From assembly GCA_017533915.1 (NCBI GenBank), contig JAFWHX010000007.1, positions 1 through 38,401 of the forward strand: a DNA stretch of 38,401 nt, given 5' to 3'. The notes below the pieces were generated by a model, which saw only the letters and a program-made list of their open reading frames with translations, made no database searches and was not told where the DNA came from. Position numbers and translations under genes: made by a program. The stretch is from Eubacterium sp. Lineage in GTDB: Bacteria > Bacillota > Clostridia > Peptostreptococcales > Anaerovoracaceae. This document shows, piece after piece, positions 1 to 38,401 of the stretch (within the stretch, counting starts at the first letter, position 1; every line of letters starts with the position of its first letter).

Positions 1-303
1 AGAATAGATTTCCTTTACTGCATCCTCATTTGAAATATCGCTTTCTAAGACAAGATACTCCGCATCCATTTCCTTGAGTTTGCTTTCTACCACCTCTGCC
101 GTTCCCGCATTTGCTCCGTAGTATCTGTCTGCACCATTTTTGTCCATCTTGGATGCATCAAACGTCCTGAAGATTTTCTTATATACTAAGATAACCTTTG
201 CTCCTTCACGAGCAAAAGCCAATGCTGTCGCTGCTCCAATTCCCCACGGATTATTTGCTCCTGTAATAATAGCTACTCTATCATTTAGTCCATAATCAAC
301 CAT
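1..303 (-). CDS. Short-chain dehydrogenase/reductase (SDR), N-terminal part
   Basis: The gene enters from the left edge; only the first 101 codons are inside. Seen: an ATG at 303 preceded by AGAGGTG, then a Rossmann start with TG (residues 14-15) and GIG (21-23), a glycine-rich NAD(P)-binding loop of the SDR superfamily with two extra residues compared with the usual TGxxxGIG. Family knowledge: NAD(P)H-dependent oxidoreductases of the FabG-like type. Substrate and active-site Ser-Tyr-Lys lie outside the window, so the reaction cannot be named. Codon use looks more AT-rich than in the core genes to the right, so it may have a different history. Confidence 0.8.
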   Translation of the reverse strand, partial: MVDYGLNDRVAIITGANNPWGIGAATALAFAREGAKVILVYKKIFRTFDASKMDKNGADRYYGANAGTAEVVESKLKEMDAEYLVLESDISNEDAVKEIYS

Positions 304-701
304 ATCGTTCACCTCTGCAAATCCCGATTTGCTTAATTCATTATACCATCAAATCACATCAAAGTCCGATAAGCAAAGAAATAACAAGATACACGCTTTC
401 GATCTCCGGGTGAAAATGGCTCATTTTAGACCTATAAGCAGCTGTTTTGTGCTCCAGAAACAGTAATATACAACAAGATATGACACATTACACTATGCAA
501 GTTACACAAAGAAACAAAAAGATACGCATCTTCCGACCTTCGGTTTATACACCCGAACAGTATGAAAAAAAGCCTACAATCATTGAAATTTAGTTATTTC
601 AACGCTTCCAGCGTTCACTCATCCGATTTTGCCTGACTTGATACGACTTGATACAGACTTGATATTTTCCCACTTTCTGCCATTTTACTGACCAGGCCTC
701 A
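304..701. other. Intergenic region without a gene
   Basis: About 400 bases between the SDR gene and the tRNA operon terminator. It holds a possible -10 box (TATAAT on the minus strand, 340-345) for the SDR gene, and three closely spaced copies of GACTTGATA at 635-643, 645-653 and 656-664. No convincing reading frame was seen. Confidence 0.5.
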
Positions 702-749
702 GAAAAAGCAAATCGCTGAAGCCTTGTATTTTCAAAGACTTCAGCGATT
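702..749 (-). terminator. Rho-independent terminator of the tRNA operon
   Basis: An 11-bp perfect stem (711-721 with 739-749, AATCGCTGAAG / CTTCAGCGATT) with a 17-nt loop is followed on the minus strand by a T-run (TGCTTTTTCT). It starts 7 nt after the encoded CCA of tRNA-Met. Confidence 0.8.
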
Positions 750-755
750 CATGTT

Positions 756-831
756 TGGTTGCGGGGGAAGGACTCGAACCTACGACCTCCGGGTTATGAG
801 CCCGGCAAGCTACCAACTGCTCCACCCCGCG
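756..831 (-). tRNA. Initiator tRNA-fMet (CAT)
   Basis: A full cloverleaf on the minus strand with anticodon CAT and encoded CCA. Initiator marks are visible: the first base C faces A72 (no Watson-Crick pair at the top of the acceptor stem), and the anticodon stem carries three G-C pairs (GGG/CCC). One T-stem position is a T-T mismatch. It is the last gene of the Asn-Leu-fMet tRNA operon. Confidence 0.95.
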
Positions 832-848
832 ATATTGAATTGTTCCTA

Positions 849-936
849 TGGTGCCGGCGACCGGGGTCGAACCGGTACGGTCGCAATGACCATAGGATTT
901 TAAGTCCTACGTGTCTGCCAATTCCACCACGCCGGC
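849..936 (-). tRNA. tRNA-Leu (TAA)
   Basis: Class II tRNA of 88 nt with long variable arm. Anticodon TAA lies in the loop of an AGGA/TCCT stem; acceptor GCCGGC pairs with GCCGGC; CCA is encoded. Lies 17 nt from the flanking tRNA-fMet. Confidence 0.95.
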
Positions 937-942
937 AAAAAA

Positions 943-1017
943 TGGCGCCCCGAGTAGGGCTCGAACCTACAACCTACCGGTTAACAGCCGGTTGCTCTAC
1001 CATTGAGCTATCGAGGC
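943..1017 (-). tRNA. tRNA-Asn (GTT)
   Basis: 75-nt cloverleaf with acceptor GCCTCGA pairing with TCGGGGC (one G-T pair), anticodon GTT, T-arm GTAGG-TTCGAGC-CCTAC, discriminator G and encoded CCA. First gene of the tRNA operon. Confidence 0.95.
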
Positions 1018-1050
1018 GCACCAAGCCGCGTTTCTTTCAGCGACTTGATT

Positions 1051-1080
1051 ATTATATATCAAAGCCCCGATATGTGTCAA
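1051..1080 (-). promoter_or_regulatory. Sigma-70-type promoter of the tRNA operon
   Basis: On the minus strand TTGACA (1075-1080) and TATAAT (1051-1056) are separated by 18 nt, 33 nt upstream of tRNA-Asn. Both hexamers match consensus. Confidence 0.85.
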
Positions 1081-1102
1081 GGGTTTGCAGCCATTATATT
1101 TC

Positions 1103-1134
1103 AATAAAAAACCGGGACTTTTTTATGTCCCGGT
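1103..1134 (-). terminator. Rho-independent terminator
   Basis: Stem ACCGGGAC/GTCCCGGT (1111-1118 with 1127-1134), 8-nt loop, followed on the minus strand by TTTTTATT. It insulates the tRNA promoter from read-through from the TPR gene side. Confidence 0.8.
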
Positions 1135-1564
1135 ATATGTTCAGTTTTCATATGTGATCTGATCTTTATGCAATCCCTACAACGATAGGGCTCTACGAAT
1201 ATATCAAATTGATAATCAGATTCATCTTGTTATAACCGCTGATCAGATCTCTTTGTTGGGCATGAGATCATGCCCACATATGTCTCCTGGACTTATATGC
1301 AGTCTGTATGCTGGCAATGGTCTCATCTCCTTTCCTTTCTGATCTTATCTGGTTACGTTTTTGCGGCCCCCTTCTTCTGCCGCATCTATGTCTTTCTCTC
1401 TGTTTTCATCTTCATTATAGCGCCTTAAAAGCGAATGTCAATACCCTTTTTCAAAATATTCTGACAATTTTGAAAATTAATTTACACTTGCTATTCAAGA
1501 AGCAACCACACTTAGTATCCAGGAAAAACTCATCCCCACATCGAACACAAGGTTTTCATTTACA
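1135..1564. other. Intergenic region without a gene
   Basis: About 430 bases between two minus-strand terminators. A perfect inverted repeat (TGGGCATGA/TCATGCCCA, 2-nt centre, 1257-1276) is the only structure noticed; it has no T-run and could be an operator or nothing. No supported reading frame. Confidence 0.4.
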
Positions 1565-1595
1565 CAAAAAAAGATGGCTACTGAAGGCCATCTTT
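1565..1595 (-). terminator. Terminator at the end of the TPR gene
   Basis: A 9-bp stem AAAGATGGC/GCCATCTTT (1570-1578 with 1587-1595) overlaps the TPR stop codon at 1578-1580 and is followed on the minus strand by a T-rich tract (TTTTTTTGTG). It probably ends the long transcript carrying argS and its followers. Confidence 0.8.
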
Positions 1596-2699
1596 CTCTG
1601 ATTCTTTTTCTATCTGGTCAAGCCTTCGGTTTTGTTCGACAAGCTCGATCTTATCACGGTACTTTCTGGCTTTGACGTCGTCGCCCGACTCTTCATAAAG
1701 CTCTGCCAGCTCATTCATTGCATCTGTGTTCGACGGCGAATACCTCAGGCAAGTGACAAAGTGCCTCTCGGCTTCCTTCGGATTGCCTCCCGCTCTGTAC
1801 GCTATCCCGAGGTAATACCACATCGGCCAGTATGTGCTGAACCTGTTGTCGCGCGTGTACGGCTCGAGCTCGATCACACCTCTGTCATACCTGCCGGCGC
1901 AGATGTCGTTGATCCCCTCCTCGATCCTGCATGGGTCTTCCAGATTCGTCAAAACCTCCGCGACTTCAGCACGAAGCTCGGCTGTCTCTCTGATCTCCGC
2001 GTCTTCTTCAACAGATTTTTCAGCTGCGGAACCTGCATCCCTGCTTCTGGCGTCATCAGTAGATCCCTCACCTGCAGCATGCACAGCATTCATAGATGTA
2101 CGCATGAATTCCTCGAATGTCAGCTTCGCCTTTGTGTACAATCCCAGATTCAGATATGCATATCCGAGGAAATAATATCCCTTATCAAAATCCGGATGTT
2201 TTATCGTCAGCTGCTCGAACATTCTGAGCGATTCAGCCTTGAATGTCCCTATATAATCCTCTCCGTCCCCGTTCTCATATGCATCTTTGCACGCGCGTGC
2301 ATACAGGAACAAAGCGTCCTGCGAATCAGGCGCGATCTGGAGTGCTGCTCTGAACCAGATGCACGCATTTTCCGGATCGCTGTCCTGGGCAGCTTTGACA
2401 CCCTCATTGAGAAGAGGCTTCTCAAAGTCGTGCGGGAATGTTTTGTCTATGTAAGCCAGATAATTGTCGTGATATCTGAAAGACCTATCACACCCGATCA
2501 CATACGCCATATTGCTCGCGATCATCAGTGTCGAAGTCGCTCCGCCTGTGATCTGCTCCGCCTTGAAAGGAATCGGGACACCCTTCAGGATATCCTCGAC
2601 ATCCGCTTTTTTCAGATATTCATCTGACAGTTCATCGAACAGCATCTTATCAAGATGATGAACGAGATACTCTCCTACTTTATCGATCTTCTGTTCCAT
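1578..2699 (-). CDS. TPR-repeat protein of unknown partner
   Basis: Two blocks of tetratricopeptide-like repeats are visible: one in the middle (ENACIWFRAALQIAPDSQDAL..., then DKGYYFLGYAYLNLGLYTKA) and one at the C-terminus (STYWPMWYYLGIAYRAGGNP, then TDAMNELAELYEESGDDVKA). They are separated by an acidic Ala/Glu-rich linker. TPRs form alpha-helical scaffolds for protein contacts; no enzymatic domain, signal peptide or membrane segment was seen. Start is uncertain: the frame extends to a TTG at 2816, but the first 39 residues look like non-coding sequence, and the ATG at 2699 gives a more natural N-terminus (MEQKIDKVGEYL). Neither start has a strong ribosome binding site. It follows the radical SAM gene and is the last gene before a terminator. 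Confidence 0.7.
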   Translation of the reverse strand: MEQKIDKVGEYLVHHLDKMLFDELSDEYLKKADVEDILKGVPIPFKAEQITGGATSTLMIASNMAYVIGCDRSFRYHDNYLAYIDKTFPHDFEKPLLNEGVKAAQDSDPENACIWFRAALQIAPDSQDALFLYARACKDAYENGDGEDYIGTFKAESLRMFEQLTIKHPDFDKGYYFLGYAYLNLGLYTKAKLTFEEFMRTSMNAVHAAGEGSTDDARSRDAGSAAEKSVEEDAEIRETAELRAEVAEVLTNLEDPCRIEEGINDICAGRYDRGVIELEPYTRDNRFSTYWPMWYYLGIAYRAGGNPKEAERHFVTCLRYSPSNTDAMNELAELYEESGDDVKARKYRDKIELVEQNRRLDQIEKESEKDGLQ

Positions 2700-2837
2700 A
2701 TCTTCTGAATCAGTTATCTGAGATCTACTACTATCCTGTAATCGTTGATTATACAGTACGTCCGCATTCTCTGACAGCGGCATATGTAATCCAGCTGTAT
2801 CCTGCGATCGTGTCAACTCTAATTCAGCTGCATCTCG

Positions 2838-3710
2838 CTACAGAGCTCTGAATCTCTCGTCTTTCAGCATTCCGCTGTCTTTCATGGCATTCCTGAGCTG
2901 TGCCAGCATGCGTTCTTTATCGTCCGGCAGATTTCCGCGGAGCGACAGGTAATTGCTGGCGTGGTTGCTCCTGAACACACATGGCTTCACCGGATCGGCG
3001 TTCTCCAGCATGAGATACGTTTCAGCTACCACTTCTTCCGGCGAAAGGAGCTCAAACTCCCCTTCCCGTATCTGCCTTGCTATCTCCGTCCTCGGATCCA
3101 GCATCAAAGTAAGCAGCGCCACATATGAAGCTCCCATCTCTGTTATCATGGTGCCTGTATTTACAGCATGATCGCGCCAGCCTGCCTTTCCGTCAAGACC
3201 GGAAATAAAAGTCACAGATGTCTTGATGCCTGATGATTCCAGAGTCTGTACGGCCGCGATGATCTCTTCGCGGGTCGAGCCCTTCCGGATCGCTTTAAGC
3301 ACCGCCGGATCACCGGATTCTGCGCCTAGATATACCATCTTCATGCCGTGCTCCGCGAGCATGCTCAGCTCTTCTGGCGTTTTCGCGAGCACATCGATCG
3401 TGTTTCCATATACGTTCACACGCTCACACTCCGGAAACAGCGTATATATCTTATCCAGGATCCGCACCAGCCTGTCCGATGACAGACAGAGCGCGTCGCC
3501 GTCGCAGAGGAATACCCTGTCCACATATGAATACATGGCGCGGGCTTCTTCCAGATCTTTGAACACCTCAGCCTCATCCCGCACACGGAACTGCTTATCG
3601 ATGTACATGCTGCAGAATGTGCATGAGTTGTGCGAGCATCCGATCGTCACCTGAACCAGCAGGCTGTAGGCCTCACTTGGCGGCCTGTATATCATTCCTT
3701 CGTAGCGCAT
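2838..3710 (-). CDS. Radical SAM protein with CX4CX2C cluster motif
   Basis: A 290-residue protein with cysteines 25, 30 and 33 (GCSHNSCTFC), spaced CX4CX2C instead of the classical CX3CX2C. This spacing belongs to a recurrent Bacillota radical SAM family of unknown reaction. Radical SAM proteins bind a 4Fe-4S cluster and cleave S-adenosylmethionine to start radical chemistry. Further TIM-barrel signs: YGNTIDVLAKT and VYLGAESGDPAVLKAIRKG, the latter typical of Elp3/HemN-like radical SAM cores. No extra Fe-S or B12 domain is visible. ATG at 3710 has GAGAGG just upstream. It lies between argS and the TPR gene. Confidence 0.8.
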   Translation of the reverse strand: MRYEGMIYRPPSEAYSLLVQVTIGCSHNSCTFCSMYIDKQFRVRDEAEVFKDLEEARAMYSYVDRVFLCDGDALCLSSDRLVRILDKIYTLFPECERVNVYGNTIDVLAKTPEELSMLAEHGMKMVYLGAESGDPAVLKAIRKGSTREEIIAAVQTLESSGIKTSVTFISGLDGKAGWRDHAVNTGTMITEMGASYVALLTLMLDPRTEIARQIREGEFELLSPEEVVAETYLMLENADPVKPCVFRSNHASNYLSLRGNLPDDKERMLAQLRNAMKDSGMLKDERFRAL

Positions 3711-3802
3711 AGTCCTCTCTCATAAATTCTTCAGAACGTGTCTTTTGTAGCTGTCCTGATAAAGATACTCCGGAGCGATCCCTGAATGCACGGCAGAACA
3801 CT

Positions 3803-5548
3803 CTACATACGGTCAGGCGCTGCGATACCGAGAAGTCCAAGTCCTGTCTTTATCACATTCTTGGCTGCTATCGTAAGAGCGACCTTCGCCAGCTTCTCAT
3901 CCTCGTTGTCCACCAGTATGTGTTCGTCGTGGTAGAACCTGTTGTAGCTCTGCGCGATGTCTATAATATGCCGCGTAACTATCGAAGGCTCATACTTGTA
4001 AGCCGCGTCTCTGATGACCTCCGGGAATGCGTAGATGAGCTTTACGAGCTCATACGCATTTTCACCTGAGATATATGACATGTCCAGAGCGTTGATGTTC
4101 TGAGCTTTCGCGACGACATCGTCCCCGGCCTTTCTGAGAACGCTCGCGCATCTTGCGTGTGTGTACTGTACGTAAGGCCCGGTCTCTCCGTCAAAGTTCA
4201 GTACCTTGTCCCATGTGAACGTGTAGTCTTTGATCCTGTTATTTGAGAGCTCCTGGAATTTTACCGCGCCGATACCGACTTCCTTGGCGATCTCGTTTAC
4301 GTGTTCTTCTGTCGCGTCAGGGTTCTTCTCACGGATGATCTCCCTGGTCTTGTCGATCGCATTGTTCAATACATCCTCGAGGAACACTACGTTTCCGCCT
4401 CTTGTAGACAGGATCTGGCCGTTCTCGAGGCTGACCATGCCGAACGGGACGTGGATGCAGTCCTCTTCCCACTCATACCCGAGGAGCTTGAGGATCATCT
4501 TAAGCTGCTTGAAGTAGAGGTTTTGCTGGGTGGCGACGACGTAGATATTCTTGTAGAAGTCATAGTGCTCTTTGCGGTACACCGCAGTCGCGATGTCACG
4601 CGTGCAGTAGAGCGTCGAGCCGTCGGATTTGGTGATGAGTGCTGTGCCGAGACCGTAATCCTCAAGGTCTACGACGTTAGCACCTCTCGACTCATGCATC
4701 AGGCCCTTATCGTGCAGCTCGTCGATGAAGCGCTGCATCTTGTCAGAGTAGAAACTCTCACCGTCGTACTCGTCAAAACTTATCCCAAGCATATCGTAAA
4801 CACGGTTGAATTCCTTGAGCGAAAGATCGCTGAACCACTTCCAGAGTCTGACCTCCTCCTCTTCACCGGCTTCCAGCTTGACAAATGCCTCTCTCGCCTG
4901 GTCGTCGAGCGACGGATCGTTCTCGGCCTCTTTATGGAACTTGGTGTAGAGGTAGAGCAGGTATTTGATCGGGTCCTTCTCGAGCTCGTCAGCATTGCCC
5001 CACTTCTTGTACGCTACGATCATCTTGCCGAACTGTGTGCCGTAGTCGCCAAGATGATTCAGCCTTACCACCTTGTATCCGAGCTCATCATAGAGCCTGT
5101 AGATCGAATCACCGATTATCGTCGTCCTGATGTGGCCGATGTGGAAAGGCTTCGCGATGTTAGGGGAAGAATACTCGACGATTACAGTTTTGCCCTCACC
5201 TTCGTCTGACTTTCCAAAGTCAGGATCGAGCGCTGCGTCGAGGGTGATACCGGACAGCTCCTCTTTGGAGACGAACATATTCACATACGCGTTCACCTGC
5301 TCGACTTTCTCGAACAAAGCCTCCTCTTCGATGCCCGCCGCAATATCTTTCGCGATCAGCGGCGGCGCCTTTCTTAACGTCCTCGCGAGCTTGAAGCATG
5401 GAAACGCATAGTCCCCGTTCGCCTTGTCCTGCGGGATCTCGATCATACTTTTTATCTCATCCATGCTGAGACTGCCCTCAGCATCATTCAGAAGACTGTC
5501 AAGCTGCCCCGCCAGTATCTCAGCGATTTTCTCTTTAATGTCGATCAT
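3803..5548 (-). CDS. argS: Arginyl-tRNA synthetase
   Basis: Class I aminoacyl-tRNA synthetase charging tRNA-Arg with arginine in the cytoplasm. Seen: N-terminal Arg-S additional domain, HIGH at residues 136-139 (SPNIAKPFHIGHIRTT), the KMSKS-region equivalent LSTRGGNVV typical of ArgRS, and a C-terminal DALR anticodon-binding domain (TGPYVQYTHARCASV through YNRFYHDEHILV). Length 581 is normal. The frame is open to 5581, but the ATG at 5548 has a strong AAGGAG site 7 nt upstream and starts the conserved MIDIKEKIAEI, so it was chosen. It begins 29 nt after the DUF523 stop codon, suggesting co-transcription. Confidence 0.95.
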   Translation of the reverse strand: MIDIKEKIAEILAGQLDSLLNDAEGSLSMDEIKSMIEIPQDKANGDYAFPCFKLARTLRKAPPLIAKDIAAGIEEEALFEKVEQVNAYVNMFVSKEELSGITLDAALDPDFGKSDEGEGKTVIVEYSSPNIAKPFHIGHIRTTIIGDSIYRLYDELGYKVVRLNHLGDYGTQFGKMIVAYKKWGNADELEKDPIKYLLYLYTKFHKEAENDPSLDDQAREAFVKLEAGEEEEVRLWKWFSDLSLKEFNRVYDMLGISFDEYDGESFYSDKMQRFIDELHDKGLMHESRGANVVDLEDYGLGTALITKSDGSTLYCTRDIATAVYRKEHYDFYKNIYVVATQQNLYFKQLKMILKLLGYEWEEDCIHVPFGMVSLENGQILSTRGGNVVFLEDVLNNAIDKTREIIREKNPDATEEHVNEIAKEVGIGAVKFQELSNNRIKDYTFTWDKVLNFDGETGPYVQYTHARCASVLRKAGDDVVAKAQNINALDMSYISGENAYELVKLIYAFPEVIRDAAYKYEPSIVTRHIIDIAQSYNRFYHDEHILVDNEDEKLAKVALTIAAKNVIKTGLGLLGIAAPDRM

Positions 5549-5577
5549 CTTTCTTCTCCTTAATATCGTCAAAATCG

Positions 5578-6180
5578 TCATTTTGTATTCATAGCAAATG
5601 AACTGATATCATTCTCTGTTATAACCTTTATGCCGCGATCTTTCAGCATCCTGGCAAACACCCCGTCACCATCAGTAAGTGTTCCTGTGAAAGTCCCGTC
5701 ATAAATGCAGCCTGAACCGCATGACGGGCTGTTCGCCTTCAATATCGCCAGCTCCGGTATCTCCGGATCCTCAGATCTCACATCATGAGCGTTTTCCCCA
5801 TCTGTACTGTCTTTGGATCCCGGCCCAGTTATTTCTGAACCCGTATCATTATCAGGCATCTTGCACGCCGCGCAGACCTTCTTCATACAGATCTCAGCAC
5901 CGCGCAGGAAGTACTCTGTCACATCCCTGCCGTCGCGGTCTATTATACGAATAGCATCTGGATCTGCATCTGTTTCAGATGCCTTTACCTGCTTCTCTTC
6001 AGCCGAGGACACCTTTACCTGCTCTGCAGGCGGCCTCGGCGCCTTCAGACCACCAGCTGTTTCAGGACACACGACAAGCACCTTGTGGCCTTCACAGAAA
6101 TCCTTCACGGCCTCGTTATCATTATTCCCGCCATTGTATTTGCAGTTGGCGCCCAGCAGGCACGCGCTTACTATGTACAT
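5578..6180 (-). CDS. DUF523 family protein with two acidic insertions
   Basis: Conserved DUF523 blocks are present: MYIVSACLLGANCKYNGG at the start, VVCPETAGGLKAPRPP (37-51), and AILKANSPSCGSGCIYDGTFTGTL (146-169). Conserved Cys 7, 13, 38, 154 and 158 suggest metal or cluster binding, but the family has no settled function as far as I know. At 200 residues it is longer than the usual roughly 150. Two inserts, about 54-75 and 107-141, are Ser/Asp/Glu-rich and look disordered. Lies between mutS2 (81-nt gap) and argS. A further Cys group (98, 103, 106) flanks the second insert. Confidence 0.8.
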   Translation of the reverse strand: MYIVSACLLGANCKYNGGNNDNEAVKDFCEGHKVLVVCPETAGGLKAPRPPAEQVKVSSAEEKQVKASETDADPDAIRIIDRDGRDVTEYFLRGAEICMKKVCAACKMPDNDTGSEITGPGSKDSTDGENAHDVRSEDPEIPELAILKANSPSCGSGCIYDGTFTGTLTDGDGVFARMLKDRGIKVITENDISSFAMNTK

Positions 6181-6261
6181 ATCTGTTCTGTTACCAAATC
6201 GAGTGTTGTTTTCAAAACGTTGTTACCGATTCGCAGTTTTGCTTCGTTTTGGCAGCAGCGA

Positions 6262-8673
6262 TCATCGCTTCAGGGTCACGACTGTCACGCCTTCCCCGCC
6301 TTCGTTGTATTCTCCAGGCCGGAAGGATGCCACGTGTTTGTTCTTCTTGAGCTCGCGGCGGATCCCGTCGCGGAGGATGCCTTCTCCTCTGCCATGTATT
6401 ATCACACAGGTCTCAAGCCTTGCCATCGCAGCATCGTCTATATATTTAGTGACTTCCATGAGAGCGTCGTCCAGATTCTCCCCGCGGACATCCTTCTCCA
6501 TTTTGATCGACATGGCTTTGCTCCGCATGAGGCCTGTCACCGAAGCGCGGGATCTTGTCTGCTGTTTTCTGGAATGGCGAACGACTGTAAGGTCGGCTGC
6601 GCTCACCTTCATCTTCATGGAGCCGACCGAGATCGTGAGGCTGCCCTTATCATCCGGAAGCGTCACGATCGTTCCTTCCTGGCCGAGCGGCACATACATC
6701 ACAGTATCGCCGATCTTGAGGTCTTCCACGTTCACCGGAGCGTCGTTCACCTGGCCGATCACGCGTTCCTGGTACTGTTTCTCTTTTTCGTTCAGCTTGT
6801 GTCTGCTCTCGGAAAAGCGGCGGTTACGCTCGCCAAGGCTCTCTTCGTGTGAGAGTTCCCTGAGCTCGCGTTTCACTTCGTCAGCAGTCTCGCCGGCTTC
6901 ACGTATTATCTCACGCGCTTCACGCCTGGCGTCGCGCATCATCTGCTCTTTCTTCTCGTTGAACGATCTCTCTTCTTCTTTGAACTTCCTGTGGGCTTCC
7001 TCCATCTCGGCGCGGAGCATTCCTGCCTCCTCGCGGTCGTGCTCAGCGTCAAAGCGATCCTTCTCGATACGGGTGATAACATTCTCAAATGCGAGATCGC
7101 CCTTCTCGATCAGATTCTCTGCACGGCCGATTATCTTGCCGGAAAGCCCGAGCTTCCTGGAGATCTCAAAGGCATTAGATTTCCCCGGGACTCCGGTAAG
7201 GAGCCTGTACGTCGGCGACAAAGTCTCGACATTGAACTCCATCGAAGCGTTCTCGACTCCATCAGTCGACAGCGCGTATTTCTTTATCTCATTGTAGTGT
7301 GTCGTAGCTATCACGTGCGCGCCGGCATTGTGCAGCTTCTCCAGTATTGCTACTCCCAATGCGGCTCCTTCCGTCGGGTCAGTCCCCGCCCCGAGCTCAT
7401 CGAGCAAAATCAGCACGTCCGGCCTTGCGCGTCCAACGATATACACTATATTCTTCATATGCGACGAGAAAGTAGAAAGACTTTGCTCTATACTCTGCTC
7501 ATCTCCTATATCGGCAAATACGTCCTCATAGACCGGGATAGTGCTCTGTGATGAAGCCGGGATGTGGAGCCCCGAAAGCGCCATCAGCGTAAGGAGCCCG
7601 CACGTCTTCAATGTGACTGTCTTTCCGCCGGTGTTCGGGCCGGTGACGACAAGAGTCGTATATCCGGGACCGTCCTGACTCCCTTTGTACGGATGATCTA
7701 TATGGTCGCCGAGTTCGACTGTGATCGGAACTGCCTTATCCTGATCGAGGAGCGGATGCCTCGCAGACCTGAGCTTCAGCACGCCGTCCTCGTTCAGTGA
7801 CGGTTCTTCGCCTCTCATCCTGCATGAGAGCTTGCCTCTGGCCATGATGAAGTCGAGCTTTGTTATCAGATCCTGATTGTTGCAGATATCGTGATAGCAT
7901 GAGCCTACCCTGTCTGAGAGCTCCTGGAGTATCCGCGCGATCTCCGCCTCCTCCGAAAGCATGAGCTCTTTCAGCTCATTGTTCAGCTCGACTACGATCT
8001 GAGGCTCTATGAAAAGCGTAGCGCCTCCTTTTGACTGGTCGTGAACTATTCCGGGGAATTCTGACCTGTGTTCCTGCTTGACCGGTATTACGTACCTGCC
8101 GTCCCTGATCGTAACTATGCTGTCCTGAAGATACGACTGGTTGGACTGGCTGTTCACCATGTGGGCAAGCCTGGCCCGGATAGTTTCGTTCTGACGGATT
8201 ATAGCACGCCTTATGCGCCTGAGCTCCGGCGACGCGTCATCGGACATCTCATCCTCTGACAGTATGCATCTGTCGATATCGTCGGACAGCTCCTGATGAG
8301 GAACGATAAGCTCGGCAAGCGCCATAACGTGCGGCATCTCCGGAACGTCGCCCTTCAGGAACGAAAGCACCCTGACGGCAACTCTAAGATCATGGGCGAC
8401 AGCGATAAGGTTCTTCATGGAAAGACATCCGCCCTTCCTCGCGATACCCGCTGTGCCCTTGAGGTCGTGTATACCCTCTGTAGGGAGAGCCCCTTTACGC
8501 ACAATAAGGTCAACCGCTTCCGTGGTCGACCTTAATTCATCAGTGATATCCCTGATATCTCCGCCGGGAGAAAGCGCCTTTGCCATGCCCCGCGACATCT
8601 CGCATCCGCATTCTTCCCCGAGGAGCTCTTTAATTTTATTATATTCTAATACCTGTAAAGCCTTCTTGTTCAT
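6262..8673 (-). CDS. mutS2: MutS2 family ATPase/endonuclease
   Basis: 803 residues with the MutS-type core and clamp, Walker A TGPNTGGKT (about 344-352), Walker B LILLDELGAGTDPTEGAA, a long charged coiled coil (about 510-640), and a C-terminal Smr domain with HGRGEGILR. The mismatch-recognition domain of MutS is lacking, as expected for MutS2. Family knowledge: MutS2 limits recombination and, in Bacillus, binds collided ribosomes and helps rescue them; which applies here cannot be decided. Its ATG directly follows the zapA stop (TAGATG), so the two are translationally linked; zapA-mutS2 adjacency is common in Bacillota. Confidence 0.95.
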   Translation of the reverse strand: MNKKALQVLEYNKIKELLGEECGCEMSRGMAKALSPGGDIRDITDELRSTTEAVDLIVRKGALPTEGIHDLKGTAGIARKGGCLSMKNLIAVAHDLRVAVRVLSFLKGDVPEMPHVMALAELIVPHQELSDDIDRCILSEDEMSDDASPELRRIRRAIIRQNETIRARLAHMVNSQSNQSYLQDSIVTIRDGRYVIPVKQEHRSEFPGIVHDQSKGGATLFIEPQIVVELNNELKELMLSEEAEIARILQELSDRVGSCYHDICNNQDLITKLDFIMARGKLSCRMRGEEPSLNEDGVLKLRSARHPLLDQDKAVPITVELGDHIDHPYKGSQDGPGYTTLVVTGPNTGGKTVTLKTCGLLTLMALSGLHIPASSQSTIPVYEDVFADIGDEQSIEQSLSTFSSHMKNIVYIVGRARPDVLILLDELGAGTDPTEGAALGVAILEKLHNAGAHVIATTHYNEIKKYALSTDGVENASMEFNVETLSPTYRLLTGVPGKSNAFEISRKLGLSGKIIGRAENLIEKGDLAFENVITRIEKDRFDAEHDREEAGMLRAEMEEAHRKFKEEERSFNEKKEQMMRDARREAREIIREAGETADEVKRELRELSHEESLGERNRRFSESRHKLNEKEKQYQERVIGQVNDAPVNVEDLKIGDTVMYVPLGQEGTIVTLPDDKGSLTISVGSMKMKVSAADLTVVRHSRKQQTRSRASVTGLMRSKAMSIKMEKDVRGENLDDALMEVTKYIDDAAMARLETCVIIHGRGEGILRDGIRRELKKNKHVASFRPGEYNEGGEGVTVVTLKR

Positions 8674-9135
8674 CTACTCCTTGGTCAGCTTCTCGATCTC
8701 GCTCTTCAGCTGAATATTCTCCATCTGAAGATCAAAGATCGAGTTCTCATATTCTGAGCATTTCTTCTCAAGCTCTCTGTACTTGGTCTCGTCTTCCTTG
8801 CTCTGCTCCATCAGCTTGTCCAGATTTTCCTTGGACTGCTTGTGTGTCTCTTTGGTATCGTCAAGCATCTTCAGATATCTCTGGGCGTCTTTCTCTATCT
8901 GCTGATTCGCAGCCTTGAGCCTCTCGATCTCATCCATCGCGTCAAAATACTCGTCTGTGATATTTATCGCTGTCAGTACTGCGATAGTGCCGGTGCCGCG
9001 CTTGTCAGTCACCCTTGCGATAAGGTGCATCTTATTGTCTACGTACTCGGCTACCTTCTCGATATCTTCCTTGTCCTTATCACCTGAGATCAGATAATCC
9101 TGTCCAAAGATCTTCACATTGACTTTTTCATCCAT
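8674..9135 (-). CDS. zapA: Cell division protein ZapA
   Basis: N-terminal ZapA head (VNVKIFGQDYLISGDKDKEDIEKVAEYVDNKM, then RGTGTIAVLTAINITDEY) followed by a long charged coiled coil to the end. ZapA dimers/tetramers crosslink FtsZ protofilaments at the Z-ring. At 153 residues it is longer than typical ZapA (about 85-110) because of the extended coiled coil. An AGGGTG site precedes the ATG. It lies six genes after ftsZ in the same orientation and immediately before mutS2. Confidence 0.9.
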   Translation of the reverse strand: MDEKVNVKIFGQDYLISGDKDKEDIEKVAEYVDNKMHLIARVTDKRGTGTIAVLTAINITDEYFDAMDEIERLKAANQQIEKDAQRYLKMLDDTKETHKQSKENLDKLMEQSKEDETKYRELEKKCSEYENSIFDLQMENIQLKSEIEKLTKE

Positions 9136-9184
9136 AGTTTCTCACCCTCATCTATAGAATAAATAACCATTTTTTATTTTAGCA

Positions 9185-9216
9185 CAGCCGGATGCCGCTT
9201 TCTATACATCCGGCTG
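9185..9216. other. Hairpin between pheT and zapA
   Basis: A perfect 10-bp inverted repeat (CAGCCGGATG/CATCCGGCTG, 12-nt loop) lies between the pheT stop and the zapA start. On the minus strand it is not followed by a T-run (the T-run lies on the plus-strand side), so it may be an mRNA stabiliser or weak terminator rather than a clear stop. Confidence 0.5.
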
Positions 9217-9233
9217 ATTTTTGCTACGGAGCG

Positions 9234-11693
9234 CTATTGTTCTCTGAGCAGCGCGCCGAACTTCTTCTCAAGGTCTTCGACTATCTTCTTCTGAACTGCG
9301 TCTACTTCCTCATCCTTGAGCGTTCTGTCGTCTGCTCTATATGTGATGCTGAATGCGCAGCTCTTCTTATCCGGCGGTACCGGAAGTCCGCGGTAGATGT
9401 CGAAGAGCTTCACATTCTCGATGATGTCTGATTCTACCGATTCGATCTCGTCGATGATAGCCCCGACCTCCAGCTCGTCGTCTACTATCATCGCGATGTC
9501 TCTCTGAGTCGGCGGGTACTTAGGCGGCTTCTGGTAGTGCACCTCTGTGTCGGCATTTTCGCATATCAGATCAAAATCAAGCTCGCATATGCACGCCTTG
9601 GCGTCCATGCTGAATCTCTCAAGAACATCCGGATGAACTTCTCCCATGATGCCCAGATCCAGCGGTTCTCCGTCCTTTCCGGTGATCATCAGCTTTGCGC
9701 ATCTTCCAGGATGGAACATCGTATCATCTTTTACTGCGACATATTTAACATCTCTGATGCCGAATCTGTCGAGGAGTGCGTTCACCATGCCCTTCAGCAT
9801 GAAGAAGTCGTCGCCATCTCCATAGATACCTACTGAAAGGTGCTTGTATTCCTTCGGAAGTCTCTTGTTCTCGTCAGGATCGTCTGACGGGTTGTTCCTG
9901 AAGACTGTTCCGATCTCATATGCTCTCATAGCATCCATATTTCTGGAATAGTTGAGAGCAAGAGTCTCGAGCATGCTCGTTCTGAGCATGGACCTGAGAG
10001 CCTGTGTATCCTCACCCATCGGGTTCATGATCTTTACATAATCCCGCTCCTGGGCATCTTTGGCGATCCCGGCCATATCCATGTCTCTGTCTCCTGAGAA
10101 TGAATATGTCTGTATCTCGTCTGCGCCCATTCCCGTCAGGATGTCGCGCGCCTTCTGGGCCATATACCAGCTTGCCGGAGTCGACACCTTGGATGCAATA
10201 TTAGGAAGAGTCATCGGAAGGTTGTCGTATCCATACATACGGGCGACTTCCTCAACATAGTCTACTTCCTCAAGAAGGTCCTGTCTTACTGTAGGCGGTG
10301 TGACCACCAGCTCATCTCCTGAGCCTTCTACCTTCATCTCAAGTGATTCCAGATATCCGACCATCTGCTCACGCGGGATATCGATGCCGAGGACTTTGTT
10401 GATCCTGCTTACTCTGGCTGTGACTGTCGGAGCCTTTTCAGGATTCTTGTATACGTCGATGAATCCGTTCAGGACTTTGCCGCATCCGAGGATCTGTACG
10501 AGACGGCAGAACCTTTCGGCTGCGTCTTCGCACTGGTTCGGGTCGATGCCCTTCTCATATCTTCCGGACGCCTCGGTCCTTAAGTTGAGTTTCTTCGATG
10601 TGAATCTCACGCTGGATCCAACAAAGCTTGCCGACTCAAGAACTACTGTCGTAGTGTCGTCCACGATCTCTGAGTCGAGACCGCCCATTACGCCTGCCAC
10701 GCAGACAGGGCCGTTCTCATCGTTGATCATGAGCATCGTATCGTCGAGCGTACGCTCCGTTCCGTCAAGCGTCGTGAACTTCGCGCCGTTCTCGGCTGTG
10801 TCCACGATTATGTGCTGCCCCGCAAGCCTTCTGATATCAAAGGCGTGAAGCGGCTGACCATATTCGATCATTACAAAGTTCGTGATGTCTACTATGTTGT
10901 TGATAGGCCTCATGCCTGCCGCGATGAGGCGTTTCTGGAGCCACCACGGCGACTGTTCGATCTTGACGTCTTTGATCACGTGCGCGGTGTATCGGCGGCA
11001 GAGGTCTGACTTGACGTCGACTTTGATATAGTCGGCAGCGTTCTCGTCTGACGGCTCGACCGCGATGTCCGGGTATTTCATCTTCGTACCGAACGTAGCT
11101 GCAGCTTCACGTGCCATCCCGACCATCGCGAGGCAGTCAGGACGGTTCGGCGTGATCTCGAAGTCGATCACGTGGTCATGAAGGCCGAGCGCCGCATCCA
11201 GATCTTCACCGAGATGGTCATCCCAGTTTCCGGGGAGCAGCCAGATACCGTCCTTTGAGATCATCGGCGCCACTTTGTCCTCGAGTCCAAGCTCCTGAGG
11301 TCCGCAGAGCATTCCGTTGCTCTCGACACCGCGGAGCTTTCCCTTTGTGATCTTGACGCCGCCTTCTACTTTAGGCTGACCGTGGAGCGGTCCCGGGATA
11401 TGGCTCCCGTGTGTCGCTACAGGAACGTAAGCTCCGACGTAGATGTTGTCCGCGCCGGTAACGATCTGAAGCAGGTCGTCTGTTCCCATATTGAGCTGGC
11501 ATACCACGAGCTTATCTGCGTCAGGATGCTTTTCTATCTTATCTATTCTTCCGATCTTGACTCCGGACATGCCGGTCCCGATCTCAGTTATAGTCTCGAT
11601 GTTGGAACCGGACATTATCATCCTGTCCCCGAGTTCCTTTGCAGGAACGTCTACATCTACATAATCTTTCAGCCAGTTTACTGATACTAACAT
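9234..11693 (-). CDS. pheT: Phenylalanyl-tRNA synthetase beta subunit
   Basis: 819 residues, normal for the long bacterial beta subunit. Domains in order: N-terminal EMAP-like tRNA-binding domain (GRIDKIEKHPDADKLVVCQLNMG, about 48-70), B3/B4 domain (VIDFEITPNRPDCLAM, then the QPLHAFD motif), B5 domain (about 410-480), catalytic-like core (QTYSFSGDRD...MNPMGEDTQALRSML), and C-terminal ferredoxin-fold anticodon-binding domain (YPPTQRDIAMIVDDELEVG to the end). With PheS it forms the alpha2-beta2 enzyme charging tRNA-Phe. GGGGGAG precedes the ATG; the gap to pheS is 17 nt, so the pair is one operon. Confidence 0.97.
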   Translation of the reverse strand: MLVSVNWLKDYVDVDVPAKELGDRMIMSGSNIETITEIGTGMSGVKIGRIDKIEKHPDADKLVVCQLNMGTDDLLQIVTGADNIYVGAYVPVATHGSHIPGPLHGQPKVEGGVKITKGKLRGVESNGMLCGPQELGLEDKVAPMISKDGIWLLPGNWDDHLGEDLDAALGLHDHVIDFEITPNRPDCLAMVGMAREAAATFGTKMKYPDIAVEPSDENAADYIKVDVKSDLCRRYTAHVIKDVKIEQSPWWLQKRLIAAGMRPINNIVDITNFVMIEYGQPLHAFDIRRLAGQHIIVDTAENGAKFTTLDGTERTLDDTMLMINDENGPVCVAGVMGGLDSEIVDDTTTVVLESASFVGSSVRFTSKKLNLRTEASGRYEKGIDPNQCEDAAERFCRLVQILGCGKVLNGFIDVYKNPEKAPTVTARVSRINKVLGIDIPREQMVGYLESLEMKVEGSGDELVVTPPTVRQDLLEEVDYVEEVARMYGYDNLPMTLPNIASKVSTPASWYMAQKARDILTGMGADEIQTYSFSGDRDMDMAGIAKDAQERDYVKIMNPMGEDTQALRSMLRTSMLETLALNYSRNMDAMRAYEIGTVFRNNPSDDPDENKRLPKEYKHLSVGIYGDGDDFFMLKGMVNALLDRFGIRDVKYVAVKDDTMFHPGRCAKLMITGKDGEPLDLGIMGEVHPDVLERFSMDAKACICELDFDLICENADTEVHYQKPPKYPPTQRDIAMIVDDELEVGAIIDEIESVESDIIENVKLFDIYRGLPVPPDKKSCAFSITYRADDRTLKDEEVDAVQKKIVEDLEKKFGALLREQ

Positions 11694-11710
11694 TTATGAC
11701 TCCCCCTTCC

Positions 11711-12736
11711 CTATTTGAACTGCTCTATGAAGCGCTTGTCATTCTCATAGAGAAGCCTTATGTCATCGATGCCGTACTTCAGCATCGCGATCCTCTCGAC
11801 TCCCATGCCTACAGCGAAACCTGTGTACTTCTCTGTGTCGATATTGCCGACTTTATGTACATGCGGATGGGTCATGCCGCAGCCGAGGATCTCGATCCAG
11901 CCAGACCCCTTGCAGACGTTGCAGCCGCGTCCGCCGCATTTGAAGCAGGAAACATCCATCTCTGCAGAAGGCTCTGTGAACGGGAAGTGATGAGGCCTGA
12001 ACTTGGTCCTGGTCTCAGGTCCGAAGAGCCTCTTGGCCATGAGGTCAAGAGATCCTTTAAGGTCTGCCATAGTGACGCCTTCACCTACCACCATCATCTC
12101 GATCTGATGGAACGTGTGCGAGTGCGTCGCATCCGGCGTATCACAGCGGAAGCATCTTCCCGGTGAGATGATCTTGTAAGGAAGCTCGAGCCCCTGGACT
12201 GCTCTAGGCTCGCATGAAGATGTATGCGGCCTCAGCACGATCTGCTCATCCACATAGAACGTGTCTGTCTTATCTCTTGCCGGGTGTGTCTCAGGTGCGT
12301 TCAATCCGTCAAAAGTATTGAACACCGTGTCCACTTCCGGCGTCGTGAATACGGCGTATCCCATGTCCTGGAAAATGTCGGCGATCTCGTTTATCGTCTG
12401 TGTGATCGGATGCTGTACTCCGATCTTCACTTCTTTTCCCGGCTCTGTGACGTCGATCCGCTCAGCCTTGAGAGCTGCTTCCTTGGCTTTGGACTTGATC
12501 TCGTCGATACGTTCATTCAGCAAAGCCTCGAACTCGGCTTTTGCCTGGTTTGCCGCTTTTCCGAATTCCTTACGCTGCTCCTTGCTGAGCTCGCTCATAC
12601 CGCGGAGCATTGCAGTGAATTCGCCCTTCTTTCCGAGCATCTTCACCCTGAGGTCTTCAGTATCCTTCAGATCCTCCGCTTCCATTAACATCTTCTTTGC
12701 CTCTTCGAGGACTTCTGTAAGTTTGTTATCCTGCAT
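11711..12736 (-). CDS. pheS: Phenylalanyl-tRNA synthetase alpha subunit
   Basis: 341 residues. N-terminal coiled coil (about 1-90), then the class II synthetase core: GVQHPITQTINEIADIFQDMGY, HPARDKTDTFY, RPHTSSCEPRAVQ, FHQIEMMVVGEGVTMADLKG, RPHHFPFTEPSAEMDVSC, and the glycine-rich motif 3 GFAVGMGVERIAMLKYGI. It makes the phenylalanyl-adenylate and charges tRNA-Phe. An insertion with four cysteines (CFKCGGRGCNVCKG, about 266-279) may bind zinc, as seen in some PheS. AGGAG lies 7 nt upstream of the ATG. No T-box leader fits the 85-nt gap upstream. Confidence 0.97.
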   Translation of the reverse strand: MQDNKLTEVLEEAKKMLMEAEDLKDTEDLRVKMLGKKGEFTAMLRGMSELSKEQRKEFGKAANQAKAEFEALLNERIDEIKSKAKEAALKAERIDVTEPGKEVKIGVQHPITQTINEIADIFQDMGYAVFTTPEVDTVFNTFDGLNAPETHPARDKTDTFYVDEQIVLRPHTSSCEPRAVQGLELPYKIISPGRCFRCDTPDATHSHTFHQIEMMVVGEGVTMADLKGSLDLMAKRLFGPETRTKFRPHHFPFTEPSAEMDVSCFKCGGRGCNVCKGSGWIEILGCGMTHPHVHKVGNIDTEKYTGFAVGMGVERIAMLKYGIDDIRLLYENDKRFIEQFK

Positions 12737-12821
12737 AACTGACTCCTGTTTTAACTTCTCCTGAGCCTCGCCTCACGGCTGAGCCCCATCTTATACGCCG
12801 GCCGTACTGACCCGCGATTTC

Positions 12822-13601
12822 TTATTCAGGCCTTGCCATCTCATACATCAGCAAAGCCGCTGCGACCGATGCGTTGAGCGACTCAAGTCTGCCCTGCATC
12901 GGAATATTGACCAGAATATCTGCCTCATCAAGGAACGTGTCCGAGACACCGTTACCCTCATTGCCGATCACAAGTGCTTTTCTGTCTCCTGACAGGCCGG
13001 CACTGTAATACGGTACGCCGTTCCGCACGTCTGTAACAGCGAGGCTGTAACAGTTATCGTGCGCAGAACCGATGAGGTCTTCTGCACTGTCTGCAAATAC
13101 GACTGGCAGCCTCAGGATCGAACCTGCACAAGCGCGGACGACTTTCGGCGAGAACGGGTCGCATGTTCCTTTGATGAATATGGCCGCGCCTATCCCCGCT
13201 CCTTCTGCTGTCCGGATTATCGTCCCGATATTCCCCGGATCCTGCAGCCTGTCGAGAACGATCACATTGCGACCGGCTTCTGCCATGCTTTTTAGAACAC
13301 CTGCCGCTGATCCTCTGTCAGGCTTCCTTATCACCGCGATCACGCCCTGACTTGTGACTGTGTCCGCGATACTGTCGAACAGCTTGTCCGAGAGGATCAC
13401 CGTATCTTCCGTGTGATCTTCAAACCCGGATCCTTCTCTCGCAAAAACCCGCACAACTTCTATGCTTTCCTGACCAAGAGCCTCATCGACTACATTAGGA
13501 CCTTCAGCTATGAACAGCCCTTCTCTGTCTCTGTACTTTTTCTGTGTCAGACGCTGTAGTTCTTTGAACGTCTTACTGTCTCTGGATGTGATCACACTCA
13601 T
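12822..13601 (-). CDS. SpoU/TrmH family 23S rRNA 2'-O-methyltransferase
   Basis: 259 residues with an N-terminal substrate-binding domain (about 1-95) and a SPOUT catalytic domain holding the three signatures: DPGNIGTIIRTAEGAG (motif 1), VIGNEGNGV (motif 2) and IPMQGRLESLNASVAAALLMYE (motif 3). These bind SAM in a trefoil knot and methylate a ribose 2'-OH in rRNA (RlmB-like) or tRNA; the target cannot be told from sequence. A gene of this type just before pheS-pheT is a common Bacillota arrangement. It starts just after the ftsZ terminator; its ribosome binding site is weak. Confidence 0.9.
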   Translation of the reverse strand: MSVITSRDSKTFKELQRLTQKKYRDREGLFIAEGPNVVDEALGQESIEVVRVFAREGSGFEDHTEDTVILSDKLFDSIADTVTSQGVIAVIRKPDRGSAAGVLKSMAEAGRNVIVLDRLQDPGNIGTIIRTAEGAGIGAAIFIKGTCDPFSPKVVRACAGSILRLPVVFADSAEDLIGSAHDNCYSLAVTDVRNGVPYYSAGLSGDRKALVIGNEGNGVSDTFLDEADILVNIPMQGRLESLNASVAAALLMYEMARPE

Positions 13602-13616
13602 GATATTCCGTTATAA

Positions 13617-13646
13617 TAATAAAAAGCCGGCTTGTTCAACCGGCTT
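13617..13646 (-). terminator. Rho-independent terminator of ftsZ
   Basis: Stem AAGCCGG/CCGGCTT (13624-13630 with 13640-13646) with a 9-nt loop, followed on the minus strand by CTTTTTATTATTAT. It lies 17 nt after the ftsZ stop codon. Confidence 0.9.
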
Positions 13647-13663
13647 AAGTTAACTGGATATAC

Positions 13664-14764
13664 CTATTTGTTCAGGAAACCCGGGATCTTGAATGAACCA
13701 TCCTCTGAGCTGTCTGAATCATTTCCGAAGATCTCATCAAGAGTAACTTCCTTGGTGGTAAGCCCGCCTGGTGTGTTGCTCGCCGGCATGATGCCATCTT
13801 CGTCCTTGAGTCCCTCGTCGAAACCGGTAGCGATCACTGTGATCGCGATCTCGTCGTTCATGGACTCCTCTACGGACGCGCCAAAGATGAGGATCGCATC
13901 GTCCGAGGCTTCCTTCTCCACGGTGTCTGCGATCTCACTTACCTCCATCATACCAAGGTCATATCCGCCGGCGATGTAAAGCAGGATCGCTTTAGCTCCG
14001 GAAATATGAGTCTCAAGAAGCGGGCTCTCGATAGCTTCCTGTACAGCATCTTTCGCCCTGTTGTCTCCCTTGCCGTGGCCGACGCCCATATGAGCGATAC
14101 CGCGATCTGTCATGACCGATCTCACGTCTGCGAAGTCCACGTTGATGAGAGCGGACTCTGCGATCAGATCTGAGATTCCCTGTACGCCCTGTCTCAGGAC
14201 GTCATCTGCCATTGCAAACGCGTCGATCATCGATGTGTTCTTCTCGCAGTTCTCCAGCAGCTTGTCGTTAGGAACTACTACGAGGGAATCGACATATTTC
14301 TTCAGGAAGCCGATACCCTGTTCAGCCTGAGCAGCTCTCTTCTTTCCTTCGAATGAGAACGGCCTTGTAACTACGCCTACTGTGAGGATGCCCATGTCCT
14401 TGGCAGCCTTGGCGATGATAGGAGCAGCTCCTGTTCCTGTGCCGCCGCCCATGCCTGCTGTGATGAAGACCATGTCGCTTCCTTCGATGATGTCAACGAT
14501 CGTATCGATCGTCTCCTCAGCTGACTGCTGACCGATCTCTGGGTTTCCGCCTGCGCCAAGTCCTCTGGTCAGCTTTTCGCCGATCTGGATCTTATTCTCA
14601 GCGTTGCACTTCTTCAATGCCTGCTTATCTGTGTTTACTGCTATGTATTCTACTCCCGCGAGGTTGGTTTCCATCATGCGGTTGACAGCGTTGCATCCGC
14701 CGCCGCCGACGCCGATGACTTTCAGCACTGCGGAGTTATCCGGCTCTGTTTCAAATTGTAACAT
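13664..14764 (-). CDS. ftsZ: Cell division GTPase FtsZ
   Basis: Tubulin-like GTPase that forms the Z-ring. Seen: [15 protein letters not shown] near the start, the tubulin signature [10 protein letters not shown] (about 106-115), synergy loop [15 protein letters not shown], an acidic linker, and a C-terminal conserved peptide FKIPGFLNK that contacts partners such as ZapA, SepF or FtsA. Two ATGs lie six bases apart: the first (14770) has only 2 nt between it and AAGGAGG, while the second (14764) has 8 nt, so the second was chosen (366 residues). A promoter candidate lies upstream and a terminator downstream, so ftsZ may be transcribed apart from the rest of the cluster. ftsA is not next to it. 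Confidence 0.97.
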
Positions 14765-14770
14765 GAGCAT

Positions 14771-14966
14771 TCCCTCCTTGTTCCCATATATACTACTTGT
14801 TTATAATACCATATCAAAAGCATAATTGCACCAGATTTATGCAATTGTTTTTTTATTTTTTTAAATCAATTTCGCAATAAGTAGTGTATCGTCCACCTGG
14901 AGTTTACCATATATAGTCGTTGTTATGTTATGTATCACCTTGTCTCACAGATGGTCTTCTTCATCT
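14771..14966 (-). promoter_or_regulatory. AT-rich gap before ftsZ with promoter candidate
   Basis: This 196-nt gap separates divIB from ftsZ. On the minus strand a -10-like TATTAT (14803-14808) lies about 35 nt before the ftsZ start; no good -35 was found. Just upstream are an A/T tract and a small dyad (TTGCA/TGCAA). Inference: a separate ftsZ promoter. Confidence 0.45.
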
Positions 14967-16280
14967 TTACACTGCAGGTGAGAATGATATATATCCATTC
15001 TCGCCGAGAATGATAGTCCCGCGCTCTATATCGCTCTTCATGAGCTTGTTCACCACCTTCTGGAGAGTACCGCTCTCGATCGAAGCTCTCAGCTCTTCAG
15101 AGTTTCCTCTTACCTTCAGCATGTCATAGATGAACGCGGTAATGTCCTGATCTTCTATTTCTATCCTCTTGAAGAAGAGATCTCCCTCTTTCATAGTGTG
15201 AAGCGTCGAAAGAGTATCCTGGAAGATCTTGTTCTCCTCTACCTTCGCCTTCGCGCCGGGCTCCATCTTCATTATATGAAGTCCCGTGATCTCTGTAACC
15301 TCCGGATCCAGATTCGCGATCCTGAGCACGACAGCATCCTCGTCTATTACGACGAACTTGTCGCCGTATTTAAGCGCCGCCAGCTCTTCACGCTCCTCCA
15401 CCTCGATCACCAGCGTGTTCGGTATATGCCTCTTCACTCGTACGGATCTGAAATAAAGATTATCTTTAAGGTTCTTCTTTATCTTGTTCTTCTGCGCGTC
15501 AGTGAAAAGATTCCCGCCGGTCTCTACGGCCGACATGTTTATTATCTGCTCGTCAGTATAGAACTTGTTTCCCTCTACTTCGACATTTCTTATCGTGAAC
15601 ACAGGCGAAAGAGCGAATGCCGCGGTCGCGGCAAGAGCTATCAGAAGAAGCAGCACTTTCAGGAAAAAGTGCGTTTTATAATGCTTCTTTTTCTTTACAG
15701 GCTCTTCCTCGGCCTGCTCAGGAGCGGGCATCTCTCCGGATTCTATCGCTTCCCTGAGCTTCTGCGCCTCGATCTCTTCCTCAGAAAGCTCATTCTTCAA
15801 AGCCTTCCTGTCGAGCACCATGGTCTCTGAAGGTATGTCTTCATCCTTAGGGTAGACTCTCGTCCGTCCTTCCTTCCCAAAGAGATCAAGTACTTCATCT
15901 TCTTCATCTCTCCATGGGTTAGGGATATCGTCGAATCCGAGCACCACGGTCTTGTCCAGGTCCTCCTCGTCTTTCTTCTCCGACATCTCGCCCAGATCGT
16001 CGACAGACAATATCAAAGTCTCGTCGCTGACTCCGCCTGCTTCTTTCCCGAGCTCAGGCGCTTCCGTCAGGTCCGCTGTATCATCCGGGCCTGCAGTATG
16101 AGCATCGTCGCCGAATATGTCTTCAAGATCGATCTCCCGTGTCAGATGAAGATCATCGACAAAATCTCCTGCGTCTTTACTTTCGCCGAAGATATCGTCT
16201 ATGTCGATCTCTTTCGTGAGGTCGAGATCATCAACAAAATCACGTTCTTTATCAAGTTGTTCTTTCTTGTTCTCACTCAT
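14967..16280 (-). CDS. divIB: Cell division protein DivIB/FtsQ with repeat-bearing acidic N-terminus
   Basis: 437 residues, much longer than typical DivIB (about 260). Residues 1-200 are cytoplasmic and very acidic, with a 19-residue motif (DFVDDLDLTKEIDIDDIFG, 14-32) repeated at 39-57, and three short T-hydrophobic-hydrophobic-L motifs (TLIL 87-90, TVVL 111-114, TMVL 153-156). A basic patch KKKKH (197-200) leads into one membrane segment (about 204-225), then the extracellular POTRA domain (FTIRNVEVEGNKFYTDEQI) and beta domain. DivIB bridges FtsL/DivIC and the septal PBP in the divisome. Follows murG with a 19-nt gap. Confidence 0.88.
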   Translation of the reverse strand: MSENKKEQLDKERDFVDDLDLTKEIDIDDIFGESKDAGDFVDDLHLTREIDLEDIFGDDAHTAGPDDTADLTEAPELGKEAGGVSDETLILSVDDLGEMSEKKDEEDLDKTVVLGFDDIPNPWRDEEDEVLDLFGKEGRTRVYPKDEDIPSETMVLDRKALKNELSEEEIEAQKLREAIESGEMPAPEQAEEEPVKKKKHYKTHFFLKVLLLLIALAATAAFALSPVFTIRNVEVEGNKFYTDEQIINMSAVETGGNLFTDAQKNKIKKNLKDNLYFRSVRVKRHIPNTLVIEVEEREELAALKYGDKFVVIDEDAVVLRIANLDPEVTEITGLHIMKMEPGAKAKVEENKIFQDTLSTLHTMKEGDLFFKRIEIEDQDITAFIYDMLKVRGNSEELRASIESGTLQKVVNKLMKSDIERGTIILGENGYISFSPAV

Positions 16281-16299
16281 TGAACGGTATGCTTCTTCT

Positions 16300-17415
16300 C
16301 TACCGGAAGTCTTTCATTATCTCATCGTATATAGTCTGCGCGGCGTCTTCTCCCGCGAAGTCTGCCGCCTTCTGCGACATTTCATCAAGAGCTTCCGGCT
16401 CATTGAGGAATCTCACTATCAGCTCCATCATCCTGTCGAATGTGAAGTCTTTCTCTTCTATCAGGACTGCTCCTCCGGCATCCGCGACTTCTTTTGCGTT
16501 GTAATACTGGTGGTTGCCGGTGACGTTCGGGGAAGGTATAAGTACAGACGCCCTTCCGCATGCACATACCTCAGCACAGGTGAGAGCACCTGACCTGCTT
16601 ATAACAAGATCCGCCGCTGAAAGATATGATACCATATCATCTATGTACGGCTTTATAACTATGTTGGATTCGAGCTCCAGGCCTTCCTCCTTTATTCTCT
16701 CCATTATTCTGTCGTAATAAATCTTTCCTGTCCCGAAAAGGAGGACGATCTTTTTCCCGTCTTTCTCCTCACCGTTTAGCTGCTTCATGACGTCGTACAT
16801 CACGTCGTTTATCCTGCCCGCTCCAAGGCTTCCGCCAAACGACAGTATAACAAAAGCCTGCTGGCTCAGCCCGAGCTTTCCTCTTGCTTCCAGCCTGTCA
16901 GCCTGGAAGAAGGCTTTACGAACCGGGTTTCCGGTCACTATGTGCTTTTCAGGATACTTGAAAAAGCTCGTAGCTGATCCGAAGCCCAGGAAGACTTTGC
17001 TCGCATATTTTTCCAGCATCCGGTTCGCAAGGCCTGGAAAAGCATTCTGCTCATGGAAATAGACTTTTGCCCCGAGGCTTTGACCGGCATAGAGCACCGG
17101 GAATGAGACGAAGCCTCCGGTCCCGATCACGATGTCAGGACGGAACTCTTTCATGATCTTTTTCGCTTCATGTATGCCCGCGACGTTCTTTACTGCAGTC
17201 TTTGCGAGCTTGAGCGGATTGCTCCTGTTCACTTCCTCGGCCGGTATCGCTCTGAACTCGTATCCGTGGTCAGGAACGATAGTGCTCTCCATACAGTTTC
17301 CGTCACCGATGTAGAGCACTTCATTTTCAGGATCCATCTCTTTGAATTTGTCGGCGATCGCAAGCGCGGGATATATGTGCCCGCCTGTACCGCCGCCTGT
17401 CATGACTATTCTCAT
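16300..17415 (-). CDS. murG: UDP-GlcNAc:lipid I N-acetylglucosaminyltransferase MurG
   Basis: 371 residues with N-terminal G-loop GGGTGGHIYPALAIA (7-21), the HEQNAFPGLANR stretch, second G-loop SFGGSLGAGRIN, and the donor-binding RSGALTCAEVCACGRASVLIP. A peripheral membrane GT28 glycosyltransferase, it adds GlcNAc to lipid I to give lipid II, after MraY. ATG at 17415 has GGAG upstream. It follows ftsW with a 41-nt gap. Confidence 0.97.
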   Translation of the reverse strand: MRIVMTGGGTGGHIYPALAIADKFKEMDPENEVLYIGDGNCMESTIVPDHGYEFRAIPAEEVNRSNPLKLAKTAVKNVAGIHEAKKIMKEFRPDIVIGTGGFVSFPVLYAGQSLGAKVYFHEQNAFPGLANRMLEKYASKVFLGFGSATSFFKYPEKHIVTGNPVRKAFFQADRLEARGKLGLSQQAFVILSFGGSLGAGRINDVMYDVMKQLNGEEKDGKKIVLLFGTGKIYYDRIMERIKEEGLELESNIVIKPYIDDMVSYLSAADLVISRSGALTCAEVCACGRASVLIPSPNVTGNHQYYNAKEVADAGGAVLIEEKDFTFDRMMELIVRFLNEPEALDEMSQKAADFAGEDAAQTIYDEIMKDFR

Positions 17416-17456
17416 TCTGTATACTCCAGATCGCGGACCTTGCCCGCCACAGTTCT

Positions 17457-18866
17457 CTATTCTGTATATCCAAGCTTGCGCAGCTCCTCGTCAGCTGAGA
17501 AGACTTCCGCTGCTTTAGTTTCTTTTTCAGGCTCCTTTTCAGGAGCAGTATAGAGGTCTGACTGTCTCGATACGTTGAGTACGACGCCGACAAGCCCCAT
17601 ACATATCCACAGGGCGTTTCCTCCATAGCTTATGAACGGCAGAGCGACTCCTGTAGGAGGCATGGACGACGTAACTACCGCCACGTTCATTATTACCTGG
17701 ATCGCTATCATTACAGCTGTTCCGCCTGAAAGGAGCATGCCGTATCTGTCAGGAGCATGCATCGACACGATGAAGCACCGCCATATCAGTACCATGAATA
17801 GCGACATCAGGAAGAACACGCCGACAAGACCGAGCTCCTCACCGACTATAGAAAGGATGAAGTCGTTCATAGGCTCAGGAAGATACAGGTTCTTCTGTAC
17901 GCTCTTTCCGAGGCCCAGTCCGAAGAAGCCGCCCGTCCCGAGGGCAAGCAGCGACTGTACTACCTGGAATCCTTCTCCGAGAGCATATTTGAAAGGATCA
18001 CTGAAACTCAGGATCCTGCTCTGCCAGTGTTCATATCCGCCGAATCTGATCAGCACGAGTACGCCGCCGAACATAGTCACTATCACCGCGATCAGATATC
18101 TCCACTGAAGTCCGGCCAGGAACAGCATTCCAAATGCGATGCCTGCTACGGTAAGCGCTGTGGAAAGGTTCGGCTGCCTTATGATCAGGATCGCATACAC
18201 CATCGTCACAGCGGCTACCGGAAGGATACCTTTTGTCAGGCTGTATACACGTGTATGATCCCTCGCTATGAAACCTGCAACGAACATTATGACAGCGACC
18301 TTGGCGAACTCGCCCGGCATGATGGTTATCGGCCCTAAGGCGATCCATCTGGTCGCGTTGTTTACTGTACGCCCGAGTCCGGCGATTACGAGAATAAGGA
18401 GCAGAAGCGCGAGTATCATGATCGGGAGCGTGAATTGTATCAGCTTGTGATAGTCGAATTTCGACATCACGTACATCATTATGAACCCGGTCCCGGCGAA
18501 GAAGATCTGCCTCCCGAGGTAATAGAACGGAGTCCCCTCTCTGTTGAGCGCGATATAATAGCTCGAGCTGAAGACCATCACTACCCCGAATATCACGAGC
18601 GCTGTCGCAGCCGCGAGGAGCATAAAATCTGTCTGTCCGGTAGAGATGAAGCTGTCCTTCAGCCTTCCCATACGGGACTTTTTCTTTCCATCAGCCTTCT
18701 TGTCCGGCGTTACAGCCTGCCCGTCAGGCTGCCTCAGCCTCTCTGCCGGCGCGTCTTCCGGATCGTAAAGCGGCGTCCTTGGTCTCATATCGCCCGGATC
18801 GAACAAAGGCTCTCTCGCCATTCTCACATCTTTTCCGCTGTCTGTCTGTGACACTGCATCTGCCAT
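17457..18866 (-). CDS. ftsW: SEDS peptidoglycan polymerase FtsW
   Basis: 469 residues: a hydrophilic N-terminal tail of about 85 residues with DPGDMRPRTPLYDPED, then about ten membrane segments. SEDS marks are clear: NNATRWIALGPITIMPGEFAKVA, LSTALTVAGIAFGMLF, GFQVVQSLLALGTGGFFGLGLGKSVQK, and the C-terminal SMPPTGVALPFISYGGNALW. Family knowledge: SEDS proteins polymerise lipid II glycans together with a class B PBP, here probably the one encoded at 22.8-24.8 kb. The cluster position between murD and murG supports FtsW over RodA; SpoVE is the alternative in spore formers. The N-terminal tail is longer than usual. Confidence 0.92.
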   Translation of the reverse strand: MADAVSQTDSGKDVRMAREPLFDPGDMRPRTPLYDPEDAPAERLRQPDGQAVTPDKKADGKKKSRMGRLKDSFISTGQTDFMLLAAATALVIFGVVMVFSSSYYIALNREGTPFYYLGRQIFFAGTGFIMMYVMSKFDYHKLIQFTLPIMILALLLLILVIAGLGRTVNNATRWIALGPITIMPGEFAKVAVIMFVAGFIARDHTRVYSLTKGILPVAAVTMVYAILIIRQPNLSTALTVAGIAFGMLFLAGLQWRYLIAVIVTMFGGVLVLIRFGGYEHWQSRILSFSDPFKYALGEGFQVVQSLLALGTGGFFGLGLGKSVQKNLYLPEPMNDFILSIVGEELGLVGVFFLMSLFMVLIWRCFIVSMHAPDRYGMLLSGGTAVMIAIQVIMNVAVVTSSMPPTGVALPFISYGGNALWICMGLVGVVLNVSRQSDLYTAPEKEPEKETKAAEVFSADEELRKLGYTE

Positions 18867-18951
18867 CTTTATAAAATCCCCATAGTCTGTCAGGCCTCCT
18901 GCTTCACAAAGCCTGACTGTTCTTTATCATTCTCTGCTGCCGGGCTGCTTT

Positions 18952-20319
18952 CTACAGCATCCTCACACAGTCTTTAAAATGCCTGCCGCGCTGCTCATAA
19001 TTATCATACATGTCCCAGCTGGCACACGCCGGAGAGAGAAGAACTGTGTCTCCTTCTTCCGCGAGCTCGTGAGCTTTACGGACACACTCGCTCATATCTT
19101 TACAGAACACATAGTCTGTGAAGCCTTCTTTGTCGCACGCTTCCTGTATCATGTACGCGTCCCGGCCGAGAAGTATGAGCTTTTTGACTTTTCCCGGGAG
19201 CATCTCTGCAAGCGGCGTGAAGTCCTGTTTTTTCGCGTCTCCGCCTGCGATAAGTATTATGTTCTTTCCTATAGCCTTTATCGCAGTTATCGTAGCGTCA
19301 GTATTGGTCCCCTTGGAATCATTATAATACTTTACGCCGTCTACCTGCCCGCAGTATTCTATCCTGTGCTCTACTCCACGGAATGCTTTGACAGCTGCGG
19401 ATATCGTCTCCATATCTATTCCTGCGTAGAATGAGATCGCCGCTGCGGCCAGGACGTTCTGAACGTTGTGATCACCTATTATCTTGAGCTCATCTTTCCT
19501 GCAGATCTCAAGTTCATTTCCCTTTTCGTCCGCGAGGATCAGCCTGTCTCCGTCGAGATACGCGCCAGGTACAGGCTTTTCTTTAATGCTGAACGGTATC
19601 AGCTTTGCCCGCGCGCCTTCAGCGAGACGCCTGCACCAGGCATCGTCGTTATTTATCACGAGATATCCGCTCTCCGTCTGGTTCGCAAAGATCTTTGCCT
19701 TTGCGGCTCCGTAAGCTTCCATGGTATGGTGCCGGTTCAGATGATCAGGCGTGAGGTTCAGGATCGCGGAAACTACCGGCCTGAAATACCTGGTCGTTTC
19801 AAGCTGGAAGCTGCTCGCCTCTGTCACCAGCCAGTCGTTCTCAGTGCTTTCCGCAGACACTGAGATCACAGCCTTGCCGATGTTGCCGACGACATAAGTC
19901 TTTCTTCCTGACCTTTCGAATATCTCTCCTACAAGAGTCGTCGTAGTGGTTTTCCCGTTGGTTCCGGTGATCGCGACATAGTTCCCATGACCGATGCGGT
20001 ATGCTATCTCAAGCTCTCCCGTGATCTCGGCGCCCTTTGCAGCCGCTTCCTGAACAAAATCAAGCTCAGGGCTCACTCCGGGGCTCAGTACGACCATGTC
20101 GAACGAACCCATGTCAGGCGGCGTGGAGCCAAAGACAAACTCCACGCCTTTTTTCCTGAACCAGGTGAGCAGGTTAGGATCGAACTTCTCCTCCGGCACA
20201 TTATCCTGTACCGTCACAAACGCTCCTACCCTGACCAGCTCTCTTGCAGCTGCCTGTCCAGATCTACCGAACCCGACAATTAACACACTCTTGTTGATTA
20301 CATTATCTAAATTTGCCAT
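18952..20319 (-). CDS. murD: UDP-N-acetylmuramoyl-L-alanine:D-glutamate ligase
   Basis: 455 residues. N-terminal UDP-binding Rossmann domain (VLIVGFGRSGQAAARELV), central ATPase with P-loop TGTNGKTTTT (118-127) and the Mur ligase stretch LNLTPDHLNRHHTMEAYGAAKAKIF, and C-terminal domain with HRIEYCGQVDGVKYYNDSKGTN and LLSPACASWDMYDNYEQRGRHF, diagnostic for MurD. It adds D-glutamate to UDP-MurNAc-L-Ala in the cytoplasm. Between mraY and ftsW in the cluster. Confidence 0.97.
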   Translation of the reverse strand: MANLDNVINKSVLIVGFGRSGQAAARELVRVGAFVTVQDNVPEEKFDPNLLTWFRKKGVEFVFGSTPPDMGSFDMVVLSPGVSPELDFVQEAAAKGAEITGELEIAYRIGHGNYVAITGTNGKTTTTTLVGEIFERSGRKTYVVGNIGKAVISVSAESTENDWLVTEASSFQLETTRYFRPVVSAILNLTPDHLNRHHTMEAYGAAKAKIFANQTESGYLVINNDDAWCRRLAEGARAKLIPFSIKEKPVPGAYLDGDRLILADEKGNELEICRKDELKIIGDHNVQNVLAAAAISFYAGIDMETISAAVKAFRGVEHRIEYCGQVDGVKYYNDSKGTNTDATITAIKAIGKNIILIAGGDAKKQDFTPLAEMLPGKVKKLILLGRDAYMIQEACDKEGFTDYVFCKDMSECVRKAHELAEEGDTVLLSPACASWDMYDNYEQRGRHFKDCVRML

Positions 20320-20401
20320 TTCTCTATCCTCTTATATGGCTTGATATTATTTTCTATTATTTACCTGCAGCAGCTGTGATGCTGCCTTCTGCTGCCATGA
20401 A

Positions 20402-21382
20402 CTACAGCATGAACCAGGTGAGTAAGCAGCATGCCAGCGCGAATCCCCAGAACATCAGCACCACCTGTACTTCGGACATCCCGCCGAGCTCGAAATGATG
20501 ATGTATCGGCGCCATCCTGAAGAACCTTTTCCCGCCTGTCTTCTTGAAGTAGACCACCTGGATTATCACCGAGAGGACTTCTGCAACATAGATGAAGCCC
20601 GCGATCGGGATGAGGAGCTCCGTCCTCATCATTATGACGCCTGCGGTAAGCGCCGCGCCGAGCGCCATTGAACCGGTGTCTCCCATGAATATCTTAGCAG
20701 GGTGGTGGTTCCAGACAAGGAATCCGAGGCACCCTCCTGCAAGCGCCGCCAGAAAGAGCATGCTCGGTATCTTGCCGATGCTGTGGGCAGCTATGGCAAA
20801 GAACGCCGCCTCTATGAACGTTATACCTGCACAGAGCCCGTCCAGTCCGTCAGACAGATTTACTGCATTCGCCATGGCGACGAGTACGAAAGCCGCCCAA
20901 GGGATATACAGGATCCCGATATCCACTGTACGGTTGATTATTGGGATCCACACCACGCTCTGCCCTTCTCCCAGGAACATGACATATGACGCGAATGCCA
21001 GCGCAAAAACTATCTGAAGAGCAAACTTCTGTTTTACAGTAAGGCCAAGATTATGTTTCTTCGCGACTTTGATGTAGTCGTCTATGAATCCGATCAGGCC
21101 GAAGAGAAGTCCTGCCGCGACCATCACCCAGATGTCGCTTTCTCTGACTTTCGTATATAGCGGAGTTGCCAGCGCTGCTACCGTTACTGCTCCGTAGAGC
21201 GCAAGCCCTCCCATCGTAGGAGTTCCCGACTTGGCCTGATGTGACTTTGGCCCCTCATCGCGGATATACTGCCCAAACTGCTTTTTCTTGAGTATAGGTA
21301 TCTCTATCCATGTAAATATCGCCGAGAGCAAAGCTCCTGCCGCCATCGTTATCAGGATCAGTTTCCAGTCATCAAGTATCAT
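20402..21382 (-). CDS. mraY: Phospho-N-acetylmuramoyl-pentapeptide transferase
   Basis: Polytopic membrane enzyme that moves phospho-MurNAc-pentapeptide to undecaprenyl phosphate, giving lipid I. Seen: KSHQAKSGTPTMGG, the catalytic pair FGLIGFIDDYIKV, NAVNLSDGLDGLCAG, and the MFMGDTGSMALGA-type motif (here IFMGDTGSMALG), ending in RMAPIHHHFELGG. The frame is open to 21409, but the ATG at 21382 has GGAGG 7 nt upstream and overlaps the end of murF closely (TGAGATG), so it was chosen: 326 residues, normal. Translational coupling with murF is likely. Confidence 0.96.
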   Translation of the reverse strand: MILDDWKLILITMAAGALLSAIFTWIEIPILKKKQFGQYIRDEGPKSHQAKSGTPTMGGLALYGAVTVAALATPLYTKVRESDIWVMVAAGLLFGLIGFIDDYIKVAKKHNLGLTVKQKFALQIVFALAFASYVMFLGEGQSVVWIPIINRTVDIGILYIPWAAFVLVAMANAVNLSDGLDGLCAGITFIEAAFFAIAAHSIGKIPSMLFLAALAGGCLGFLVWNHHPAKIFMGDTGSMALGAALTAGVIMMRTELLIPIAGFIYVAEVLSVIIQVVYFKKTGGKRFFRMAPIHHHFELGGMSEVQVVLMFWGFALACCLLTWFML

Positions 21383-21383
21383 C

Positions 21384-22769
21384 TCAATCCTCCAAAGCTC
21401 CCGGTTCAAGCAGCCTGTCTGCTGCCTCTGACATTTTATATGCGTTCGATCCTTTTACGAGCACTGCGTCTCCAGTATGGATGACGTCCTTCATCCCGCT
21501 GTAAAACGCCTCTTTCTCAGGGAACCATACTGCGTATGTGTCCCCGCCAGATGCTCCTTCTACGATCGCTCTTGCTTTCTCGCCGACACCTACCAGAACG
21601 TCGACTTTCTTTTCTTTGATATACTCGCCGACTTCCCTGTGGTATCTCTCAGAATCCGCTCCGAGCTCGTTCATGCCTGCGAGCAATGCGACGTGGCGCT
21701 TTCCTTCCGTGTTCATCAAAGTATCTACCGCAGACTTCATCGAAGCCGGAGCTGCGTTATAGCTGTCATCGATGATTTTGATCCCACTGCCTTCACGCAC
21801 GAGAAGGCGCTTGCCTGTGAGGCTGAGCTTCGAAAGGCCGTTCTTTATGTTGTCTGAGCTGGCGCCGAAACACTCCGCAGCTGCTGCAGCGAGAGCGGCG
21901 TTCAGCGCGTTATGCGCGCCCGGCACAGGAAGATCGATCCTTATCTCCTCTTCCGGCGTCCTCAGCATGAACGAGACACCGTCCACGCCCTTGTCATGGA
22001 CGTCATGGACATAGTAATCACACTTCGGATCAGTGCCGCATTCGATTATGTCAAGATCTCTGTCTATGTTTTCTTTCGAAAGAAAATCAGAGTCGGAATT
22101 GATGATGAGCTTACCGCCCGGCAGCATGAAGTCAGCCACCTCTAGCTTTGCGCGGAAAATATTCTCACGCGTTCCCAGATTCTCTATATGAGAGATCCCG
22201 ATATTGGTGATGACACATACATCAGGCCTCGTGATCGCCGACAGCCTGTGGATATCACCCGCTTTTTCAAGGCCTTCCTCCAGAACTACAGCTTTGTAGG
22301 AACTGTCCAGACTGAAGATCGTAAGCGGAACGCCGACCTCATTGTTATAGTTCTTTTCAGGACGCCCTGTCTTGAACATCTCCGATAAGGTATACCATAA
22401 CATGTCTCTTGTCGACGTCTTTCCTACGCTGCCGGTTACAGCCGCCTTCTTAACGTCAAGTGTCGTGAGGTAATAATGAGCAAGGTCCTGCATAGCCTGC
22501 AGAGTATCAGATACCAGCACGATGTCTGCGCCCGGTATCCTTTCCGCAGCTTCCTTCTCGCTGATCAGAAACGCGCTGCATCCGCTCTGTCTTGCACCGG
22601 CTACAAAATCATGCGCATCATGATTCTCACCGATGAGCGGTATGAAAAGGCTTCCTTTGCCTGCAGCACGTGAGTCCGTGCTCACGTCCGTAATGACATG
22701 CGACGGATCACCAGATATCATATGGCCTCTTGTTACTTCAGCAATCTTTTCTAATGAAATTCTGTCCAT
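21384..22769 (-). CDS. murF: UDP-MurNAc-tripeptide:D-Ala-D-Ala ligase
   Basis: 461 residues. N-terminal domain with STDSRAAGKGSLFIPLIGENHDAHDF, P-loop TGSVGKTSTRDML (112-124), and the MurF-specific KNYNNEVGVPLTIF. The C-terminal domain holds IIDDSYNAAPASMKSAVDTL and LLAGMNELGADSERYHREVG. It adds D-Ala-D-Ala to complete the UDP-MurNAc pentapeptide. murE, often next to it, is absent, so the diamino-acid step is encoded elsewhere. Confidence 0.96.
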   Translation of the reverse strand: MDRISLEKIAEVTRGHMISGDPSHVITDVSTDSRAAGKGSLFIPLIGENHDAHDFVAGARQSGCSAFLISEKEAAERIPGADIVLVSDTLQAMQDLAHYYLTTLDVKKAAVTGSVGKTSTRDMLWYTLSEMFKTGRPEKNYNNEVGVPLTIFSLDSSYKAVVLEEGLEKAGDIHRLSAITRPDVCVITNIGISHIENLGTRENIFRAKLEVADFMLPGGKLIINSDSDFLSKENIDRDLDIIECGTDPKCDYYVHDVHDKGVDGVSFMLRTPEEEIRIDLPVPGAHNALNAALAAAAAECFGASSDNIKNGLSKLSLTGKRLLVREGSGIKIIDDSYNAAPASMKSAVDTLMNTEGKRHVALLAGMNELGADSERYHREVGEYIKEKKVDVLVGVGEKARAIVEGASGGDTYAVWFPEKEAFYSGMKDVIHTGDAVLVKGSNAYKMSEAADRLLEPGALED

Positions 22770-22813
22770 TATTAATGCCTCTGTTTACCTTCATTTTCTA
22801 TTTGCTGTAGATG

Positions 22814-24802
22814 TTATTTGCTGTAGATATATACGGTGTCGCCGCGCTCGAGCTTGGTGCCCGGAGCCGGATACTGAGCGACTACTCCGAAGTTCTTTGT
22901 CTTGTCTTCTTCAGGACTCACTTCACACTTGAGTCCGAGTCCTCCTATCCGTCCCGCGGCGTTGTCCGCCGTCATGTTGACCACGTCCGGTACGTAGACG
23001 ACGCCGGATGACATTGCTTTCTTTTCTTCTTTGGTGTAGACAGGGTCGATCCCCATGTACGGAAGCGCGTCTTCGAGGAACTGCTTCGCGTACGGAGCCG
23101 AGACGACGCTTCCGTAGATAGCGCCTTTCGGAGTGTCTGCCACTACGAGCACTGCTATCTTTGGATCGTCCATCGGAGCCATTCCAACGAATGACGACCA
23201 TGTCTCGCTCGAATATCTTCCGTCTTTGACCTTGTTTGCTGTTCCTGTCTTTCCGCCGATCCTGTAGCCTGCGATCTTCGCGTTTCCGCCTCCGCCTTTG
23301 CTGACGACGTACTCCATGACTTTTTTCATCTCGCTGGCTGTCTTAGAAGAGATGACCTTGCGGACTTCTTCGGTCTTATATGATTTGATCGTCTTTCCGT
23401 TCTCGTCGGTCAGCTTTTTCACTATGCGCGGCTTCATCATGACGCCGTCATTGCCGATCGCGCACTCGGCAGCGAGGAGCTGCATAGGTGTCAGCGCGAT
23501 GCCATGTCCGAACGACATTGTAGCAAGCTCGACGAGCATGAGCTGATCCTTGTTCAGAATGATCGCCTGCTGCTCGTCCGGAAGGTCGATCCCGGTCTTC
23601 TCAGTGATCCCGAACATTTCCAGATAGCTGTAATATGTATCCGCGCCCATTCTCTTTACGAGCTCGACCTGAACAGGGTTGCAGGAATTACCGACAGCCT
23701 GGATGAGCGTCTGCTTTCCGTGTCCAGCTTTGTTCCAGCAGTGGAGCACGGTGCCTTCTACGTTTATCGATCCTTTGTCATTGAATTTATCCTTCAGATT
23801 CGTCACGCCCTCTTCTAGCGCGGATGAAGTTGTTATCAGCTTGAATGTCGATCCCGGCTCATACAGGTCGCTCACGATGGAGTTTCTCCACATCCTCGAG
23901 AGGTACTTCGACTGCTTCTTGCTGCTGAGCTTTTCAAACTTCTTCTTTTCTGTCTTGGAGATCGGCTCGGTGGCTTTGTTCGGGTCAAACGTCGGCGTCT
24001 GTGCCATAGCGAGCACGTCGCCGGTCTTAGGATCCATAGCGAGCAGGATAACTCGCTTTGTCTTGTACTTTTTCTCGCAGTCACTTATCGCTTTCTCGGC
24101 GTAGTGCTGGAGCACCTCGTCGATCGTCAGCGTCGCGTTGTAGCCGTCTTTCTGCTGATAGTAGCGCTTGTTGCCGTATGACAAAGTGTTTCCGACAGCA
24201 TCTATATCATGGACCCAGCGGCCGGCTACGCCTGAGAGGTATCCCTCGAGCTGCGCCTCGATCCCTGTCCTGCCCTCGTTATCATCGCTCACGCTCCCGA
24301 GGAGCTGCGCCGCTGAAGTCCCAAGCGGATAATAACGCTTTGTAGCCTCTGCAGTCTCCACGCCTGCGATGTCGAGCTTTCTGATCTTCTCGGCATCTGC
24401 CTTGGTGATGTAGCTTGAGATCCTGACAAGGTTTCCGCCGGCGTCGATCTTTCTCTTGAGCTGCTCGGAGTTCTGATCCAGGATCGCCGCGATCTTCATG
24501 ACTGCTTCATCGTATTTATCGCCCTGGTTCGACGACGCGAGGCGCTTTGGCCAGATCCAGACCGAATAGCCGTTGACGCTCGTCGCGAGTTCTTTTCCGT
24601 TCCGGTCGTAGATATCGCCGCGCTTGGCAGACAGAGGTATATCGCTCGTCTGCTGTGTGATCGCCTTCTCGGTGTATTCCTCCCCCATGACGATCTGTAT
24701 CCACGCCATTCTGATCATAAGACCGGACATCAAAAGAAGTATCACGCCGAATGTCAGCGCAACTCTCTTCTTGTTTTTAGATGTTATCTTTGGCCTGGCC
24801 AT
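22814..24802 (-). CDS. Class B penicillin-binding protein with one PASTA domain
   Basis: 662 residues. One N-terminal membrane segment (about 14-34), dimerisation domain (RGDIYDRNGKELATS), then a transpeptidase domain with STFK (318-321, acylated serine), SCN (373-375) and KTG (518-520). A single PASTA domain (about 599-662: VYVPDVVNMTADNAAGRIGGLGL) ends the protein. It cross-links septal peptidoglycan and should partner the FtsW encoded downstream. Position after the FtsL-like gene fits FtsI/PBP2B; SpoVD is the alternative. A 13-bp direct repeat (22800-22812 and 22816-22828) duplicates the last codons and stop region. Confidence 0.93.
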   Translation of the reverse strand: MARPKITSKNKKRVALTFGVILLLMSGLMIRMAWIQIVMGEEYTEKAITQQTSDIPLSAKRGDIYDRNGKELATSVNGYSVWIWPKRLASSNQGDKYDEAVMKIAAILDQNSEQLKRKIDAGGNLVRISSYITKADAEKIRKLDIAGVETAEATKRYYPLGTSAAQLLGSVSDDNEGRTGIEAQLEGYLSGVAGRWVHDIDAVGNTLSYGNKRYYQQKDGYNATLTIDEVLQHYAEKAISDCEKKYKTKRVILLAMDPKTGDVLAMAQTPTFDPNKATEPISKTEKKKFEKLSSKKQSKYLSRMWRNSIVSDLYEPGSTFKLITTSSALEEGVTNLKDKFNDKGSINVEGTVLHCWNKAGHGKQTLIQAVGNSCNPVQVELVKRMGADTYYSYLEMFGITEKTGIDLPDEQQAIILNKDQLMLVELATMSFGHGIALTPMQLLAAECAIGNDGVMMKPRIVKKLTDENGKTIKSYKTEEVRKVISSKTASEMKKVMEYVVSKGGGGNAKIAGYRIGGKTGTANKVKDGRYSSETWSSFVGMAPMDDPKIAVLVVADTPKGAIYGSVVSAPYAKQFLEDALPYMGIDPVYTKEEKKAMSSGVVYVPDVVNMTADNAAGRIGGLGLKCEVSPEEDKTKNFGVVAQYPAPGTKLERGDTVYIYSK

Positions 24803-24941
24803 GTTTACTCCTGTGAAAAATGAAAAAGGTGCCGGTCAGCTTAAAGGATCTTGATCTGTTAAGTTGATTCAGGCACCAGGTTATTCAATTATCGGAAAGC
24901 GCTGGACAATGCGGCACATCCATCGTAATAACAGCGCGGCA

Positions 24942-25268
24942 TCAGTTGTAAGCCTGCTTCTTGATAGCTGCAGCGAAATTCTCTCCCGGAGCATCCTTGT
25001 CAGTGATGACGACGCACTGGCTGGAGTCCGGATATATCATGCCGAGCTCTTTCTTCGCAACACTCTCGATGTGCTCTACGCTGTTTATACTCTTGATCTT
25101 TACGCTGATGGTCTCAACTTCGCCAGATAGCTCCTCGTTCTTACTTATGAGCTCATTGTTCTCATGTCTTATTTCCGCTGAAAGAGCCGACAGCACGACC
25201 ATCATTATGCAGACGAATCCGGTAAAGAAAATAAGAAACATGATCCGTCTTTTATCCTGTAAAGTCAT
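24942..25268 (-). CDS. FtsL/DivIC-type septum protein
   Basis: 108 residues: short basic cytoplasmic start (MTLQDKRRIM), one membrane segment (about 9-30), then an extracellular leucine-zipper-like coiled coil (about 31-72, RHENNELISKNEELSGEVETISVKI) and the IESVAKKELGMIYPD stretch typical of the FtsL/DivIC family. Such proteins link DivIB to the septal synthases. The frame is open to 25322, but ATG 25268 has AGGGG about 6 nt upstream. Sequence alone does not separate FtsL from DivIC; position between rsmH and the PBP gene favours FtsL. Confidence 0.85.
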   Translation of the reverse strand: MTLQDKRRIMFLIFFTGFVCIMMVVLSALSAEIRHENNELISKNEELSGEVETISVKIKSINSVEHIESVAKKELGMIYPDSSQCVVITDKDAPGENFAAAIKKQAYN

Positions 25269-25402
25269 TTTAACCCCTGAACCCTGATACTTTACTCGAT
25301 CCATACGCCGAAGGTATCTCACTCCCTCAGCGCTTCCAAGTTATAACTAATCGATTCCCGATTCCCTTCTGCTCCGTTCCGCATATGCTGCGGAACAGGT
25401 CG

Positions 25403-26344
25403 TTACAGCTTTTCGAGGACGCGGAGCTTGGCGCTCCTGGACCGCGGATTCTGCTCGATCTCCTCTTCTGTCGGAATGAGCGGCTTTTTCGTGATCTTCT
25501 TTACGTCTCCGATCTTCCCGCATATGCACACCGGGAATTCTGGCGGGCATGTGCAGGGGTTAACGCGCTTTGCGAACTTTTCTTTTACGATACGGTCTTC
25601 CAGTGAATGGAAGGTTATTATACAGAGCCTTCCACCCGGTGCAAGTACGTCGCAGTAATCGTCGACCGCTGCTCTTATCTGTCCAAGTTCGTCGTTTACT
25701 TCTATCCTTATCGCCTGGAACGTACGCTTCGCCGGATGCGGGCCGTCCCGCCTCGCCTTCGCGGGAATGGCGGCTTTGATTATGCTCACGAGCTCACCGG
25801 TACTCTCGATCGGCTTCGTCTTCCTCGCGTCACATATGAACTCGGCAATCCGCTTCGCCCAGCGTTCTTCGCCATACTCCGATATCACCCTGGTAATATC
25901 GTTTTGATCGTATCCGTTCACCACATCGTATGCGGTAAGGCCGCCTGACTGGTCCATCCTCATGTCCAGCGGGGCGTCCTGCATATATGAAAACCCCCTT
26001 TTCACATTATCAAGCTGATACGATGAAACTCCCAGGTCCAGCAAAGCTCCGTCGATCTTTTCAAGCCCCTGGTCGCGGAGGATCGCTTTGATGTCGGCGT
26101 AATCGTCCTGGACAAGTATCCTTCTGCAGGACTGTCCGCTGAGCCTGTCCTCACTCGCAGACAGAGCATCCCTGTCACGGTCTATCCCGATCAGCGTACC
26201 TCGTTCAGACAGTCTCTCGCATATCCGGAGAGCATGTCCGCCCCCACCGATAGTACCGTCGACATAGACTCCATCTGGCTTTATCGCCAGATTCTCAATG
26301 CACTCATCCAGAAGTACAGGTATGTGTTGAAATGATTCTGTCAT
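25403..26344 (-). CDS. rsmH: 16S rRNA m4C1402 methyltransferase RsmH
   Basis: SAM-dependent N4-methyltransferase acting on C1402 of 16S rRNA. Seen: [81 protein letters not shown] and [15 protein letters not shown], all RsmH signatures. The frame extends to 26380 but the family start [12 protein letters not shown] corresponds to ATG 26344, 5 nt after the mraZ stop codon; no strong site precedes it, so it may be translated by coupling to mraZ. 313 residues, normal. Confidence 0.96.
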
Positions 26345-26348
26345 TTTG

Positions 26349-26780
26349 CTAGAAGTTGTATTTCTCCAGTGCTCCGGCAAGCTGCTCGGTACTGAGCTGT
26401 ATCTCCTTGCCCGGTTCTTCCCAGAGCTCTTTGCTCCAGATCTCGATCTTCTTCATGGCGCCTACCGTCACGAGGTCTTTTTTGATCTGTGCGTATTCGA
26501 TCAATGGCGCCGGGATGACGATGCGTCCCTGCTTGTCGAACTCACATTCTGTCGCTGATCCGAAGAAGCTTCTGACAAACGCACGTATCTCAGGATCAGA
26601 CTCAGGAAGCTCGGCGATCTTTGCCATCTGTTTCTCCCAGTCGTCCATCGTGTATATGTACAGGCATGTGTCGAGACCCTTCGTGAGGACGCACCTGCCT
26701 CCGAGGCTGTCTCTGTGCCTGGACGGGACGATCACCCTGTTCTTGGCGTCTATTGAATTGTAATAGGTCCCCATGAACAT
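26349..26780 (-). CDS. mraZ: Transcriptional regulator MraZ
   Basis: 143 residues with two SpoVT/AbrB-like halves, each carrying the DxxxR motif: [16 protein letters not shown] (about 10-25) and [18 protein letters not shown] (about 83-100). MraZ forms ring-shaped oligomers that bind repeated GTGG-type boxes upstream of its own gene and control the dcw cluster. Exactly such boxes lie in its promoter. GGAGG is 10 nt before the ATG. First gene of the cluster. Confidence 0.96.
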
Positions 26781-26852
26781 AGGGCTGATCCCTCCACTTT
26801 CTTGTAAAACACTGCAATATCCACGATGTCAGTGTCTACTCATACCTTTACG

Positions 26853-26886
26853 CCACCATATTACACCACTTACCACCACTTTTCAA
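26853..26886 (-). promoter_or_regulatory. dcw promoter with three MraZ boxes
   Basis: On the minus strand TTGAAA (26881-26886) and TAATAT (26858-26863) are 17 nt apart, a near-consensus promoter. Three boxes of exactly 10 bp, AAAGTGGTGG, TAAGTGGTGT and AATATGGTGG, cover 26882 down to 26853, so they overlap -35, spacer and -10. The AAAGTGG-N3 pattern is the known MraZ recognition type. Inference: MraZ binding here competes with RNA polymerase, giving autorepression. The expected transcript has a leader of roughly 70 nt. Confidence 0.88.
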
Positions 26887-26950
26887 CAAAATCTACCCTT
26901 TTTAATGTTACCTTCACCACTCTTAATTCAAAAAATTTCTTAAAAAACAC

Positions 26951-26989
26951 TAAAAAACGAGGAAACCACAACATGTTGTAGTTTCCCCG
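26951..26989 (-). terminator. Terminator after the 5'-nucleotidase-like gene
   Basis: A long, nearly loopless stem (26958-26989, two mismatches, core CAACATGTTG) is followed on the minus strand by TTTTTTAG. It separates the upstream gene from the mraZ promoter. Confidence 0.85.
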
Positions 26990-27033
26990 CTATAAACAGA
27001 CTATATATGTATCAAATAGTATATCGCCGGTTT

Positions 27034-29004
27034 TTATTTTTCTGCAGGCTTCTTCCTTTTCTTAAGATTTACACCGAGCAGATTGAGCACCAGCAGCACC
27101 AGCACGACCAGGGCGATCACACCTATCAGCGCAACACCTCCAAGCGTCACCAGAGTGCCGAATTCGCCTTTATATACATGCGAGAATTCTTTGCTGTCGT
27201 CGTATATCATACGGCCATCTGCTTCTTTATATGTCGCCGGTATACCTGCCTCTGTGAAAGTCGCCAGATAATCTGCGGCTGCTACCCACGTCTTGAGAGG
27301 CTTTTCTTTGTCAGACGACCTGTTGAGCTCTCCGAACTCGAGTGAGTCCACTCCATTCTCGTCTTTCGGCACTATCACAAGGTCTGTGTTCTTCTCAAGA
27401 CCCATATCCATGATAAGGACTGCAGTCTCAGGATCCGTAACGACTCTGTATATAGTATCGTCTTTAAGGTCTATCTGGCTTCCCGTAGCATCTTCCAGGG
27501 TGGTGATATCATATACACGGCTCTCTTTGAATCTGTGCGGATTGTATTTGTACATAAGGCCGCTGAAGCTCAGGCTTGCTGACTCATCTGCAGATGCTAT
27601 TGCTGCCAGCTCAGCCAGATTCCTCAGATCTTCTCCTGTAAGATAGAACGATACTATCGCCTGACCTTTGGAGCCGTCATCTGACTTTCCGACGCGCATC
27701 ATATCATATACGGTATCCACAGTGATTTTTCCTTCCGGAAGACCTGTCTGCGCTGATCGGTCAGATGCGATCGCGACCAGATTCCCTTTAGGTATCTTGG
27801 CGTCTTCAGTCGCGCCAAATCTATATGCATCCGCAATGAGCTCGCAGAGCGGCGAGCTGCTCTTCACACAGTCGCAGTCTGCTATGTTCTCCATCTCAAA
27901 GAAGCTGTCGCATACTACCTGGCCGGCGGCGAATCCGTTAGATGCAAGATAGTCCCCCGCCGCCGCTTTGGCAGCTTTCGCAAGAACTGTCTTTACATTC
28001 TTGTCTTCTTTATACTTGCTGAGGTCTACAGTGCTGTAGCCGCTGTACTTATACGCGTTGTTTTCTATTACGTATTCTATTCTTCCGGCTTTCCCGCCGC
28101 CTGCAGCAAGCGAATAGATCCTGGTATCCCCTGCTTTTATCGGCTTGTCAAGCTCCGTCGTGCTGCCGCAGCTTATAATTATGTCGATATCCTTGACCTG
28201 CGCCGCGATCTTCTTCTCCAGCTTCTTGTCTGCGTCCTCCGCGCCCAGGCCGCTCGAGCAGAAGCAGATGATCATGTCTGCTTCTTCATCTTTCTTTATC
28301 TCGTTTACGAGCTTCTTGACTGTCTTGACAGTCCCCTCCTGCCTGAGCTGCTCCGGAGCCGCCGCGTCAAATGCGTCTTTACTGATGACGCTTATCACCG
28401 CTATCTCGGTCCTGTACTTGTTAAGATCGATATAATCATTAACGCCGTATTTTTTCAGCGCCGCTTCAAGCTCATTCGTCCCTGCGATGTTTGCGGTCGT
28501 TATATACGGAAGAGTATCTGTGCTCTTCGCCGCTTTGTTAAGCATGGCGGTCAGGTTTCTCCCGCCCTGCGCCGCCTCAGACGATCCGACCCCTGCGATA
28601 TCGTACCCGGCTTTGCCCATGGCATGTATCCCCGGATAGTACTGCGCAAATACCGAAGCATACGGCGTTCCCTGCGAGTAGTTGCCTGCGTCGATCAAAA
28701 ACGATCTCGGATAATGTGCGCTCTCCTCTTTGAAATACGTCGAAGCTCTGGAGTAAAGGCTCATGTCCTGCTCCATATCCGACGTGAACGTTATGCTGAC
28801 CGTATTCTTGTCAGTATCCTGCTCGTTGCCTTCACTGTCTGTATAAGTGTCAGGAGTGTTAGCTACGTTAGCATCCCTCAGACTCCTCTTATGCCTGGCC
28901 GTCCCCCTGTTCGGCTGGTCAGCGAACACAGCCGAAAACGACCCAAGCACCATAGTCAGTACCAACAGCATGACAAGAGCATGCTCTGCATTTCTGTGTT
29001 TCAT
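27034..29004 (-). CDS. Membrane-anchored 5'-nucleotidase-family protein, probably catalytically dead
   Basis: 656 residues from the ATG at 29004 (AAGGGG 8 nt upstream), which starts a signal peptide (1-28, ending AVFA). A metallophosphatase-like domain (about 68-310) and a 5'-nucleotidase C-terminal domain (about 360-600; LCELIADAYRFG, GLPEGKITVDTVYDMM) follow. A membrane segment (about 615-642) and a basic tail KKRKKPAEK end the protein, so it is displayed outside the cell. Metal ligands are largely lost: the DxH motif reads DME (76-78), the GD motif GN (107-108), GNHE reads GSSE (140-143), and the GHxH motif reads GSTT (280-283). Inferred role: binding or structural rather than nucleotide hydrolysis. 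Confidence 0.8.
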   Translation of the reverse strand: MKHRNAEHALVMLLVLTMVLGSFSAVFADQPNRGTARHKRSLRDANVANTPDTYTDSEGNEQDTDKNTVSITFTSDMEQDMSLYSRASTYFKEESAHYPRSFLIDAGNYSQGTPYASVFAQYYPGIHAMGKAGYDIAGVGSSEAAQGGRNLTAMLNKAAKSTDTLPYITTANIAGTNELEAALKKYGVNDYIDLNKYRTEIAVISVISKDAFDAAAPEQLRQEGTVKTVKKLVNEIKKDEEADMIICFCSSGLGAEDADKKLEKKIAAQVKDIDIIISCGSTTELDKPIKAGDTRIYSLAAGGGKAGRIEYVIENNAYKYSGYSTVDLSKYKEDKNVKTVLAKAAKAAAGDYLASNGFAAGQVVCDSFFEMENIADCDCVKSSSPLCELIADAYRFGATEDAKIPKGNLVAIASDRSAQTGLPEGKITVDTVYDMMRVGKSDDGSKGQAIVSFYLTGEDLRNLAELAAIASADESASLSFSGLMYKYNPHRFKESRVYDITTLEDATGSQIDLKDDTIYRVVTDPETAVLIMDMGLEKNTDLVIVPKDENGVDSLEFGELNRSSDKEKPLKTWVAAADYLATFTEAGIPATYKEADGRMIYDDSKEFSHVYKGEFGTLVTLGGVALIGVIALVVLVLLVLNLLGVNLKKRKKPAEK

Positions 29005-29039
29005 TTCTAATCCCCTTTTATATAAACTGTCCATTATTT

Positions 29040-29180
29040 GTTTGCGTTTAACGGCTGGCTATTGCGCTTCCCAGTCAGCTATCTGCGCTCCCGGTCAGCA
29101 CGCATCTCTGATGCATCCAGCCGGCTATTGATTTGCGTTTCCCGGGCAACACGCCTTTCTGATGCATCCAGCCGGCTATG
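29040..29180. repeat. Degenerate tandem repeat between two genes
   Basis: A 22-bp segment is exactly repeated at 29107-29128 and 29158-29179 (51-bp period; core GATGCATCCAGCCGGC). Flanking sequence also repeats less exactly, with a decayed third unit at about 29040-29075 (GGCTGGCTATTGCG). It fills the gap between the thioesterase stop and the 5'-nucleotidase-like start. Confidence 0.75.
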
Positions 29181-29186
29181 GCAGTC

Positions 29187-30047
29187 TCAACGCTTTATCT
29201 TTCGGAGCCCAAACACGGCTTCCACGTTTGTCCTGCCTCCTGTCTCCGTACGGAATACCGCAAGTTCATCCGCGGCTCTGTCGCCGTATTTAGGTATCAG
29301 AAGCCCGCTGTTCTTCTTGCTTCCTGTTTCTTGTGCATAAATACTACGATCCGCCGCAGCTCCTGTGCCGTCTGGGCTTTGATCGGCGACGTCTGACAGA
29401 CCTTCCGGAATGCCGCGCATTATCATTATGTCGCTTCCACATTTCGCTTCGGCGCGGAATCTGATATTGAACGAAGTGATCTCCTTGTCCAGTATGCCGT
29501 CGATATGGTTCCAGAGGATGTTGGCGTACTGCGTGTTATTCATGTGCATGTTCATGTCGCACTCGTTAAGCATAACATGATGGACGCCGCAGCCTTCCAT
29601 TTCCAGATCTTTCGGGATCCGAAACTTCTCGCTTACGCTGAGCACCGGCTTATCGCCGCTTTCGTAATTTGAAAGATCGATCTCTTTCGTCTTATACAGG
29701 TGCCCGTCCTCGGTATCGACGACAGCCCAGTCTCCGGATGCTCTCGCAACGCAGCGGCCGTTCCGCACGACCTCATATCCTCTGAAGAACGTCGCGCCGC
29801 GGGTCCCGGCAGTCCATGTCCTTGTCTCGATATCGTCAAACTGATGGATCTGCTCGTAGATCTCCATGGAGAACCTCGTGATTATGAACGACTTCCTGTC
29901 CCAGAACAGCTCAAAATACGACGGCTTTCTGGCGTTCATCTGCCCGTTTGCAGTCTCCTGGATACACTTGATGAGCTCCGTCGGCTTTATATTATTGTTG
30001 ACATCCACATCCATACATCCGATGTGGTGCTCCATAGAATAGTACAC
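29187..30047 (-). CDS. Acyl-ACP thioesterase
   Basis: Double hot-dog acyl-ACP thioesterase, releasing fatty acids from acyl carrier protein. First hot-dog: MEHHIGCMDVDVNNNIKPTELIKCIQETA and TWTAGTRGATFFRGYEV; second hot-dog starts near LNECDMNMHMNNTQYANILWNHID, where NxHxNNxxY carries the catalytic Asn and His. Near the C-terminus a hydrophilic stretch (PEGLSDVADQSPDGTGAA and on) of about 45 residues interrupts the last strands. Start is uncertain: the frame opens at GTG 30086; GTG 30047 has AAGGAG 9 nt upstream and fits the family N-terminus; ATG 30035 is also possible. Alone between two unrelated genes. Confidence 0.85.
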   Translation of the reverse strand: MYYSMEHHIGCMDVDVNNNIKPTELIKCIQETANGQMNARKPSYFELFWDRKSFIITRFSMEIYEQIHQFDDIETRTWTAGTRGATFFRGYEVVRNGRCVARASGDWAVVDTEDGHLYKTKEIDLSNYESGDKPVLSVSEKFRIPKDLEMEGCGVHHVMLNECDMNMHMNNTQYANILWNHIDGILDKEITSFNIRFRAEAKCGSDIMIMRGIPEGLSDVADQSPDGTGAAADRSIYAQETGSKKNSGLLIPKYGDRAADELAVFRTETGGRTNVEAVFGLRKIKR

Positions 30048-30237
30048 TTTACGTGACTCCTTAAGTACCAAAACCAATCCGCTCACATGTGCATCCCTGT
30101 TTTAGAGATCACAGGCGACATGAGCAGATTCATATATTTAACAGATATTTCGCCTGTATATAATACTACCACAAAGTTCACCGTGCCCCAGTGAGAATTT
30201 TGTGAATTTTACTTATGCTATTTTCATGATTTTTCAT
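30048..30237. other. Intergenic region between divergent units
   Basis: AT-rich gap between the thioesterase (minus) and tRNA-Ser (plus). A possible minus-strand -10 (TATTAT or TATATA near 30155-30170) was seen without a matching -35. No reading frame is supported. Confidence 0.4.
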
Positions 30238-30266
30238 TTGCATGCGGGGTGCAGATATGTTATATT
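30238..30266 (+). promoter_or_regulatory. Candidate promoter of tRNA-Ser
   Basis: TTGCAT (30238-30243) and TATATT (30261-30266) with a 17-nt spacer, about 115 nt upstream of tRNA-Ser on the same strand. Confidence 0.6.
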
Positions 30267-30279
30267 AGTTATTGACTTT

Positions 30280-30337
30280 GACACGGAGCAGTCTGCTGAT
30301 CCAATCAGTCAAAGACACGGAGCAGTCTGCTGATCCA
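30280..30337 (+). repeat. 24-bp direct repeat upstream of tRNA-Ser
   Basis: A 24-bp sequence (core ACACGGAGCAGTCTGCTGAT) occurs at 30280-30303 and exactly again at 30314-30337. A third partial match, TTTGACACGGAG, runs into the first bases of tRNA-Ser (30373-30384). It lies in the presumed tRNA leader. Confidence 0.85.
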
Positions 30338-30380
30338 GTTAAACACACAACAGAACATAAATCAGAACAAACTTTGACAC

Positions 30381-30468
30381 GGAGGGTTGACCGAGTGGCT
30401 AAGGAGCTCGCCTGGAAAGCGAGTAAGGTGTAACAGCCCCGCGGGTTCGAGTCCCGTGCCCTCCGCCA
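30381..30468 (+). tRNA. tRNA-Ser (GGA)
   Basis: Class II tRNA of 88 nt with acceptor GGAGGGT/GCCCTCC, anticodon GGA in the loop of CTCGC/GCGAG, a long variable arm, T-arm GCGGG-TTCGAGT-CCCGT, discriminator G and encoded CCA. Its 3' end forms the left attachment site of the integrated elements; the gene stays intact. Confidence 0.95.
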
Positions 30469-30494
30469 TGAAACCGTTGGAATTCCAACGGTTT
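30447..30494 (+). other. Attachment-site copy 1 (3' end of tRNA-Ser plus terminator)
   Basis: These 48 bp are repeated at 32871-32918 with a single mismatch (G 30458 versus C 32882). They cover the tRNA T-loop to CCA and the following hairpin. A duplicated tRNA 3' end next to an integrase gene is the hallmark of site-specific integration. Confidence 0.85.
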
Positions 30495-30497
30495 TTT
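30471..30497 (+). terminator. Terminator of tRNA-Ser
   Basis: Perfect palindromic stem AAACCGTTGG/CCAACGGTTT around AATT, followed by a T-run on the plus strand. It begins 3 nt after the encoded CCA. Confidence 0.85.
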
Positions 30498-30585
30498 CTT
30501 TGTCTTTGCACCATTTTGTGTTCAATTGCACACACTTTTGCACACACTCTTCGTTTTCGCATTTTCTATCGACCTCTTGGATATA

Positions 30586-31257
30586 TTATTCTTTTTCTTT
30601 GTCCGGCACATCTTCTGACAGCGCACTGTTAAGCATTTTTCTGTTTTCATCTATAGTCCGTCTGTCGTACAGGTAATGTCCCCAGGTAGTAAGAATGTCT
30701 TCCTGACCAGGGAACAATCTGATATAATCCGTATTGATACCGTCGTCGAGCATCTTGGAAGCCACAGTCTTTCTGATCTTATGATGGCTCTTGTATTCTA
30801 TCCCGGCTTTTCTGCAGTATTTCTCGTTTATCTTTCGCATTGTACCGTATCCCAAAGGCTTGTCCTGGCACGAGAAAATGAAACCGCTTGTCGATGCTCC
30901 GAGCTCATTCTGCTTTTCCGTCGCAAGAGCAATGAGCTTCTTGGCTTCATCTGTCAGCTCCACTTCTCTGTCGCCGAACGCACCCTTGGTATGATCCACA
31001 ACTTCTTTTGTAGTCTGTCTCAGGAATGACGACACTATAATGAATTCTCCGTCTTCCGAAATATCAGAATACCTTAGAGAGCATATCTCGCCTACCCTTA
31101 AGCCTGTCTGGAAGCAGAACAGTATCGCGAGCGGAATAAGCGGCTGCGATGTATGTCTTCCAGTATAGAAGTCATCCCACGCTCTTTTACAGGCACCTGT
31201 ATATAATTCGTAGAGATATTCTTTCAGGGATTCAATCGACGTTTTCCTTGTTTGTAC
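30586..31257 (-). pseudogene. Tyrosine integrase remnant with internal deletion
   Basis: The frame encodes a protein nearly identical to the intact integrase at 34686-35993 but lacks its first about 84 residues and, in frame, about 135 residues (between Trp106 and Trp241 of the intact copy). The join is KRAWDDFY, formed between the similar segments KREWNDD and VAWDDYY. Deleted is the core DNA-binding (SAM-like) domain. The catalytic part stays readable: TGLRVGEI, HHKIRKTVAS and TTWGHYLYDRR. A TGA at 31258-31260 closes the frame upstream; the only internal starts would give a catalytic fragment. It reads toward attachment copy 1. Probably inactive, though a small catalytic fragment could still be made. 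Confidence 0.85.
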
Positions 31258-31291
31258 TCATAGCTGTTCCCCTTTCCGCCACTTTTGGCAT

Positions 31292-31322
31292 AATAAAAAC
31301 TGCACCCTTTATTGGATGCAGT
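31292..31322 (-). terminator. Terminator of the AAA/DUF4143 gene
   Basis: Stem ACTGCATCC/GGGTGCAGT (one G-T pair; 31299-31307 with 31314-31322), followed on the minus strand by TTTTTATTAT. It lies 53 nt after the stop codon. Confidence 0.8.
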
Positions 31323-31375
31323 TATGTAGCGGAAAGAGATATTCTCTTAACAATCACAAAATCTCAGATCATCCC

Positions 31376-32710
31376 CTACTTAATATATGTGAGCAGGAAG
31401 TCAACAATTCCTATCACTGTAAATCCATGTTCATCTCTACTCTCCTTAATTGGGCGATTTACAACCAGTACCTTCTGTACCTGATCATTGAGCATAGTAT
31501 ATGGCCTGACCTCTCTTGTTCTGGTTTCTGCGTTGGACATATCTTCTGTTACCTGAATATAGTATGCTCTCAACCCTTTAACCGCATAGAAATCCACTTC
31601 GTTATTCTTCCGCACAGACTTACCTTCGCGGTTTTTTTCTATTGTGTCAAACACTCCAACGTTTACTGAATAGCCATTATAAATCAATTCGTTATAGACG
31701 ATATTTTCCAGCATCTGTCCCTCATCCGGAAAAGCAAAATTCAATCTGGCATTTCTTAGACCGGTATCACAAAAGTAATACTTCCTTAATGCACCGATTT
31801 CTTTCCTCCCCTTCAGATCATATCTTCGCGCCTCCTGAATGATGAACGCATCTTTGAAATACTGTATGTACTTTTCAACCGTATCCTTCCCGATTTTTAC
31901 ATGTCTTACGCTCTTGTAGGTGTTTGATATTTTTTCCGAATTAAGAAGTTCGCCAGTAGCTGTACTGATAATATTACAAAGCTCGTCCAGAGCCTCGCTT
32001 TTCTTCAGATGATTGCGCTCTATAATATCTCTGAAATACGTAGTCTCGAATAATGTCTTCAGATACTGCTGCTTGTCTTCATCATCTTTCAGAACGGCCA
32101 GCGGCATTCCTCCAAACTGCATGAACTCATACAGAGCCTCCACAGCCGGGATTCCTTTGTATTTACTGAACTCCTCGAACGATAGTGGATACAGATGTAT
32201 ATCTGTTGCTTTATCCCTGAAAGATGTGACAATATCTGTCGAAAGCATTTTAGAATTTGACCCAGTTACATACAGGTCAATATTCTTCTCACGTGAAAGG
32301 CCGAGTATTACATCAACAAATGTTATCGTCTCATCATCTTCTTTACCCGCTATGATGTGTCTGCCATCAGTCAGTTCAGGGTTGATTATAGAATATACCA
32401 TCTGTATCTCATCAAGAAATACGTAGTACATGTCTTTACCCGAGCATAAATCGCGAACAAAGTTCCCCAACTCAAGTGGATCCCGATATTTGCTGTTTTT
32501 ATCTTCATCCAGTTCAATTATGATAATATTATCTTCATTTACCCCTTCTGAAAGAAGATAATTGCGATATATTTCTTTCAGAAGATATGATTTCCCGCAT
32601 CTTCTGATTCCCGTTATTACTTTAGGGAATCCATTATTTTTTGATCTTATCAGCTGATTAAGATATTTATCTCGATCTATCACTACTCTGCCTCCAGATT
32701 TTGATGACAT
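31376..32710 (-). CDS. AAA_14/DUF4143 ATPase
   Basis: 444 residues from ATG 32710 (the frame opens at 32761; neither start has a strong ribosome binding site). P-loop GIRRCGKS (34-41), Walker B YVFLDEIQ (about 94-101), sensor-like YVTGSNSKML, then a C-terminal DUF4143 domain with a PD-(D/E)XK-like stretch (NNEVDFYAV...YYIQVTED). This family is common in Bacillota, Bacteroidota and archaea, often in mobile or accessory DNA; its role is unknown. It is the only intact cargo between the two attachment copies and has its own promoter and terminator. Confidence 0.88.
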   Translation of the reverse strand: MSSKSGGRVVIDRDKYLNQLIRSKNNGFPKVITGIRRCGKSYLLKEIYRNYLLSEGVNEDNIIIIELDEDKNSKYRDPLELGNFVRDLCSGKDMYYVFLDEIQMVYSIINPELTDGRHIIAGKEDDETITFVDVILGLSREKNIDLYVTGSNSKMLSTDIVTSFRDKATDIHLYPLSFEEFSKYKGIPAVEALYEFMQFGGMPLAVLKDDEDKQQYLKTLFETTYFRDIIERNHLKKSEALDELCNIISTATGELLNSEKISNTYKSVRHVKIGKDTVEKYIQYFKDAFIIQEARRYDLKGRKEIGALRKYYFCDTGLRNARLNFAFPDEGQMLENIVYNELIYNGYSVNVGVFDTIEKNREGKSVRKNNEVDFYAVKGLRAYYIQVTEDMSNAETRTREVRPYTMLNDQVQKVLVVNRPIKESRDEHGFTVIGIVDFLLTYIK

Positions 32711-32751
32711 AAAACCGCAAACTTGTAGCTTTCTACAATTTTTACGACTAC

Positions 32752-32780
32752 ATAATAACATTTGATATATTAATTTACAA
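32752..32780 (-). promoter_or_regulatory. Promoter of the AAA/DUF4143 gene
   Basis: On the minus strand TTGTAA (32775-32780) and TATTAT (32752-32757) are 17 nt apart. Just downstream, a small hairpin TTGTAG-CTTT-CTACAA (32723-32738) lies in the leader before the start codon. Confidence 0.7.
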
Positions 32781-32870
32781 TCAAAAAACGTAGATTTCTA
32801 CATAAAAAAGCCCTATCGGGTCCTTTCCGCCAAACCAGCAATAAAAAATCGCACCCGTTACCGGTTGGGC

Positions 32871-32918
32871 TCGAGTCCCGTCCCCTCCGCCATGAAACCG
32901 TTGGAATTCCAACGGTTT
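32871..32918 (+). other. Attachment-site copy 2 (tRNA-Ser 3' end remnant)
   Basis: A 48-bp near-copy of 30447-30494 without the rest of the tRNA. It includes the T-loop, acceptor 3' strand, CCA and the AAACCGTTGG hairpin. It marks the junction between two integrated elements or the end of the first one. Confidence 0.85.
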
Positions 32919-32931
32919 CATTTTTATTTTT

Positions 32932-32983
32932 GCACACAAATTCGTGTTTTTGCACACACTTTTGCACACACTTTTGCACACAC
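32932..32983 (+). repeat. TTTGCACACAC repeats next to attachment copy 2
   Basis: After attachment copy 2, TTTTGCACACA(C) occurs four times in a row (32929-32983, three of them at 11-13-bp spacing). Two copies follow attachment copy 1 at about 30530-30552. Inference: arm-type binding sites for the integrase. Confidence 0.65.
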
Positions 32984-33129
32984 CTGGTATGACCCCCTAA
33001 AGGGTAACACTTTTTTGATGACTGATCCGGAAAGGAAACAACGATTTTTGACTGCACCCCAAGGGGTAACATTAGTATCTTATTCCTTAGATATTACAGC
33101 TGATTTGATGCTTTGGTCAATCGCCTTGT

Positions 33130-34008
33130 TCAGATAACTACTGGATATGTACCTCTTGGATTTTTCGTCCTGAATTCCACCGGCGATAATCCTCCAAGTG
33201 CATCTTTCGGTCTTCGGTTATTATAGTATTCTATGAATTCGACTACAGCTTTTACAATATCATCTATTGGTACTTTTCTGTTCTTTATACGCGTTTTACC
33301 AAATCTGCAGTAAAGGCCTTCCGTCTTAATGATACCATTGAGCGATTCCATGGCTGCATTATCATAGCAGCTACCTTTTTTGCCAGTACTTAATCGCATA
33401 CCATATGACTTTACTGTGTTCATATATTCGCAAGACATATAGCTGCTGCCGAGATCGCTGTGAAGTATCGTATCTTTGAATCCCTCTCCCCATGTCGATA
33501 CGAGAAGATCTACTGTCTCAACACACAGTTTTGAGTCCGGAGATGTCGAGATGCTGTATGAAAGGATCTCTCCATTGAAAAGATCTTCTATCGTATTCAA
33601 ATATTCAGTATGCTCTTTCCCATAAAGATACGTGATATCTTCTACCAGCCTTTTGCGGGGCTCAAGCGCAAAGAACCATCTTCCAATCAGATCCGGAGGA
33701 ACATTTTTCAGTATTTCTTTTCGCCTGGCATATACCTCATCAGACCATCGCCTGCGTCTCACAGCTGAAAGCAGATCATTATCTCTCATTAATCTGTAAA
33801 TATGCTTCCTGTTGACGCTATAGCCAAGTTCGCCGCTCACAAGCGTAGTCATGTTTCTGTACCCTATACCGTTAAAATTCTCTTTCTGTAATCTGGCTAT
33901 GATTTCAAGAATTTCTGTGTCTTCAACGGTAACCGCAGGCTGCTTGAGAAAGCAGTAATAGCTTTTCCTGGATACATCTGCGATCCTGCAGAGCAGACTG
34001 ATACTCAT
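33130..34008 (-). CDS. IS3-family transposase OrfB (DDE catalytic part)
   Basis: 292 residues with the retroviral-integrase fold. DD(35)E is complete: D124 (VEDITYL), D185 (HSDLGSSY) and E221 (NAAMESLNGIIKTE), with exactly 35 residues between the last two. An HTH_21 region precedes it and YNNRRPKDALGGLSPVEF ends it. OrfB overlaps orfA by four bases (ATGA) and is in the -1 frame. The OrfB frame stays open upstream of its ATG back to an A9 run in orfA, encoding AIKEIAESEG, a normal OrfB start, so the active product is probably an OrfAB fusion. Confidence 0.93.
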   Translation of the reverse strand: MSISLLCRIADVSRKSYYCFLKQPAVTVEDTEILEIIARLQKENFNGIGYRNMTTLVSGELGYSVNRKHIYRLMRDNDLLSAVRRRRWSDEVYARRKEILKNVPPDLIGRWFFALEPRKRLVEDITYLYGKEHTEYLNTIEDLFNGEILSYSISTSPDSKLCVETVDLLVSTWGEGFKDTILHSDLGSSYMSCEYMNTVKSYGMRLSTGKKGSCYDNAAMESLNGIIKTEGLYCRFGKTRIKNRKVPIDDIVKAVVEFIEYYNNRRPKDALGGLSPVEFRTKNPRGTYPVVI

Positions 34009-34562
34009 TCCTTCGCTTTCAGCGATTTCTTTGATGGCTTTACATCTTGTTTTTTTTTAAAGTCTGGAGCTGGTGTCCCGTTAAGCTCCATCAATTTCTC
34101 AAGATATTTTACTTTAGCCTTAAGGTACTGATTCTCTTCTTTTAAAGCTCTGTTCTTCAGATGCTCATCTCGAGCCTTATCTTCTGGATCCATATCCCGC
34201 TTCTCCTCATAGAAACTGTCTCGCTTTTTGTCTGTTGCAGTTTCCCATGAATAGTATAGCGCATAAATATGATGTTTGTCTTTGATCCAGTTTTGTATAG
34301 TGTCAATGGCCAGGTCGGTTTCCTGTGCAACATCTCTGATGCTTTTATCGTCTATCTCCACCTTATTGATTATATCAAGTTTCTCCTTTGGGGTATATTT
34401 GAGCTTTTTTCGCTTGATATAGCCATATTTCTCGGGATCTTTTTTAAGCCAGTTGTATATCGAATGACGGGCGATATGAAATCTTTGTGATGCCTCTTTA
34501 AATGTCATTCCGCCAGCAACTGCTTTAAACACTTTCTCTTTAAACTCATCGTTGTAAACCAT
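34005..34562 (-). CDS. IS3-family OrfA (HTH protein)
   Basis: 185 residues: two helix-turn-helix segments (FKEASQRFHIARHSIYNWLKK about 21-41; SIRDVAQETDLAIDTIQNWI about 74-93) and a C-terminal coiled coil with leucine-zipper spacing (about 135-160), as in IS150-type OrfA. It binds the terminal repeats. Nine A residues (34050-34058 on the plus strand as T) near its end, read AAA AAA AAA C, make a likely slippery site. Confidence 0.9.
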   Translation of the reverse strand: MVYNDEFKEKVFKAVAGGMTFKEASQRFHIARHSIYNWLKKDPEKYGYIKRKKLKYTPKEKLDIINKVEIDDKSIRDVAQETDLAIDTIQNWIKDKHHIYALYYSWETATDKKRDSFYEEKRDMDPEDKARDEHLKNRALKEENQYLKAKVKYLEKLMELNGTPAPDFKKKQDVKPSKKSLKAKE

Positions 34563-34685
34563 TGCTTCCTCCTCCTTATCATCTGTTTCTCTTGGATGGA
34601 TGCAGTGGCTTGAAAGTGTTACCTTTTTGGGGGTCAGATCAACCTTATTCGCCCCATATTTTTTTCGAGATTTTTCATAGATTAA

Positions 34686-35993
34686 TTACTCCTTTTCCGG
34701 ATCATCTTCTGACAGTGCCTTGTTCAGCATTTTTCTGTTTTCGTCTATAGTCCGTCTGTCGTACAGATAATGTCCCCAGGTAGTCAGAATGTCTTCCTGA
34801 CCAAGGAACAACCTGATATAGTCCGGATTGATTCCGTCATCGAGCATCTTCGAAGCAACAGTCTTTCTGATCTTATGATGACTCTTATAATCTATACCGG
34901 CTTTACGGCAGTACTTCTCATTCATCTTGCGCATCGTACCATACCCAACAGGCCTATCCGTGCAGGAGAAAATGAAACCATTTGTTGAAGCTCCAAGCTC
35001 CTTTTGTTTAGCTGTAGCAAGTGCGATTATTCTCTTGGCTTCATCAGTCAGCTCCACTTCTCTATCGCCGAATGCACCCTTGGTATGATCTACTACTTCT
35101 TTGGTAGTCTGCCTCAAGAATGACGAAACGATAATGAATTCTCCATCTTCTGATATATCAGAGTATCTGAGAGAACATATCTCGCCTACTCTTAAGCCCG
35201 TCTGGAAACAGAATAATATTGCCAGCGGTATAAGAGGCTGCGATGTATGTCTTCCATTATAATAGTCATCCCAGGCTACTTTCTGGAACGCTTCGTCATC
35301 TTCTTTGGAGAATACCTCAGTACTTCCTCTTTTCTTATGCACAGGAACGAATCTTCCCCTATTTATCTTCACACGATTGAACAGGTTCTCTTCGATGATT
35401 CCCTTATCAACAGCATATTCCATCGCCTGTCTGAAGATGACGGTCATGTTGTAATACTTCTTTCTGGTAAGCTTATGCTCGCCTATCATCGTATTCGCCC
35501 AGTCCCTGAGCGTTATAAGGTCAAGATCTGCCAAAGGGGCATCGACTATTGGATCCTTCTCGTAAAACGTATTCCATGTGCATTTGAGTCTGAGAATATA
35601 TGTATCTGCGTCTGTCTCTTTGCTCTTTGATTCAAGCCATTTAGGATACAGCATTCTGAGTGTGACATCATCATTCCACTCTCTTTTGGTAACGCCTGTG
35701 TACAATTCGTAAAGATATTCTCTCAGAGATTCAAGAGAAGACTTGGCAATATGTTTCCTACCATTTTTTCTTTTCGAATCCTTAATAAATGTATTCCATC
35801 TTCCATCTTTACTCTGATAGATCTTATATGGATGTTTTTCACGGAGTATCTGCTCGATCTTTGAGTTTTTCATTTCCTGCTCTACATCATTAAAATTGAT
35901 CTGACCACTTCGGGACAGGAATCCCAATATCTCTTCCGGCGAGTATTCAGTCATTCCAATCGCAGTCATCTTACTACTGGAAACAGTATTCAT
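34686..35993 (-). CDS. Tyrosine recombinase/integrase
   Basis: 435 residues. N-terminal arm-binding part (about 40-95), core-binding domain (about 105-215), catalytic domain (about 230-420) with Arg268 (TGLRVGEI), H373-K-I-R376 and nucleophile Tyr409 (TTWGHYLYDRR). The usual box II His (LGH) is Gln399 here. AAGGA lies 7 nt before the ATG. It integrates circular elements at a tRNA 3' end, here most likely tRNA-Ser. The decayed copy at 30586-31257 is its close relative. It is separated from attachment copy 2 only by the IS. Confidence 0.93.
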   Translation of the reverse strand: MNTVSSSKMTAIGMTEYSPEEILGFLSRSGQINFNDVEQEMKNSKIEQILREKHPYKIYQSKDGRWNTFIKDSKRKNGRKHIAKSSLESLREYLYELYTGVTKREWNDDVTLRMLYPKWLESKSKETDADTYILRLKCTWNTFYEKDPIVDAPLADLDLITLRDWANTMIGEHKLTRKKYYNMTVIFRQAMEYAVDKGIIEENLFNRVKINRGRFVPVHKKRGSTEVFSKEDDEAFQKVAWDDYYNGRHTSQPLIPLAILFCFQTGLRVGEICSLRYSDISEDGEFIIVSSFLRQTTKEVVDHTKGAFGDREVELTDEAKRIIALATAKQKELGASTNGFIFSCTDRPVGYGTMRKMNEKYCRKAGIDYKSHHKIRKTVASKMLDDGINPDYIRLFLGQEDILTTWGHYLYDRRTIDENRKMLNKALSEDDPEKE

Positions 35994-36057
35994 TGTCTTA
36001 TCCTTTTTTCATAAAAATAACCGGAACATCCTTACGATATCCCGGTCTGTTCAATAT

Positions 36058-36471
36058 GTTAATTGTGCGTTTTACCTAAAAAGCATAGTTGCTTCTTTCT
36101 TCTTGTTTTTTATCTGATCCTTCTCATCAGATCTTTTTTCAATTCTTCTTTATTCCAGTATCTTTCCTCATCCTTCTCATGTCTTTTAGCAAAGAAATCT
36201 ATCAAAGCATGTGCCTCTACTATCTTAGATCTGCCGTAATCAGCTGCTGGAAATGATGGATCATTGAATAGCCTCAACACGGTAGTTTCGCTCCATCCTG
36301 TCAGTTTTATCAATTGCTCAACTGTATAGAACTTTACATCACTTGATATATATTCCCTTATCAGGCTTCTCTGATCATACATATCTAACCTCCCGCATAT
36401 TATGCGCACAATCCGACATATTACCTCCGTTATGTTACTTTACATCATATGATCTGTTAATTATGCGTTTT
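36058..36471 (-). repeat. 16-bp direct repeats flanking the excisionase-like gene
   Basis: GTTAATTGTGCGTTTT (36058-36073) and GTTAATTATGCGTTTT (36456-36471) differ at one base and flank the gene at 36110-36382. A palindrome CGCATATTATGCG (36394-36406) lies in the gene's leader and shares the ATTATGCG half-site. Inference: binding sites for the excisionase or a regulator. Confidence 0.6.
36110..36382 (-). CDS. Small HTH excisionase/MerR-like DNA-binding protein
   Basis: 90 residues from ATG 36382, which has GGGAGG 7 nt upstream (the frame opens further at 36409). Residues about 17-50 (FYTVEQLIKLTGWSETTVLRLFNDPSFPAADYGRSKIVEAHAL) match the winged HTH_17/excisionase pattern: helix-turn-helix followed by a hydrophobic wing, then a charged helix. 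Such proteins bend DNA at attachment sites and steer the integrase to excision. Lies 116 nt upstream of the integrase in the same direction. A plain regulator is the alternative. Confidence 0.7.
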   Translation of the reverse strand: MYDQRSLIREYISSDVKFYTVEQLIKLTGWSETTVLRLFNDPSFPAADYGRSKIVEAHALIDFFAKRHEKDEERYWNKEELKKDLMRRIR

Positions 36472-36492
36472 GTAATAAATGCATACCTTACA

Positions 36493-36876
36493 TCATTGTC
36501 CCTGGTATGCTTCTTTCTCTGTGTGCTCGTTAATTCTGAGTGCTCTGTGGACTTTTTTCCACGTATTCCACGAAAGTCTTCCTCTATACCAAAGCAGCTG
36601 ATCTTTATCGACTGTAAACTGCTGCTCTGTCACGACCATCGATTGCCTCGGCAGCCCTTCTATCATAGGGAGGAGCACGTGCTCCCGAAGCCAGAGCTTT
36701 TTAAGTCTGCTCGTTATGATAGCTACCGTCACCGTAGGCGACGTTTTGTTTCTGGAATTAGACGACGTAACTACAGCCGGCCTGATACCACTTTGGACGC
36801 TTCCAATCGACACTGGAAATTCCACATAATATATATGGCCCTGCTTCACAAGCTTAGGCCGTTTATGATATTTCAT
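36493..36876 (-). CDS. MazF/PemK-family toxin (endoribonuclease)
   Basis: 127 residues from ATG 36876 with GGAGGAGG upstream; the longer frame to 37062 has no family support. Seen: GHIYYVEFPVSIGSVQSGIRPAVVTSSNSRNKTSPTV, matching the PemK start (GdIy.v.f....GSEq.G.RPavViqn), and VAIITS plus EQQFTVDKDQLL. MazF toxins cut single-stranded mRNA. No antitoxin gene is visible on either side, so it is either an orphan or the antitoxin is too short or diverged to recognise. Confidence 0.85.
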   Translation of the reverse strand: MKYHKRPKLVKQGHIYYVEFPVSIGSVQSGIRPAVVTSSNSRNKTSPTVTVAIITSRLKKLWLREHVLLPMIEGLPRQSMVVTEQQFTVDKDQLLWYRGRLSWNTWKKVHRALRINEHTEKEAYQGQ

Positions 36877-37445
36877 ATATGCCTCCTCCGTTAATTCTGT
36901 ATAAATCCTTTTCTTTCGTATATGGCTTGTCCGTACAGTGGATATATGTACACCCGGTACCTGGAGCAGCATAAAGCCGATCCAGGTCCGGAGGATATAT
37001 TTACATTTATATATCCTCATATGATCCATTTTGTCCCTGGCACCCCGGATCAAAGGAGACATTCAGGCGGCAGCTAGCGACTGCTCCACGGGAATCTGAC
37101 CCCTCTGAGGATCTCTCAGAGCCGCCCTCATTGCGTGATCCCGGTCCTGCTCGGACCAGGGCTGTGACTGGACGGGAGTATCATTGTGGCTCCCCGGATT
37201 TCATTGCACTTACAGTTGCCAAACTGTATTTACAGCCAGATCTTATTCGCTCGCCCATATGGAGGTCATGGCGGATACTGCTGACGATGCTTACGTTCAT
37301 CGCGACTCCGGAAAGGTTGTACCTGATGACTGTATATCCTGTTTTCTTTGTCCTGTAAGAGGTCTTTGATCATGCCTCTCACTAATAGCCACGGGAGAGA
37401 CAAAAATGTGACGTTTTTCAGAAAAAAATAAAAAATTTTTTCAAA
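36877..37445. other. Region without a recognisable gene
   Basis: About 570 bases upstream of the toxin gene. Two hairpins stand out: CTCTGAG-5 nt-CTCAGAG (37103-37121) and an 8-bp stem with one bulge around GGTCC-TGCTC-GGACC (37140-37161). A 35-codon minus-strand frame starts near 37372 but has no support. Composition is more GC-rich than the surrounding element DNA. Confidence 0.4.
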
Positions 37446-37478
37446 GAAAAAAACAACGGCCAGGGATTATCCTGACCG
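37446..37478 (-). terminator. Terminator of the 97-codon gene
   Basis: Stem CGGTCAGG/CCTGGCCG on the minus strand (37471-37478 with 37457-37464, one mismatch), 6-nt loop, then TTGTTTTTTTC. It lies 40 nt after the stop codon. Confidence 0.85.
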
Positions 37479-37518
37479 CTGTCCTATATCTATCGGAGGT
37501 GAGCTTAAATGAGTTTAC

Positions 37519-37812
37519 TTATAATATAGAATCTGCGAGGAATCTATCCATCGCCCTTGCGACGCCAGCCTTTATTACTGCATAAGACATACCAGGTTCG
37601 TACTCGAACAACAGCTCCTGTTCGGCGTAAATGCACGGCACCTTATTCATAAAGATCCTCTGACACTGGTTGATCTCGAAATCAACGTTTACTCTTCTAA
37701 ATGGCACAGATAGATATCTCTCATGCTCATTCTTGAGTTCTTTTATCGCCTTATCGACCATTTCACTTGCTTTATCTGAGCTTGATGCATAATACTTGAG
37801 CCACAACAACAT
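37519..37812 (-). CDS. 97-residue protein of unknown function
   Basis: Not recognised. ATG 37812 has AAGGAGG 8 nt upstream and was chosen over the longer frame (to 38100), which runs through obvious RNA structure. The protein starts MLLWLKYYASSSDKASEMVDKAIKEL (not a clear signal), has charged helices and a YLSVPFRRVNVDFEINQCQRIF stretch suggesting a beta strand, then a C-terminal helix. Two cysteines. No membrane segment is certain. It lies between a long structured leader and a strong terminator, so it is a monocistronic unit under RNA-based control (inferred). Confidence 0.7.
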   Translation of the reverse strand: MLLWLKYYASSSDKASEMVDKAIKELKNEHERYLSVPFRRVNVDFEINQCQRIFMNKVPCIYAEQELLFEYEPGMSYAVIKAGVARAMDRFLADSIL

Positions 37813-37832
37813 TTTAGATTCCTCCTTGTTAC

Positions 37833-37898
37833 TTGCAAAAGCAAAACTGCCTCGTTTGGAACCGACTTGAAAGCTAGAGCCGGTTCCGCCTGAGGCAG
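37833..37898 (-). promoter_or_regulatory. Terminator-like hairpin just before the 97-codon gene
   Basis: On the minus strand CTGCCTC (37892-37898) pairs with GAGGCAG (37847-37853), with an inner GGAACCG/CGGTTCC stem, and is followed by TTTTGCTTTTG. The ribosome binding site starts about 12 nt later. Its 5' arm can instead pair with 38160-38168. Confidence 0.6.
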
Positions 37899-37911
37899 CT
37901 ACTTTATCTTG

Positions 37912-37938
37912 CGGGACTAGCCTGGGTAGAAAGTCCCG
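37912..37938 (-). other. Leader hairpin CGGGACT/AGTCCCG
   Basis: A 7-bp perfect stem with a 13-nt loop in the leader of the 97-codon gene, between the two terminator-like hairpins. Probably part of the folded leader RNA. Confidence 0.6.
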
Positions 37939-37998
37939 TACTGTATAGATATACCCTTCAGACGCATCACCGTAAAAGCCTGAAAAGGTACACCGATC

Positions 37999-38026
37999 AA
38001 AAAGGACTGCCCTTCTGAGGCAGTCC
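37999..38026 (-). terminator. Terminator/attenuator in the leader
   Basis: On the minus strand GGACTGCC/GGCAGTCC (38019-38026 with 38004-38011), 7-nt loop, followed by TTTTT. A strong intrinsic terminator placed 186 nt before the 97-codon start. Its 5' arm includes CTGCCTCAG (38015-38023), complementary to 38160-38168. Confidence 0.8.
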
Positions 38027-38183
38027 AATGATCCAATATAATCCGATCCATATAAAAATAATGGATCGTCGAAAGACTGTTTCCGGTGATCACGCTGCAC
38101 CGCTCTAGCGCATCAATGATTCTCCCACCTTTACATATCTTCCATTTCGGTCCGGCATGCTGCCTCAGAATATGCCGTCCCTT

Positions 38184-38279
38184 GTCTTACTCGTCTCCCG
38201 ACTTATCTCCTGGTATCTGCCGAAGCATCACGGTTGCTGAGATACAGCGTGGCTTCTCACCACATTCCGTTAGCAAGAC
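38184..38279 (-). promoter_or_regulatory. Structured leader, cobalamin-riboswitch-like aptamer
   Basis: A 96-nt stretch closed by GTCTTGCT/AGTAAGAC (38272-38279 with 38184-38191, 8 bp with one G-T). Inside, in order: GGAAT, hairpin GTGG-TGAGAAG-CCAC, GCTGTATC, AGCAACCGTGATG, and AAGTCGGGAGAC before the closing strand. This order resembles the cobalamin aptamer core (GGGAA, GGUGNRAAUCC, GCxG, GCNACUGU, B12 box AGUCRGGAGACC). The GCCACUG element is not seen and the B12 box is imperfect, so another structured RNA class remains possible. It begins about 15 nt after the likely transcription start. Confidence 0.5.
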
Positions 38280-38298
38280 TCAAATATTCTCTTCAATT

Positions 38299-38329
38299 AT
38301 TATATTACCACACGGAATAATAATATCAA
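38299..38329 (-). promoter_or_regulatory. Promoter of the structured leader
   Basis: On the minus strand TTGATA (38324-38329) is followed by TAATAT (38302-38307) at 16 nt; an overlapping TATAAT (38299-38304) sits at 19 nt. Either would start a transcript close to the 5' side of the folded leader. Confidence 0.7.
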
Positions 38330-38401
38330 TAGTATATACTAAAAAGCATGCTTAAGCCGTTTTCGTATTCTCGGCAGCATATGATATATCGCTTGTGGAG
38401 A

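Follow-up and report, generated by a model that had tools for sequence, protein, structure and literature searches.

In the window, by which we mean the whole analysed stretch of 38,401 nucleotides of Eubacterium sp. DNA, the leader of a 97-codon gene (P0001) carries a nine-base loop segment whose complement recurs in two downstream hairpins. This arrangement raises the question of whether one ligand-sensing loop can govern two successive attenuators, and for which gene. The original prediction, a riboswitch-like leader with a shared antiterminator, is confirmed as an observation, and its interpretation appears mostly right, with partial support. The leader is probably a transcription-terminating, cobalamin-type riboswitch of the ligand-off kind, in which the first hairpin (T1) is gated and the loop segment may be handed over to the second (T2).

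Leader architecture and the cobalamin-type fold

The 9-mer and both of its complements lie at exactly the predicted places, and the predicted gene start is confirmed (Table 1). The 96-nt closed fold is likewise recovered, its limits set by P1 as read from the alignment. The proposed promoter is present as a promoter-like site that is weak alone, since the region 36500-38401 holds seven such sites against 3.9 expected from shuffles; GGTAATATAAT is found there and also upstream of a second copy of the leader on contig C17. Among the copies in the window's own genome, this C17 leader is the only one that a DNA search finds similar to the window past the aptamer. Comparison of the two reveals two two-sided and five one-sided changes in the outer helix of the long hairpin between aptamer and T1, with no pair broken. 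No Rfam family matches this hairpin at E up to 10, and a second aptamer is not claimed there. A ROOL, GOLLD or other large RNA was rejected, as no such match appears at E up to 10 across 37400-38401.

Table 1. Features of the leader and its gene in the window
Feature	Position	Strand	Basis
Promoter-like site TTGATA-16-TAATAT, TG ahead of second hexamer	38302..38329	-	Motif scan, weak alone
Divergent cobalamin-type aptamer with P13-L13	38139..38289	-	RF01482 24.2 bits, covariation, refined model R2
Closed core, 96 nt; P1 38279-38272 with 38191-38184	38184..38279	-	Alignment A1, pair counts
Candidate L5 kissing-loop bases UCUCA	38238..38242	-	Fixed-offset pairing with L13, modest support
B12-box-like strand AAGTCGGGAGACGAG	38190..38204	-	12 of 15 positions invariant in 8 own-genome copies
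9-mer CTGAGGCAG in L13, candidate kissing loop or antiterminator strand	38160..38168	-	Sequence, duplex energies
Long hairpin between aptamer and T1, outer helix 10 bp	38071..38143	-	Comparison with C17
Terminator T1, 9 bp, tail TTTTT; 5' arm CTGCCTCAG 38023-38015	38004..38026	-	Terminator scan
Hairpin between T1 and T2	37938-37912	-	Sequence
Second hairpin T2; 5' arm CTGCCTCAG 37898-37890, 3' arm GAGGCAG 37853-37847, tail TTTTGCTTTT	37845..37900	-	Fold, C17 comparison
Ribosome binding site AAGGAGG	37821..37827	-	Sequence
97-codon gene P0001, ATG at 37812	37519..37812	-	ORF
Terminator-like site 3' of gene	37450..37485	-	Terminator scan

The cobalamin-like core anticipated from the letters is borne out by Rfam, family models and covariation as a divergent cobalamin-type riboswitch. 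In the Rfam search, the cobalamin clan supplies the best match, the AdoCbl family RF01482 (E 0.056), but the score stays below the gathering value of 50; the alignment retains many cobalamin-core letters. One strand resembles what we take to be the B12 box. DNA searches revealed six further copies in the same genome and a motif scan one more, making eight with the window, and clan matches below threshold were returned for four of the six other own-genome loci submitted to Rfam. A model of these eight copies yields 30 matches, spread over 9 of the 17 genus genomes. Of the weakest four (38.9 to 20.9 bits), L044 and L045 exceed the RF00174 cut-off, and L029 and L046 lie outside the set submitted to Rfam. 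Rfam was run on 25 of the 30 variant loci, and one, L039, passes the RF00174 gathering score, at 32.5 bits. Rfam cut-offs mostly miss this subfamily, eight copies of which occur in the window's genome.

Model R2, refined from 30 rows, gives the window, itself a training member, 129.1 bits and finds matches in 28 of 197 family genomes (E 0.001). At E 1e-10, under strict filters that miss weak matches, 19 of 297 order genomes are positive, all from the window's own family. Ten of the 13 R2 family loci submitted (R2 E 1.3e-17 to 2.2e-9) pass the RF00174 cut-off, for example L067 (53.5 bits) and L068 (38.1 bits), so the subfamily shades into the cobalamin riboswitches proper. A motif scan detected 13 stretches in a genome-contig collection, the named ones including uncultured Clostridia and Bacillota, and none in a viral-contig collection. 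By these sequence comparisons, the leader belongs to a divergent subfamily of cobalamin-type riboswitches, found in one Clostridia family in the searches run. One genus genome contains, base for base, stretches of 3150 bases from a Hornefia butyriciproducens record, and another contains 3143 and 3189 bases of Eubacterium minutum. The window's genus is therefore that of these two species as the collection draws genera, with Anaerovoracaceae as the family of Hornefia; the open-licence literature returned no paper on Hornefia and riboswitches.

Stem covariance, the absence of which was to count against the proposal, was found in homologues. Across 34 distinct rows of 47 matches, in an alignment that was fitted to the model and hence leans towards the fold, the covariation score is 0.391 against 0.152 in shuffles, with none of 500 shuffles as high. 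Two-sided changes occur in 21 of 25 pairs and 85.0% of cells are paired, falling to 63.7% for P13. A plain eight-row alignment gives the same picture (two-sided changes in 12 of 25 pairs; 0/500 shuffles as high on the covariation score), and the fold is, as judged from these alignments, conserved in its core and in P13. The loop segment holding the 9-mer was correctly placed and is now read as L13 of the cobalamin fold, the names L5 and L13 being assigned after the available text of PMC10653944. Candidate L5-L13 pairing has modest support: it covers five of five positions in the window and, across 29 loci, 125 of 145, where shuffles average 118.3 (62/10000 as high). Counting each of the 10 distinct combinations once gives 34 of 50 paired positions (614/10000 as high).

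L13 and the arms of the two hairpins

L13 pairs with the T2 arm at −22.3 kcal/mol and with the T1 arm at −20.4 kcal/mol, and the next best site in 420 nt of the window reaches −9.2 kcal/mol. In the C17 leader, the two arms give −23.1 and −17.4 kcal/mol. The two complements are not attributable to chance, because none of 300 dinucleotide shuffles matches the best or the second-best window site and none of 300 does so for C17. Relative to the window, C17 leaves the T2 site unchanged, although many flanking bases have drifted, and alters one base of the T1 site, in its loop (CTGCCTCAA). The window and C17 are two paralogues with the same 9-mer, a pair from which L13 covariation with both arms is not demonstrable. 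A third L13-complementary stretch (−17.8 kcal/mol) lies between T2 and the ATG of the C17 leader (L048), 361 nt past the start of the L13 14-mer.

Two T-tailed hairpins had been proposed. T1 stands, with a terminator score of 19.2; the T2 hairpin is also present, but its tail is weak, with scores of 2.9 (window) and −6.8 by the same formula, and the scan that detects T1 misses it. The T2 upper stem comprises 10 bp and shows two two-sided changes against C17, none broken. Complementarity of the switching segment to a terminator arm extends to many relatives: in 16 of the 27 loci that have a T-tailed hairpin, L13 fits its 5' arm beyond shuffled L13 (≤5/100). The other 11 fail, and in L024, L027, L028 and L036 as many as 50 to 88 shuffles per 100 do equally well; in some failing loci, such as L025, the hairpin caller by our own reading chose the wrong hairpin. 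Two L13 sites at ≤ −17 kcal/mol within 420 nt occur only in the window and C17 among 29 leaders. The nearest other leader, L036 (−19.3 and −16.3), has a G+C-rich L13 and fails the shuffle test. By eye, canonical RF00174 riboswitches in L031 and L038 each seem to be trailed by two T-tailed hairpins.

We followed the competition between L13 and the two arms by folding growing transcripts, with energies that omit the kissing loop, proteins and kinetics. Before the T1 3' arm emerges, L13 on the T1 arm is the free MFE in the window (−53.8), and P13 is already favoured in C17 (−66.2 vs −63.1). Once T1 is complete, P13 with T1 beats the L13:T1-arm antiterminator by 2.1 (window) and 11.0 (C17) kcal/mol. 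When the T2 5' arm is out and its 3' arm is not, the free MFE places L13 on the T2 arm with T1 closed (−126.7 window, −137.1 C17), a hand-over state 9.3 (window) and 11.1 (C17) kcal/mol below L13 on the T1 arm. In the complete leader, closure of both T1 and T2 is favoured over this state by 5.5 (window) and 5.3 (C17) kcal/mol, which would make antitermination a kinetic event, confined to ongoing transcription. L13 on the T1 arm with T2 closed is, relative to the hand-over state, 1.1 kcal/mol better in the window and 4.0 worse in C17.

Proposed gating and its alternatives

Ligand binding brings L5 and L13 into kissing contact in published cobalamin riboswitches; in metE of Priestia megaterium, kissing steadies P13 and the terminator forms, and when ligand is absent the P13 3' side pairs with the terminator, as the available text of PMC10653944 describes. 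The window shares with clan CL00101 (RF00174, RF01482), including metE, a core junction, a B12-box-like strand, L5 and L13 placed as a candidate kissing pair, and a putative antiterminator competing with an intrinsic terminator. It differs in scoring below the Rfam cut-offs, in its candidate kissing bases (UCUCA/UGAGG; L5 UCCCG in that text), in having two hairpins that share one L13, and in its thioredoxin-like gene. Whereas the P13 3' side pairs with the terminator in metE, in the window L13 itself would do so; the synthetic platforms in the same text used the reverse complement of L13. Because L13 itself matches the terminator arm, kissing and antitermination would directly exclude each other, and since L13 can pair this arm instead of kissing L5, we infer that ligand should mean OFF.

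With corrinoid bound, L5 and L13 would kiss and L13 would be held, T1 would form with T2 as a second stop, and the thioredoxin-like gene would be off. When ligand is absent, L13 would pair the T1 5' arm during synthesis of T1, and RNA polymerase would pass. As one 9-mer cannot occupy both arms simultaneously, L13 would move onto the T2 arm as that emerges, and T1 would close harmlessly behind the polymerase. This sequential step, in which one kissing loop opens T1 and then T2, driven by T1 re-closure, is a tentative and somewhat doubtful part of the proposal; through it, ligand could halt transcription at two points separated by over 100 nt, and one aptamer could, if this is true, probe for its ligand twice within a single leader.

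The main alternative, which we consider quite possible, is that only T1 is gated and that T2 acts as a constitutive second attenuator or stabilises the mRNA, its L13 complement having no regulatory role. T2 may do little, because its tail is poor, and the scarcity of paired L13 sites (2 of 29 leaders) and the preference of the complete leader for two closed hairpins point the same way. A parallel is the Bc1 c-di-GMP riboswitch of Bacillus thuringiensis, in which two intrinsic terminators lie between one aptamer and the gene and the first terminator is masked by the second, according to the available part of PMC11218506. There the terminators are 28 bp apart, T2 stays folded when T1 opens, and that part of the source mentions no shared antiterminator strand; it describes two terminators within a single expression platform as rarely seen. 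Our search of the open-licence literature for riboswitches with tandem intrinsic terminators found no relevant paper. Against a T2 site of no consequence stand its exact 9-mer match in both leaders, which none of 300 shuffles equals, and its constancy amid drifted flanks.

The subfamily might instead sense something besides the usual cobalamins, such as another corrinoid, a reading that would explain its coexistence with canonical cobalamin riboswitches but that we regard as unlikely. Canonical RF00174 elements lie beside variant copies in L031 (1024-1217, 119.4 bits) and L038 (1117-1297, 124.5 bits), another occurs on C17 (55.7 bits), and transporter genes behind variant copies match no B12 model above cut-off; set against these are the many retained core letters and the gradation of subfamily matches into RF00174. 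Far less probable is a domino in which L13 takes the T1 5' arm and the freed T1 3' arm (GGGCAG) takes the T2 5' arm, opening both hairpins at once: these two arms are complementary in both leaders, but before T2 completes the state is less stable than the hand-over by 13.9 (window) and 18.4 (C17) kcal/mol. That there is no riboswitch at all, the fold having arisen by chance in a long 5' UTR or belonging to a 193-codon gene, is scarcely credible despite the sub-threshold Rfam score and the open frame (38100-37519), given covariation over 34 distinct rows. Translation of that frame throughout, named at the outset as a possible refutation, is unlikely because in the C17 leader four in-frame stops interrupt it before the ATG.

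Genes behind the leader and its relatives

The gene was thought to be of wholly unknown kind, a view that gives way to a profile match. P0001 scores above cut-off with no Pfam or NCBIfam model and alone matches no thioredoxin model. A joint profile (A2) of P0001 and small relatives finds solved thioredoxins at a best E of 1.5e-4, and the Pfam glutaredoxin and thioredoxin models each match two of its seven members. The likeness to the thioredoxin/glutaredoxin fold (PF00085, PF00462; PDB 3gnj) spans positions 6-89 and includes an invariant VP where thioredoxins carry what we take to be the cis-proline. We therefore place P0001, by profile comparison, in the thioredoxin fold, without CXXC. The CXXC/CXXS active site is absent: its place reads DKAS in P0001, GEAC in the paralogue, CPYC in L016 and L017, and DANC or DHKC in the others. 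The paralogue retains the second cysteine and P0001 neither.

This paralogue is 57% identical to P0001 and lies on C17 behind the second copy of the whole leader. Relatives of P0001 occur in 6 of 61 and 9 of 197 genomes searched; the contigs of three in other genus genomes (L014, L015, L017) gave no riboswitch-model match, and tblastn found none in the genome-contig and viral-contig collections. Around the paralogue lie ECF transporter genes, two nitrogenase-like genes and the canonical cobalamin riboswitch. From this gene company, we would guess that P0001 takes part in corrinoid handling or is a binding partner with a redox fold. Adjoining the paralogue, L008 9481-13072 (-) encodes a fusion of NifH with nitrogenase component 1 and a second such protein, for which the best NCBIfam model is CfbC (332.5 bits, below the cut-off of 402).

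Other copies of the subfamily precede secreted-looking proteins and an agr operon, besides the redox-fold protein that lacks active-site cysteines. The C10 copy is followed by Peripla_BP_2/FecCD/ABC genes, whose binding protein reaches 102.1 against the model of a putative F420-0 family (cut-off 392.4) and 52.2 against BtuF (234), both below cut-off, so family-model matches do not fix the transporter substrate. The C4 copies precede three large proteins whose N-termini are hydrophobic (two of 1440 and 1374 aa, one incomplete in the stretch analysed), and on C12 a 710-aa protein with a hydrophobic N-terminus follows one copy and a LytTR/GHKL/AgrB operon also lies behind a copy. At L009 1891-5202, the genes downstream of a variant copy encode a LytTR regulator, a GHKL protein and AgrB; here a switch of the cobalamin type stands ahead of an agr-type operon. 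The window and C17 copies precede thioredoxin-like genes, and the G166 copy a gene that matches CbiQ weakly (20.0 bits, cut-off 25). By a simple hydropathy rule, 19 of 25 called proteins (29 loci, four without an ORF) carry a strongly hydrophobic stretch in their first residues; the six exceptions are the window, C17, L022, L027, L036 and L056, the called start being doubtful in L022 and L036.

Elsewhere in the window, ORF 30586-31035 (-), near tRNA-Ser 30381, resembles by eye the C-terminal part of ORF 34686-35993 (-), which is presumably integrase-like. A pemK RNA (RF02913) at 37086-37187 (-) scores 59.6 bits against a cut-off of 34.8, directly upstream of a PemK/MazF-like gene at 36493-37062 (-) (PF02452, E 3.1e-20).
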